Assembly (NCBI GenBank): GCA_000989765.1
Contig: LBOW01000004.1
Coordinates: 1 to 51,062, forward strand
Direction of reading: 5' to 3'
Origin: Candidatus Woesebacteria bacterium GW2011_GWB1_33_22
Lineage (GTDB): Bacteria > Patescibacteriota > Microgenomatia > UBA8517
DNA: 51,062 bases
In this document: positions 1 to 51,062 of the stretch, in pieces
Layout of the letters: each line of letters starts with the position of its first letter
How positions within the stretch are numbered: position 1 is the stretch's first letter
Position numbers and translations under genes: made by a program
Notes under the pieces: model-generated
Databases searched by the model: none
Told to the model about the DNA's origin: nothing
What the model saw: the letters and a program-made list of their open reading frames with translations, nothing else

Positions 1-300
1 GAACAGGTAAGCAGACTCGAAAAGGAAGTGCTAGATAAGGAAAAGTATTATAAATCCCTAGTTGACGCACTAAATAAGCAGATTAAAAACGGCGCTGAAG
101 GTCTACCCTTGGCACAGGGTCGTATTAGGGTACTAGAACAGGAGCTAGATGAAGCTAATAAAGCAAAGGGTAGAGCCATATTAGAAGCTCAGGAGAATAA
201 AAGTCAGTTTGAAGCGTGTCAAAAAGGAATAATTACCCCCACCATTCCGTTAATTATCAATTTGATTTTGCAGTATATAGGACAAGGAGTAAAGAAATAA
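1..300 (+). CDS. Coiled-coil protein with C-terminal hydrophobic segment, 5' end outside the window
   Basis: The reading frame is open from the first base, so the gene starts upstream of the window. The visible 99 residues are highly charged with heptad-like spacing (coiled coil) and finish with one hydrophobic stretch (TPTIPLIINLILQYIG) that could insert in a membrane. It is followed after 2 bases by another coiled-coil membrane protein and then a small two-helix membrane protein. The trio looks like the lysis or late end of a phage or prophage operon, but no domain is recognised and this role is inferred from context only. Confidence 0.55.
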   Translation, partial: EQVSRLEKEVLDKEKYYKSLVDALNKQIKNGAEGLPLAQGRIRVLEQELDEANKAKGRAILEAQENKSQFEACQKGIITPTIPLIINLILQYIGQGVKK

Positions 301-302
301 TT

Positions 303-779
303 ATGGAAACGCAGCTGCCAAACAATGTTGTAGGACTCGCATCGATGTTCTCAGTTATTATATTGGGCATTTTTGCTCTGATTAGCTTACTAGACAAAAG
401 CCTAAATAATCGGAGAAAAATGATCTCAGATGCGGACAAAGAGCTCATAACCACTTTGCAAGAGCAAGTTAAGACCCTCAAAGAAAAGGCAGAAGGCGCA
501 GAGACACGTTCACTTAATACCCAAATGGATTTCGAGAAACTTAAAACCGAAAACCAAACCTTAAGGGAAATTCTCCAAGGCAGGGATGCCACAACCCTCG
601 AATTTCAAAAAGCAGGAATGGATGCCATAAAGCGAGCTGAGGCATCATATGCTTTGATAGAAAAAACATTTACATTAGTTTCTTCCCACACAGCAAGTAT
701 AGAGAAACTTTATAAAGCCATCGAGAAACACTTAGCCACTATGGAAACAAACAGTAAAGGAGGTGAAAAACATGGGTGA
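303..779 (+). CDS. Membrane-anchored coiled-coil protein, phage-late-operon-like
   Basis: 158 residues. I start it at the ATG at 303, preceded by AGGAG at 285-289; an upstream GTG at 216 would overlap the previous gene. It has an N-terminal transmembrane helix (VGLASMFSVIILGIFALISLL), then a long Lys/Glu-rich coiled coil (about residues 35-105) and a helical C-terminus. The topology resembles spanin-like or holin-associated proteins, but there is no recognised domain. The next gene starts inside its last codons with a strong AGGAGG site, indicating translational coupling. Confidence 0.6.
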   Translation: METQLPNNVVGLASMFSVIILGIFALISLLDKSLNNRRKMISDADKELITTLQEQVKTLKEKAEGAETRSLNTQMDFEKLKTENQTLREILQGRDATTLEFQKAGMDAIKRAEASYALIEKTFTLVSSHTASIEKLYKAIEKHLATMETNSKGGEKHG

Positions 780-1023
780 AATTAACTATCCTTATTACAA
801 AACATTAATCTGGCGCTTCGTCAGAGCTGGAATTGCCGGAGGTGTATCAACAGTCATAGCAGTACAAGTTGTATTGCAACCTGACCTTTCAAATTATAAA
901 GAATACGCTTTAGCAGTTGCTGCTGGTTTTACTGCAGGATTTATATCAGCTATCGCCAAAACGGTAAGAGATTACCTTTCAGAAGGAGACAAAGCACACT
1001 GGACACAGAAGTTGCCTTTATAA
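772..1023 (+). CDS. Small two-helix membrane protein, holin-like
   Basis: 83 residues. The ATG at 772 is chosen because AAGGAGG (757-763) lies 8 bases upstream. Two hydrophobic helices rich in Ala/Gly (about residues 15-38 and 45-65) are separated by a short polar turn, and the C-terminus is charged. Size and topology fit a class II holin, which would make membrane holes at the end of a phage cycle. It is last in its operon and followed by a convergent gene only 6 bp away. Holin is a guess from shape and position. Confidence 0.5.
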   Translation: MGEINYPYYKTLIWRFVRAGIAGGVSTVIAVQVVLQPDLSNYKEYALAVAAGFTAGFISAIAKTVRDYLSEGDKAHWTQKLPL

Positions 1024-1029
1024 AAGAGG

Positions 1030-1308
1030 TTATCGCTTACCTTTTTTCTTTTCCTTCGTAGTTGGTTGTTCATTATTTAGTATGCCTTGGAGATCTTTCG
1101 TAAAGCCTTCAAAGGCGTTGGCATTTAACACTGTGAAGTAATTCGCATCCGGAGTCCCTGTAAAAATAAGAGTATCCCCAGGCTGTATATTATGTGCCTT
1201 TCTTAATTTTGCAGGGATAACCATTTGGCCCCGTGAACTTACAGGTGAAGTCCCGAAGACAATCATCTTTGCTTCTTTTTTCTCTTTTTGCTTACTTTTT
1301 TCAACCAT
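1030..1308 (-). CDS. AbrB/SpoVT-type DNA-binding protein
   Basis: 92 residues. The central segment carries the SpoVT/AbrB swapped-hairpin signature (SSRGQMVIPAKLRKAHNIQPGD, given here as a motif at about residues 23-44), which in this family binds DNA as a dimer and often regulates transition-state or toxin-antitoxin genes. Both ends are Lys/Glu-rich tails. It converges on the holin-like gene. No partner toxin is visible. A second possible start (MIVFGTSP) lies 14 codons in; no clear ribosome site decides between them. Confidence 0.75.
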   Translation of the reverse strand: MVEKSKQKEKKEAKMIVFGTSPVSSRGQMVIPAKLRKAHNIQPGDTLIFTGTPDANYFTVLNANAFEGFTKDLQGILNNEQPTTKEKKKGKR

Positions 1309-1433
1309 AAAATGAAATTAATTAGGAGGCAGATTATACATCAAATTAAGAAAAATCTTAATAATCTTAACTGAATAGTGTGTATTATACAACAAACCTG
1401 GAGAAAATACGCTCAGAAAATTGTCCATGTAAG

Positions 1434-1442
1434 TGCTATAAT
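1434..1442 (+). promoter_or_regulatory. Extended -10 promoter for leader RNA and tRNA-His
   Basis: TGCTATAAT is an extended -10 element; no convincing -35 is seen 16-18 bp upstream. It predicts transcription starting at about 1449, exactly at the first base of the paired leader described next. The same TGCTATAAT also occurs before the secreted-protein operon at 8029. Confidence 0.6.
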
Positions 1443-1448
1443 AAAATC

Positions 1449-1562
1449 AGCTGGCGATAGCAAAGGATGTAATGCCCATATGATCTTTAAGAGCTTGAAT
1501 CTGCAATCCCAAATCAGGAGTGATAGCAGTCCTTAGGTTCGAGCTAAGTACGGTCACCAGCT
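1449..1562 (+). ncRNA. Candidate structured leader RNA upstream of tRNA-His
   Basis: The ends pair: AGCTGGCGA (1449-1457) with TCACCAGCT (1554-1562), 8 of 9 pairs. Inside are a hairpin CTGC...GCAG (1501-1529) and a T-arm-like hairpin CTTAG-GTTCGAG-CTAAG (1532-1548). A D-arm-like hairpin lies at 1460-1475. It is not a canonical tRNA: no 5-7-5 anticodon arm can be drawn, and 5 extra bases separate the T-arm-like hairpin from the acceptor-like strand. It may be a decayed tRNA, a regulatory leader, or a separate small RNA. Confidence 0.35.
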
Positions 1563-1584
1563 CACATTATAGGTCTAGATATTT

Positions 1585-1662
1585 GGTGACTGTAGCTCAG
1601 TTGGTTAGAGCATCTGCTTGTGGAGCAGAGGGTCGGGCGTTCGAATCGCCTCAGTCACCCCA
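1585..1662 (+). tRNA. tRNA-His (anticodon GTG)
   Basis: A full cloverleaf can be drawn. Acceptor GTGACTG/CAGTCAC with the His-specific extra G(-1) at 1585 opposite C73 at 1659, D-arm GCTC...GAGC, anticodon stem TCTGC/GCAGA with loop TTGTGGA, T-arm GGGCG-TTCGAAT-CGCCT. CCA is encoded (1660-1662). The serine recombinase on the other strand ends inside its last 12 bases, so this tRNA is the probable integration target. Confidence 0.95.
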
Positions 1663-3240
1663 AACGGGAGAAAAGACATAATTTCCCCGAAGTTTAGGTT
1701 CAATTTGTGAGTCCGACACTACTTTTATTTGATTGTCTGCACTTACAGCCTTCTGAATAAGCATAAAAGGAGTATTGGCCTTGATTTCGAGCTTTTTGTT
1801 GTCTAATAACAAGTCCGACCCAATAACTTTGAGGATTGTCTTTCTGTCATCTATCGTCCCATGATTCCATTTATACTTAGCTCTTGATGCAAATTGTAAA
1901 GTATCAAGCATTAAATCAGTCCATGCCTCAACTCCCTCATCTTGAAGTTTAAGTTCCTCATCAAGTTTAAATAGCTTTTGTGTGTATGTTTGTTTCATCT
2001 CTCTATATTCGCTGTCTGTAAGTTGTCCTGAAAGCCACTTGTCATTTAATACATTTAACTTTGATGTCGTTTCTGTATGATCCCTTTTAATAACTGAGTA
2101 TGATATATCTCTAACTGACCTGTCTTGAGATTCTGCCTGTTTAACCCAATACCTAGCCCAGTCAACAAAAGCTTCTGATACTGTCATTGTATCTAAGAAG
2201 GAATCAATTTGTTGATCGAGGTCTTTAAGATTCACTCTCGGTTGAGAACATTCACTTTTTGACTTTCTGCTACATCTCCCGTAATTAAATACCAATCCAC
2301 TCTTTTTTATCTTGGTTTCAAAAGTGAAATGATAGCCACAAGTCTTGCATTTAATTGCTCCTGAGTAAGCAAAACTATGTGTTTGTGTTCTTGGATTAGC
2401 TTTTCCATCCAATACATCCTGCAGGGCGTCAAATTCTGTAGGTGTTAATATTGGCTTGTGAACACCATCGTATATAGATTTGTTGTACATAAACTTTCCA
2501 CAGTAAAACGGATTCCTAAGCATTCTGTAGATTTGACTTCTTGATATTTCTTTTCCGCGTGAGTTTTTAAGCCCCATTCTATTAGCTTGAATTCTTAAAG
2601 CTTCAGTTGAGTATTTTCCTGTCATTGCCATTCTTAACACTTGAGCCATTAAATCAAAATAAACGGGATGAGGTTTAATGTCTCTTTCACCCTGAAGTAG
2701 TGTCATGTCGTTATAATAACCACAGGGCGCAAGTATAGGGGCAATGCCCGCATCAACTTTTTTATTTAAACCTCTCCATGTATTCCTTGTTAAATCTTGA
2801 ATAAATGCTTGTGATTTTCCTCCCTCTACTGCTAAGAGTAGTGATGAATCATCTTTAGTAAATGTTTTAAATGGAGTAACAATAATTTCTATAATCTGAG
2901 AATCTAAAATCCACCGAATGCGCCCCTCATCAACAGGGTTTCTAAAAAGTCTTGAAGTGTCCCATGCCAGTATTCCCTTGATGTCTTTTCGTGTTTCAAG
3001 TAGTTTAACCATTTTGTTAAACTCAACACGATCAGGAGCTTTTGCACTTTTAGATTCTGAAAACTCCTGAAGAATTGGTAAGTTATTTTGTTTTGCATAT
3101 GCACGAAGCACCTCAAATTGAGAATCAATACTAGCCATTTGACGATCATCGCCTTCTGATGACTTTCTACAATATATTACAAACCATGTTTTCATAACTT
3201 CGCTATCCTTGGGCAGGTGTTGAAGGTTAGATAACTTCAT
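1651..3240 (-). CDS. Large serine recombinase (site-specific integrase)
   Basis: 529 residues. An N-terminal resolvase catalytic domain (IYCRKSSEG with the nucleophile Ser near residue 27; conserved Arg in SRLFRNP) is followed by the recombinase domain (about 175-285), a Cys4 zinc ribbon (CKTCG near residue 298, then CSRKSKSEC) and a coiled-coil C-terminal part. These enzymes catalyse attP x attB integration through a serine-DNA link. The start overlaps the stop of a 58-residue gene (ATGA), showing coupling. The last three codons (Trp-Gly-Asp) and the stop codon are supplied by the tRNA-His 3' end, so excision would change its C-terminus. Confidence 0.92.
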   Translation of the reverse strand: MKLSNLQHLPKDSEVMKTWFVIYCRKSSEGDDRQMASIDSQFEVLRAYAKQNNLPILQEFSESKSAKAPDRVEFNKMVKLLETRKDIKGILAWDTSRLFRNPVDEGRIRWILDSQIIEIIVTPFKTFTKDDSSLLLAVEGGKSQAFIQDLTRNTWRGLNKKVDAGIAPILAPCGYYNDMTLLQGERDIKPHPVYFDLMAQVLRMAMTGKYSTEALRIQANRMGLKNSRGKEISRSQIYRMLRNPFYCGKFMYNKSIYDGVHKPILTPTEFDALQDVLDGKANPRTQTHSFAYSGAIKCKTCGYHFTFETKIKKSGLVFNYGRCSRKSKSECSQPRVNLKDLDQQIDSFLDTMTVSEAFVDWARYWVKQAESQDRSVRDISYSVIKRDHTETTSKLNVLNDKWLSGQLTDSEYREMKQTYTQKLFKLDEELKLQDEGVEAWTDLMLDTLQFASRAKYKWNHGTIDDRKTILKVIGSDLLLDNKKLEIKANTPFMLIQKAVSADNQIKVVSDSQIEPKLRGNYVFSPVWGD

Positions 3241-3413
3241 TTAACACTAACCCTTTCTAAGGTGTCAATATCCTTTTGGTCTGGTTGTGCTAAAACTTTA
3301 AACATTTCGATAAAATCGTTTGCCTTTTTAACAACTTCTTCGTCTGATAAGGAAACGCTAAATTGTTTAAAATATATTTCTTTAAATTGTTGATATGCTT
3401 CAGTTGGTAACAT
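3237..3413 (-). CDS. Small 58-residue protein of the recombinase operon
   Basis: Translates as a mixed-charge helical protein beginning MLPTEAYQQFKEIYF and ending DTLERVSVK. It overlaps the upstream gene by 14 bases and the recombinase start by ATGA, so the whole operon is translationally coupled. Its position directly before an integrase suggests a recombination directionality factor or other accessory protein, but nothing in the sequence proves that. It has no Cys pairs and no clear helix-turn-helix. Confidence 0.6.
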   Translation of the reverse strand: MLPTEAYQQFKEIYFKQFSVSLSDEEVVKKANDFIEMFKVLAQPDQKDIDTLERVSVK

Positions 3414-3765
3414 TTTTTTTACTTTCTATCTTGTCAATCTTTAAACTCTGATCAACAATGGTTTCAAAAGCCTTTTTCATTTCGTCTAAATAATAACTTT
3501 CTCTCTTTGATGAAGCTTCAATTGAATTTTGCAGTGTAGAGATTAAAGATTCCTTGTCTGCCAAGGTTTGTAAGAGTGTCATAATTGCGGAGTATTTATC
3601 TTTTAACCAATTCTTTAAACAATCCTCACAAACTGTTACATCAGTAATAAAAGCAGGAGATTCACATAATAAAATATCATTTGGAATGTATCTTGCTTTT
3701 GACCCCAGTTTTCCACAATAAAAACAGCTATTTATTCTGACTTCTTTTGTTTGTTGTTTAGTCAT
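3400..3765 (-). CDS. Zinc-ribbon plus coiled-coil protein, unknown role
   Basis: 121 residues. A Cys4 arrangement near the N-terminus (CFYCG around residue 15, then CEDC around residue 47) suggests a treble-clef or ribbon zinc fold. It is followed by a charged coiled coil to the C-terminus. It lies between the primase-helicase side and the recombinase in one overlapping operon. Zinc-ribbon proteins in such positions often bind nucleic acid or a replication partner; this is inference only. Confidence 0.6.
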   Translation of the reverse strand: MTKQQTKEVRINSCFYCGKLGSKARYIPNDILLCESPAFITDVTVCEDCLKNWLKDKYSAIMTLLQTLADKESLISTLQNSIEASSKRESYYLDEMKKAFETIVDQSLKIDKIESKKNVTN

Positions 3766-3767
3766 AA

Positions 3768-4061
3768 TTAAACAGCTTCCCCTCCAAAAATAATTTCTGC
3801 GTATTGTAAAGTTGAGAGTTTGTCTAAATTAATGTTTCTTGTTTTAATATCCACATCATAATCTGGAGTGTGAATTAGAAAGCTTTTCAGTGCTATTTTT
3901 GAGTTAGTATTTAGTATTCTAATTACTTCTTCTAGTGGGAAATGAATCTTTTGTTTTTTAATAAAACAATTATCACAATTCCTTAATAAATAAGTTCCAA
4001 GGTTTTTTAAACCTACATCTATTTTTTCTGGTCTAAGTGATTTGATAATTAAATATTTCAT
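3768..4061 (-). CDS. Hypothetical 97-residue element protein
   Basis: No recognised domain. It has a CDNC pair near residue 30 but no second Cys pair, and a basic N-terminal half. It is separated from the upstream helicase gene by 1 base and from the downstream zinc-ribbon gene by 2 bases, so it is certainly part of the replication/recombination operon. Confidence 0.55.
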   Translation of the reverse strand: MKYLIIKSLRPEKIDVGLKNLGTYLLRNCDNCFIKKQKIHFPLEEVIRILNTNSKIALKSFLIHTPDYDVDIKTRNINLDKLSTLQYAEIIFGGEAV

Positions 4062-4062
4062 A

Positions 4063-6582
4063 TTAAAAAGGTATGTCGTTACTGTCGTCGTCTAAGTCTT
4101 CTACAAAAGGAATAACTTTTGGTTCTGATGGATGGATTGAGGCTGGTGTAGGAACTTTATCAATTTCGTGCCTGAGTGTAGCAACTCGGGTCGTTTTACT
4201 ATCCCTATGTGAGATTGTTTTTTTTCTAGGGAGCGATAGTAAAATGGAGTTAGTTGCTACACCCGTGCCTATTTCTTCAATAGTTCCTACACCTTTTTCA
4301 GTTTTTGGGTCATTTTTAGTCGTTTCTGTCTCCGTCAAAAATGGTGTTTTTTGTTCTGGGGCCACATATCCTTCCTGTAATGTAATTCCTGTATAAAACA
4401 TTCCCGTTTTTTTTCTGTCCCGAGGATGTCTGTCTCCCATTTTGGAGGTAAAAGCATTTCTAGTTAGAGCATCGTTATACTTTAGGCCTGATTCTTCGCA
4501 CCATGTACCATAGGTCTTGAATAATAATGAAGCCTTAACCTCTGCTTCTGGTGATTCAACACACTTATCAGATATAAAGTCAAAAAGATCATCATTTTCT
4601 GCCCTATAAGCGTCTGTTTCTAATCTAATTTCATCAGGAACAGGCTTCAACTCCTCTTTTTGCCAAGTCAAACAAGCTCGAACTAACCATACAAGTATTC
4701 CCTCTGCTTCTTGCTTCAATATTGCTTTTAAATTTTTGTCCTCTTTCTCCCCAGTAAAAGACACATTGAAGGGTATTAACCTAACTCTTCTCCAAAACCC
4801 CTTACTGTCATCATCACTTTTAGGTTTATGGTTTATAAATAACCATAACTTGGCTACTGGTTTAAAAGTAAAGAATTCCTTATTTAAAAATCTCGCCCTG
4901 AAGTTATCCTCACCTGTCAAAATCTTGAATCTCCTTTCATCCATTTTGCCTGTTGTTTGTGTCTCTGAACTTATCAAGAATCTTTTAAACTCTAGCCCTG
5001 CAATATCATTAGTATTTGTGTTTTGTGAATTCTTTTGTAATAAAGAAGCAGGGGCGTCCTGCGTATAATCTCCAAGTACAGTGTTTAAAGTATTAAACAT
5101 AACACCCTTACCATTGCTACCCGTCCCAAAGCAAAAGAAGGCGACCTGTTCCCTTGTATCGCCACTTATTGAATAGCCGAGGGCTTTTGATACAAAATGA
5201 ATAACTTCTTTATTACCGTTAAAAATCTCACTAATAAACCTCTCCCATCGTGGGCAGGTAGCGTTTGGATTAAAATTAATACGAGTACTCATCGTGATCC
5301 GATCCTCAGGTCTTCCGTCTCTTAACAAACCAGTCTTTAGATCAATTACTCCATTTTCACAACACAACAACATTGGATCTTCGTCCCAGTTTTCTCCTGA
5401 GTCAGCTACGGGTAGAGTACTTTTAGTTAATCCTAAACAGGAGTCAATCATCTGTTTGTTTTCACTTTTAATTGCCCATTTGGTTACAAAAAGTCTTTTT
5501 TTAAAGTCTTTTGTCTGAAGAGCTTCTCTTTGTCTAACCCTACTGGCCTTTATAGCTAATCGATTTACACTACCATCTACATCAGGTTGCCATCTATGTC
5601 CTCCCCAAACTAACCACCTACCTCGTTTATTATCAAATCTTAACTTATCTCCATATAGCTTAGCCAAGAATTCTGCATTACTAGCGTCTGTCAAATTTTT
5701 ACCTGCTTCTGCTTTTTCTATTTTTTCGGCCAATTTTTCCTGAGTTTCCTCATCAAACTCTGGAGGATTTTCTTTAACCTTATTCTCGGCGCTTCTCCAA
5801 AGCACTTCAAGATCCTTATCTGGTTCAGGAGGGGTACAGGTTCTATTGTCTGCCCCAAACCTTACCCAGCCAGCTTCTTCATCTATTCTACCCATCACAA
5901 TATCGTTCCAAAGTGAGTCTGCTAACTTTAAATGCAGATTATGTCTTTTTCCTATACTAAGTCCTAAAGCAGAATCCCTATCAAATCTCTCAGTTTCCCT
6001 TATTTCTTCACCCAAAAATGGTAACTTTGGTAATTCACTGTTGGGAGCTTCTTTTTCCCACTCATACTTATATATTTTCCCGTCTCTTTCCGCATAACTG
6101 GGTGTAATTACACAAAAACCCCCGTCTCCTCTTATATCCATTGGTTTATTGCCGATCCTAACTTTATTACGAGTTTCTATTCCTGACCACTTAAAGAATA
6201 CATGTAATCCTCCACTAATTGTTTTATCTACTCTAGTACTTTTTAAATTAAGATTTTTTATTAAATCCAACCCATCGACCTCTACATCTACCACTACTAC
6301 TCCGCTAATCTTTCCTGTGATAATTCCTATTCCGTTTTGGTTTGTATTATCAAACCACTTATGTAATTCTTCTTCTGTTGGTAATCTTCTCTGATATTCC
6401 TTCCATAAATTTAAAGCAGGTTTCTTTTTGAACTTCTGTTCTTTTTTATCCCACCATACTTTAGCTGGTACAACAGACCATCCTAAATCCAAATACTTTT
6501 TGGCGGTCTTAAATGTTATTTCATCAAATGACTGTATGGACTGCGGAGTTTCTGTCTGACTGTTTTGTTTATTGACATCCAT
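4063..6582 (-). CDS. Primase-polymerase / D5-type helicase fusion (element replication protein)
   Basis: 839 residues. The N-terminal prim-pol domain (about 20-190) shows the acidic catalytic motif VVDVEVDG near residue 97, SGGLHVFF near 125 and GDGGFCVITPS. The C-terminal half is a P4/D5-family superfamily 3 helicase: Walker A GTGSNGKG near residue 485, a Walker B-like LISSETQ, and an INHKPKSDDD-WRR sensor segment. Such fusions prime and unwind DNA for plasmid, phage or satellite replication. The start at 6582 lies only 8 bases after a U-tract hairpin and lacks a free Shine-Dalgarno, pointing to RNA-level control. The C-terminal 100 residues are low-complexity and poorly conserved. Confidence 0.88.
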   Translation of the reverse strand: MDVNKQNSQTETPQSIQSFDEITFKTAKKYLDLGWSVVPAKVWWDKKEQKFKKKPALNLWKEYQRRLPTEEELHKWFDNTNQNGIGIITGKISGVVVVDVEVDGLDLIKNLNLKSTRVDKTISGGLHVFFKWSGIETRNKVRIGNKPMDIRGDGGFCVITPSYAERDGKIYKYEWEKEAPNSELPKLPFLGEEIRETERFDRDSALGLSIGKRHNLHLKLADSLWNDIVMGRIDEEAGWVRFGADNRTCTPPEPDKDLEVLWRSAENKVKENPPEFDEETQEKLAEKIEKAEAGKNLTDASNAEFLAKLYGDKLRFDNKRGRWLVWGGHRWQPDVDGSVNRLAIKASRVRQREALQTKDFKKRLFVTKWAIKSENKQMIDSCLGLTKSTLPVADSGENWDEDPMLLCCENGVIDLKTGLLRDGRPEDRITMSTRINFNPNATCPRWERFISEIFNGNKEVIHFVSKALGYSISGDTREQVAFFCFGTGSNGKGVMFNTLNTVLGDYTQDAPASLLQKNSQNTNTNDIAGLEFKRFLISSETQTTGKMDERRFKILTGEDNFRARFLNKEFFTFKPVAKLWLFINHKPKSDDDSKGFWRRVRLIPFNVSFTGEKEDKNLKAILKQEAEGILVWLVRACLTWQKEELKPVPDEIRLETDAYRAENDDLFDFISDKCVESPEAEVKASLLFKTYGTWCEESGLKYNDALTRNAFTSKMGDRHPRDRKKTGMFYTGITLQEGYVAPEQKTPFLTETETTKNDPKTEKGVGTIEEIGTGVATNSILLSLPRKKTISHRDSKTTRVATLRHEIDKVPTPASIHPSEPKVIPFVEDLDDDSNDIPF

Positions 6583-6589
6583 ATTATTT

Positions 6590-6630
6590 AAAAAAAATCC
6601 CTAGGTGCTGGCGGGCAACCTAGGGGTTTT
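6590..6630 (-). terminator. Terminator-like hairpin / attenuator before the primase-helicase gene
   Basis: Read on the minus strand, CCCTAGGT (6618-6625) pairs with ACCTAGGG (6599-6606) around an 11-base loop. It is followed by A and eight T (6590-6597), the form of a strong intrinsic terminator, yet the primase-helicase start is only 8 bases further on. It may end the upstream transcript, or act as an attenuator in the helicase leader. The stem also buries the only purine-rich AGGG that could act as a ribosome site. Confidence 0.7.
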
Positions 6631-6647
6631 CCTAAACTTCCGCCAGC
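6607..6647 (-). promoter_or_regulatory. Competing stem or pseudoknot partner of the attenuator
   Basis: GCTGGCGG on the minus strand at 6640-6647 is perfectly complementary (8/8, GC-rich) to CCGCCAGC at 6607-6614. The latter fills most of the loop of the terminator hairpin. The two helices can form a pseudoknot, or the upstream arm can act as an antiterminator. Similar loop-to-distal-arm pairings control replication genes of some plasmids; that function here is inferred. Confidence 0.5.
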
Positions 6648-6657
6648 TTTATTTGGG

Positions 6658-6673
6658 GCGAGTATAAACTCGC
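6658..6673. repeat. Perfect 6-bp inverted repeat upstream of the attenuator
   Basis: GCGAGT-ATAA-ACTCGC forms a stable small hairpin on either strand, between the end of the 6744 gene and the attenuator. It could be an extra leader hairpin or a protein-binding site. Confidence 0.4.
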
Positions 6674-6743
6674 AACAGTAGGTTAAAGCATTGAAAGATA
6701 TAAATATATTTCAGGAAGATGTGTAAATTGATGAAGAATAACC

Positions 6744-7508
6744 TTATTGATACATTTTCTCAACAAATTTTTTATAACGATTATACAGTCTAGCGATATC
6801 AATATAACTATATTTAGCCTCAATACTATCATCATTTATATTTAAATCCGCATGGTTGTCATTAATATAATTAGAAATTTCTTCGAAAGATTTCCCTTCA
6901 AATTCTCTTTTAAAAAACACAATCTGTGAGATTGCAAGTTTTTGTTCATTTATATTTCTTCCAAACTGTTTGGGAAGATTTTTGGCAATGAGACGCAACT
7001 TATCTGAAATTTCTTTGCTTTTTATCCAAACTGAAAATTCATTAGGTGTAAAATAGCTCTGAAAAATAATTTTAGGTCTTCCATGCGGATCAATAAAAGG
7101 TAATGGAACATCGTGTTCTGGATCATACAAATAAAAGGGCTCTCGTTTAGGCACAGGAAAAAAATGCGTAAGTATTAAAATTTGTATTGACAACTCCCAA
7201 TATAATGGCAAACCCGTCTTTTTAAGCAGAAATTGTGTGGATGAAGATAATTTGGTTTGAAAAGTTAAATCTAATTTTTTAATAAGTGATAATAATATAT
7301 GTTCGCTAGCAATCTCAGGATAATTTAGAGGCTTACCAAGTTTAATTATTTTTCTAATTCCGCCCAAATCCGAATATAGCTTATCTGAATCTTGAAGAAT
7401 CTTAGAAATTATTATTTCATACTTAGTTGCTTCTAATGCTTTATTATCCAAAATAAATTTATAATCTACCCAGATATTCGATTTATTAATCTTGTTCACT
7501 CGCCCCAT
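6744..7508 (-). CDS. Hypothetical 254-residue element protein
   Basis: No domain recognised. The protein is mostly alpha-helical with a central stretch rich in Pro and aromatic residues (PVPKREPFYLYDP, FIDPHGRPK). The C-terminus (about 205-254) reads like a helix-turn-helix-type helical bundle (FEEISNYINDN). It probably starts at the ATG at 7508, because TAAAAT at 7515-7520 ends six bases before it, predicting a leaderless mRNA. It is separated from the helicase operon by the terminator-like hairpin at 6590. Confidence 0.6.
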   Translation of the reverse strand: MGRVNKINKSNIWVDYKFILDNKALEATKYEIIISKILQDSDKLYSDLGGIRKIIKLGKPLNYPEIASEHILLSLIKKLDLTFQTKLSSSTQFLLKKTGLPLYWELSIQILILTHFFPVPKREPFYLYDPEHDVPLPFIDPHGRPKIIFQSYFTPNEFSVWIKSKEISDKLRLIAKNLPKQFGRNINEQKLAISQIVFFKREFEGKSFEEISNYINDNHADLNINDDSIEAKYSYIDIARLYNRYKKFVEKMYQ

Positions 7509-7733
7509 GATTATATTTTACTCTAAATAATATGTATTATGAAAAAGTCAATTAATGAAGAGGAATAACAATTTTTTAAAGCTCGAGTATCGTTAACTCA
7601 TACAATTAATACTATATAGTTACAGTATCAGATACCATATAAGTTTATATACTTTTGAGGCTAAACTTACAACCAATTTTAATGGTACTTATATAGTATT
7701 GATTTAACCACAATTTTATTGAGATGATATCAA
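7509..7733. other. AT-rich intergenic region with inverted repeats
   Basis: 225 bp with no gene seen. It contains an 11-bp inverted repeat AATACTATATA (7608-7618) / TATATAGTATT (7690-7700) enclosing a smaller palindrome GTATC-A-GATAC (7625-7635). The promoter of the 6744 gene lies at its left edge. It could hold operators for the adjacent XRE regulator or a replication origin for the element; neither is shown. Confidence 0.4.
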
Positions 7734-7949
7734 TTATCTGAAATGAAATAATTCTTTTATGTGAAGTTTAAGTTCTCTCGCTATTTTAAAGATAAGATAT
7801 ATTGAGGTATCAGTAACACCTCTTTCTATATTGCTAATAGTAGCAGTTTGGACACCGATACTAGAGGCTAATTGCTCCTGTGATATACCTTGAGCTTTTC
7901 TGAGCCGTTTGATTTTAGTGCCCAACTGTTTATTTATTTTAAATCCCAC
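7734..7949 (-). CDS. XRE/Cro-type helix-turn-helix regulator
   Basis: 71 residues, GTG start. Almost the whole protein is one HTH_3 domain: KIKRLRKAQGISQEQLA, then the recognition helix TATISNIERG, and helices 4-5 (YLIFKIARELKLHI). Single-domain regulators of this size usually repress element functions as dimers. It is divergently oriented to the secreted-protein operon starting at 8055, with a 105-bp shared control region that contains an inverted repeat CTAGA...TCTAG (7989-8005). Confidence 0.85.
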   Translation of the reverse strand: MGFKINKQLGTKIKRLRKAQGISQEQLASSIGVQTATISNIERGVTDTSIYLIFKIARELKLHIKELFHFR

Positions 7950-8028
7950 AATTGAAGATTAATCAATCACAAAGTAAGTCTCTATACGCTAGATTTTATG
8001 TCTAGCCACAAGTTTATATTTAAAGTAG

Positions 8029-8037
8029 TGCTATAAT
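8029..8037 (+). promoter_or_regulatory. Extended -10 promoter of the secreted-protein operon
   Basis: TGCTATAAT, 17 bases before the ATG at 8055. No good -35 is seen. The inverted repeat CTAGA/TCTAG at 7989-8005, about 25 bp upstream, is a possible operator for the divergent XRE protein. Confidence 0.55.
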
Positions 8038-8054
8038 ATTTCTATCATCATAAA

Positions 8055-8537
8055 ATGGTCAAATATATATTGTTATCAATGTTATCAATTGGAGTTTTCG
8101 TAGCCATGCAATTTATATTAAGGATTTATTTCCCCGATGTTTCTTCTTATTCTGCTTCTAGTTCAAATGAGAACTCAACTATAATCTCCCCGACTACACC
8201 AACTTTCACTTCAGATCCAGACCCAATAATAACCTGTACAACCAGTGTTTCAAACTGTAAAGGTCAAACCTTGATTACGAGAAAAAGCGATTGCTCGAAA
8301 TCCATTTGTTGCGGACTACTGTATAGTGAGTGGAGACTTTTTCCTGACATAAGCTCGTGCCAACATCAACAGCTTATCGAACAACAAGCCACAAGAGTTC
8401 AGCCAATTCCCTATAGAGCACCTTCACAATATATACCATATGTGCCATCAAACCCAATACCTGAAACTCGAATCAATTTAGACCCAAACAGTTCACAATC
8501 ATATCCAGATTATCTTCATATCGATTTAAGCCCTTGA
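8055..8537 (+). CDS. Secreted or membrane-anchored Cys-containing protein
   Basis: 160 residues. An N-terminal hydrophobic helix (about 4-25) is followed by a Ser/Thr/Pro-rich linker, a compact segment with seven cysteines (C-T-T-S-V-S-N-C, CSKSICC, SSCQ) and a Pro-rich tail. The Cys pattern suggests a disulfide-bonded extracellular mini-domain. There is no family match that I recognise. It is first in a five-gene plus-strand run under the 8029 promoter. Confidence 0.6.
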   Translation: MVKYILLSMLSIGVFVAMQFILRIYFPDVSSYSASSSNENSTIISPTTPTFTSDPDPIITCTTSVSNCKGQTLITRKSDCSKSICCGLLYSEWRLFPDISSCQHQQLIEQQATRVQPIPYRAPSQYIPYVPSNPIPETRINLDPNSSQSYPDYLHIDLSP

Positions 8538-8576
8538 TGATAAATACATATGTTAAAAAATACTAATTCGAAATAA

Positions 8577-9416
8577 ATGGAAATAATTAATAACAAGTCA
8601 AACAAAGGACATGGAAGAAACTGGCTGGTTATCAGTTTAATTTCATTATTGCTATTAATTGCTGGTGCATTATTAATAAGTTTAGAAGTTGGAACAATTA
8701 ATGGTCGCCCACCTCATTGGATAATGATTCCATCAATTATTTCGCTTGCTTCATTCATTATTTTTCTGATTGTTTGGTTAATAGTTAAGTTAAAAAAGTG
8801 GGCAGTATTACCAATTATCTGTTTAATGCTACTAGTTATTAGTATTTATTATATAGCCCAAAAAGAATTAACTAAACTTGACGGTGGCAACAATAATAAT
8901 AACCTATCTGAAACATTTACACCGACCACCTCTTCGACTTGGAATCGTTTTTATTCAACAATAGGAAATTTTAATATTGAATTTCCCTGTGTAGCTAAAA
9001 CGATGGAGACGAACACTAGTAAAATGGATAATGGTTCCGATATGACGAATACAACTTATGCGTGTATGGGTATTACGGGTTCATATATAGTCAGAGCTGT
9101 TTCTTTCCCAACCGAACCTAACATTCTAGATTCTGCAAAAGAACAAGGATTTCTTGAGCAAATGCTTCAAGCATACATAAGTGCTATGGGTAAAAATAAT
9201 CAACTTGAATCATCTTCATTTTCAGAGTTTAAGGATCATCAGAGTATTGATTTTCTAATATATGACACAAATAAAGAATCTTATACTAAGGGTAAGTTGT
9301 TTTACATACAGACATCAAACATAACATCTTTTTTTGGGCTGTCGGCTACATCAGTTGCTATTGACGACATAGATTTAAACTACTTTATAAATTCATTTCA
9401 GATAACAAACAAATGA
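8577..9416 (+). CDS. Three-helix membrane protein with exported beta domain
   Basis: 279 residues. There are three hydrophobic helices (about 15-37, 50-70, 76-95), then an Asn-rich linker and an exported domain of about 170 residues. Its pattern (NIEFPCVAKTME..., then ...YFINSFQI at the C-terminus) resembles small PsbP/DUF1795-like secreted domains, weakly. Two Cys (CVA, ACMG) could form a disulfide. The stop overlaps the start of the next gene by 4 bases. Confidence 0.6.
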   Translation: MEIINNKSNKGHGRNWLVISLISLLLLIAGALLISLEVGTINGRPPHWIMIPSIISLASFIIFLIVWLIVKLKKWAVLPIICLMLLVISIYYIAQKELTKLDGGNNNNNLSETFTPTTSSTWNRFYSTIGNFNIEFPCVAKTMETNTSKMDNGSDMTNTTYACMGITGSYIVRAVSFPTEPNILDSAKEQGFLEQMLQAYISAMGKNNQLESSSFSEFKDHQSIDFLIYDTNKESYTKGKLFYIQTSNITSFFGLSATSVAIDDIDLNYFINSFQITNK

Positions 9417-9961
9417 ATCATAAAATTAATATAACAACTGAGACTGATAAAACAGTTGAAAACAATTCGGACAAACTAAGTAATTTAAGTTGGATTTTAA
9501 AATTTATTGGTAAAAGTTTATTAATATTAATAGTTTTATTAGTTTTAAAAACCTTGGATTTTTCGTGGATAAAAGGTGAAGTCGTTGGATATAAAAAAAT
9601 GTGTATTGATTGGAGTAATCATGATGATTGTTTATTATATACGGCTGTGAATACAAAAGAGACATTCAAGGTATATGCAAGTAACCAGACTGTTTTTGAA
9701 TTAAGTGAATATGGAACAGATAAATATACTAAATGCACAGTTGTAGACAATAAAAACTGGGAATGTACATATGACGATGAATCAGCAAGATTCGGTTTCG
9801 CCAGAGGAAAGTACTTTTATCGAGGAATCGAATCTGATTATTCTTTAATTTATAAAGCAGTTCAAGAATATGTTGGTCTATCGAGATTTGAATGGTTAAT
9901 TCAAAAAAATATAGACAGTGGATGTATTCCTATAGACCCGTTATGCTATTTATTACAATAA
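9413..9961 (+). CDS. Single-pass membrane protein with exported Cys-rich domain
   Basis: 182 residues. A short Asn/Thr-rich cytoplasmic start is followed by one transmembrane helix (about 33-50) and then an exported domain with seven Cys, including CIDWSNHDDC and CIPIDPLC. Coupled by an ATGA overlap to the preceding gene. No family recognised. The same helix-plus-Cys-domain design recurs in its neighbours. Confidence 0.6.
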   Translation: MNHKINITTETDKTVENNSDKLSNLSWILKFIGKSLLILIVLLVLKTLDFSWIKGEVVGYKKMCIDWSNHDDCLLYTAVNTKETFKVYASNQTVFELSEYGTDKYTKCTVVDNKNWECTYDDESARFGFARGKYFYRGIESDYSLIYKAVQEYVGLSRFEWLIQKNIDSGCIPIDPLCYLLQ

Positions 9962-9968
9962 TTTGCTT

Positions 9969-10280
9969 ATGAAAATACTTAATAAGAAAGCAACAGTTTT
10001 GACATTTTTAGTTATATGTATAGTTATTTTTTATTTTGTTAATAAGTTCGAATCTTGGAATTTACTCATTTGCAAAGATCCAATTCTAGTAACTGGAACC
10101 TTACATTGTCAACAAAATGAATATGAATTAAAAGGTTATAAATCACAAGCAAGTTGTATGGAAAAAGGAATAGAATTATCAAAGGGGAAAGATTTTGAAT
10201 GTGGTAAAAATTGCCATGAAAATAACGAAGGATTTAATGTCTGTGACGAAATTTGTAATAAGTACAGAGGGTGTAATTAG
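9969..10280 (+). CDS. Small secreted Cys-rich protein
   Basis: 103 residues. I prefer the ATG at 9969 over an in-frame TTG two codons earlier. An N-terminal signal or anchor helix (about 10-27) is followed by a short domain with nine Cys, ending CGKNCHENNEGFNVCDEIC. Spacing suggests a disulfide-rich knot. No family recognised. Confidence 0.55.
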   Translation: MKILNKKATVLTFLVICIVIFYFVNKFESWNLLICKDPILVTGTLHCQQNEYELKGYKSQASCMEKGIELSKGKDFECGKNCHENNEGFNVCDEICNKYRGCN

Positions 10281-10293
10281 TATATGCAACAAA

Positions 10294-11853
10294 ATGAAAC
10301 TGTTTCATAAATTCAATTTTACTAGTGAAAAAAGGAGAACTACTCTCGAAAAATCAAGTTTGATTATATGGTTAGCCTCCTTATTTATCCTGTCAGGCTT
10401 AGTTTTACTTGCACAGGTTTTTAAAATTACTTCTACATGGTTTGTAATAGTTGGAATTATTTCATTTTTTATTTTTCTTGCCTCCCTCGTTATTTGGCTA
10501 ATATTGAAATTAGTAAAATATCCGAAATTCAATTTATTCTTCTGGTTAGGTAGTTTACTTATGTTTATTGTTAGTTACATATTTCTTCATATATGGACTT
10601 TTAATATGTCAGAAGTAAATCATGCCTATCTTGTATTATTCAACTTCTTAGTTTTAGTGTTATTTATTACATCTTTTGTTGTTTGGCTTTTAACGATTCT
10701 TAAACAAAAAGGATTTGATCTTATAAAATTATTAGGTAATTTGTTTGGTATTTTATGTTCATTAATTAGAAAATTATTCAAAAAACCTTTACAACCTTTA
10801 TCTGTTATAGGAACAATTTTATTGATTGTTTACATCGGATATCTCAATATTAGACTTACAAACATAGAAAAACATTTTGGAGGACGGAATCTTCTCAAGT
10901 GTTCTCTTGACAATATTCAAAAGGATATGGATAAAAATGTAGTTCGTATTGAAGGAAATTTAAGTGAAGGATCAGGTTTTGCTATAAACGAGAATCAAAT
11001 ATTCACTAATTTCCATGTAATTGAAGGCGAGACCTCACCTAAAATAATATTTTCTAATGGAAACATCGGAACACCAACAAAAATTGTTGGAAATAAAGAA
11101 AAAGACATGGCTATATTAACACTACTAAATCACAACCTTACACCGCTTCCCTTTTTTGGTTATTTAGGTACAGCAAAAGAACCCCTAAACATGGTTTTTG
11201 GCGAACCTCTATATGCAGTAGGTTATGCAATGGGGTCTGATCTCAAGGGCGGAGTTACAATAAATAGTGGTTCATATAATGGGGAAAGATATCAGAAAGC
11301 AAACGATATCAACTATATTCAGACAGGTGCATCGCTTGTTGGAGGCATGAGTGGGGGTCCTCTAATTAATTCTTGTGGACAGGTAATTGGTGCAAATACA
11401 TACGGAGTTGCTGGGCTTTCTATGTTTATTGATATTAGTTCAATTCAAAATTCGATAGGAGAACTTTCCGATAAAGATATATCAAAAATCAAAGTCGATA
11501 CTTCAAATCCTCTAGGCATTGTCAATGCATTTTATACATATATTGGTGCAAGAGATTTAAAAAAAGCATATGATTTAATTGATTCTAAAAGACTTGACGG
11601 ACAAACATTTGAAGAATGGTCTCAAGGATATGCAACAACACTTCAAGTAATGTTGCTTTCTGCGAATGTCGACTCAATTAATAATAATAAAATTAATATA
11701 AAATTAGAATCGCAGGATTGGGTAGATGGTTCAATAGTGTTCAAATATTTTGAAGGCTATTGGATAATTGATGATAATCTCAAATTAAAAGATGTTAGTA
11801 TCAAATCTATTGAAAATCCTGATTATCATTTTTTTTATAATGAAACAATTTAA
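10294..11853 (+). CDS. Multi-pass membrane protein with HtrA-like serine protease domain
   Basis: 519 residues from the ATG at 10294; an earlier start at 10195 would overlap the previous gene by 86 bases. Five or six transmembrane helices fill residues 20-185. They are followed by a trypsin-like protease domain with the full triad: His in TNFHVIEG (about 240), Asp in KDMAIL (about 271), Ser in GMSGGPL (about 352). An NTF2-like or peptide-binding tail of about 110 residues follows; no PDZ domain is seen. HtrA/DegP relatives degrade or cleave exported proteins. Its place after three exported Cys-rich proteins suggests they are substrates or partners (inference). Confidence 0.8.
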   Translation: MKLFHKFNFTSEKRRTTLEKSSLIIWLASLFILSGLVLLAQVFKITSTWFVIVGIISFFIFLASLVIWLILKLVKYPKFNLFFWLGSLLMFIVSYIFLHIWTFNMSEVNHAYLVLFNFLVLVLFITSFVVWLLTILKQKGFDLIKLLGNLFGILCSLIRKLFKKPLQPLSVIGTILLIVYIGYLNIRLTNIEKHFGGRNLLKCSLDNIQKDMDKNVVRIEGNLSEGSGFAINENQIFTNFHVIEGETSPKIIFSNGNIGTPTKIVGNKEKDMAILTLLNHNLTPLPFFGYLGTAKEPLNMVFGEPLYAVGYAMGSDLKGGVTINSGSYNGERYQKANDINYIQTGASLVGGMSGGPLINSCGQVIGANTYGVAGLSMFIDISSIQNSIGELSDKDISKIKVDTSNPLGIVNAFYTYIGARDLKKAYDLIDSKRLDGQTFEEWSQGYATTLQVMLLSANVDSINNNKINIKLESQDWVDGSIVFKYFEGYWIIDDNLKLKDVSIKSIENPDYHFFYNETI

Positions 11854-11947
11854 CTTCCTACTTCAGTTCGGACTTAAATAATATTTCATCCCCGCAGCAC
11901 CTGTTAGACACTCCCTGAGCACATTCGCTATTTATTGAGGATCAACT
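11854..11947. other. Short intergenic stretch
   Basis: 94 bp between the protease gene and the convergent tyrosine recombinase. A patch at 11890-11930 is more GC-rich than its surroundings. No clear hairpin, terminator or repeat was found. Confidence 0.3.
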
Positions 11948-12493
11948 TTATATCTCTAAAACTTTTCTTAAATCAGCCTGTGTGTAATGATAATAAAGTG
12001 AGGTAGACGATAAACTAGTATGACCCACAAATCTTTGAACCTGAGGTAAAACTGCACCTTTGTTTAATTTATCCGTTATGAAGTGATGACGAAAGCTATG
12101 AGGTCTAATATTTTTGTTTATTCCAGAAGCAGTAACACGTCTCTTTAAGGCAAAATATGCTGATAATCTACTCATTGGCTTGTCTAACCTACCCTTGAAG
12201 ATATAGCCTGTCTTTCTGCCTCCTACGAGCTCAGTTAAAGCCTTTGAGACCCTATCTGTTACAGGCACGATTCTATCCTGTTTGTTCTTTGTATTTCTTA
12301 ATGTTAAAAACTTTTCATTTGAGTCAAAATCTTCAACTTTTAAATTAGTAACTTCTGAAATTCTTGCTCCACTATCCCAAAGTAATTGAATGATTGTATT
12401 TATAATAAATCTCTGAGAAGGATGACAATTTATAGGAGCATTTAAGATTTTTTCTAGGTCTTTTTCTGTTAGAAATGGGTGTGATTTTACCAT
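11948..12493 (-). CDS. Catalytic-domain-only tyrosine recombinase
   Basis: 181 residues, about 60 percent of a XerC/D or phage integrase. All catalytic positions are present: Arg in GARISE, Lys in the beta-hairpin, HSFRH, VGHTS and Tyr in SLYYHYT. The N-terminal core-binding (SAM-like) domain is missing, leaving only a short lead-in (FLTEKDLEKIL). It may be a simplified recombinase that needs a partner, or a trimmed relic. An 18-bp palindrome lies 50 bp upstream of its start. Confidence 0.85.
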   Translation of the reverse strand: MVKSHPFLTEKDLEKILNAPINCHPSQRFIINTIIQLLWDSGARISEVTNLKVEDFDSNEKFLTLRNTKNKQDRIVPVTDRVSKALTELVGGRKTGYIFKGRLDKPMSRLSAYFALKRRVTASGINKNIRPHSFRHHFITDKLNKGAVLPQVQRFVGHTSLSSTSLYYHYTQADLRKVLEI

Positions 12494-12545
12494 TTTCGTT
12501 ATCCTATAACTGTTAAATTTATTGTTTTGTGCCTAAAGTATATTA

Positions 12546-12563
12546 ACATAATAGGTATTATGT
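12546..12563. repeat. 18-bp palindrome upstream of the tyrosine recombinase
   Basis: ACATAATA-GG-TATTATGT, perfect 8-bp arms. It sits in the 201-bp control region between the recombinase and the unknown gene at 12695. It could be an operator or a recombinase core site. Confidence 0.45.
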
Positions 12564-12608
12564 ATATAATAGGCTTAACAACATACATTGTCAATATGAG
12601 TATCTTTT

Positions 12609-12716
12609 TTAGGGTATTTCGTTAATAAATTCTAGGGTTCTTACTTCTTCAGTAGGCACAATATGCATTTTAGTAAGCTTTTTATCTAAAACAATTATGG
12701 TTTTCTCAATTTCCAA
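12609..12716 (-). CDS. Possible 35-residue ORF
   Basis: A TTG-started frame (MEIEKTIIVLDKK... ending EFINEIP) overlaps the end of the upstream gene by 22 bases and looks coding in composition. Without a ribosome site or homologue it remains weak. Starting at the internal ATG would leave only 19 residues. Confidence 0.25.
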   Translation of the reverse strand: MEIEKTIIVLDKKLTKMHIVPTEEVRTLEFINEIP

Positions 12717-13342
12717 ATACTTTTTGCATATATTTTTAATAAAAGTTTATAAATCTCATTATGAATGATAATTAAATATCCTTTCATATTAATTTTTTTA
12801 GGTGGAATTAGAAAAGTTAAGCCCCTACTACCTGTTCTAATTCTTGAATAATAATTAATACCCCTAGCATCCTTAAAAGTAATAAAAAACTTATCCTGAG
12901 GTCGTTTATGTTCTTCTCTTGGATCAATTGAAAATTTCATAAATTCACTCAAATCTTTATTAATTTCTCCATTACTATAAGAATTTGCAACGAGAACTTT
13001 CTTCTCACCTCTTTCAATAACATTTACACCTTTAATCAAAAATTCAAATTCATGAATCTTTTGGTCTTTTAAATAAACATGTAAAATCTTTTCAATTTTA
13101 ATGTTATATGCCGATCCGTTTCCAATATTTTTAATTAAATATTCTAAATCACCAAGCGTTTTTCCTGTTGGTTTAATTACAAGTAGAGGAAGGGTTGATA
13201 ATTCATTAGCTTCACTTGTTCTTTTATTACTTAAAAAACCAGCAATCGCAGTAAGAGATAATAATATTAGCGTTATTAAGTTGATAGAAGAATCAGGTAA
13301 GGAAATAGAAGATAGTCTTAGAAGATAGTTCCAGATTTCCAT
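12695..13342 (-). CDS. Membrane-anchored hypothetical protein
   Basis: 215 residues from the ATG at 13342. This start is chosen because TATAAT on the minus strand (13349-13354) ends six bases before it; the longer TTG-started frame would include the promoter. There is an N-terminal transmembrane helix (about 20-37), then a beta-rich soluble domain (KPTGKTLGDLEYLIKNIGNG, a pattern like bacterial membrane-tethered beta-sandwich domains), and an amphipathic basic C-terminus. Function unknown. Confidence 0.65.
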   Translation of the reverse strand: MEIWNYLLRLSSISLPDSSINLITLILLSLTAIAGFLSNKRTSEANELSTLPLLVIKPTGKTLGDLEYLIKNIGNGSAYNIKIEKILHVYLKDQKIHEFEFLIKGVNVIERGEKKVLVANSYSNGEINKDLSEFMKFSIDPREEHKRPQDKFFITFKDARGINYYSRIRTGSRGLTFLIPPKKINMKGYLIIIHNEIYKLLLKIYAKSIWKLRKP

Positions 13343-13391
13343 AGGTTGATTATACTTCTTTCTAATCAAAAATAAAAAAGTGTAGAATAAT

Positions 13392-13421
13392 TTGAATTCT
13401 AGAATCTATTTAAGCTATACT
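13392..13421 (+). promoter_or_regulatory. Promoter of the 13429 gene
   Basis: TTGAAT (13392-13397), 18-bp spacer, TATACT (13416-13421); the ATG follows after 7 bases, so the transcript should be leaderless. Confidence 0.55.
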
Positions 13422-13428
13422 ACTAACA

Positions 13429-13848
13429 ATGAATAACAAAACGCAAGACAATGACGACATGCGAGACACTCTTCATCCAGTATTTTCAATAAGTGAAATA
13501 AAAAGTGTCAAAGAAATCTCTGAAGAGTATTACAAAGATTATAGGGAATATTGGGATAGCACTTTAGACTCTATTCATAAAATGACTAATAAGTTAAAAA
13601 CAGACAAAAAATATAAGATCAACGAGGAGGAAAATGAAATCCTTAAAAAAAGATTTGAATTATCTTGTAATTGGGAACATAAACAGAAAGAAATTTCATA
13701 TATGATTGAGACAAATATAAACTTTCTCAATGGTAAAACCAAAGGCTCTCTGTACGACATAGTGTGTAATGCAATTTACCCAGATTTTACAACCTCTAAA
13801 GAAATAGATAAAAGAGTTAATGACTGGTTAAAAGGGCAACTTCTTTAG
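13429..13848 (+). CDS. Hypothetical charged helical protein
   Basis: 139 residues, almost entirely charged alpha-helix, two Cys (CNWEH, VCNA), no signal and no membrane segment. Divergent to the 12695 gene with an 86-bp spacer that carries a -10 for each direction. No domain recognised. Confidence 0.6.
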   Translation: MNNKTQDNDDMRDTLHPVFSISEIKSVKEISEEYYKDYREYWDSTLDSIHKMTNKLKTDKKYKINEEENEILKKRFELSCNWEHKQKEISYMIETNINFLNGKTKGSLYDIVCNAIYPDFTTSKEIDKRVNDWLKGQLL

Positions 13849-14064
13849 ATGTATCTAATTTGGAGAATCTAGATACTCTTGAAGGAGCAATGCGAGTTTC
13901 ATATTTATTTCTTTTATTTACTCAAACAAATTCTTTTGCTTGTCAGATAGAAATTATAGAATATTTCAAACATTAATCACATATAAATATCGTTGAGATA
14001 AATCTTTCATCAGAAGTTGTTTTCTAGTATAATCATAATCACTATGGAAAGGATCAGTGTGATA

Positions 14065-14085
14065 TTCACCTCCTGAGCCACCCCA
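14065..14085 (+). other. Candidate attachment-site remnant
   Basis: TTCACCTCCTGAGCCACCCC resembles the end of tRNA-His (T-arm 3' strand plus acceptor): CACCTC versus CGCCTC, then AGCCACCCCA versus AGTCACCCCA, with a 3-base insertion. The match is suggestive but short, and serine recombinases need little identity between sites. Confidence 0.25.
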
Positions 14086-14108
14086 TAGTTTGTTGAATTT
14101 ATTCATGA

Positions 14109-14114
14109 TATAAT
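14109..14114 (+). promoter_or_regulatory. obgE -10 element
   Basis: Perfect TATAAT ending 6 bases before the ATG at 14121, so transcription should begin at or next to the start codon (leaderless). Confidence 0.65.
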
Positions 14115-14120
14115 TTAAAT

Positions 14121-15032
14121 ATGCTTCTGGATAAAGTTAATGTTACTTTTAAGGCGGGAGATGGTGGAAATGGCAAAGTTTCTTTCAAGAAAATTGGTCG
14201 TGGCCCTGATGGTGGTAGTGGTGGCAAGGGTGGAGATTTATATGTAGTTACCTCTTCTGATTTAACTCTTCTTAATCAATTTAGTAGGCAAGATTTAGTG
14301 GTTGCTGAACACGGCGTAGATGGTGGAAATAATAACCGACATGGAAAGAAAGGAAATGACATTGAAGTAGTACTACCCGTTGGAACTTCAATTATTAATT
14401 CTGAAACTGGTAAAGAGGTAATTGAGTTAACCGAAATAGATCAAAGAGTAAAACTTCTTAAAGGTGGTAATGGAGGTTGGGGTAATTTTGAGTTCAGAAG
14501 CGCTAGAAACACCACTCCAATGAAGGCGCAATCCGGTTTTCCTGGAGAAACATTAAATGCTACTCTTAATTTAAAATTAATCGCGGATTACGGTTTAATT
14601 GGCTTACCCAATTCTGGTAAAAGTAGTTTACTAAACGAATTAACTGATGCAAAGGCTAAAATTGGAAACTATGCTTTTACTACACTTTCACCAAACCTAG
14701 GTGTGTTTAAAAATAAAATAATTGCAGATATTCCAGGACTAATAGAAGGAGCCGTAGATGGCAAAGGGCTTGGTATTAACTTTTTAAAACACATTGAAAA
14801 GGTCAAGGTATTAATTCATTGTATAGATGCAACTTCTGATAATTACAAACGTGATTATAAAATAGTTAGAGATGAACTTACCAAATATAATTTGGAAATG
14901 TTAAAGAAAAAAGAAATAATTTTACTTACAAAATCTGACTTAGTAAGTGGAAAAAGGAAATTTATGAATTCTATCGGAGTTTCTATTTATGATTTTGAAA
15001 GTATAAAAAACTTAATAAAATTACTTTCTTGA
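14121..15032 (+). CDS. obgE: Obg family GTPase
   Basis: 303 residues, shorter than the 340-430 usual because the variable C-terminal domain is absent. The Gly-rich Obg fold (1-155, repeated GGxGG motifs) precedes a G domain: G1 GLPNSGKSS near 161, G3 DIPGLIEGA, G4 TKSD in place of the usual NKxD, G5 SIG. Obg proteins bind the 50S subunit during assembly and respond to GTP/ppGpp. The 3' end overlaps the convergent peptide-binding protein gene by 12 bp. Confidence 0.95.
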   Translation: MLLDKVNVTFKAGDGGNGKVSFKKIGRGPDGGSGGKGGDLYVVTSSDLTLLNQFSRQDLVVAEHGVDGGNNNRHGKKGNDIEVVLPVGTSIINSETGKEVIELTEIDQRVKLLKGGNGGWGNFEFRSARNTTPMKAQSGFPGETLNATLNLKLIADYGLIGLPNSGKSSLLNELTDAKAKIGNYAFTTLSPNLGVFKNKIIADIPGLIEGAVDGKGLGINFLKHIEKVKVLIHCIDATSDNYKRDYKIVRDELTKYNLEMLKKKEIILLTKSDLVSGKRKFMNSIGVSIYDFESIKNLIKLLS

Positions 15033-16313
15033 AACTGTGTAAAAAATTGGGTGATAAAGAAAAATTGCGGGAACATCTTCAACAATAAATCTTTGAAAAT
15101 CTAAGTAAATTTTCTTTCTTATTTCAAGATCTAATTCTGTCCTGCCGTCTTCCAAAAGTTTGTCTATTCTTGCATTTTTATACCTACTTATATTTGTTCC
15201 TTCTTGCGTTGAATGCCATAGACTGTATTGATCTGGATCCTTAGGTGTATCAACAGTAGCTAAAAAAACTTCAAAATTTTGCGGGATGTCGGGAGTAACT
15301 TCAATTTCGGTATTTACACCTACTTCTTTCCACTGTTTTGAAATTTTTTCTGCCGTTTCTAGTAAGTTAGGTAAAGTTGAAATTTTAATCAGCATGCCTT
15401 TTGCATCCTTTGCTTTTTCTGTATCAATTAAATATTTTTTAACTTGAGGGTTATAGCTCCAAGAATGTGGTGAAATTGGGCCAAAAGCCCTAATTTCGTT
15501 TAATATTTCTTTGTCAAGCGCATAGGCTAAAGCTTGTCTAATCGATTTATCTCTAAATTTTTCATTATTTGTATTAAAAAATAAAGCAACAAAATTTTCA
15601 TAACTTACTTCTTTGGTCAAATGAAGCGTTTTCCAATTGTTAAATTCACCAACATCTTGTAAACCTTCGATTGTATCCACTTCGCCGAGTTTAAGTGCTA
15701 ATTTAATCCTTTCTTCTGTGGGGTAAAACTTATATATTATTTTTTCATTTTGTTTATTTTTAATTGTCAATTTTTGGACAATACCACCGACCAATGAAAT
15801 ATTTTTGACCTTATAGTCACCTAGACCTAAAAGTCCTTTTTTAAAAATAGGCCTTGATAAAATAATTGGAAAGGCTGAAAAATTACTTTGTAAATTAAAT
15901 TTGAGCTCATTATCACTGAGGACTTCTATGGTTGCATCAGAAAATTCATAGTTTATATCACTAGCAATTAATTTTTTGTCGTCTTGCCACTTTACATTCT
16001 CCATTATTTTGAAAGTCCATGTTTTACCTTCATCGGTAGTTTCCCACGAAGTAGAGATATCGGGAACGACACTGCCATCTGTTTCAACTCTGGTTAATCC
16101 TTTTGAAATTTGATTAGTTATTTTGTCAGGCAAATTATTTGTGGTAAATCTTCCCACTATTCCAATTCTAATTGTTGTAGAGGTGAAATTAGGAATAAAA
16201 AAGATAAAGATTATAAAAAAAAGTATACCAATGCCAACACTAATAACAATAATGGCCTTAAATTTAATTATAAAGGCTTGAATAAGTCGAAATATGTATC
16301 TTGTTGATAACAA
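15021..16313 (-). CDS. Family 5 extracellular solute-binding protein (oligopeptide ABC type)
   Basis: 430 residues. The N-terminal transmembrane helix (about 18-40) has no lipobox Cys, so it is helix-anchored. The SBP_bac_5 domain follows, with GLTRVETDGSVVPDIS, WTFKIMENVKWQDD and a DPDQYSLWHS segment typical of the second lobe. It is somewhat shorter than the usual 500-540 residues. No permease or ATPase genes are next to it; the gene instead follows secG with a 1-base gap, so it belongs to an export-related operon. Confidence 0.85.
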   Translation of the reverse strand: MLSTRYIFRLIQAFIIKFKAIIVISVGIGILFFIIFIFFIPNFTSTTIRIGIVGRFTTNNLPDKITNQISKGLTRVETDGSVVPDISTSWETTDEGKTWTFKIMENVKWQDDKKLIASDINYEFSDATIEVLSDNELKFNLQSNFSAFPIILSRPIFKKGLLGLGDYKVKNISLVGGIVQKLTIKNKQNEKIIYKFYPTEERIKLALKLGEVDTIEGLQDVGEFNNWKTLHLTKEVSYENFVALFFNTNNEKFRDKSIRQALAYALDKEILNEIRAFGPISPHSWSYNPQVKKYLIDTEKAKDAKGMLIKISTLPNLLETAEKISKQWKEVGVNTEIEVTPDIPQNFEVFLATVDTPKDPDQYSLWHSTQEGTNISRYKNARIDKLLEDGRTELDLEIRKKIYLDFQRFIVEDVPAIFLYHPIFYTVSRK

Positions 16314-16314
16314 G

Positions 16315-16521
16315 TTAGATAAAAAGTAAAATCACCGACATTATTAGAAAAATTGCAGTCACAACAAAGGTTAATTTAAAAACCATTTTTTCTACTCCAC
16401 GCCTGGTAAATGATGAAGAATTAGAACTTCGACCAAAACCTGTACCTCTAACTTGTAATAAAACAAAAATTATAAGTACAAATGCGGACAAACTTTGAAT
16501 TATTTGAAAAGTATTTTTCAT
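16315..16521 (-). CDS. secG: Preprotein translocase subunit SecG
   Basis: 68 residues from the ATG at 16521. Two transmembrane helices are separated by the SecG loop (VLLQVRGTGFGRSSNSSSF, then RRGVEK). SecG is the auxiliary subunit of SecYEG and assists protein export. Two upstream in-frame codons (16530, 16545) are less likely because they extend beyond the family start. Confidence 0.88.
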   Translation of the reverse strand: MKNTFQIIQSLSAFVLIIFVLLQVRGTGFGRSSNSSSFTRRGVEKMVFKLTFVVTAIFLIMSVILLFI

Positions 16522-16548
16522 ATAATACATTACTATTATACTCAAAAT

Positions 16549-16950
16549 CTATTTAATTAGCCAATATATGAATGAGGATATAATAGAATGTAAAAAGGAG
16601 AATGCAATAACTGCCAAAAATCCTGTAAAGGCTATAACAGGTAGATCAATCCAGAGGCTAGTGTAGCCTCCAAAATTAAAATTAATTATTTTAAATCCAG
16701 GAACGACCATGATAACAATATAAAGTACAGCTACAGCTGCTACCCAACGGAAAAGACCAAATGTAATTAAATTAACTGGCAAAAGAAGAATGTTAATAAT
16801 TGGCTTAGCAATGAGGGACGCAATTGTTAACCCAAATCCTGTTAACAAAAGTGTCTCGATGCCCTTTTCAAAAACCATGCCAGAAGCTATAGAAGAAACT
16901 AAAAATATGGATACAGAATCAATTACAAAATGCCTCAGAATTCTCTTCAT
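16549..16950 (-). CDS. Four-helix membrane protein, phage-holin superfamily IV (YvlD-like)
   Basis: 133 residues with four hydrophobic helices and the family pattern (GFGLTIASLIAKPIINILLLPVN, then WIDLP). Members are widespread small inner-membrane proteins of uncertain function, named for a mycobacterial holin but mostly chromosomal. It is first in the operon with secG and the solute-binding protein, and has an unusually good promoter overlapping the end of uvrC. Confidence 0.82.
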   Translation of the reverse strand: MKRILRHFVIDSVSIFLVSSIASGMVFEKGIETLLLTGFGLTIASLIAKPIINILLLPVNLITFGLFRWVAAVAVLYIVIMVVPGFKIINFNFGGYTSLWIDLPVIAFTGFLAVIAFSFLHSIISSFIYWLIK

Positions 16951-16956
16951 GATTTA

Positions 16957-16985
16957 AGTATCATGTATCAAGTATCAAGTGTCAA
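16957..16985 (-). promoter_or_regulatory. Promoter of the YvlD-secG operon, built from a word repeat
   Basis: On the minus strand: TTGACA (16980-16985), 17-bp spacer, GATACT (16957-16962), then 6 bases to the ATG at 16950. The whole stretch is a run of near-identical words (GTATCA repeated) spanning 16957-16983, overlapping the uvrC stop codon. Confidence 0.65.
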
Positions 16986-18214
16986 GACAAAAGATTTTTT
17001 GTAACAAGCAAATGATGGTATCTTCTGGCAAATCTGTGGGCTTCGTCACGAATACGAGATATTAATTGCAAGGTCAGACCTTGCAATTTTATTTTGTTAC
17101 CGTTCACAAAAACTAACCTGTCGGGATTTTTGGCTATGCCAACAACTGGTATTTTAATTTTTTTAAATTCTTTATCAAAAATCTTTACTTGTCCCAATCC
17201 CCCATCAACAATAATTAAATTAGGTTTACCCCAATCATTTAAATGTTTAATTCGACGAATTGCTACTTCACGCATACTATCATAGTCGCTTTGACCTTTT
17301 AATTGTCTAATTTTAAAATGTTTATATTCAGATTTTTCTGCTACCCCGTCTATAAAAACAATCATTGAAGCTGTTGCGGATGAACCTGACAAATGAGCTA
17401 CGTCGAAGCATTCAATTCTTCTTAATTTTTTAATATTAATCAATTTACTTAAATTTTCTAACTCCTCATTCCTGATATCTTGTGTAAGATTTGGGTTTTT
17501 AATAAAACTTTCTGTTTGGATTCTACCTTGTGTAATGTAGTCTAGAGCTTGTATTTTGTCTCTAATTAATTTAGCCTCTTCATATCTCTCTAGTTTAGAA
17601 AGTGCGTTCATCTCTTTTTCAAGAAGTTTTCTAAGTGTATTAAATTTTCTTGATAATATTAATTTAATATTTCTTATATTTTGTTTATATAAAATATTAT
17701 TTATAGCTGTGTTGGGACAGGGATTACAAAGTCCTAAATGACTATATAGACAAGGTTTTTTAGCTAATTTGTGATCTGAGAAAGGAAAAACTCTTCTAAT
17801 AAGTTTAAGTATTGTTTTGACATTTGTTGAATTTGGAAAAGGGCCAAAACTAGCGTATAGGTTATAGGGTATAGCGTATAGTTTACGAACAGCTAAAACA
17901 CGGGGGAATTCTTCTTTAGTGATTACAATATATAAGGCATGTTTATCATCTTTTAATAAAATATTATATTTAGGCTTCCAAGTTTTTATTAAATAGGACT
18001 CTAATAAAAGTGACTCAAGATCAGAAGTTACTTGAATAAAAGTTATTTTATCTGCTTCCTCAACCATTCGCTTGGTTTTTGGACCAAGATTTGTTTGAAA
18101 GTAACTATTTATCCTAGCTCTTAAGTTTATAGATTTACCAATATAAATTCTTACCTCTTTTTGCCAAAAAATGTAAATACCTGGAGTTTGGGGAAAAAGT
18201 TTATTATTTTCCAT
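16982..18214 (-). CDS. uvrC: Excinuclease ABC subunit UvrC, C-terminally short
   Basis: 410 residues against about 600 in E. coli. The GIY-YIG nuclease (1-90, GIYIF, IYIGKS), UVR/coiled-coil segment (about 195-230) and RNase H-like nuclease (ECFDVAHLSGSSATAS, then IIVDGG) are present. The C-terminal double helix-hairpin-helix is absent. UvrC makes the 3' and 5' incisions in nucleotide excision repair. The start overlaps the preceding transglutaminase-like gene by 64 bp. Two repeat elements sit in frame, at 17851-17881 and 17064-17088. Confidence 0.93.
   Translation of the reverse strand: MENNKLFPQTPGIYIFWQKEVRIYIGKSINLRARINSYFQTNLGPKTKRMVEEADKITFIQVTSDLESLLLESYLIKTWKPKYNILLKDDKHALYIVITKEEFPRVLAVRKLYAIPYNLYASFGPFPNSTNVKTILKLIRRVFPFSDHKLAKKPCLYSHLGLCNPCPNTAINNILYKQNIRNIKLILSRKFNTLRKLLEKEMNALSKLERYEEAKLIRDKIQALDYITQGRIQTESFIKNPNLTQDIRNEELENLSKLINIKKLRRIECFDVAHLSGSSATASMIVFIDGVAEKSEYKHFKIRQLKGQSDYDSMREVAIRRIKHLNDWGKPNLIIVDGGLGQVKIFDKEFKKIKIPVVGIAKNPDRLVFVNGNKIKLQGLTLQLISRIRDEAHRFARRYHHLLVTKNLLS
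17064..17088. repeat. In-frame palindrome in uvrC
   Basis: AATTGCAAGGT-CAG-ACCTTGCAATT, perfect 11-bp arms, encoding KLQGLTLQ near the uvrC C-terminus. A similar TGCAGGGT-GAA-ACCCTGCA lies in the holA-like gene. Confidence 0.6.
17851..17881. repeat. Family A word repeat inside uvrC
   Basis: Two copies of TAGCGTATAG separated by GTTATAGGGTA. Read on the gene strand it encodes LYAIPYNLYA, an insertion between the conserved FPRVLAVRK and FGPFP motifs. Near-identical sequences lie in uppP (24251) and uvrB (25851). Confidence 0.75.
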
Positions 18215-20022
18215 TTTTTAAGTCTTACAAGTATTGTAACAACAATTGAGATTGTAACAATAAAAACGAACAACAAATTATAGACCAGAATCTCTTTTTT
18301 AGAAGTTTTGACTGTTATTTCTTGATCTTGTATCAAAACTTTAACACTGTTCGGAGTTTTTGTTGCCAAAAATGAAAAGGGGATGTCAACATAAGATTTG
18401 TATGAACTAAAAGGTAGAAGGCTTTGAACTGTTTTTTTAGTATCTATTTCTAACTTGTCAAAATATATTTTCGGGTTTAAATTATAAATAGCGGTAGGTC
18501 CATTATTAACAATTTCAAATTCTAATTTATTAGAAACTAGGGGTATCCAGCCTGACAATTTTGCGTTAAGTGAAAGTTTTGCATTTCTCTCTTTAGGTAA
18601 TTCTCCAAATGATACAAAAACATCTTTTTGTGGATTTGCTCCAAGTTTATAACTTCCTGCAGCATATGGAAGTTTTGAATTTTGGCCATGTATGACAAAT
18701 GTGAAATGCCTTAGATCAAGTTTATTAAAGTAATCAACACCTCCCGTAGTTGAACCCCAAGTTGGATCAATTGGAATCCAGGCATTCTTTTCCGAGTCAA
18801 AATATTCAGGCCAGGCATGCAAGACATCATTAACCAAAGAAAGTGGTTGAATATCAGGATTTTCAGTATATGCAAATCCGTTGACTTCTCTAGCAGGTAT
18901 TCCAGCCGCACGGGAAAGCGCGATAAAAAGGTCAGTAAACTCCATACAAATTGCATTGTTTTCATTCTGAAGTGCCTTAAGAGCGCCAAATCTTTCAACA
19001 TTTGGTTGTACCCTTTCAAAATCATATTTTAACTTCGTCGAAACGAAGTCATAAATTGCCTGTGGAGTTTTTAATTCTTGGGCAAGTTTTACAATTTCAG
19101 GATTATCAGATTCCCAGAACTCGTCAGCTTTTAATGACTCATTTAGAGATTCCTCTGTTGGTTTTAAGAAAGATCTGATTGAAGAAAATATTTGTACATT
19201 ACCTGTTGCAGTTACATCAATTCTTTCTCTTGGTTTTAAATTATATGTAGCTATCCAATTTCCATCTAAGTCTTCTTTAACCTCAAATGGTTTTGGGTTA
19301 ACCGTTTGATAGTAGACTCTCTGAAATGCAGTATCTGGAGGTAAGGTGATTTCTGTTTGAGATTCGTGAGTTAATGGATTTTCAAGGTGATAATTTAGAG
19401 TAAATGAAAAAACTTGAAATTCACCAAAGCCTGCCGTAATCCCAGTTTTTGTAACATCCTCTTTATTAAATTTGTAATGTACAAAGCCATTAGAATTAAA
19501 TTTATCTCGAGGCGAGGGTGAAATATAGGCTTCTTGACCTAATTTTTCAGGAATCAGTAGATTTACATAATAACTATTAAAGGTTGTATTCTCAGATAAT
19601 CTTGGAACTGATATTTCCCATACCTCCCCTGTTCTAATTGCAAATGAACTTTCTTCAAAACTAATCCAGAAGGTTCTTGACTTGTCTTTTCCTACAACAG
19701 CATCTTTGAATTGAATATCTATCATTGTTTTTGATTCATTTGTGGAAGTTTCAACTACTAGTGGGCCGTTTGTGTCATAGCCTAAAATATTTTTAGGATT
19801 AATAGAATCTAAAATAATTGTATAAGAAGTTGCATAGAGATTACTAAAAACATTGGTTAAAATAATTTTATTAGTAACTTCTGTAATTCCTGATTCAGTG
19901 ACTGCATATGTAACATCAACATCTGTTGTAAATTCACCTTCAGCTTTAACACAAGTACTTAGTACAAAGTACATAGTACATAGTGAAATTAAAAAAACAA
20001 AAACTGAAGAAATCTTTTTCAT
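18151..20022 (-). CDS. Exported transglutaminase-like protein with C-terminal membrane anchor
   Basis: 623 residues. A signal peptide (1-26) precedes an N-terminal beta-rich region of about 280 residues. The transglutaminase-like domain has Cys in AICMEFTDLF, His in VLHAWPEYF and Asp in IPIDPTWG, a complete triad. A beta-sandwich domain and one transmembrane helix (about 580-602) with a basic tail follow. Such proteins act on cell-surface proteins as proteases or cross-linkers. TACAAT (20029-20034) ends 6 bases before its ATG. The 3' end overlaps uvrC. Confidence 0.85.
   Translation of the reverse strand: MKKISSVFVFLISLCTMYFVLSTCVKAEGEFTTDVDVTYAVTESGITEVTNKIILTNVFSNLYATSYTIILDSINPKNILGYDTNGPLVVETSTNESKTMIDIQFKDAVVGKDKSRTFWISFEESSFAIRTGEVWEISVPRLSENTTFNSYYVNLLIPEKLGQEAYISPSPRDKFNSNGFVHYKFNKEDVTKTGITAGFGEFQVFSFTLNYHLENPLTHESQTEITLPPDTAFQRVYYQTVNPKPFEVKEDLDGNWIATYNLKPRERIDVTATGNVQIFSSIRSFLKPTEESLNESLKADEFWESDNPEIVKLAQELKTPQAIYDFVSTKLKYDFERVQPNVERFGALKALQNENNAICMEFTDLFIALSRAAGIPAREVNGFAYTENPDIQPLSLVNDVLHAWPEYFDSEKNAWIPIDPTWGSTTGGVDYFNKLDLRHFTFVIHGQNSKLPYAAGSYKLGANPQKDVFVSFGELPKERNAKLSLNAKLSGWIPLVSNKLEFEIVNNGPTAIYNLNPKIYFDKLEIDTKKTVQSLLPFSSYKSYVDIPFSFLATKTPNSVKVLIQDQEITVKTSKKEILVYNLLFVFIVTISIVVTILVRLKKWKIINFFPKLQVFTFFGKKR
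19953..19984. repeat. Word repeat in a signal-peptide coding region
   Basis: AGTAC recurs four times (AGTACTTAGTAC, AAGTACATAGTACATAG) within the sequence coding the end of the transglutaminase-like protein's signal peptide (TMYFVLST). It is the same style as the run of GTATCA words at 16957. Confidence 0.55.
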
Positions 20023-20028
20023 TTAACT

Positions 20029-20052
20029 ATTGTAGCAAATATATAGTAAAAT
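20029..20052. promoter_or_regulatory. Divergent leaderless promoters in a 37-bp gap
   Basis: TACAAT on the minus strand (20029-20034) lies 6 bases from the transglutaminase-like ATG; TAAAAT on the plus strand (20047-20052) lies 7 bases from the ATG at 20060. The two start codons are only 37 bp apart. Confidence 0.55.
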
Positions 20053-20059
20053 ACTTGTT

Positions 20060-20995
20060 ATGGATTCAGGTCAAGACCTCCCAGACACAAAACTTTCAAG
20101 AAGAGATTTTTTAAAATTGGGAGGGCTGGTACTGGGTGGCATGGTTGGTGGACCAATAGTGAGATCTCTAGATAAAGCACTTGAAACATCTGAAAACATT
20201 ACTGTTGGTAATTTAGAACTTACACCTATAATTACTGAGCACAACAAAAAGACATGGCAAGAAAACGGAAGTGATATTTTAAATAGATTAAAAGAATTTA
20301 AAATTGTTATTCCTGAATACTTTCCTCCAGATTATGAACATAGTATGAAAAATAATCAACTTTTAGATAAAGCTATAAACTTAACAAACTATGATGATAG
20401 TAATTATCTATTTACTGAAATATCAAATTATTTACTACGTCAAAGTAAACAAGTTTTAGTTGTAGATCCTGCCTATTCTGAAGCTTTTGTAAAATTAAGA
20501 TTATCCAGAAATTGGTGGATGCCAATACTTGGAGGTTTTGCAACATCAATTCCTTTTTTAACAAAAAAAGATTCTAAAACTGGTGAAATCAATATTAAGA
20601 AAACTTTAGTTGCGGCGACTGTTGGTTTGGTTGCTGGAACGTACACAGCGGGCGGCGACCATGATCCTACAGGAATAGAATTGGACATTAGGCATGTTTT
20701 TATTGCTGAGTCTTTAACCCAAATTGGTAAAGGCCTTGTGACACCAACGAAAGCTGCTCTTATTTATCCTGGGGGTCATTGGAAAGGAGAAATTAAACAG
20801 TCAATGCAATGGACCAATGGTATTTTATTTTATTTACAAAATCCAAAAGAAAGACAAGAAAAATTTAATAAATACTGTGAAACATTTGCAAATAAGAAAA
20901 AGTGGCAAGATTTCTACAAAATCAGACGTTATACTTCAGATAATAATAAGTGGGAAAAACAAACTGAAATTGAACTAAGACCATCGTTTAAATAA
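20060..20995 (+). CDS. Exported protein with twin-arginine signal, unknown function
   Basis: 311 residues. The N-terminus carries a Tat motif (SRRDFLKLGG at 13-22) followed by a Gly-rich hydrophobic stretch. The body holds a second hydrophobic segment (about 190-208) and a GGHWKG motif near residue 243. A GxxH motif plus acidic residues faintly recalls TraB/TIKI-type metalloproteases, but I cannot support that. It converges on uvrA with a 16-bp gap. Confidence 0.6.
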   Translation: MDSGQDLPDTKLSRRDFLKLGGLVLGGMVGGPIVRSLDKALETSENITVGNLELTPIITEHNKKTWQENGSDILNRLKEFKIVIPEYFPPDYEHSMKNNQLLDKAINLTNYDDSNYLFTEISNYLLRQSKQVLVVDPAYSEAFVKLRLSRNWWMPILGGFATSIPFLTKKDSKTGEINIKKTLVAATVGLVAGTYTAGGDHDPTGIELDIRHVFIAESLTQIGKGLVTPTKAALIYPGGHWKGEIKQSMQWTNGILFYLQNPKERQEKFNKYCETFANKKKWQDFYKIRRYTSDNNKWEKQTEIELRPSFK

Positions 20996-21011
20996 TAATC
21001 TGAAGTAGATT

Positions 21012-23849
21012 TTATAGGTACTTTCCTGTTATTGAATTTGGGTTTTTCTTAATGTCTTTTGATGTTCCAATCGCAACAACTTCTCCACCTTTGTCCCCTC
21101 CTTCAGGACCCAAATCAATTATCCAGTCTGAATTTTTAACAACATCTAAGTTATGTTCAATCACGCAAACTGTGTTCCCTTTAGAAACTAATAGTCTTAA
21201 TACTTTTAATAACTTTTCTACGTCAGCAAAATGAAGACCTGTTGTAGGTTCATCTAAAATATAAAAAGTATGGCCAGTTGATCTTTTCGAAAGTTCTGTT
21301 GCAAGTTTAACTCTTTGTGCTTCTCCACCTGAAAGAGTTGTTGCTGGTTGGCCTAACTGCATATAACCTAAACCAACACTTTCCAAAGTTTCCAATTTTT
21401 CATAAATTTTAGGGTGAGATTCAAAAAAATTTAGAGCATCACTTACTGTTAAATCTAAAACTTCTGAGATATTTTTGTTTTTGTAGGTAATTTCTAATGT
21501 TTGTGAGTTGTAACGTTTTCCATGACAAACCTCGCAACTAATCCAAATATCACTCATAAACTGCATCTCAATCTTTGTTTGACCTTGGCCTTCACAAGCC
21601 GAACATCTACCACCTTTTAAATTAAATGAAAATTGGCCCTTTTTAAAGCCTAAGGTTTTAGCTTCTCTTGTTAATGCAAAAACGTCCCTAATTGGATCAA
21701 ACAAACCAGTATAGGTTGCTGGGTTACTTCTCGGGGTTCTACCAATTGGAGATTGATCGATTAATATAGCTTTGTCTATGTTCTCAATTCCCTCTATTCT
21801 TTTATGAGCTCCAACATCTCCTTTGAAAAAAGGATTAAAGTGTTGTTGTAATGCTGGGTAGAGCGTTTCGACCAAAAGTGTTGATTTTCCCGAGCCTGAT
21901 ACTCCAGTAATACAGATAAACTTTGCAAGTGGAAATTCTACATTTATAGATTTCAAATTAAATTGTTGTGCACCTGATATTTTCAGATAACCAGAAAACT
22001 CGGATAACTCAGGGAATCGGAATTTCTGATTGTCAGACATTCTGAATTTCAGAGTATTCTGAGTTTTCCGATTATCCGATACTCTGAGTTTCCCAGATAA
22101 ATATTTTCCTGTTAAAGATGTTGGATCTCGCATTATGTGTTCAGGAGTTCCAGAGGCGACCAGTTCTCCACCGTTTTTGCCAGCACCTGGTCCAAAATCA
22201 GCCAAAAAATCAGCTTGTTTCATCATTTCTTCATCATGTTCAACTACCAGCACACTATTACCCAAATCTCTTAAGTGTTTTAAAGTATCAATTAATTTTT
22301 GGTTATCTTTTTGATGAAGTCCGATTGTGGGCTCGTCCAAAACGTAGAGTACGCCTGTTAAACCAGAACCTATTTGACTGGCCAGTCTTATTCTTTGTGC
22401 CTCTCCTCCTGAAAGAGTTCCAGCAACCCGATCAAGAGTTATATATTCCAGTCCGACGGACTGTAAAAAATTAAGTCTACCTAATATTTCACTGATTATC
22501 AATTTGCCAATCTCTATTTCTTTTGGATTAATTAACTTATTTTGTATCAATGAATCAATCCATTGATACAGGTTTGTAACTGAAAGATGGGTAATTTCTG
22601 AAATATTTTTATTCTCAATAGTTATGGCTAAAGATTCTTTTTTAAGTCTTGCACTATTACAACCTTCACAAATTTGCTCGCGCATATATTTTTCAAATTC
22701 TGTTCTTACATATTCTGAGTCAGTTTTTCTGTATCTTGATTCTATTGTCCTGACAACGTCTCTTTCTATAATTTTTCTTTTCTCTTGACTTAAATCTTTA
22801 AAGGGGATATGAGTATTAATGTTGTTTATTTCACATAAATTAATAATTTTTTGTGAATACCATGTTTCTCTTTCAAACATTGATGAAAACGGTAATATAG
22901 CACCTTCCATGATTGATAAATCCTCGGAAAAAACTAAGTTTGGTTCTACTTTTAATAATTTACCAAGACCTGTACAAACAGGACATGCTCCATGAGGCGA
23001 GTTAAATGAAAAGCTTCTGGGTTCTATCTCTGGCAAAGAAATGTTGTCTTTTGGGCAAGAAAACTTTTCAGAATATAAATGATCAATAAAGTCTTTGGGA
23101 TAATCCACAATTGCAAAAGAAGCATCTTTAATTTCAGATAAAATTACATAACCATCTGAAAGTTTTAATGCTTGGCTCACTGAATCAAAAAGTCGTGATT
23201 TTAAGGATAACAAGGATGGTCCTTGTGATGAAAATTTGTCTACAACAACGTCTATCGTATGTTTATTGGTTTTAATAAGAGCAAAATCTTCACTTAAATC
23301 TTTAAACTGGCCATCTATTCTTATTTTTGAATAACCTTTGGATCTAAGATTGTCAAAAAGTGCAGAGAATTCTCCTTTTCTGTCTTTAATTATTGGTGAA
23401 AGTAAATAAAATTTTCCTGTTAATTTAATTACTTGATTAATAATCTCTTCCAAAGATTGTTGAGATATTTCATCTCCACAAATAGGACAATGAGGATGTC
23501 CTACTCTGGCAAATAATAGTCTTAAGTAATCATACACCTCAGTTACTGTTCCAACAGTTGAACGGGGATTTCTGGAAGTTGTTTTTTGATCTATTGAAAT
23601 TGCTGGAGAAAGTCCCGTTATAGAATCAACATCAGGTTTATCCATAATACCTAAAAATTGACGAGCATAGGTTGATAAGCTTTCCACATATCTTCTTTGC
23701 CCTTCAGCATACAAAGTATCAAAGGCAAATGAACTTTTTCCACTACCAGAGACCCCAGTTAATACAACAAGTTTGTTTTTGGGGATATCAAGATTCACAT
23801 TTTTTAAATTATGTTGTCTAGCCCCTTTAACTTTTATGAAATCGTTCAT
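21012..23849 (-). CDS. uvrA: Excinuclease ABC subunit UvrA
   Basis: 945 residues, full length. There are two ABC ATPase modules: Walker A GVSGSGKSSFAFD near 35 and GVSGSGKSTLLVE near 655; signatures TLSGGEAQRIRLA and TLSGGEAQRVKLA. Zinc-binding CxxC pairs (CPICG; CPVC; CSAC/CEVC) are present. UvrA finds DNA damage and loads UvrB. The linker before the second module is replaced by a diverged word repeat (21985-22096). Confidence 0.97.
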   Translation of the reverse strand: MNDFIKVKGARQHNLKNVNLDIPKNKLVVLTGVSGSGKSSFAFDTLYAEGQRRYVESLSTYARQFLGIMDKPDVDSITGLSPAISIDQKTTSRNPRSTVGTVTEVYDYLRLLFARVGHPHCPICGDEISQQSLEEIINQVIKLTGKFYLLSPIIKDRKGEFSALFDNLRSKGYSKIRIDGQFKDLSEDFALIKTNKHTIDVVVDKFSSQGPSLLSLKSRLFDSVSQALKLSDGYVILSEIKDASFAIVDYPKDFIDHLYSEKFSCPKDNISLPEIEPRSFSFNSPHGACPVCTGLGKLLKVEPNLVFSEDLSIMEGAILPFSSMFERETWYSQKIINLCEINNINTHIPFKDLSQEKRKIIERDVVRTIESRYRKTDSEYVRTEFEKYMREQICEGCNSARLKKESLAITIENKNISEITHLSVTNLYQWIDSLIQNKLINPKEIEIGKLIISEILGRLNFLQSVGLEYITLDRVAGTLSGGEAQRIRLASQIGSGLTGVLYVLDEPTIGLHQKDNQKLIDTLKHLRDLGNSVLVVEHDEEMMKQADFLADFGPGAGKNGGELVASGTPEHIMRDPTSLTGKYLSGKLRVSDNRKTQNTLKFRMSDNQKFRFPELSEFSGYLKISGAQQFNLKSINVEFPLAKFICITGVSGSGKSTLLVETLYPALQQHFNPFFKGDVGAHKRIEGIENIDKAILIDQSPIGRTPRSNPATYTGLFDPIRDVFALTREAKTLGFKKGQFSFNLKGGRCSACEGQGQTKIEMQFMSDIWISCEVCHGKRYNSQTLEITYKNKNISEVLDLTVSDALNFFESHPKIYEKLETLESVGLGYMQLGQPATTLSGGEAQRVKLATELSKRSTGHTFYILDEPTTGLHFADVEKLLKVLRLLVSKGNTVCVIEHNLDVVKNSDWIIDLGPEGGDKGGEVVAIGTSKDIKKNPNSITGKYL
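21985..22096. repeat. Diverged repeat tract in the uvrA inter-module linker
   Basis: About 110 bp made of recurring words (CTCGGATAACTC, TCTGAATTTCAG, CTGAGTTTTCC, TTATCCGA) and their complements. It encodes a hydrophilic linker (SDNRK..., MSDNQKFRF...) where other UvrA proteins have a short loop before the second ATPase. Confidence 0.55.
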
Positions 23850-23854
23850 GGATG

Positions 23855-23864
23855 TATAATTATA
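23855..23864. promoter_or_regulatory. Shared palindromic -10 between uvrA and uppP
   Basis: TATAATTATA contains a perfect TATAAT on each strand, offset by 4 bp. The uppP ATG (23869) lies 8 bases after one, and the uvrA ATG (23849) 9 bases after the other. Polymerase could use only one direction at a time. Confidence 0.6.
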
Positions 23865-23868
23865 CAGT

Positions 23869-24633
23869 ATGAATCTATTTCAAACACTGCTGTTATCAAT
23901 TGTTGAAGGTACAACTGAATTTTTGCCTATTTCTTCAACAGGGCATTTGATTTTAGTTGCAAATCTTTTTAAAATTCCTCAAACTGAATTCGTTAAGTCT
24001 TTTGAGATAATTATCCAACTTGGGGCAATTTTAGCAGTCGTAGCTATTTACTTTAGAAAAATTATAACCAATTTAGATGCTAAATTGTGGAAAAACATTA
24101 TAGTTGCCTTTTTACCATCGGCAATATTTGGTCTTATTTTTTACAAGTACATTAAGTTGTACTTGATTGGTAATTCTACAGTTGTAATTTGGAGTTTACT
24201 AATCGGCGGAGTTGCCATGCTTTTGTTTGAGCGTTTTCATAAGTTTTCTTCTATACGCTATACGCTATCACCTATACGCTATCTAGTAATTGGTCTATTC
24301 CAAGTCCTTTCCATGATTCCAGGGGTTTCCCGTGCTTTTGCAACAATTTTTGGAGGCATGGTTGTTGGATTAAATAGAAAAGAAGCCGTAGAATTTTCAT
24401 TTTTTTTGGCAATTCCAACTATGTTTGGAGCAACTGTTTTAGATATTTATAAAACTAAAATTTGGTTAAATCCCACTCCCGATGTGGGATTATTAATTAT
24501 TGGCTTTTTTGCTAGTTTTTTAACTGCTTACTTTGTAATTAAATGGTTTATTAAATTTGTAGAATCTCACAATTTCACAATCTTTGGCTGGTACAGAATC
24601 ATTTTGGCTCTAATTTTCTTATTCTATCTCTGA
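23869..24633 (+). CDS. uppP: Undecaprenyl-diphosphatase UppP/BacA
   Basis: 254 residues and about seven transmembrane helices. Signature EGTTEFLPISSTGHLIL near the N-terminus and PGVSRAFATIFGG near 150; the usual PGxSRS has Ala in place of the second Ser. It dephosphorylates C55-PP to recycle the carrier for peptidoglycan and other polymers. It contains two in-frame repeat elements (24251-24282 and 24469-24491). The 3' end overlaps the convergent uvrB by 35 bp. Confidence 0.93.
   Translation: MNLFQTLLLSIVEGTTEFLPISSTGHLILVANLFKIPQTEFVKSFEIIIQLGAILAVVAIYFRKIITNLDAKLWKNIIVAFLPSAIFGLIFYKYIKLYLIGNSTVVIWSLLIGGVAMLLFERFHKFSSIRYTLSPIRYLVIGLFQVLSMIPGVSRAFATIFGGMVVGLNRKEAVEFSFFLAIPTMFGATVLDIYKTKIWLNPTPDVGLLIIGFFASFLTAYFVIKWFIKFVESHNFTIFGWYRIILALIFLFYL
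24251..24282. repeat. Family A word repeat inside uppP
   Basis: Three copies of CTATACGCTAT-like words, the reverse complement of the uvrC element at 17851. It encodes SIRYTLSPIRY in a loop ahead of the PGVSR motif. Confidence 0.75.
24469..24491. repeat. Family C palindrome inside uppP
   Basis: AATCCCAC-TCCCGAT-GTGGGATT, perfect 8-bp arms, encoding NPTPDVG in a loop. It matches the holA-like element at 35798, which encodes NPTPGVG. Confidence 0.6.
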
Positions 24634-26569
24634 TTTCAGCAGCAAGTTCAAAGTTTAGGTCGTGGGCAGCTATAATCATTTCTTTCTTTAAATCTTTAAC
24701 TAATTTTCGTTTATCCATAGGTGTTAAACTGCCCGTATCTACTGCAAGGATTGGTGTTACTAATTCCTCATTTCTTTCTACTAATTTCTCTCTTAATGGT
24801 TTTGAAATTGATTTTGGAATTATTCCATATTTTTTATTCATTGCAATTTGATATTCTCTTCTTCTTTTGACTTCACTTAAAGCTCGTTCCATGCTTCCTG
24901 TAATTTTATCTGCATACATAATGACCCGACCTTTAACATGCCTAGCAGCCCTACCCATTGTTTGAATAAGTGAGGTTTGGCTTCTTAAAAAGCCTTCTTT
25001 GTCTGCATCAAGTATGGCCACAAGTCCAACTTCTGGAAGATCTAACCCCTCTCTTAAAAGGTTAATTCCAACAAGTACATCATATGTTCCTTTTCGAAGA
25101 TTATCTAAAATATCAGTTCTATCAAGAGTTTTGACATCCGAGTGTAAATATGCGACTTTTAATCCTTGTTCTTCAAGATATATAGACAGATCTTCAGCTG
25201 TTCTTTTGGTAAGTGTTGTTACCAACACTCTTCTTTTTTCTTTTATCTCTTTTTTTATTTCTTCTATTACATCTGCAACTTGATGAGTTGTTGGTTTAAC
25301 TACTACTTCAGGATCTGAAATTCCCGTAGGTCTTAATAATTGCTCAACAATACAGCCTTCAGACATAGATTGTTCCCATTCATCTGGAGTCGCGCTAAGT
25401 GCTATAAAATTAGGAATTTTTCTCATAAATTCTTCAAATTTTAAGGGTCTGTTATCAAGTGCCGAAGGAAGTCTAAAACCATAGTCAATAAGAGTTGATT
25501 TCCTTGAAAAATCTCCAGCATACATACCCCTTATTTGTGGGAAAGTAATATGAGATTCATCTACAATAACTAAACAGTCTTTTGGAAAGTAATTTAGAAG
25601 TGTAAAGGGAGCGTCTCCAGGCGCCCTCCCATCAAAATATCTTGAGTAGTTTTCAATTCCTTTGACATAGCCAATCTCTTTAATCATTTCAAGGTCATAA
25701 GTAACTCTCTGACTTAATCTTTGTGCCTCAAGTAGTTTGTTTTCTTTTCTTAATTTATTAACTCTTAGATCTAAGTCGTGTTTAATATTATCAAATGCTG
25801 ACCCATGAGTTTTGGGATCGGTTATAAAATGTTTGGCGGGATATAATACATAGGGTATAGCGAACAGGTTATAGGTTATAGATCCTGAAACAGCATTAAT
25901 TTTAGAAATTTTTTTGATTTTTCCTAATTCTAATTCTATGCGTATAGCTTCGTCGGTATAGGCGGGGTAAATATCAATATTTTCTCCTCGAACTCTAAAA
26001 GTTCCTCTTTTAAATTCAAATTCGTTTCTTTCGTACTGTAAATCAAGAAACCTATCAATTATTTGCTCTCTAGTAACTTTCATTCCAGCTACAAATTCAA
26101 AGGCAAATTTGCCATATTCATTCGGGGATCCAATATTATAAATGCAAGAAACAGAGGCAACGACTATTACATCTTTTCTAGTCAAAAGATTTGTAGTCGT
26201 TGCAAGCCTGAGTTTATCTATAAGTTCATTAATTGCAGAGTCTTTTTCAATGTAAGTATCAGTTGATGGAATATAACTTTCAGGTTGGTAATAATCATAG
26301 TAAGAAACAAAGTAACTTACCGCATTTTCAGGAAATAAATCTCTCATCTCTTGGTAAAGCTGGGCTGCAAGAGTTTTATTATGAGAAATAATTAAAGTTG
26401 GTTTTTGAAGCTTTTCAATAACGTTAGCAACTGTAAAAGTTTTTCCACTACCAGTGACTCCAAGTAATGTTTGATATTTAATATTATTTTTGATATTACT
26501 AACCAATTTATTAACAGCCAATTTCTGTTCAGGAATTAGTTTGTGTGGACTATGTAATTTAAAATTCAT
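24599..26569 (-). CDS. uvrB: Excinuclease ABC subunit UvrB
   Basis: 656 residues, full length. Walker A GVTGSGKTFT near 40, beta-hairpin with YYDYYQPESYIPSTDTYIEKD (motif near 90-110), DESH box, helicase motifs V/VI (GINLLREGLDLPE; QTMGRAARH) and a C-terminal UVR domain. UvrB verifies damage and recruits UvrC. A family A element inserts just before YPAKHF. TAAAAT (26576-26581) ends six bases from the ATG. Divergent from lexA across a 124-bp gap containing a large palindrome, so SOS control is plausible. Confidence 0.97.
   Translation of the reverse strand: MNFKLHSPHKLIPEQKLAVNKLVSNIKNNIKYQTLLGVTGSGKTFTVANVIEKLQKPTLIISHNKTLAAQLYQEMRDLFPENAVSYFVSYYDYYQPESYIPSTDTYIEKDSAINELIDKLRLATTTNLLTRKDVIVVASVSCIYNIGSPNEYGKFAFEFVAGMKVTREQIIDRFLDLQYERNEFEFKRGTFRVRGENIDIYPAYTDEAIRIELELGKIKKISKINAVSGSITYNLFAIPYVLYPAKHFITDPKTHGSAFDNIKHDLDLRVNKLRKENKLLEAQRLSQRVTYDLEMIKEIGYVKGIENYSRYFDGRAPGDAPFTLLNYFPKDCLVIVDESHITFPQIRGMYAGDFSRKSTLIDYGFRLPSALDNRPLKFEEFMRKIPNFIALSATPDEWEQSMSEGCIVEQLLRPTGISDPEVVVKPTTHQVADVIEEIKKEIKEKRRVLVTTLTKRTAEDLSIYLEEQGLKVAYLHSDVKTLDRTDILDNLRKGTYDVLVGINLLREGLDLPEVGLVAILDADKEGFLRSQTSLIQTMGRAARHVKGRVIMYADKITGSMERALSEVKRRREYQIAMNKKYGIIPKSISKPLREKLVERNEELVTPILAVDTGSLTPMDKRKLVKDLKKEMIIAAHDLNFELAAEIRDRIRKLEPK
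25851..25881. repeat. Family A word repeat inside uvrB
   Basis: TAGGGTATAGCG and two TATAGGTTATAG-like words. On the gene strand it encodes YNLFAIPYVLY, sharing AIPY with the uvrC insertion in the same reading frame. It lies directly before the conserved YPA motif. Confidence 0.7.
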
Positions 26570-26575
26570 AGACGT

Positions 26576-26581
26576 ATTTTA
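26576..26581 (-). promoter_or_regulatory. uvrB -10 element
   Basis: TGTTAAAAT on the minus strand (TG plus TAAAAT), ending 6 bases before the uvrB ATG; predicts a leaderless mRNA. Confidence 0.5.
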
Positions 26582-26595
26582 ACATAACATCTGTT

Positions 26596-26630
26596 AGGTT
26601 CGGAACCCGTAAGTTACGGGTTCCGAACCT
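26596..26630. repeat. Family B 35-bp palindrome between uvrB and lexA
   Basis: AGGTTCGGAACCCGTAA-G-TTACGGGTTCCGAACCT: perfect 17-bp arms and a 1-base centre, no T-run, so not an ordinary terminator. A 31-bp version lies in frame in gatB. It could act as an operator for the divergent uvrB-lexA pair, but its recurrence in gatB favours a mobile palindrome. Confidence 0.8.
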
Positions 26631-26657
26631 GTAAGCAAATGTACCAGAAAGATATAG

Positions 26658-26686
26658 TTGACTCATTCGGTCTTTGTTTGTATATT
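26658..26686 (+). promoter_or_regulatory. lexA promoter
   Basis: TTGACT (26658-26663), 17-bp spacer, TATATT (26681-26686), then 7 bases to the ATG at 26694. The best -35/-10 pair in the plus-strand genes; the transcript should be leaderless. The spacer and -10 (TTTGTATATTCATATA) include a partial palindrome that could bind LexA. Confidence 0.7.
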
Positions 26687-26693
26687 CATATAT

Positions 26694-27332
26694 ATGACAG
26701 TTTCAAGAACAGCTCCAGTAATCTACAAAAGACAGGCCCAAATTTTGGACTTTATCAAACAGTCGATTGAAAACACAGGGTTTGCACCTACCTTAAGAGA
26801 CATTGCAAATGCAATTGGTGTTAATTCTTTAGCTACCGTTCATGAACACGTACAAGGATTAGTTGAGAAAGGGCTATTAAAGAGAACCTCTGGAAGACTT
26901 CGAAAAATGGAACTTACAACTGACATCAATACCAATAACGAGGGAATAACAGTTCCAATTTTAGGCTACATTGCAGCAGGATCACCTATTGAACCTATGA
27001 CTGATCCTTCTGCTCACATGTCAATTCCTCCAAATTTTGCCAGTAAAACAAAAAGAGTTTATGTTTTGCAAGTTAGAGGCCAATCAATGATTGAAGATCA
27101 TATTGATGATGGAGATTTTGTAATTTGTGAACAAGTAGAAACCGCAAATAATGGTGAAATAGTCGTAGCACTTCTTCGAAATGGTATGGCTACTTTAAAA
27201 AGATACTTTAAAGAAGCGACTCGCATTAGGCTTGAACCAGCAAATGCTAAGATGTCTCCTATCTTTGCAAAGGAAGTAGTAATCCAAGGAAGAGTTGTGG
27301 GACTAATTAGAAAATACCAATCCTTCAAGTAA
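26694..27332 (+). CDS. lexA: LexA repressor
   Basis: 212 residues from the ATG at 26694; the upstream TTG is part of the -35. The N-terminal winged helix (TLRDIANAIGVNSLATVHEHVQGL) precedes the S24 autoprotease domain with cleavage site AAGSP near 92, Ser in GQSMIEDHI near 130 and Lys in TLKRY near 168. It represses SOS genes until RecA-stimulated self-cleavage. Overlaps the convergent gpmI by 30 bp. Confidence 0.95.
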   Translation: MTVSRTAPVIYKRQAQILDFIKQSIENTGFAPTLRDIANAIGVNSLATVHEHVQGLVEKGLLKRTSGRLRKMELTTDINTNNEGITVPILGYIAAGSPIEPMTDPSAHMSIPPNFASKTKRVYVLQVRGQSMIEDHIDDGDFVICEQVETANNGEIVVALLRNGMATLKRYFKEATRIRLEPANAKMSPIFAKEVVIQGRVVGLIRKYQSFK

Positions 27333-28967
27333 ATTTCTGCCCGTCATTTGAGTTGGCACAGTTAAACCCAAAAGATTTAAAATAGTTGGAGCAACATCAG
27401 CCAAGATTCCTGAAGGCAAAGTCTCTCCTCGTCCTGTAAAATCTTTTGATATTACTATTAATGGAACAGGATTACTTGAATGCTCTGTTTCTATCTGACC
27501 AGATTGAGCATCAATCATTTCTTCACAATTGCCGTGATCTGCTGTTATAACTAGACACCCGTCATAGGCCAAGGCAAAATTGGCAAGCCTAGCTACGCAT
27601 TCATCGGTAACCTGACAGGCTTTTACAGCCGAACCAATATTGCCTGTATGACCAACCATGTCAGGGTTGGCATAGTTAATTAGTATGAATTTATAATCAA
27701 AGTTTGATTTAAGTTGGGCAAGTACTGAATCAGTTAATTCAATTGCACTCATTTCAGGTTTTAAATCATAGGTAGCTACTTTAGGGGACGGAACAATTAA
27801 ATGGTCCTCAAGATCAAACGGTGTTTCCTGTTGACCATTAAAATAAAAAGTTACAAATTTTTCCTTTTCACTTTCTGAGGATCTGAGTTGTCTAAAACCA
27901 TTATCTGATATTACACGTCCAAACGGCATATCAACTGTTTCTGGAGGAAAGGCAACTACTGAGCCCTCTTCTACTAAAATTTTTTCATATTCGGTCATAG
28001 TAGCAAAATAGAGATTATTAAGTCTGGATGGTCTATTAAAAGCTACTTCTAATTCTTGTGTTGGATTTGTACTTATATGTTTTTTTAGATATTTAACTCT
28101 AAACGGATCAAAAGAAATATTGGCAGTAGCCTTTGAAAAATCATTAAAAACAAATGCACGGCTTAACTGTCTTGGTCTATCAACCCTGAAGTTAAAAAAT
28201 ATAACAGAATCATTATCAGTTATAAGTTTAAGAGGTTTACCGTCACTACCCATAATTAGAGCAGGATCAATAAATTCGTCAGTTTTACCATTATCATATG
28301 AAGCTGAAATTGCTTCCTCTGGAGTTTTAACTAAATTACCTTGACCTTTAGTTAATGCATTATAAGCTTTTTCAGTTCTATCCCATCTAAAATCTCTATC
28401 CATTGCCCAATAGCGTCCCATAAGAGAGGCTATTTGACCAACATTTTCTCTTTTAATAACTTCCTTTATTTTGTTCAAATATACTTTTGCAGCTGTGGGA
28501 GGAGAATCCCTTCCATCTGTAAAAAGATGTAAAAATACTCTGTCGAATTTATTTCTACTACAAAGCTGGATGAGGGCAAAAAGATGTTCAAGATTTGAAT
28601 GAACTCCACCTGCGCCTGTTAAACCCATTATATGAAGATTTGAGTTAAATTTAGTAGCGTGTTCAATTGAGCCAAGCAAAGTTTGGTTAGAAAAAAATGT
28701 CCCATCAGCTATTGACATATTAATTCTCATTAAATCCTGATAAATGATTCGTCCAGCCCCTAAATTCAGGTGTCCTGTTTCAGTATTTCCAGCTTCGCCT
28801 CGAGGCAATCCAACAGATTCTCCTGCAGCTTGTAATTCAGTATGAGGATATCCAACACTATATCTATTCATATTAATACAATTTGCAATAGAAATTGCAT
28901 TACCTGCTGAAGGAGCAGAAATACCCCAACCGTCTAAAATTGCCAGTATTACAAATTTGGGGATCAT
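27303..28967 (-). CDS. gpmI: Phosphoglycerate mutase, cofactor-independent
   Basis: 554 residues with the alkaline-phosphatase fold: first metal motif ILDGWGIS, then GNTETGHLNLGAGR near 60, HSNLEHL, DGRDSPP, DGDR-like DRDFRWDR, NYANPDMVGHTG and TADHGNCEE. It interconverts 3- and 2-phosphoglycerate. The usual nucleophile Ser62 (GNSEVGH) is Thr here. The start overlaps the enolase stop (ATGA). It is last in the long operon. Confidence 0.93.
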   Translation of the reverse strand: MIPKFVILAILDGWGISAPSAGNAISIANCINMNRYSVGYPHTELQAAGESVGLPRGEAGNTETGHLNLGAGRIIYQDLMRINMSIADGTFFSNQTLLGSIEHATKFNSNLHIMGLTGAGGVHSNLEHLFALIQLCSRNKFDRVFLHLFTDGRDSPPTAAKVYLNKIKEVIKRENVGQIASLMGRYWAMDRDFRWDRTEKAYNALTKGQGNLVKTPEEAISASYDNGKTDEFIDPALIMGSDGKPLKLITDNDSVIFFNFRVDRPRQLSRAFVFNDFSKATANISFDPFRVKYLKKHISTNPTQELEVAFNRPSRLNNLYFATMTEYEKILVEEGSVVAFPPETVDMPFGRVISDNGFRQLRSSESEKEKFVTFYFNGQQETPFDLEDHLIVPSPKVATYDLKPEMSAIELTDSVLAQLKSNFDYKFILINYANPDMVGHTGNIGSAVKACQVTDECVARLANFALAYDGCLVITADHGNCEEMIDAQSGQIETEHSSNPVPLIVISKDFTGRGETLPSGILADVAPTILNLLGLTVPTQMTGRNLLEGLVFSN

Positions 28968-30226
28968 GTAATTGCTTCAAGTTCTAACTCTATGGCAGAT
29001 AATCTATTATACTTCGCAACCCTCTCTCCTCGCGCTGGAGCACCAAATTTAGCATAATCTGAGGCAATCCCAACAGCAAAATCTGCAATAAATGAATCAT
29101 TAGTCTCTCCCGATCTGTGAGAGGTAATTAATTTCCAGTTTACGTCTTTGGCCATTTTAACAACTTGTAAGGTTTCAGTAACTGTACCAATTTGATTAGG
29201 TTTAATAACTGCCCCATTACAAGCTTTCTCATCAATTGCTTTTTGCATTCTTTTGGGGTTTGTTACTAAGAGATCATCACCAACCACTGTGACTGAACCT
29301 GAAAGTTCTGTAGTTAATTTTTTCCAACTATCCCAAGCATCCTCCTGAAAAGCATCTTCCAAAATAGCTAATTTATAATTACTGATTAGTTCTTTGTAAT
29401 AATCCAAAAGTTGGTTATCAGAAAGAGAACTGGATCTATCTCTTATAGTGTAGTTTCCATTTTTATAGAAACTATTGGCTGCAACATCTAGACCTAAAAA
29501 GACATCACGACCTAACGAGTAATTTGTTTGTTTAACAGATTCAACAAATACTTCGAACGCATCGGCGTTTGTAAACAAATTTGGAGCATATCCACCCTCA
29601 TGACCCACGGAGTGAATAGCACCACGGCGAGCTAAATTATCACCAATTGTCTGATATATTTCTACTGCCATCTGTAATCCATCAGAAAATTTTTTATTTG
29701 TTGCTGGAATCATCCAGAATTCTTGAAAGTCCAAATTTCCCGCTCCGTGTAGACCGCCATTAATCATATTTAATAATGGTGTTGGAATTTTAACTCCTTT
29801 TTTCATACCACGTTCGACAGATAATTCATTAATCCAAGTATAAAGAGCCTTATTTTGTGATGAGGCTGCGATTTTACAAACAACTTCAGAAATAGCCAAG
29901 ATTGAGTTCCCTCCAAATTTTGTTTTGTTTTCGGTTCCATCAAGAGAAATTAATTTTTGATCAATTTCAGATTGTTTTGTTGGATCCATACCAGTAATTG
30001 CTGGACCTAATATTTTATTTATGTTCTCCACTGCCTTTAAGACTCCTTCACCGTGATATCTAGTTAAATCCTTATCTCTTAATTCTAATGCTTCATGACT
30101 ACCTGTTGACGTACCTGCAGGAACCGAGGCGGTTGCAAACCTACCATCGTCAAGTTGACAATAACATTCAACTGTAGGTACACCTCTACTATCCAAGATT
30201 TCTCTAGACCATATTCTCTTGATCAT
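28964..30226 (-). CDS. eno: Enolase
   Basis: 420 residues. Catalytic and metal motifs are conserved: SVGHEGGYAPN, LAILEDAFQEDAW, VVGDDLLVTN, IKPNQIGT and TSHRSGETND. It converts 2-phosphoglycerate to phosphoenolpyruvate. The ATG at 30226 follows AAAGGTGAT and overlaps the ppsA end by 23 bp. It is grouped with gpmI and ppsA, which together run 3-phosphoglycerate to pyruvate or the reverse. Confidence 0.97.
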   Translation of the reverse strand: MIKRIWSREILDSRGVPTVECYCQLDDGRFATASVPAGTSTGSHEALELRDKDLTRYHGEGVLKAVENINKILGPAITGMDPTKQSEIDQKLISLDGTENKTKFGGNSILAISEVVCKIAASSQNKALYTWINELSVERGMKKGVKIPTPLLNMINGGLHGAGNLDFQEFWMIPATNKKFSDGLQMAVEIYQTIGDNLARRGAIHSVGHEGGYAPNLFTNADAFEVFVESVKQTNYSLGRDVFLGLDVAANSFYKNGNYTIRDRSSSLSDNQLLDYYKELISNYKLAILEDAFQEDAWDSWKKLTTELSGSVTVVGDDLLVTNPKRMQKAIDEKACNGAVIKPNQIGTVTETLQVVKMAKDVNWKLITSHRSGETNDSFIADFAVGIASDYAKFGAPARGERVAKYNRLSAIELELEAIT

Positions 30227-32489
30227 AAATCACCTTTCTAACTCTATTAATTGCATCAGGATTAACAGATATACTACTAACTCCTGCCTTAACTAAAATT
30301 TCAATCATTTCATCATAACTACTTGCAGCTTGACCACATATTGAAGATGTTATGCCATATTTATGACAGGTTTTAATTATTCTTTTTAATGCCCAAATAA
30401 CTTCAGGGTTCATCTCATTAAATGCTGTCGCTACGGTTGAATTATCTCTATCTGTACCTTGAAGTAACATTGTTAAATCATTACTTCCAATTGATATTCC
30501 ATCGATGCCAACTTTAATAAATTCTTCAAGTAAAATAACATTTACAGGGATCTCAACCATCATCCAAAACTTAAAAGTTGGATCATCAAAAAGACCAGTC
30601 GCGTTAACAAGTCTTCTTACTCTTCGCAACTCTTCAGGGCTTCTTACAAAAGGTATCATAATCTGGAGATTATTGTACTTTTCTCTAACTTTTTTAAGAG
30701 CAGTTAGTTCTAGATTAAAGACTTCTGGATCAGAAATATACCTAAAGGCTCCACGAAATCCAAGCATAGGATTAGGCTCTTGTGGTTCCCAGTTTTTACC
30801 TCCCTCAAGACTTCGATATTCATTAGTTTTGAAATCAGTTGCCCTATAGACAACCTGCCTTGGATAAAATGCGTCGCAAAATGTAGTTAAATTATTAACA
30901 AGTTTATTTATAAAAATATCTTGGGTTTTTCTTTTTATTGCTTCCTTGGGGTGGATTCCAATGCCTGCTATAATAAATTCAGCGCGCAGAAGACCTACAC
31001 CATCTACATTCATCTCAGAAACCTTTTTGGCCAAATCTGGTTCTGCTAAATTAACGTAGACTTTTGTAGCAGTTTTTAAGTTTTGACTTATTTTTATTTC
31101 ATCCTTTTTAACTATTAATTCTTCATTCTTAATTCCTCCTAGAAACACTTCACCTGTTTTACCATTAACTGTCACAATTTGGTCATCTTTTAATGTTTTA
31201 GTGGCCGTCTTTGTTCCCACTACACAAGGAGTTCCCATTTCGCGACTAACAATTGCAGCATGACTTGTCATGCCACCTTCATTAGTAACGATTGCTGAAG
31301 CCTTCTTCATTGCTGGTACATAATCAGGTGATGTCATTGGAGCGACTAAAACATCTCCTTTTTCAATTTTATCAATTTCTTTAGGAGATCGTAAAATTTT
31401 AACAACACCTGTTCCAATACCAGGTGAAGCTGGTATTCCTTTTAAAATAGGTGCTGTATTTTGCGTCAATTTATCATTTAGCTTTTTACCAGCTTCGCTG
31501 GCCAAGCTTCGCTTATCATTTACCTTTTCTATAGTTGTTATTGGCCTTGTTTGTACGATATAAATTTTACCCTTTTCTATTGCCCATTCTGTATCTTGTG
31601 GAAAATAATAATGCTCTTGAAGTTTTTGACCAATTTTAGCTAAAGAGACAATGTCAATATCTGTTAATTTGATTTTATCCCATAATTTCTTTGGTAGATC
31701 TCTTTCTTCAGTTTTATTATTTCTCTTGGTTAAAAGTTTTTCTTGAGTGTTTGCTTCTTTTGAAAGAATTGCAAAAGTTTCTTTTTGAACAACATAATGG
31801 TCGGGAATGTAAGCACCTTGGACAATCATTTCACCTAAACCCCAAACAGCGTCTATCACAATTCTGTCTTTTAGATTAGTCACGGGGTCGATAGAAAACA
31901 TGATTCCAGAGACTTCTGACTGAATCATTTTTTGTACAATTACAGAAATGCCTACCTTGTCATGTTTAATTTTATTTTGTACCCTGTAATAAATTGCCCT
32001 AGGAGTAAAAAGAGATGCCCAACATTCTCTAATTGCAATTTGTAAATTAGCTTCTCCTTTAATGTTTAAAAAAGTTGCTTGTTGACCTGCAAAACTCATC
32101 CCCGGCAAATCTTCCGCAGTTGCAGATGACCTAACGGCAACTAAGGCTTTAGAAAATCTGTTGGAGAGTTTTTTATAATATTTATCAACTTCATGAAATA
32201 CTACTTCAGGGAATTTTGACGTATTAATTAATTTTTGTAGTTTTTTGGAAGCATTTTCAAGCTGTGCTGGATCATTAACATTGGTAACAGCTAATATATC
32301 GTAAATTTTTGAAGATATATCATTTTCTTTCAAGAACAAATCATATGCAGGAACTGTAACAGCAAATCCGTTTGGAACAGGAAAACCTGCTTTGGTCATT
32401 TCACCTAAGTTTGCACCTTTTCCACCAACTAAAGAAAGATCGTCTTTATCTATATTTTTAAATTCAACAACTAACGGCAGTGAGGTCAT
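30204..32489 (-). CDS. ppsA: Phosphoenolpyruvate synthase
   Basis: 761 residues. An N-terminal ATP-grasp domain (LVGGKGANLGEM, VRSSATAEDLPGMSFAGQQ), central swivelling domain with the phospho-His in GGMTSHAAIVSREMG, and a C-terminal TIM barrel (GVGLLRAEF, NPMLGFRG, GSNDLTM, CGQAAS). It makes PEP from pyruvate and ATP, giving AMP and Pi; in reduced genomes it may also run towards ATP. It overlaps the SIS gene by ATGA. Confidence 0.95.
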   Translation of the reverse strand: MTSLPLVVEFKNIDKDDLSLVGGKGANLGEMTKAGFPVPNGFAVTVPAYDLFLKENDISSKIYDILAVTNVNDPAQLENASKKLQKLINTSKFPEVVFHEVDKYYKKLSNRFSKALVAVRSSATAEDLPGMSFAGQQATFLNIKGEANLQIAIRECWASLFTPRAIYYRVQNKIKHDKVGISVIVQKMIQSEVSGIMFSIDPVTNLKDRIVIDAVWGLGEMIVQGAYIPDHYVVQKETFAILSKEANTQEKLLTKRNNKTEERDLPKKLWDKIKLTDIDIVSLAKIGQKLQEHYYFPQDTEWAIEKGKIYIVQTRPITTIEKVNDKRSLASEAGKKLNDKLTQNTAPILKGIPASPGIGTGVVKILRSPKEIDKIEKGDVLVAPMTSPDYVPAMKKASAIVTNEGGMTSHAAIVSREMGTPCVVGTKTATKTLKDDQIVTVNGKTGEVFLGGIKNEELIVKKDEIKISQNLKTATKVYVNLAEPDLAKKVSEMNVDGVGLLRAEFIIAGIGIHPKEAIKRKTQDIFINKLVNNLTTFCDAFYPRQVVYRATDFKTNEYRSLEGGKNWEPQEPNPMLGFRGAFRYISDPEVFNLELTALKKVREKYNNLQIMIPFVRSPEELRRVRRLVNATGLFDDPTFKFWMMVEIPVNVILLEEFIKVGIDGISIGSNDLTMLLQGTDRDNSTVATAFNEMNPEVIWALKRIIKTCHKYGITSSICGQAASSYDEMIEILVKAGVSSISVNPDAINRVRKVIYDQENMV

Positions 32490-33502
32490 CTATTTAATAT
32501 AGCAGATTTAAGTTTTAATATCCAAGGCTCAGGCCCTGGATCATCATTTCTTAGGATTGAAAGGTGAAATCCAATCCATGTGCAATAATGTACAATCTCA
32601 AAAAGCTGACCTAAAAAGCCTTTTGATTTAAGAATATAACTTTTATAATTTAATCCCATCTCATCAAACAAATCTTTGGTAATTTTATATCTAAGTTTAA
32701 TTCTTTCGTTATCTAATTTACTTTCAAAAAAAAGATATTTATTTTTTAAGACTAAGGCAGGCTCTTTTAAGGCTTCGATTAAAACATGGTTCACTTCAGG
32801 AAAATCATAAAATTGGGTAAACACTCTACCAATTTCACAAACAGCATTACGTCCTGCATTAAGTGCACCTAAAAATATTTTAGAACCAAAAAATACTGGT
32901 AAACTCCCTTCTAACCATTTAGCAGTATCCTGTGCATTCCAAGTCTTTCTAACTTCAACTAATTCATCTAATGCTGAATTTATTTCAGATTCTGCATTTT
33001 TTAAAAACCCAACTTTCTCTAGAACTCCAACTAAGGCTCCAAACGAAACGCCTAGACCTGATTTTGGATAACCAGAAGGATTGGTATCACCTGCCGAAAA
33101 AACGGCACCCTTTATCTCACCAGATTTAATTAAATCTCCAATTTTACCGCCTGTTGATGTACCTACAATTTGGCAATCAAACTTCCTAGCCGTGTCATGG
33201 GCAGAAATTGTCTCTTCAGTATTACCTGAATATGAGTTTAAAATCACTAAAGTCTTTTCATTAACCCAACCAGGGAGTCCATATCCGTTAAATATAGTCA
33301 GTGGAATTTTGTTTGTTTCTTCCTGCCAACTTTGAATTATTTTCCCAGCATTTGAAGAACCTCCCATACCAGAAATAATAATATTTTCATAACCTGTAAC
33401 CTGTAACCTATTACCTATAACCTCTTTATATGTTCTTTTAATTTGTTCAGGGAATAAATTAAGTGAATCCTCAATCCCCAACGAATCTAATTTATTTGTC
33501 AT
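32486..33502 (-). CDS. SIS-domain phosphoglucose/phosphomannose isomerase
   Basis: 338 residues. Sugar isomerase domain: IIISGMGGSSNAGK, LNSYSGNTEET, VGTSTGG and a C-terminal bacterial PGI/PMI module (FPEVNHVLIEAL). Such bifunctional enzymes interconvert fructose-6-P with glucose-6-P or mannose-6-P. ATGA overlaps on both sides. A word repeat at 33391-33424 sits just before the first glycine-rich motif and encodes VIGNRLQVTGYEN. Confidence 0.85.
   Translation of the reverse strand: MTNKLDSLGIEDSLNLFPEQIKRTYKEVIGNRLQVTGYENIIISGMGGSSNAGKIIQSWQEETNKIPLTIFNGYGLPGWVNEKTLVILNSYSGNTEETISAHDTARKFDCQIVGTSTGGKIGDLIKSGEIKGAVFSAGDTNPSGYPKSGLGVSFGALVGVLEKVGFLKNAESEINSALDELVEVRKTWNAQDTAKWLEGSLPVFFGSKIFLGALNAGRNAVCEIGRVFTQFYDFPEVNHVLIEALKEPALVLKNKYLFFESKLDNERIKLRYKITKDLFDEMGLNYKSYILKSKGFLGQLFEIVHYCTWIGFHLSILRNDDPGPEPWILKLKSAILNR
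33391..33424. repeat. Word repeat inside the SIS isomerase gene
   Basis: Four near-copies of TAACCTG/TAACCTA in a row (AACCTGTAACCTGTAACC, then TATTACCTATAACCTC). The TATAACCT word is shared with the uvrB and uvrC elements. Confidence 0.6.
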
Positions 33503-34269
33503 AATAACTTTATTATTTCATTATAAATTGTTTTGTTATTAGCAACAACTAACGGGATTTGATTTATTGCGTTATATGCCCCTGCTTCTTTTGCAACCAT
33601 AAGTCCTGGCAAAATGTCATGGTCTTTTGGAGGATTAGAAAGGTTAATGTAGGCTTCACAACCTCCTTGAGCCAACCAACAAAGTGCACTGTTTTCATCT
33701 GCAAGACTTCTTAATCTATAGACATATTTGCCAATTTCTTTTAATTTGTTAAAGCTCCAATCATATTTATCTTGGTTTCTTTTAAAAGAAGGAATGTAGC
33801 AATATACAAAGGCTTCAGTAAGTTTAGTAATTTTAGAAACTTCAATTTGTTTGCCATTTTTGAAACTTCCTAAACTTAAAGCACTTGAATATAGAACATT
33901 TTCGAAAGGCCTGAAAATTGCTGAGCAAATAGTTTTTCGATTCTGTTGTAATGCAATTGAAACATTCCATTGGGGAATATCTCTAACAAACTCCTTTGTT
34001 CCATCTAATGGATCAATTATCCATTTAAATTCTGCATCAGGATTTGTTTCTCCTTGTTCTTCTGAAACAATGCCATGGTTTGGATATTTAGTTAAGATCG
34101 TGTCCACTAAATATTTTTCTGAAGCAAAATCTGCAGTTGTTGCTATATCTTGGATATCTTTTTGATTTATAACTTGGAAATTGTCCTTGTGCTTAAGAAT
34201 TATTTTTCCGGCTTTTAATGCCAAATTCTCCAAAAATATTTTTAACTCTTCAATATTATTCGAACGCAT
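33499..34269 (-). CDS. Inositol-monophosphatase / CysQ family phosphatase
   Basis: 256 residues. Metal-binding motifs SEEQGE, DPLDGTKEFVRDIPQWNVSIAL (around 88-108) and a C-terminal DHDILPGLMVAKEAGA. The family includes inositol monophosphatase, fructose-1,6-bisphosphatase and PAP phosphatase. Given its hexose-phosphate neighbours, a fructose-1,6-bisphosphatase-like role in gluconeogenesis is possible; the TKEF form also fits CysQ. Overlaps its neighbours by 4 and 14 bp. Confidence 0.85.
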   Translation of the reverse strand: MRSNNIEELKIFLENLALKAGKIILKHKDNFQVINQKDIQDIATTADFASEKYLVDTILTKYPNHGIVSEEQGETNPDAEFKWIIDPLDGTKEFVRDIPQWNVSIALQQNRKTICSAIFRPFENVLYSSALSLGSFKNGKQIEVSKITKLTEAFVYCYIPSFKRNQDKYDWSFNKLKEIGKYVYRLRSLADENSALCWLAQGGCEAYINLSNPPKDHDILPGLMVAKEAGAYNAINQIPLVVANNKTIYNEIIKLL

Positions 34270-35683
34270 GTATATTTACACCAGATTTCCAGTCAATCTC
34301 TGGATATTTTGTAAGTATTTCTTTAACTTTTAACTTTAGTTCGTCATACTTTTCTTGAGTTTTAGCTTCAAATTTAATTGTTACATATGGACCGTTTTGA
34401 CTAGCTCGAATAATAACCATTTCATCAAGGCTATCTGCCCTAAATCCATCTATATCAATATATTTAGCATCTGGAAATATAGTTTTTATGTCTTGACTTA
34501 TTTTTTCATTTATCAATTTAAATTTAATTGAATCAGCTAAACCTAATTTAATCTCAGGACTTGAAACATATTTAGGAATTTCCAAAACAGCCTCTCTAAA
34601 TGACTGGCTTTTTCGTTTTAAGTATGAGAACAACCTTAAAGTTGCAAAACAAGTGTCGTCATGTCCATAAGCATTATCCATAAAAAATATGTGGCCGGAG
34701 AGTTCACCACCAAATGGAGACCTCATTTCCTTAATTTTTGCTTTTATAAAACTATGACCAGTTAACCACATAACAGGCTTACCGCCTGATGACTCAATTA
34801 CATCTGAAGTAGCTTTCGAACAAAGAGTATTAAAAATAATTGGAGCTCCGGGCATATACTCTAGTATGTCCTTGGCAAAAATGGCTACTAAGACATCGTT
34901 CCAAATGAGATTACCTTCATTGTCAACAATTCCTATTCTATCTCCATCAGAATCATATGAAAGACCCATGTCAGCTTTTTCCTGAATAACTCTTTTTGCT
35001 AGTCTCTCTAATACATCTCGTTCAGTTGGATCTGGAGTACCTAATGGAAAACTTCCATCCAAATTTGTATTTTGTTCAATTACCTCACAGCCTGACTTTC
35101 GTAAAATATCAGGCAAAAATTTACCAGCAGTCGCATTCAAACCTTCGATGACTACTTTAAAACCAGCATTTTCAATAGGAACCCGCTTAAACAAGTCTTT
35201 GACATAGAAAGGAAAAACATCTTCGTTTGTTACTTTGCCTTTAGCGTCAAAGGTTTTAAAGTTCCCACTTTCTGCAATTTTCCTAATTTGTTGCACTTCG
35301 TCCGTTAAGAGAGTATCTGAAAATCCAACTGCGAGCTTCAATCCATTATAATTTGCAGGGTTATGTGAAGCTGTAATCATAGCTGCCCCTTTAGATAAAA
35401 AATGATATTGAGCAAAATAAAGAATTTGAGAAAGTGTTAAACCAATATCAAAAACGTTAATACCAGATTCTAATAAACCTTCAACAAATGCATTTTGATA
35501 TTTTTCTGAAGTTAATCTGACATCTCTTCCAACAACCGCCTCATTAATTCGTCTCTCAAACAAGAAAGTAGCATAAGCCTTACCTAAGGTATAATAAACA
35601 TCCTCATCAAGATCTTTATCTACAATTCCTCGGATATCATAACCTCTGAAGATTTCTGGATTTATATCTTTAATAATATTCAT
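34256..35683 (-). CDS. Phosphomannomutase/phosphoglucomutase
   Basis: 475 residues of the alpha-D-phosphohexomutase family: FRGYDIRG, phospho-Ser loop TASHNPANYNG, metal loop DSDGDRIGIVD, sugar loop GGELSGHIFF and a phosphate-binding C-terminal domain (RASQNGPYVTIKFEA). It interconverts 1- and 6-phosphates of mannose or glucose, feeding cell-surface sugars. It follows the holA-like gene by 12 bp. Confidence 0.95.
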   Translation of the reverse strand: MNIIKDINPEIFRGYDIRGIVDKDLDEDVYYTLGKAYATFLFERRINEAVVGRDVRLTSEKYQNAFVEGLLESGINVFDIGLTLSQILYFAQYHFLSKGAAMITASHNPANYNGLKLAVGFSDTLLTDEVQQIRKIAESGNFKTFDAKGKVTNEDVFPFYVKDLFKRVPIENAGFKVVIEGLNATAGKFLPDILRKSGCEVIEQNTNLDGSFPLGTPDPTERDVLERLAKRVIQEKADMGLSYDSDGDRIGIVDNEGNLIWNDVLVAIFAKDILEYMPGAPIIFNTLCSKATSDVIESSGGKPVMWLTGHSFIKAKIKEMRSPFGGELSGHIFFMDNAYGHDDTCFATLRLFSYLKRKSQSFREAVLEIPKYVSSPEIKLGLADSIKFKLINEKISQDIKTIFPDAKYIDIDGFRADSLDEMVIIRASQNGPYVTIKFEAKTQEKYDELKLKVKEILTKYPEIDWKSGVNIHAFE

Positions 35684-35695
35684 TCTCAGTGCCTA

Positions 35696-36241
35696 TTAGC
35701 TTAAACGTTTTAGTATAAATAAGTCAAGAGCTAGCTTTAAATCTAACTTACTAGTTTTTGATTTAACATCAATTTCAGCCAATTCTGAGATCATCTGTCC
35801 CACCCCAGGGGTGGGATTTGTTTGGTATCTTTGCTTTAATTTCCAAGCAATCATGGCAAATATATATTCTACTGCGTTAGTTTTTAAAAGCTCATGAAAA
35901 CCCTTAATTGTCATATTATCCAAAAACTTCCAGAGTAAAATTGGAAGTTCATACTTTTCAACAGTATCGGCGTTCAAAGCTTTGAGCGATATTGCAGGGT
36001 GAAACCCTGCAGTGTAGACTATTAGGGTTCCTGATATTTTTTTGATCAAATTTAATTCATTTTTGCCTATTAGTTTGTAATCTCTAATTATAATTAATTT
36101 TTCAGTTCCAAAAAGTGAAGGTGTGTCTTCAATTTTGTCGTTAACTATGTCCCAACCTCTTTTTTTAGCTTCTGTAATAAATTTAGTGAGCCTTGAGTAA
36201 GACTTTTCTGTATCTGTTCCATGTAAAACTATTATTTTCAT
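35696..36241 (-). CDS. DNA polymerase III delta-like clamp-loader subunit (short)
   Basis: 181 residues from the ATG at 36241. Layout recalls HolA: N-terminal LHGTDTEKSYSRL, LFGTEKLIIIRDY, middle IVYTAGFHP, and a C-terminal helical region LKLALDLFILKRLS. It is about half the usual 330, so parts of the ATPase-like domain are missing. HolA opens the sliding clamp during loading. The call is moderate. Palindromes at 35798 and 35993 sit in frame. Confidence 0.6.
   Translation of the reverse strand: MKIIVLHGTDTEKSYSRLTKFITEAKKRGWDIVNDKIEDTPSLFGTEKLIIIRDYKLIGKNELNLIKKISGTLIVYTAGFHPAISLKALNADTVEKYELPILLWKFLDNMTIKGFHELLKTNAVEYIFAMIAWKLKQRYQTNPTPGVGQMISELAEIDVKSKTSKLDLKLALDLFILKRLS
35798..35816. repeat. 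Family C palindrome inside the holA-like gene
   Basis: TCCCACCCC-A-GGGGTGGGA, perfect 9-bp arms, encoding NPTPGVG on the minus strand. The uppP copy at 24469 encodes NPTPDVG. Confidence 0.65.
35974..36011. repeat. Two adjacent palindromes inside the holA-like gene
   Basis: TCAAAGCTTTGA (35974-35985) and TGCAGGGT-GAA-ACCCTGCA (35993-36011), both perfect. They encode AGFHPAISLKALN. The second resembles the uvrC palindrome at 17064. Confidence 0.55.
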
Positions 36242-36253
36242 ACTTGTAAGGTT

Positions 36254-36269
36254 CAACCTTTAAAGGTTG
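36254..36269. repeat. 16-bp palindrome at a gene junction
   Basis: CAACCTTTAAAGGTTG spans the stop codon of the metallopeptidase gene and lies 13 bp before the holA-like ATG. On RNA it would form a hairpin ahead of the start codon, possibly affecting coupling. Confidence 0.45.
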
Positions 36270-36670
36270 TCTAATTTGACAATCATCTGTCGGAGTTTGT
36301 CTTTAAAATTATTATGTCCAGACCTAGTGTGGGGTGTTAGACTTCCTGAAAAATTTTTAGGAATATGACTAAGTTCGTGTAACAGTACTTCATCTTGTTT
36401 TCTTTTATCTAATTTATCGAAATACTCTGAAATAACTTCAACAATGTAGGCGGGCTCAACATTTAAAGTTGTTTGCCAAAGACGAGGTAAACCCCATGTT
36501 CTAGCATAAGCGCGAGCGGTACTACCATGTGACCTGTAAAAAAATATTCTACCATAACTTAACCACTCTAAATCCAAGTCGATAATTAACTTTTTAACTC
36601 TACTTTGTATTTCGCTGTCGAGATCCCATTTAACCCCTGAAGATCTCTGACCCCTCTTTAATTTGTTCAT
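36260..36670 (-). CDS. Putative HExxH metallopeptidase
   Basis: 136 residues from the ATG at 36670; a start at 36706 is also possible. Zinc site LLHELSHIP near 100 with a further His in PHTRSGHNNF. It matches a small putative metallopeptidase family whose members occur in phages and CPR genomes (RAYARTWGLPRLWQ, YIVEVISEYFDKL). Substrate unknown. The 5' end overlaps the previous gene by about 40 bp. Confidence 0.75.
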   Translation of the reverse strand: MNKLKRGQRSSGVKWDLDSEIQSRVKKLIIDLDLEWLSYGRIFFYRSHGSTARAYARTWGLPRLWQTTLNVEPAYIVEVISEYFDKLDKRKQDEVLLHELSHIPKNFSGSLTPHTRSGHNNFKDKLRQMIVKLDNL

Positions 36671-36875
36671 CAAATTTAATGGCAACAGTTTCACCTTTGG
36701 GTGCAAAATTTATTTTTTTAAAACCAACTTGGATAAAGATTATTTTCGGCTGAATAGAATCTTTAAGTCTATCCATTACACGAATATTATCATTAATAGA
36801 CAAATCAGAAATCAAGGTAACAATTGAAACACCAGTTTTTTCATAGTATTTACTAACTGTTCCCACCTTTAGCAT
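36630..36875 (-). CDS. Translation elongation factor-like beta-barrel protein
   Basis: 81 residues from the ATG at 36875, 4 bases after the ruvC stop. The pattern VGTVSKYYEKTGVSIVTL, then FAPKGETVAIKFDEQIKEGSEIFR is that of the small EF-Tu domain-2-like proteins related to the C-terminal part of U32 peptidases. Function not established. Upstream in-frame ATGs (36893, 36914) would lie within ruvC. Confidence 0.7.
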   Translation of the reverse strand: MLKVGTVSKYYEKTGVSIVTLISDLSINDNIRVMDRLKDSIQPKIIFIQVGFKKINFAPKGETVAIKFDEQIKEGSEIFRG

Positions 36876-36879
36876 GACT

Positions 36880-37383
36880 TTAGTCAGAAACATTTGATTT
36901 AAGTTTAAATGCATGAGTAAGAGCTATTGCAAGTGCATCTGCACAATTATCAAAATGCGTTTTTTTATGCTTTTCACTTTTAACTTTATTGCCTAAAATC
37001 TTTCTAATATGCATCTGTACTTCTTTTTTATTAGATCTTCCACTACCCGTTATCATTTTTTTAATAGTTCCAGGAGCATACTCAAAAATGGTAACTTTGC
37101 TTTTGCCTGCAGCTAGTAACATTACTCCTTGTGCTTGACCAACCGCTATTGCTGTTTTAGCGTTAGTTGCAAAAAAAATCTTTTCAATACAAAAAACATC
37201 TGGTTTATGAAGTTTAATTAAAGTAAGTGTTTCTTCATAAATCTTTTCAAGTCTATGTTCCTTGAAGCCGTTCTTGTCAGTTTCTATTAAACCCCATTTG
37301 CCAACTTTAACTCCAGTTTTGCTCAATTCTACGATTCCATAGCCAGTAGTCGCCGTCCCCGGATCAATACCTAAAATTTTCAT
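36880..37383 (-). CDS. ruvC: Holliday junction resolvase RuvC
   Basis: 167 residues. Catalytic acids: Asp7 in LGIDPGT, Glu in FCIEKIFF near 66, and the C-terminal HFDNCADALAIALTH. It cuts four-way junctions symmetrically with RuvAB. Twelve bases separate it from rplS. It lacks only the optional C-terminal tail of longer RuvC proteins. Confidence 0.96.
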   Translation of the reverse strand: MKILGIDPGTATTGYGIVELSKTGVKVGKWGLIETDKNGFKEHRLEKIYEETLTLIKLHKPDVFCIEKIFFATNAKTAIAVGQAQGVMLLAAGKSKVTIFEYAPGTIKKMITGSGRSNKKEVQMHIRKILGNKVKSEKHKKTHFDNCADALAIALTHAFKLKSNVSD

Positions 37384-37395
37384 TAAATAAGTATA

Positions 37396-37794
37396 CTATG
37401 AAGCTTTAACTTTTGTTTTTGAAGTTTTAACCTTTTTTTGTAATTTTGCTTTTTCCCTTACATTACTTCTCCAATATATTTTATCAATCTCTTTCGGAGA
37501 TTTTTCTCTGGTGTAGTAAAGTTTTGCTCGCTTTACTCCACGGGTACCATTCTTAACGACTTCAATTTTTTCAATTGTGGGAAGGTCCACTGGAAAAATC
37601 TTCTCAATTCCAATTGCTGCTTCACCAATTCTTCTAACAGTAAACATTTTTCGTCCTGTTTCACCTTTAATGGCCAAAACCATACCATCAAAGAAAGCAA
37701 CTCTTGTTTTTTCTCCCTCTTTAATTTTTTGGAAAACTTTAATTCTATCTCCAATTCCAAATTCAATTTCCTTATGTTTAATTCTTAAAGCCAT
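37396..37794 (-). CDS. rplS: 50S ribosomal protein L19
   Basis: 132 residues: FGIGDRIKVFQKIKEGEKTRV, FDGMVLAIKG, FTVRRIGEAAIGIEKIFP, KRAKLYYTRE are L19 motifs at the 30S-50S interface. A Lys-rich C-terminal extension (about 112-132) is added. It leads the 11-gene operon; TATAAT (37802-37807) ends 7 bases from its ATG. Confidence 0.96.
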   Translation of the reverse strand: MALRIKHKEIEFGIGDRIKVFQKIKEGEKTRVAFFDGMVLAIKGETGRKMFTVRRIGEAAIGIEKIFPVDLPTIEKIEVVKNGTRGVKRAKLYYTREKSPKEIDKIYWRSNVREKAKLQKKVKTSKTKVKAS

Positions 37795-37801
37795 GAAGTA
37801 T

Positions 37802-37807
37802 ATTATA
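37802..37807 (-). promoter_or_regulatory. -10 element of the rplS operon
   Basis: Perfect TATAAT on the minus strand, 7 bases from the rplS ATG: a leaderless start for a transcript that could run to gpmI at 27303. It abuts the stop codon of the upstream gene. Confidence 0.65.
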
Positions 37808-38182
37808 CTATTTATTTTTAAGCCCGCCTAGTACCATTGGTAAGCTTAGAAGCTGTCTTCTGATTGGATCAAGAATAAGACCCATTGATTCAAGAGTTAC
37901 AGCTCCTAATAAGTTACTATCACCTTTTTCTCCAAAAATAACAGGCGCATGACCTTTTTCCTGACCATAAGAATATAATGCTCCACCCATTTTTCTAGTG
38001 ATTAAATCTCCATTAGCAAGAGAAAACTCTTTTTCAGACATTGGTTTTATACCAAGTTTTTTTAAGATTTGACTATCAACAACTGAGTAAACCGCCCCTG
38101 AGTCAACCATAAAGTGAACACTTTCAAAGACATTAGGTTTTAAAGGATTTGCAATCTTTACTCTCAAGTTAGTTATTCCCAT
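37808..38182 (-). CDS. Clan AA (retropepsin-like) aspartic protease
   Basis: 124 residues. Catalytic motif FMVDSGAVYSVVD near 28, flap-like GGALYSYG, and a second hydrophobic motif LLGAVTLESMGLILD. These single-domain proteases work as dimers. No signal peptide, so cytoplasmic. TATAAT (38191-38196) lies 8 bases from the ATG. Function in this family is unknown. Confidence 0.82.
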   Translation of the reverse strand: MGITNLRVKIANPLKPNVFESVHFMVDSGAVYSVVDSQILKKLGIKPMSEKEFSLANGDLITRKMGGALYSYGQEKGHAPVIFGEKGDSNLLGAVTLESMGLILDPIRRQLLSLPMVLGGLKNK

Positions 38183-38201
38183 ATGAATGAATTATACATC
38201 A

Positions 38202-41200
38202 CTACTTCAAGATTATATCTATTTGTTTTTGCAAACTTTCAGACCACATAATTTTCTGTTTTGGAGTAATTTTATGTTTATCTGAATCAAATATTAACAA
38301 GGCTTCATCATTGCCATTATTTTCCTCAAAAAGTTTTTTAAGTTCCAGAAGTTTTTCTTTTGTAGTATCTTTGGGAATATGAATTATATGTTTATCGTCT
38401 TTTTTGTATTCCTCCATAGTCTCAACTAAAAAAGAAATTTCGTCTTCTCTTTGATCGACTTTCCCTGAAATTAAAACAATTTTTCCATCCATTAAAAAGC
38501 TTTTTACATCTTGATAAATTTTAGGAAAAACAACTAAATCTACAATTCCGGTTGTATCCTCAGCCTTAACAAAAGCCATTTCTGAATTGTTTTTCTTAGT
38601 TAATATTACTCTTACTTCTCTAATAACTACTCCTAGTTTAACCATTTTGTCCTTTTGATCTTCAGGATTAAGTTCAAAAATTTTACAAGTTATACTTGCT
38701 TCTAAAGGTTCTAAAAGTTCGTTTATTGGTTTTGCTGAAATAGAAAAACCCAAAAGATCTCGTTCAAATTTCTCTCTTTCATCATCTGAATAATCGTCAA
38801 TAGAATTATCAATTATGGAATCATCTGAAGCGTAAGCTGACATTGCGGAGATGTCTTCCAACGAAAAAAGTCCAGATTGGCCATTATTTTCCTTAGGTTT
38901 AGTTAACTTACTTTTAATTACATCCATAGCAGATAAAAGTGCTGTTCTCTTGCCAAAATTATTCATTGCTCCTACCTTAATTAAACTTTCCAAGACTTTT
39001 TTATTTACTTTTCTACCATCAACTCTATTAATAAAATCTGAAAAAGATTTAAATCCGACAGCTGGCGGACCTTTCCTAGCCTCAAGAATTACATCTATTG
39101 CAATTTTTCCCACATTCTTAACGGCGGACAAGCCAAATCGAATGTCTTTTTCATTTACTATAGTAAAATCAACACCCGATTCGTTAATGTCAGGGGGAAG
39201 TACTTTAATACCCATTCTTCTGCATTCATGCACTGCAAGGCTTACTTTTTCACTATCGTTGCTCTCTGCCGAAAGTAGGGCATTCATATATTCCACTGGA
39301 TAATTTGCTTTCATATAAGCTGTGTAGTAAGCAACCATTCCATACGAGGCGGCGTGTGCTTTATTAAAACCATAAGCCTGGAACGGTTCAAAAAGTTTCC
39401 ATAATTTTTCAGCAAATTCTGCTGTTTGCCCATTTTTAATAATACCTTTTATAAATTTATTTTTTTGGGCAGCCATTTCTTCAGGGATCTTCTTACCAAC
39501 TGCTTTCCTAAATTTATCAGCCTCTTCCCAGCTATAACCTGCCAAATCAAGAGCGCAAAACAAAAGATCATCCTGATAAACAATTAGTCCATATGATTTT
39601 TGTAAAAATTTTTCCATTCTGGGGTCTAAAAATTTGACCAAATTAGGATTATTTTTGCGTTTTATGTATTCTGGTATAACAGCTATTGGGCCAGGTCTAT
39701 AAAGTGCTACCATCGCCATAATATCTTCAACTCTAGTAGGCTTTAGTTCTTTTAAAAATTTTGTCATGCCAGAACCGTTTAGTTGAAAAGTACCCATTGT
39801 TTCACCACGAGAGAGCATCTCAAAAGTTTTTGTATCGTCTATTGGAAGTTTGTGAAGATCTATATCAATATTTCTTGTACTTTTAACAATTTTAATAGCA
39901 TTACCTAAAATTGAAAGGTTTCTTATTCCTAAAACATCAAATTTAATTAAACCAACATCTTCACAAGCATGCATTTCATACTGTGTGATAGTTTTTTCTC
40001 CCGAAGGCTCTTTTTGTATGGGAGCAAAATCTGTTAATTTGGTTGGAGCAACAACTACTCCCGCAGCGTGAACAGACAAATGTCTGGCATTTCCTTCAAC
40101 ACTTCTAGCTAAATCAAAAATTTTTTTGGTGTCTTTATCATTTTCATACAAAGCTTTTAAGTCAGGAGTCTCACTTAAGGCTCTCTCCATAGTCATTGGA
40201 AAACCTTGTGAACCAATTGGAATTAATTTTGCAATTTTATCGCCAATTGCATATGGATAACCCAAAACTCTTGCAATGTCACGAACGGCAGCTTTGGCAA
40301 GCATTCTTCCGAATGTGCAAACCTGGGCAACTTTATCAGTTCCATATACTTTAGTTATATAGCTAATAACATCGTCGCGACTATTATCAGATATATCAAA
40401 ATCAATATCTGGTGGAGATGGTCTAAAGGGATTTAAAAATCTTTCAAAAGGTAACCCGTATGTTAACGGATTTACAGTTGTTATACCCAATACATATGAA
40501 ACCAAACTGCCAGCAGCAGAACCTCTGGTATTGGTTACAATCCCATTTTCAGTAGCCCAGTTAACCATGTCCATGACAATTAAAAAGTAGGGAGCGTAGC
40601 CTTTCTTGTTAATTATGCCAAGCTCATAAGTTAATCTTTCTTTTGTTTCTTTTGTAATGTTTTCGATTTTTTCGGGCAAATATTTCCAGGCTAGTTCCTC
40701 TAAATACACTCCATCTGTCTTTCCTTTTGGCAAGTTAAATTTAGGAAAAGACCAAGAGCCAATTGGGATCTCAAGGTTACATTTATCAGCAATATAAACT
40801 GTATTTTCGATAGCATCAGGTAGATCCTTGAAAACTTCTGCCATTTCATCAGGAGTTTTGATATAAAAATCAGGATTATCAATATATCTTAATCGTTTGA
40901 CATCAGACACATTCTTACCCGTGGCTATACAAACTAAAGCATCCTGCGCTGGAGCATCTTCTCTTTTAATGTAATGGCAATCGTTTGTAGCAACTAAAGG
41001 GATACCCAGATCACGACTGAGCCTAATCGCTCCTTCTTCATATTTTTTACATTCATCCGCAGTTTTTGATAAATTAGTCTTTAATTCTTGATCATTAATA
41101 CTTGATATTATTTTTTCATAGTTATGTCTTTGTATTTCTATGTAGAAATCATCTTTGAAAACGTCGGCATACCACTGAGTTAATTTTTTTGCTTCCTCGT

Positions 41201-41639
41201 AGTTGTTGTCAATTAATAAACTGGGTATCTCAGCAGCTGGACAACCAGAAAAGCAAATCAAACCATCTTTATGTTTACTAAGTATCTCTTTGGTAAATCG
41301 GGGGCGATAATAAAAACCCTCCATGTGAGCAATTGAAGTTAATTGCATCAAGTTTTTGTAGCCTTCATAATTTTTGGCAAGAAGTGTAATGTGAAAGTTA
41401 TCTTTAACTTTTTCAGTCATGTTTCGAGTAACATAACCTTCAAGACCGATAATTGGTTTTATTTCTTGTTTTTTGCCTTCTTTAAAAAATTCAATAGCTC
41501 CATACATTGCTCCATGGTCGGTCATAGCAATTGCATTCATCCTATTTTCTTTAACAAAAGTAAAAAGTTTTCTTATTCGTGAGAGTCCATCAAGAAGCGA
41601 ATATTCTGTGTGGTTATGAAGGTGAACAAACTGCGTCAT
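38202..41639 (-). CDS. dnaE: DNA polymerase III alpha subunit
   Basis: 1145 residues from the ATG at 41639. PHP domain (HLHNHTEYSLLDG at the start; TDHGAMYG), polymerase core with PPDIDFDISD near 415 and the NTRGSAAGSLVSYVLG loop, helix-hairpin-helix and OB-fold (CKIFELNPEDQ...) near the C-terminus. The main replicative polymerase. The 41668 gene lies directly upstream on the same strand. Confidence 0.97.
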   Translation of the reverse strand: MTQFVHLHNHTEYSLLDGLSRIRKLFTFVKENRMNAIAMTDHGAMYGAIEFFKEGKKQEIKPIIGLEGYVTRNMTEKVKDNFHITLLAKNYEGYKNLMQLTSIAHMEGFYYRPRFTKEILSKHKDGLICFSGCPAAEIPSLLIDNNYEEAKKLTQWYADVFKDDFYIEIQRHNYEKIISSINDQELKTNLSKTADECKKYEEGAIRLSRDLGIPLVATNDCHYIKREDAPAQDALVCIATGKNVSDVKRLRYIDNPDFYIKTPDEMAEVFKDLPDAIENTVYIADKCNLEIPIGSWSFPKFNLPKGKTDGVYLEELAWKYLPEKIENITKETKERLTYELGIINKKGYAPYFLIVMDMVNWATENGIVTNTRGSAAGSLVSYVLGITTVNPLTYGLPFERFLNPFRPSPPDIDFDISDNSRDDVISYITKVYGTDKVAQVCTFGRMLAKAAVRDIARVLGYPYAIGDKIAKLIPIGSQGFPMTMERALSETPDLKALYENDKDTKKIFDLARSVEGNARHLSVHAAGVVVAPTKLTDFAPIQKEPSGEKTITQYEMHACEDVGLIKFDVLGIRNLSILGNAIKIVKSTRNIDIDLHKLPIDDTKTFEMLSRGETMGTFQLNGSGMTKFLKELKPTRVEDIMAMVALYRPGPIAVIPEYIKRKNNPNLVKFLDPRMEKFLQKSYGLIVYQDDLLFCALDLAGYSWEEADKFRKAVGKKIPEEMAAQKNKFIKGIIKNGQTAEFAEKLWKLFEPFQAYGFNKAHAASYGMVAYYTAYMKANYPVEYMNALLSAESNDSEKVSLAVHECRRMGIKVLPPDINESGVDFTIVNEKDIRFGLSAVKNVGKIAIDVILEARKGPPAVGFKSFSDFINRVDGRKVNKKVLESLIKVGAMNNFGKRTALLSAMDVIKSKLTKPKENNGQSGLFSLEDISAMSAYASDDSIIDNSIDDYSDDEREKFERDLLGFSISAKPINELLEPLEASITCKIFELNPEDQKDKMVKLGVVIREVRVILTKKNNSEMAFVKAEDTTGIVDLVVFPKIYQDVKSFLMDGKIVLISGKVDQREDEISFLVETMEEYKKDDKHIIHIPKDTTKEKLLELKKLFEENNGNDEALLIFDSDKHKITPKQKIMWSESLQKQIDIILK

Positions 41640-41667
41640 TATCACTATTCTGCCACTATTTATCTGT

Positions 41668-41856
41668 TTAGTCTACCTTCTTTAAATCATTTAAGGGTGT
41701 TTTTTCTTGTAAATATTTTTCTGGATCAATTTCATATTCAAAAGTAGGTTTACCTGGTTCGATTATTTTTCTTTTACGATCTTTAGCTAAAATATAACCT
41801 TTCCCGAAAGTGCCTACTATCTTCCATTCTTTATTTTCATTATTTATTTCTGTCAT
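41668..41856 (-). CDS. Small hypothetical protein upstream of dnaE
   Basis: 62 residues with a beta-rich core (WKIVGTFGKGYILAKD) and charged ends. Ends 28 bp before dnaE. A TATAAT at 41876-41881 lies 19 bases upstream of its ATG and probably serves both genes. Not recognised. Confidence 0.6.
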   Translation of the reverse strand: MTEINNENKEWKIVGTFGKGYILAKDRKRKIIEPGKPTFEYEIDPEKYLQEKTPLNDLKKVD

Positions 41857-41899
41857 AACTCAATCTGATAATAAAATTATACCATAAATTTAATTTATT

Positions 41900-43102
41900 T
41901 TAGTTGAAATTCTCCTCTATTAATTTTTGGCCGTTACGAATTGAATACATTAAAATTAGAATAACACCAAGAGACATTATTGTTAAGAGGGTTTTTACTC
42001 CAAAAAATTCTGAAACTACTCCAGAAAAAATTATTGGAAAAATTGTTGCAATAGTAATTAAAAACCATAAATTACCAAAAACCCTTCCTCTTAACCATTG
42101 AGGAGTGTTTTCTTGTAAAAAAGTAAGCGTTGGGATATTTACTCCAATAAACCCCATCCCCACCAATAATACTAATATTGGGGTAGAAATAAGTTTGCCA
42201 AAAACTAGCCCCATTACTGAAAGACCTAAAATAGCAAGGCTTAAATCAATAATTTGTTTTTTTCGCCAACCAACTTTGAGTAATTTTGAAACTGAAATTG
42301 ATCCTATAGTCGCACCTATTCCTGCAGGAACAACCACCAATAGTCCAACATATGAGGTTGAAATATGTAAAATTTCTTTAGCAATGCTGGGTAGGTTTGC
42401 TGTAATAATAGAAAGACCCACTTGTATAAAAAAGAGAAGAATTAGGGGGTAAAGTACAGTTTTTTTAGTCTTAATAAATTTATAGCCTTCTATTAAATGA
42501 TCAAAAAAAACTTTCATCAAAGCCTCCCAATCAGTTGGCAATTTTTTACGAGGAGTCACATTTGGAAGAAGGTAAACACTTAAAAAGGCAATAAAAAGCA
42601 TTGATGAAGCAATAATCAGACTTCCCTCAAATCCTACCAGCTTCTCAATTATCCCTGCAAAGCCAAAACCAATGACTAATGCAAGTTGTGAGGTTAGAAA
42701 AAACAAACTGTTAGCCTTTGGCAATTTTTCTTTGCTAATAACTGAAGGTAAACTAGCATTTTCAGCTGGTACATAAAACTGATTTAAAAATGAATAACTT
42801 AAAACAACTGCAAAAAGTAAAAACACAGAGTAGTTATGGCCAAAAATATACAAAAATATAACTACAGCCTGAAGTAAATTGGTAATTACTAAAGTTTTTC
42901 TACGACTAACCAGGTCAACTACCCCTGCTCCAATCGGTCCAAAAAATATCGCAGGTAGAGCATAAGAAACCCAAAGAAGTGAAGTTGCAATTGATGAACC
43001 CGTAGCATTAAAAAGTTTAGCTAAAAGAAGAAAATTCATCATGTTCACCGTCACTTGTGAAAGTATTTGTGAAACCCAAAGATAGTAGAAATTTTTACCC
43101 AT
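41900..43102 (-). CDS. Major facilitator superfamily transporter
   Basis: 400 residues, about 12 transmembrane helices. The loop between helices 2-3 reads GVVDLVSRRKTLV, the MFS motif A position. The pattern (WLRGRVFG, FVPAENASLPS) is that of MFS_3/enterobactin-exporter-like efflux proteins. Substrate unknown. Overlaps the gatB end by 8 bp. Confidence 0.88.
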   Translation of the reverse strand: MGKNFYYLWVSQILSQVTVNMMNFLLLAKLFNATGSSIATSLLWVSYALPAIFFGPIGAGVVDLVSRRKTLVITNLLQAVVIFLYIFGHNYSVFLLFAVVLSYSFLNQFYVPAENASLPSVISKEKLPKANSLFFLTSQLALVIGFGFAGIIEKLVGFEGSLIIASSMLFIAFLSVYLLPNVTPRKKLPTDWEALMKVFFDHLIEGYKFIKTKKTVLYPLILLFFIQVGLSIITANLPSIAKEILHISTSYVGLLVVVPAGIGATIGSISVSKLLKVGWRKKQIIDLSLAILGLSVMGLVFGKLISTPILVLLVGMGFIGVNIPTLTFLQENTPQWLRGRVFGNLWFLITIATIFPIIFSGVVSEFFGVKTLLTIMSLGVILILMYSIRNGQKLIEENFN

Positions 43103-44402
43103 GTAAAGCTTCTAGCAGTTTAGCACTAATTAATTTTGGGTCACCCTTTCCTGATAGTTTTTTTTGAACTTGTCCGATTAAAAATCCTATTACCTGGCCT
43201 TTGCCATTTTTATAGGAAGTAATTACATCAGGATTTTCAGATAAAACTTCTCTAATTCCTTGCTCAACATCAGAAGCTGGAATAAAATCAGTTTTTGTAA
43301 GTTCTATTATTTTTTTAACTAAACCAGCGGGTTCAAGATATTTTTCATCAAGTTTTTTATTAATCATCAAGTCTGCAATCAGCTTGTAGTTTTTATTTAA
43401 TTTACAAGCCTTCTCAAAATAATTGGCTCTTGTCAAATCAGAAACTAAAATTTCTATGTATTCTTTTGATAGGTTATATTGTTTCTCAAATCCTTCTCGT
43501 TTTTGTTGTGGTAATTCAGGCAAACTAGATTCTAATTCCTGAATTCTAGATTCTTGTATTTCAATTGGAGGAATATCAGGTTCGGGAAAATACCTATAAT
43601 CTTGTGAATCTTCTTTAGATCTTTGTGAAAAAGTCAATTTCGTATTTTCGTCATACCCTCTTGTTTCCTGTTTTATTTTTCTACCTTGACTAAGTTCTAA
43701 TTCCTGTCTTTTTATTTCTGCCTCAATTGCTTTTTCTAAAAACCTAAAACTATTAATGTTTTTAAGTTCTACTTTATAGTCGGGCAACATTACAGGTTCG
43801 GAACCTGTAACAGGTTCCGAACCTAATAGAAGTAATGAGATATTCGCTTCCAGTCTCATAGTTCCTTTTTCCATGTCTGCTCCGCTTATGTCTAAATATC
43901 TGGCAATCAATTGGAGTTCTTTGGTAAAAGCTAAAACTTCAGAAGTCGAATGAAAAACAGGTGCAGTAACAAGTTCTATTAAAGCACAGCCACAGCGATT
44001 GAAATCAACTAGGGAAATATTATTTTGATGTATTAATTTCCCTGCATCTTCTTCAAGGTGTATGTGATTTATAGCTTTACCCAGTAAACTACCCCCTACA
44101 CATAATGGATTGTCTTTTTGACTGGTCTGGAAGCTTTTGGCAAGGTCAGGATAAAAATAATGTTTTCTATAAAATTTACTTTTAGCTGAAATTGTAGATC
44201 CTAGTGCAAGTCCCAACTTTATAACTTTATTTATTGCTTCCTTATTAGCAATCGGTAAAGCTCCAGGAAGTCCTAAACAAATAGGGCAAGTTTGAGAATT
44301 AGGTTTTGCTCCAAAATGGTTTTGAGGGCAACCACAAAACATTTTAGATTTTGTATTTGGTTCTATATGGACTTCAAGTCCAATAATGGTTGTGTATTTC
44401 AT
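43095..44402 (-). CDS. gatB: Asp-tRNA(Asn)/Glu-tRNA(Gln) amidotransferase subunit B
   Basis: 435 residues. Kinase domain: GLEVHIEPNTKSKMF, Cys4 zinc site FCGCPQ...TCPICLGLPGALP, FNRCGCALIE, KMEKGTMRLEAN-like DMEKGTMRLE; tail GatB/YqeY domain shortened. It phosphorylates misacylated Asp/Glu-tRNA. A family B palindrome (43794-43824) is inserted in frame, encoding LGSEPVTGSEPV. Confidence 0.95.
   Translation of the reverse strand: MKYTTIIGLEVHIEPNTKSKMFCGCPQNHFGAKPNSQTCPICLGLPGALPIANKEAINKVIKLGLALGSTISAKSKFYRKHYFYPDLAKSFQTSQKDNPLCVGGSLLGKAINHIHLEEDAGKLIHQNNISLVDFNRCGCALIELVTAPVFHSTSEVLAFTKELQLIARYLDISGADMEKGTMRLEANISLLLLGSEPVTGSEPVMLPDYKVELKNINSFRFLEKAIEAEIKRQELELSQGRKIKQETRGYDENTKLTFSQRSKEDSQDYRYFPEPDIPPIEIQESRIQELESSLPELPQQKREGFEKQYNLSKEYIEILVSDLTRANYFEKACKLNKNYKLIADLMINKKLDEKYLEPAGLVKKIIELTKTDFIPASDVEQGIREVLSENPDVITSYKNGKGQVIGFLIGQVQKKLSGKGDPKLISAKLLEALHG
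43794..43824. repeat. Family B 31-bp palindrome inside gatB
   Basis: AGGTTCGGAACCTG-TAA-CAGGTTCCGAACCT, perfect 14-bp arms. The same element, slightly longer, is intergenic between uvrB and lexA. In gatB it encodes GSEPVTGSEP between two conserved motifs (MRLEANISL and KVELKNINS). Confidence 0.8.
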
Positions 44403-44403
44403 A

Positions 44404-45792
44404 TTAAAATGCTGTTTTTGGTTTGTAATCTATTTCTTTATGATAAAGTTTCCCTAATTCAAACAATTGATGCTCTGAAAATCTTGGGCCCATTAACTGA
44501 AAGCCTAATGGCAAGTTATTTTTAGTAAAACCCGACGGGAGTGCAAGCGATGGAATACCACATAAATTGGCTGTGGCAGCGTAGACATCTGTTAAATACA
44601 TTGATAATGGATCATTGATTTTTTCACCTAATTTAAATGGTGGAGTTGGAGCAACGGGAGCAATTAAAGCATCAACTTCATCTTTCATAAAAACCTGATC
44701 TACTTCTGAAATTATTTTAGACCTTACCCTCATAGCCTTATCATAGTAGGAATCATAAAAACCAGCTGATAAAACATAACTACCTAGCATAATTCTTCTT
44801 TTAGCTTCTTCACCAAGAAAATCTCTATCATTTCCATATCTAATACCATCAAAACGACCTAAATTACTTGAAACTTCAGCTGGTTGAATAATGTAATAAA
44901 CTGAAATTCCGTACTTTGTGGAAGGTAGACTTACATCTACAAATTCTACATTCTCTTTTTTGTAAACATTTATAACCTCTTGAATATTTTTTTCAATTTC
45001 ACTATCTAAACCCTCTATAAAAAACTCTCTTGGTATTCCAATTTTAAACTTAGATTTTTTTGATTCATCACCTTTTTTATTAACCACTGTCCCATCAAAA
45101 CCATCTTCACCTTTAATTACGTTAAAAATTGTTTCAACGTCTTCAATTGTGCGGGCTAAAGGGCCAACTGTATCCAATGAACTTGCCATAGCAATAACAC
45201 CATATCTTGATACAGCACCATAGGTGGGTTTAAGCGATACTAAGTAGTTGTAATTTGCAGGAAGTCTAATAGATCCACAGGTGTCAGTTCCTGTTGAAAT
45301 AAGACTCATGTTGGCTGAAAGAACAGCACCCGATCCGCTTGAAGAACCACCAGGAATATAATCTTTATCCCAAGGATTTAAAGTTGCTCCAAAGTCTGAA
45401 TTCTCACCACTTGAACCATGCGCAAAGGCATCGCAGTTTAATTTTCCAATTGGTATAGCTCCAGCATTTTCAATCTTTTTAACTGAAGTGGCAGAATAAA
45501 CAGGTACGTAACTTTCTAAAATTTTAGATCCTGCAGTTGTTCGAATATCTTTGGTTAAAAATATATCTTTGTAAGCTATTGTTACACCTGACAAAGGTTC
45601 ATCAAACTTACCAATTTTGTCTAATTCTTTTGCTTTAGCATAAGCTAGATCTTCAGTAACTGTTAGAAAAATATTATATTCTTTGTTGTATTTCTTGATC
45701 TGTGCTAAATAAGCATCAACAAGTTCCACTGCTGAAAACTTTTTCTGTTTTAATCCATCTTGAGTTTCTTTAATTGTTAAAGGTGTATTCAT
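44404..45792 (-). CDS. gatA: Asp-tRNA(Asn)/Glu-tRNA(Gln) amidotransferase subunit A
   Basis: 462 residues of the amidase-signature family. Lys in IAYKDIF, GGSSSGSGAVLSAN, and nucleophile Ser in TDTCGSIRLPA (usually TGGSIR, so one Gly is Cys). It hydrolyses glutamine to supply ammonia for transamidation. Overlaps gatC by ATGA and ends 1 base before gatB. Confidence 0.96.
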   Translation of the reverse strand: MNTPLTIKETQDGLKQKKFSAVELVDAYLAQIKKYNKEYNIFLTVTEDLAYAKAKELDKIGKFDEPLSGVTIAYKDIFLTKDIRTTAGSKILESYVPVYSATSVKKIENAGAIPIGKLNCDAFAHGSSGENSDFGATLNPWDKDYIPGGSSSGSGAVLSANMSLISTGTDTCGSIRLPANYNYLVSLKPTYGAVSRYGVIAMASSLDTVGPLARTIEDVETIFNVIKGEDGFDGTVVNKKGDESKKSKFKIGIPREFFIEGLDSEIEKNIQEVINVYKKENVEFVDVSLPSTKYGISVYYIIQPAEVSSNLGRFDGIRYGNDRDFLGEEAKRRIMLGSYVLSAGFYDSYYDKAMRVRSKIISEVDQVFMKDEVDALIAPVAPTPPFKLGEKINDPLSMYLTDVYAATANLCGIPSLALPSGFTKNNLPLGFQLMGPRFSEHQLFELGKLYHKEIDYKPKTAF

Positions 45793-46094
45793 GTTCTGTT
45801 TTCTAAAACAGCTGGAACTTTAAATAAACCGTTGTATGTGTTATCAGTCCCCGACAAAGCCTGGCCTTGTGTTAGAATGTTTTCACTAATCACTTTGTCT
45901 TCACGGAATACGTTAGTAAGCCCTGTTGTTTGATTTGTAGGTTCAACACTGTTAGTATCAACTTCTGATAATTGTCCGACAAAACCAACAATTTTAGATA
46001 GCTGGGGAGTAAACTTTTTTATTTCAGCATCGGTTAATGTGAGATTACTAAGTTTGGCAACATGTAAAACTTCCTTTTTTGTTAATTTTGTCAT
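45789..46094 (-). CDS. gatC: Asp-tRNA(Asn)/Glu-tRNA(Gln) amidotransferase subunit C
   Basis: 101 residues from the ATG at 46094 (an upstream TTG at 46112 is less likely). Typical VLHVAKLSNLTLTDAEIKKF start and a C-terminal ...LFKVPAVLE. GatC locks GatA to GatB. The order C-A-B is complete. Confidence 0.92.
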   Translation of the reverse strand: MTKLTKKEVLHVAKLSNLTLTDAEIKKFTPQLSKIVGFVGQLSEVDTNSVEPTNQTTGLTNVFREDKVISENILTQGQALSGTDNTYNGLFKVPAVLENRT

Positions 46095-46112
46095 GTCAAT
46101 ATAATACTTCAA

Positions 46113-47042
46113 CTAACTCATTTTTTGAAGTACGGCAATTCTTTCTGAAATTGGTGGGTGAGTATTAAAAAGATTTGCAAACAGGCCCACATTGCCTTTA
46201 ATTCCCATTTTAAAAGGACTAACAATATAAAGATGAGCTGTTGCTTTGTTTGCAGCTTCTAAGGGTTCTGTATCGGCCGATATCTTTTCTAAAGCAGTAA
46301 TTAATCCTTGAGGTTGCCTTGTAATAGCAACACTACCAGCATCAGCCATAAACTCTCTTCTTCTTGAAATTGCTAGTTGAATTAATTGGGCAATAATAGG
46401 TGAGAGTATCGCAAATATTATGCCAATTATTAAAACAACCGCACCAAGACCATTTTTTTCATCATTAGATGATCTTCTTCCATGAAAACTGCTTCGGAGG
46501 AAAAAATCTCCAAGAAGCGCAATTAATCCAACCATCACAGAAACAATTGACATTAAACGAATATCATAATTTTTAACATGAGATAATTCATGAGCAATTA
46601 CTCCTTCAAGTTCTGTTCTTGTAAGTTTTTCTAAAAGTCCTGTTGTTACACAGACAACAGCATGGTCTGGATCACGACCAGTTGCAAATGCATTTGGTGC
46701 AGAATCTTCAATTACGAAAAGTTTTGGTCTTGGAAGTCCGGCTCCTATACACAAATTCTCTGCAACTGAAGTAAATAGTTTATCTTCTCTCGAATTTGCT
46801 ATTCTTGCCCTTGAAATGCCAAGAACAATCTTATCTGAAAAATAATAACTTACAAAAGTAGATACACCTGAAATAATTAGAGCAATGCCAGCAAAACCAA
46901 GGCCACTTGCCTCATAACCATTATAAATACCAATAGCTAATGCTATAAAATAAGTAGAAATTGCAACAAACGCAAAAAATAAAACAGCAATTACTGCCGA
47001 CTTTATCTTATTTGCCGACTGCACTTCATATATATTTTTCAT
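46113..47042 (-). CDS. htpX: M48 family membrane protease HtpX
   Basis: 309 residues. Two N-terminal membrane helices, zinc site IAHELSHVKNYD near 145, two further helices, third zinc ligand Glu in RRREFMADAG. It degrades damaged membrane proteins. Starts one base after the hicA stop and precedes gatC by 18 bp. Confidence 0.95.
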   Translation of the reverse strand: MKNIYEVQSANKIKSAVIAVLFFAFVAISTYFIALAIGIYNGYEASGLGFAGIALIISGVSTFVSYYFSDKIVLGISRARIANSREDKLFTSVAENLCIGAGLPRPKLFVIEDSAPNAFATGRDPDHAVVCVTTGLLEKLTRTELEGVIAHELSHVKNYDIRLMSIVSVMVGLIALLGDFFLRSSFHGRRSSNDEKNGLGAVVLIIGIIFAILSPIIAQLIQLAISRRREFMADAGSVAITRQPQGLITALEKISADTEPLEAANKATAHLYIVSPFKMGIKGNVGLFANLFNTHPPISERIAVLQKMS

Positions 47043-47043
47043 A

Positions 47044-47268
47044 TTACTTTATGAATTGCTCAAATTCAGATTTACTCATTCCTGATTGGTTTAAAATACT
47101 TTGAAAAGTACCAAAGGCAATTTGCTTGTGTATTGGAACAATTACTGTTTGTAATTTACCATTCCAAAATCCTCGCATCTTTAGATGACTTCCTTTTTGT
47201 GAAACTTGACTAAAATTAGCTCTTTTAAAAGCATTTACTGTCTCTCTTGAAGTATATAATTTAGGCAT
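47044..47268 (-). CDS. hicA: HicA-type mRNA interferase toxin
   Basis: 74 residues from the ATG at 47268. Double-stranded-RNA-binding-like fold: VNAFKRANFSQVSQKGSHLKM with the catalytic His in GSHLKM, then VIVPIHKQIAFGTFQSILNQSGMS. HicA toxins cleave mRNA and are held by HicB. Here the upstream antitoxin is broken (next entry), so the toxin may be weakened, silenced by other HicB proteins or reused. Confidence 0.85.
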   Translation of the reverse strand: MPKLYTSRETVNAFKRANFSQVSQKGSHLKMRGFWNGKLQTVIVPIHKQIAFGTFQSILNQSGMSKSEFEQFIK

Positions 47269-47399
47269 ATATAGCAGATATCTCAGGTTCTGTTGGTACA
47301 AAATAATTTGGAATTTTTACATCTTCATCTTCAAGCAATAATGGCCACAAACCAATTTTCTTCTTGCCATACAATCGCCTTCAAGTCTGTTTTTGACAT
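47261..47399 (-). pseudogene. hicB antitoxin remnant (frameshifted and internally shortened)
   Basis: The ATG at 47399 starts MSKTDLKAIVWQEENWFVAII, which looks like a HicB N-terminus, but it stops after 22 codons (TGA at 47331). A second frame on the same strand continues as LLEDEDVKIPNYFVPTEPEISAIYA and ends inside the hicA start, the expected position for a HicB C-terminus. The middle, with the EAL-helix region, is missing. A TATAAT (47406-47411) lies 6 bases before the ATG. Confidence 0.5.
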
Positions 47400-47405
47400 A
47401 AAGAT

Positions 47406-47411
47406 ATTATA
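47406..47411 (-). promoter_or_regulatory. -10 element of the hic-htpX-gat operon
   Basis: Perfect TATAAT on the minus strand, 6 bases from the hicB-remnant ATG; it probably also drives hicA, htpX, gatCAB and the MFS gene. Confidence 0.6.
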
Positions 47412-47418
47412 TCATTTC

Positions 47419-47979
47419 TTAAAGATTTACTTTTACAGATTTCATTTCATCAGAACTAACTTTCAAAAAATCTCCTGATTCAACTGTTTCCAAACCTTTT
47501 AGTTCTTCAAATTTAAATAGGTTAGCTATTATGTTTGTAGGAACAGTTGCCCTTTTGACATTGTAATCAGCTGTTAAGTCAATCAAAAGACGTCTTGAAT
47601 ACATGACTTTATCTGATGTATCTCGAAGTTCTCCCATTAAGTTTTCAACTACTGTATTTGCTTTAAGTTCAGGGTTACTTTCAACAACCACTCTAAGTCC
47701 TGATAATACATCAGAAATTTGTTTTGTTGCATCCTTTCCAGCTGAGACTAATTTTCTAGCTTCCGAGAGCATTTCAAGAATTCCTTTTTCGTGTGTTAAA
47801 TAACCTTTAACCGAGGCTTCAAGATTTGGTATTAAATCAGCTTGTCTTTTTAACTGGTTTCCAATTTCTTGGATTGATGCTTTAATTCTAGTTTTACTAG
47901 ATACAAAAAAATTATAAATTGAGACAACCCAAAAAATTACTAATGCTAGTAATCCTAATAATATATAAATAAAATTCAT
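47419..47979 (-). CDS. lemA: LemA family protein
   Basis: 186 residues. An N-terminal membrane helix (about 5-25) precedes a long helical LemA domain (QLKRQADLIPNLEASVKGY, MYSRRLLIDLTADYN). Found near HtpX in many bacteria, as here, though separated by hicA. Overlaps polX by ATGA. Confidence 0.93.
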   Translation of the reverse strand: MNFIYILLGLLALVIFWVVSIYNFFVSSKTRIKASIQEIGNQLKRQADLIPNLEASVKGYLTHEKGILEMLSEARKLVSAGKDATKQISDVLSGLRVVVESNPELKANTVVENLMGELRDTSDKVMYSRRLLIDLTADYNVKRATVPTNIIANLFKFEELKGLETVESGDFLKVSSDEMKSVKVNL

Positions 47980-49655
47980 TTAATATTCACCTCCTTCTTA
48001 AATTCTTCTAACTTCAGACAGTTTACTATATTTTTCTTCTCACACCAACCCCTTCTTGCAACATTTACTCCATATTTCATATTATCCATCATGGAAATTT
48101 CGTGAGTATCTGTACCAAGAGTTAATTTCACACCCAATTTAACAGCATCGCGGACCAAAGTGTCAGGTAAATCGAGTCTCATCGGATCTGCATTAATTTC
48201 CAAGAATTTATTATTTTTAAGACAGAAGTCAAAAATTTTCTCCCAATCAAGTTCAATTCCCTCTCTTTCGTTAATTTTCCGAGCACTAGGGTGAGCAAAA
48301 ATTAATGCTTTGGGGTAGGAGAGTGCTGTTAAAACTCTTTTGGTCATAGCATCTCTTCCTAGGTCAAAAACAGAATGAATTGATACTAAGGCAAAGTCAA
48401 GTGTATTAAGGCCTGCCTCAGGTACGGGTAAACTGCCATCTTTATTAATATCAATCTCAAGAGAATTGAATACTTTTATAGGCCAATTTCTTTCACGAAT
48501 ATATTCTTCTTTTGCTTTGAGTAAATCTGTTATTCGATTAAGGCTATGGCCTTTCTTACTTGGGTTATGTTCCGTGAAAGCTATGTATTCATAACCTAAC
48601 ACCTGTGCCCTATTCGCTATATCTTCTGCCGAGGATACTCCTAAATCATGACTTGTTTCAATATCGAAGTCTGAATGTATTTGAAGATCGCCCTTAATAT
48701 CTTCTTGTTTTACCAAAAGCGGTAGACCATTTGGTTTACCCTGAGCTTGCCGAAGGGACATTTTTATCTCCCCCATATCCTCCCTAAGTTCAGGTTCAAT
48801 ATAGTCTAGTCCTAAAAAATTATATAACTCTTCTTCTGTTTTAAAATTTTTATTAGGTTTAATACCATACTCTGAAAGAGAATATCCTTTGTTATGTGCA
48901 GATTCACGCAAAGCTATATTATGTTCTTTACTTCCTGTGAAATGTTGCAGGGCTGAGCCATATTGTTCTGAAGTTGTAACTAATAAATCAACCTGTACAT
49001 TATTTGGTAATAAAATAGAAGCTGTATGCTCCCCCGCCTCAATTACTTTTTGTGTTTTGGGATATTTTGTAAAATGTTTTATTATTTTTGCATTTTGATT
49101 TTTAAATTTTGATTTTACTAATATATCTATATCCCCTACCGTAGCTGTTTTTCTTCGTAGAGAGCCAAGACAATCTACCTTAAGTGTCTCAGGGCTTTCT
49201 TTTAACCATTCCATGACCTCAGAAGCTATATTTTGGGCATACGGGAGTGGGTGTCTTTTAGTTTTATTTATTACTTTATCAGCTTCTTTGAGTTTTTCTT
49301 TAATTTTTGATTTTGGTAGTTCTTTAAGCATTTTCATAGAAGTTTTAAGACCCACTTTAGGTAAGGCCATTAAAGTAAAGGCTTCTTTTGGAATTCCTTT
49401 CATTACCTCTTCAAAATGCCTGGATTTGCCTGTTTTAAATATTTCATCAAGGTAAGAAGCAATTGAAGGTCCAATTGATGGAACATCGGAAAGCTTTCCA
49501 TCATCCCACAAATCTTTAAGTTCTGAGGTTGAATGTTCTACTGCATCAGTAGCACGATTATAGGCAATAATCTGAAATTTGTATTTCTTTTCGTCTTTTA
49601 ACTGATAACTCGCAGCAACATTTCGTAGTAACTCAGCAATTTGAAGATTGGTCAT
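47976..49655 (-). CDS. polX: DNA polymerase X with PHP domain
   Basis: 559 residues from the ATG at 49655. N-terminal helix-hairpin-helix (ELLRNVAASY; IPSIGPSIA-like DVPSIGPSIASYLDEI), polymerase with VGDIDILVK and VQVDLLV catalytic Asp pairs, then a PHP nuclease domain (AFTEHN, FAHPSA, GTDTHE). The first PHP motif is GDLQIHSD where HxH is usual, so one metal ligand is Gln. A REP-like palindrome (48739-48757) encodes LRQAQG just before this domain. Role in base-excision gap filling. Confidence 0.93.
   Translation of the reverse strand: MTNLQIAELLRNVAASYQLKDEKKYKFQIIAYNRATDAVEHSTSELKDLWDDGKLSDVPSIGPSIASYLDEIFKTGKSRHFEEVMKGIPKEAFTLMALPKVGLKTSMKMLKELPKSKIKEKLKEADKVINKTKRHPLPYAQNIASEVMEWLKESPETLKVDCLGSLRRKTATVGDIDILVKSKFKNQNAKIIKHFTKYPKTQKVIEAGEHTASILLPNNVQVDLLVTTSEQYGSALQHFTGSKEHNIALRESAHNKGYSLSEYGIKPNKNFKTEEELYNFLGLDYIEPELREDMGEIKMSLRQAQGKPNGLPLLVKQEDIKGDLQIHSDFDIETSHDLGVSSAEDIANRAQVLGYEYIAFTEHNPSKKGHSLNRITDLLKAKEEYIRERNWPIKVFNSLEIDINKDGSLPVPEAGLNTLDFALVSIHSVFDLGRDAMTKRVLTALSYPKALIFAHPSARKINEREGIELDWEKIFDFCLKNNKFLEINADPMRLDLPDTLVRDAVKLGVKLTLGTDTHEISMMDNMKYGVNVARRGWCEKKNIVNCLKLEEFKKEVNIK
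48739..48757. repeat. REP-like short palindrome inside polX
   Basis: CCCTGAGCTTGCCGAAGGG, the form of a widely seen short palindrome (core CTGAGCTTGTCGAAG in many genomes). In frame it encodes LRQAQGK, an added peptide before the conserved LPLLVKQEDI. Such insertions are known from other bacterial genomes. Confidence 0.65.
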
Positions 49656-49831
49656 CAAGAACCACGCTTAATTTCATCACTTTCAGGCACACTTGTTGGC
49701 ATATGTATAGATCCAATACCTTCCTTTTCTTTCCTTAATTTTTCATTTAATTCTTCTAAAGTTAGTCTTTCTCGTTGTTCTTGAAGAGAACCTTCTTGAA
49801 TATTTTTCTGTTCTGGTATTAAATTACCCAT
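49655..49831 (-). CDS. Small charged protein upstream of polX
   Basis: 58 residues (MGNLIPEQKNIQEGSLQEQ... ending SDEIKRGS). Helical and Glu-rich. The stop TGA shares one base with the polX ATG, showing coupling. Not recognised. Confidence 0.55.
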   Translation of the reverse strand: MGNLIPEQKNIQEGSLQEQRERLTLEELNEKLRKEKEGIGSIHMPTSVPESDEIKRGS

Positions 49832-49870
49832 GTTTTAATATTAAAATATTTTTTTATAAAATACAATAGG

Positions 49871-50068
49871 TTATTTTTCCTTTTTATCTTCCTCTTTTTT
49901 CCAAACTTGCCCCTTAGTTCTTTCGTTTTCTAAAATTTGATTTAAAAGGTCAGGATCTACTGGATCATTAAGTTTTTTGCTTTTTTTCTTTTTAGAAAGA
50001 TTTTCAATAATTTTTCTAGTTTCTTCATCGGTTCTTTCACCTGTTGTTTGCGTTTTATTTTCGGACAT
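49871..50068 (-). CDS. Small Lys/Glu-rich protein
   Basis: 65 residues, almost all charged (IENLSKKKKSKKLND, VWKKEEDKKEK). No fold recognised. TATAAT (50075-50080) ends 6 bases from its ATG, making it the leader gene of the polX-lemA operon. Confidence 0.55.
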   Translation of the reverse strand: MSENKTQTTGERTDEETRKIIENLSKKKKSKKLNDPVDPDLLNQILENERTKGQVWKKEEDKKEK

Positions 50069-50074
50069 AATTCA

Positions 50075-50080
50075 ATTATA
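50075..50080 (-). promoter_or_regulatory. -10 element of the polX operon
   Basis: Perfect TATAAT on the minus strand, 6 bases from the ATG at 50068. It lies 17 bp beyond the 3' end of tRNA-Asp, on the same strand. Confidence 0.6.
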
Positions 50081-50096
50081 TCAAAATCTAAGCCCT

Positions 50097-50393
50097 TGGC
50101 GGGATCGACGAGACTCGAACTCGCAACCTCTTCCGTGCAAAAAATCTTTCTGTTTCCAAAAAGCTTGGACTATCTCATCCCCGTTAGATGATAACACTAT
50201 CTCACGGGGCCAGGTATATAGTCTCTACACGTTTATCATTCGACTTCGCTCGTGACAAGTTGGTCAAACAAATTTAGCTCGGGATTATCATTTTAAAGAT
50301 TTCCCCGAATTAGCCTGGTTTACATCTAACTATTGCTAGAAAGAGCTGCCACTAAAGACAGGGAAGCGCTCTAACCAATTGAGCTACGACCCC
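50097..50393 (-). tRNA. tRNA-Asp (anticodon GTC) split by a group I intron
   Basis: 5' exon 50358-50393, 3' exon 50097-50137. Acceptor GGGGTCG/CGATCCC, G73 and encoded CCA, D-arm GCTC...GAGC, T-arm GCGAG-TTCGAGT-CTCGT. Anticodon stem CTTCC/GGAAG with loop CTGTCAC after splicing, the junction lying between U35 and C36 inside the anticodon. G73 and the GUC anticodon are the known identity elements of bacterial tRNA-Asp. Confidence 0.9.
50138..50357 (-). other. Group I intron in the tRNA-Asp anticodon loop
   Basis: 220 nt without an ORF. The upstream exon ends in U and the intron ends in G, as group I splicing needs. P1: exon CTGT pairs with GCAG a few bases into the intron, with U-G at the splice site. 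P4-like pairing TCGGG/CCCGA (P element 50299-50311; Q element AATCCCGAGC at 50277-50286). P7: GACTAT/ATAGTC (50218-50223 and 50168-50173), the guanosine site. P8: ACGGGG/CCCCGT (50179-50184, 50204-50209). Size fits tRNA introns of the IC3 type. Confidence 0.85.
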
Positions 50394-50439
50394 GCCAAGA
50401 ACTTTACAAACCAATTTTACTACAAAATACACTCAAACT

Positions 50440-50850
50440 CTACCAATAATAATTCTTGGCAAAAATTACACGGTTTTTTTGATTGTTCTTAGAATCAGCA
50501 ACTCGAATATTTAATTTTCTTTTGTTTAAAAATATACTCTTAGGAAAGTAACAAAGACGATCAATTTTTGGAATAAATACTACTAAGGCGTCAACTTGAT
50601 CATTTTGATATGTATGGACTGAGTTGTGTCGATCTATATATTCCAATTTAACCACAACTACACCACTGGAGTTTGAAGAAATTCCATCTGCATATTTAAC
50701 CTGTACTCGTATAATTTTTGAATCCTTATCAATTAATAAATCATATTTAGTGTCATAAAGGGGTCGGCTCGGGATGTAGCCTAATTCAAAAGCTCTTAAT
50801 TCTGCTTTACTTACTGCCAATTGTCCTTTAATGTTGGATGTAATTTGCAC
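50440..50850 (-). CDS. PD-(D/E)XK endonuclease of the group I-intron type
   Basis: 136 residues, GTG start; TATGAT (50858-50863) ends 7 bases before it. The pattern matches the PDDEXK_5 family of I-Ssp6803I: N-terminal Glu in KAELRAFELGYIP, Asp in KYDLLIDKDSK, and QVKYA (the QxK form of the motif). I-Ssp6803I cuts intronless tRNA genes to spread its intron. Here the gene lies 46 bp upstream of tRNA-Asp rather than inside the intron. The C-terminal half is basic. Confidence 0.7.
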   Translation of the reverse strand: MQITSNIKGQLAVSKAELRAFELGYIPSRPLYDTKYDLLIDKDSKIIRVQVKYADGISSNSSGVVVVKLEYIDRHNSVHTYQNDQVDALVVFIPKIDRLCYFPKSIFLNKRKLNIRVADSKNNQKNRVIFAKNYYW

Positions 50851-51024
50851 TAATTACATCATAAAGTATATTGACACCAGGTGCAAGCTATATACTTAGT
50901 TTCGATATCGTCGATCCCACATTGGAAACTGGGCACAAAAGCTATATTGAAATATATATTTTATATTGTGTAGGATCAGATACTTATTCGACATTGAATA
51001 ATGTCAATTTCAACAGGAGTTAGT
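50851..51024. other. Control region between the endonuclease and a plus-strand gene
   Basis: 174 bp. It contains the endonuclease -10 and a hairpin GACATT-GAAT-AATGTC (50990-51005) before the next gene, plus AT-rich sequence. No additional gene was found. Confidence 0.35.
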
Positions 51025-51062
51025 ATGAAAAGTGAATTTGTGTGGGGTAAAATCAAACACCC
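51025..51062 (+). CDS. Start of a gene running off the window
   Basis: The ATG at 51025 follows AGGAG (51015-51019). Only MKSEFVWGKIKH plus part of a codon is visible, too little to identify. Confidence 0.5.
   Translation, partial: MKSEFVWGKIKH

Follow-up and report, generated by a model that had tools for sequence, protein, structure and literature searches.

A tRNA-Asp gene split inside its anticodon by a predicted group I intron and a neighbouring homing-endonuclease-like gene in a Woesebacteria genome

The tRNA-Asp locus and its neighbours

The window analysed here, a stretch of 51,062 nt, is one whole contig of the genome of Candidatus Woesebacteria bacterium GW2011_GWB1_33_22 (860 kb, 19 contigs, 97%-complete). 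On its minus strand lies a tRNA-Asp gene in two parts. Exon 1 (50393-50358, 36 nt) carries the 5' strand of the acceptor stem, the D arm, the 5' strand of the anticodon stem and the residues C32 U33 G34 U35; exon 2 (50137-50097, 41 nt) starts with C36 A37 C38 and runs through the 3' strand of the anticodon stem, the T arm and the acceptor stem to G73 and an encoded CCA. The exons are separated by an intron of 220 nt (50357-50138), which begins with C at 50357, ends with G at 50138 and contains no homing-endonuclease ORF. A preliminary description of this DNA had proposed that a group I intron interrupts the tRNA-Asp anticodon; the interval it gave (50138-50393) covered exon 1 and the intron and left out exon 2.

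Exon joins that respect the requirements of group I splicing, a U preceding the 5' junction and a G closing the intron, were compared with ARAGORN, and the best was a clean tRNA-Asp(gtc) with a score of 119.9 and the intron between U35 and C36. The joined exons form a normal cloverleaf of 77 nt with the anticodon GUC, G73 and CCA. ARAGORN run on the whole window missed this gene. It is the sole tRNA-Asp found in the genome: tRNA-Asp was absent among the 38 distinct intact tRNAs found elsewhere in it, and a BLAST search with the joined tRNA gave full-identity matches to the two exons only.

Upstream, 46 nt 5' of tRNA-Asp and on the same strand, is a free-standing ORF of 136 aa with a GTG start (50850-50440), which the preliminary description had overlooked. 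Its product belongs to PDDEXK_5 (PF11645; E 3.9e-21), and it is the one gene of this family in the genome. The sole match in the PDB was 2ost (E 3e-8), which we take to be I-Ssp6803I, the homing endonuclease found in the tRNA-fMet intron of Synechocystis; the D...QVK active-site motif is kept in the alignment with 2ost and homologues. It should be added that a PolX-type DNA polymerase beta/PHP gene (47976-49658, minus strand) lies downstream of tRNA-Asp, and that a similar gene is found near tRNA-Asp in genomes G001, G011, G021 and G003 as well.

Structure of the intron and state of the locus

The Rfam group I model RF00028 matched positions 50373-50146 of the minus strand over its full length (model 1-253 of 253) with 86.7 bits and E 1.2e-22, the gathering threshold being 50 bits. 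The match was recovered too in a search of the whole genome; a default fast Rfam scan of the whole window at the gathering threshold missed the intron. The earlier reading was thus challenged neither by a failure of the group I model nor by a second intact tRNA-Asp.

All the elements named in the preliminary description, namely the U at the 5' junction, the terminal G and the pairings P1, P7 and P8, were recognised again. P1 (50361-50346) pairs CUGU|C with GGCAG and places a U.G pair at the 5' splice site; it was paired, with U.G kept, in 33/33 homologues, and a P10 of 3 bp (GUG/CAC) is possible. P3 pairs CCAGG (50318-50314) with CCUGG (50214-50210), encloses P4-P6 and was 99.4% paired among the 33 homologues, with double changes in three pairs. 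P7, the predicted guanosine site, pairs GACUAU (50223-50218) with AUAGUC (50173-50168) and is nearly invariant (99.5% paired). Inside it lies P8 (50209-50204 with 50184-50179), which covaries at all six pairs, and the P9 hairpin (50163-50146) with its GAAA loop was 96.9% paired with covariation at 6/7 pairs. The intron combines a full-core match to RF00028 with a covarying P3-P9 core, in which P7 is pseudoknotted to P3, a 5' exon ending in the U of the P1 U.G pair, and a terminal G.

For the counts over the 33 homologues, P3, P4, P5, the P3/P7 pseudoknot, P8 and P9 were written out. Cells were paired in 86.2% of cases vs 77.1% in shuffled alignments, cells with double changes numbered 147 vs 58.9 (0/500 shuffles reached as high a value), and covariation was 0.289 vs 0.114; slid controls gave far lower values. 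P2 is seen in the intron of the window and is out of register in the homologue alignment. The 3' splice site is supported by P9.0, which immediately precedes the terminal G and forms in 58 of the 68 tRNA-Asn and tRNA-Asp introns taken together, against a mean of 27.3 and a maximum of 40 in 2000 shuffles. As a side observation, the P6 region (50230-50262) exceeds that of the intron in G001, a genome of the same genus, by about 36 nt and resembles palindromic inserts in P6 of three other introns (L195, L216, L228).

With this anatomy, we consider it very probable that tRNA-Asp(GUC) is split inside its anticodon by a group I intron, which is predicted to be self-splicing. Before splicing, the CUGU that ends exon 1 would be held by the internal guide GCAG in P1. 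Attack after U35 by an exogenous guanosine seated at P7 would free the exon end, which would in turn attack after the terminal G; ligation of the exons would then recreate the anticodon loop CUGUCAC. The locus might conceivably be dead, with an intron that no longer splices and a tRNA reduced to a pseudogene; this is highly improbable for the only tRNA-Asp of a 97%-complete genome, with an intact intron core and exons that match those of G011 with 100% identity across the aligned halves.

Introns and PF11645 genes at tRNA genes of Microgenomatia

Group I matches at E below 1e-12 were present in 109 of 281 Microgenomatia genomes. Introns in rRNA are common in this bacterial group; about 180 match regions were read for split tRNAs, and a host gene was assigned to part of them. 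Splits at 35/36 were found in tRNA-Asn(GUU) at 61 loci (one a duplicate) and in tRNA-Asp in 8 genomes, with a 3' half in a ninth (G031); the initiator tRNA was split at 33/34 at 13 loci at strict score. The genome of the window has a second group I intron of the latter kind, in tRNA-fMet at U33|C34 (L002, G000:C3:38505-38710). Named relatives with the tRNA-Asp intron are Woesebacteria and Microgenomates MAGs. Intronless alleles were looked for in relatives, and intron-free tRNA-Asp was read at 21 loci in the searched set of 55, the family of the window included. The preliminary description had supposed a new or rare host. This is only partly borne out: the site recurs in Microgenomatia, in tRNA-Asp of nine genomes and at about 60 tRNA-Asn loci, and the title of a 2025 preprint claims a novel intron site in tRNAs of Patescibacteria (Nakagawa et al. 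2025, bioRxiv 10.1101/2025.07.03.662931; in the reference list of PMC12641178).

Several candidates were discarded. A pattern search for the tRNA-Asp 5' junction across genomes returned 10 matches, of which the four real ones were all in Woesebacteria or Microgenomates; those in Chitinophagaceae, Clostridia and others contained no split tRNA. Joins reported by ARAGORN as tRNA-Thr UGU/AGU at position 33 were register shifts of tRNA-Asn split at 35/36. Separately, three tRNA-Asn introns of about 500 nt (L057, L172, L217) hold ORFs (about 96 aa) that show an HNH-like motif (LHHID...CxNCHREIH) and lie upstream of the P1 guide strand, scoring below the cut-off of Pfam HNH.

The bases CUGU before the junction are common to tRNA-Asn and tRNA-Asp (site CCUGU|). 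In the intron tree, tRNA-Asp introns of the window's family were nested among tRNA-Asn introns, and six of them formed one branch with a tRNA-Asn intron of G021 (support 98/96); this nesting makes a move from tRNA-Asn to tRNA-Asp within the family probable. A single origin of all tRNA-Asp introns was not adopted, since the tree placed two from another family (L253, L257) in the clade of fMet introns (100/100), and two origins are likely. Direction and number of moves are read from bootstrap support and are to be taken as likely, the AU test having rejected neither one clade of all tRNA-Asp introns (p 0.105) nor one of all tRNA-Asn introns (p 0.293). The cores of L253 and L257 resemble fMet introns with the guide retargeted to CUGU, possibly a second invasion of the site.

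PF11645 genes were rare and patchy, occurring in 34/374 genomes of the class. We considered 27 ORFs, the fetched set after removal of a long, low-scoring type: for 22 of them a tRNA gene started no more than 100 nt downstream, on the same strand, the chance expectation, a rough one, being about 0.06, and the gap was often 16 nt or less, or the genes overlapped. The flanked tRNAs were Asp (six, that of the window included), Tyr, Pro(CGG) and Arg(UCU), and two further genes preceded a 3' fragment of a tRNA-Ser gene. At these two loci (L274 in G010, L291 in G300) the PDDEXK_5 gene is followed directly by the T arm and acceptor part of tRNA-Ser, with an intact tRNA-Ser upstream, and at tRNA-Tyr loci L280-L283 and L286 the ORF overlaps the tRNA, its stop codon lying inside the acceptor stem.

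In the endonuclease tree, the copies linked to Asp, Pro, Arg and Ser formed one group each, and the first three groups each spanned different host families (three for Asp, three for Pro); the isotype labels required 4 changes, the minimum, vs 11.6 in shuffles. Decayed copies also occur. Outside the class, three high-scoring members, among the closest matches, lay inside tRNA-fMet group I introns, whose cores were confirmed with RF00028, and further members adjoined Thr, Tyr and Ser tRNAs. The linkage to tRNA genes together with the phylogeny by isotype points to isotype-specific tRNA homing endonucleases, and the product of 50850-50440 has, on these comparisons, a rather likely role in targeting tRNA-Asp.

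Relation of intron and endonuclease, and comparison with known systems

The genome of the window is the only one where tRNA-Asp has both the intron and an endonuclease gene that is intact. In five genomes (G007, G013, G014, G141, G323) homologues 50-57% identical stand at a tRNA-Asp lacking the intron, and the endonuclease therefore does not need the intron. Intron-bearing G001, of the window's genus, retains as a relic the nine terminal codons of the gene (VIFAKNYYW, then stop), and intron-bearing G012 has a similar C-terminal relic, both at the same spot 45-46 nt before tRNA-Asp. No relic was found at tRNA-Asp in intron-bearing G021 and G003, and a weak TGGTAG 45 nt upstream of tRNA-Asp in G011 was not counted.

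The intron belongs to the lineage at the same anticodon-loop site of Microgenomatia tRNA-Asn genes. The endonuclease would most likely cut tRNA-Asp alleles without its gene, repair copying the gene and possibly the intron too, as in collaborative homing. A free-standing gene beside an ORF-less intron is the layout of such a pair, and the pattern of presence and relics is compatible with collaborative homing or with a cycle where fixation of the intron leaves the gene without a use. That the endonuclease cooperates with the intron is nevertheless doubtful in our view. We give an even chance to the two being unrelated neighbours, an independent homing element having taken the 5' flank of tRNA-Asp and the intron having come by reverse splicing from tRNA-Asn, with no collaborative homing. 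Such independence agrees with the five genomes where the gene sits at an intron-free tRNA-Asp, with the lack of relics in G021 and G003, and with the CUGU target shared by the tRNA-Asp and tRNA-Asn introns, for which reverse splicing at the RNA level would suffice; the intron and relic at one spot in both G001 and G012 speak against it, since the locus must then have been shared for long.

Endonuclease genes placed beside one particular tRNA gene after another suggest a little-known class of tRNA-targeting selfish genes; no description of isotype-specific, tRNA-flanking PD-(D/E)XK genes was found in the open-licence papers searched. Tentatively, and with somewhat less than even confidence, we propose that free-standing I-Ssp6803I-type endonucleases of Patescibacteria are such a class, each lineage devoted to one isotype and inserted at the 5' boundary of the tRNA, where the mature tRNA would be freed by RNase P, much as it is by splicing in the case of an intron. 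An old gene order inherited vertically, or a host gene with a tRNA-related function, would not require homing, and the relics of G001 and G012 could be vertical. We regard this explanation as unlikely: the gene is scarce and scattered, the flanked isotypes differ between genomes, Asp- and Pro-linked copies cross families, some copies have decayed, and three of the closest matches reside in tRNA-fMet introns.

A sole, essential tRNA that needs splicing for its anticodon indicates that ribozyme parasites reach deep into minimal genomes, and its split, which escaped both ARAGORN and the fast Rfam scan, shows why Patescibacteria come out of tRNA searches with tRNAs reported as missing. The relationship of tRNA-Asn and tRNA-Asp introns offers a concrete case of an intron passing to another host gene without a change of anticodon position. 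Should the linkage of endonuclease and tRNA genes be confirmed, intronless homing would be extended beyond phages to the tRNA genes of cells, and the origin of mobile tRNA introns could be linked in a testable way to free-standing endonucleases.

Group I introns in tRNA have long been known, and the intron of the window adds to a known type. In bacteria they interrupt the anticodon loops of tRNA-Leu(UAA), fMet, Ile(CAU), Arg(CCU) and Arg(UCU) and are usually filed under IC3. The present intron resembles them in being ORF-less and about 200 nt long, in its P1-P9 core and anticodon-loop position, and in the U.G at the 5' site and the terminal G; it differs in its host, tRNA-Asp, in the junction U35|C36 and in having tRNA-Asn introns at the same junction as nearest relatives. 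CPR tRNAs with group I introns have been mentioned before (PMC8172020), and the introns of Nakagawa et al. (2025) are, as far as their title tells, of the same kind and from the same bacterial group. The neighbouring gene shares with I-Ssp6803I the family PF11645, the conserved D...QxK motif and the tie to a tRNA gene, but it is not located in the intron: it lies directly 5' of the tRNA, and it belongs to a tRNA-Asp-specific lineage. For phages, collaborative and intronless homing have been reviewed (PMC3984707); the locus is similar to the collaborative case in pairing an ORF-less intron with a free-standing homing endonuclease gene, and unlike it in the cellular genome, the tRNA target and the PD-(D/E)XK enzyme, the parallel here being one of gene layout.
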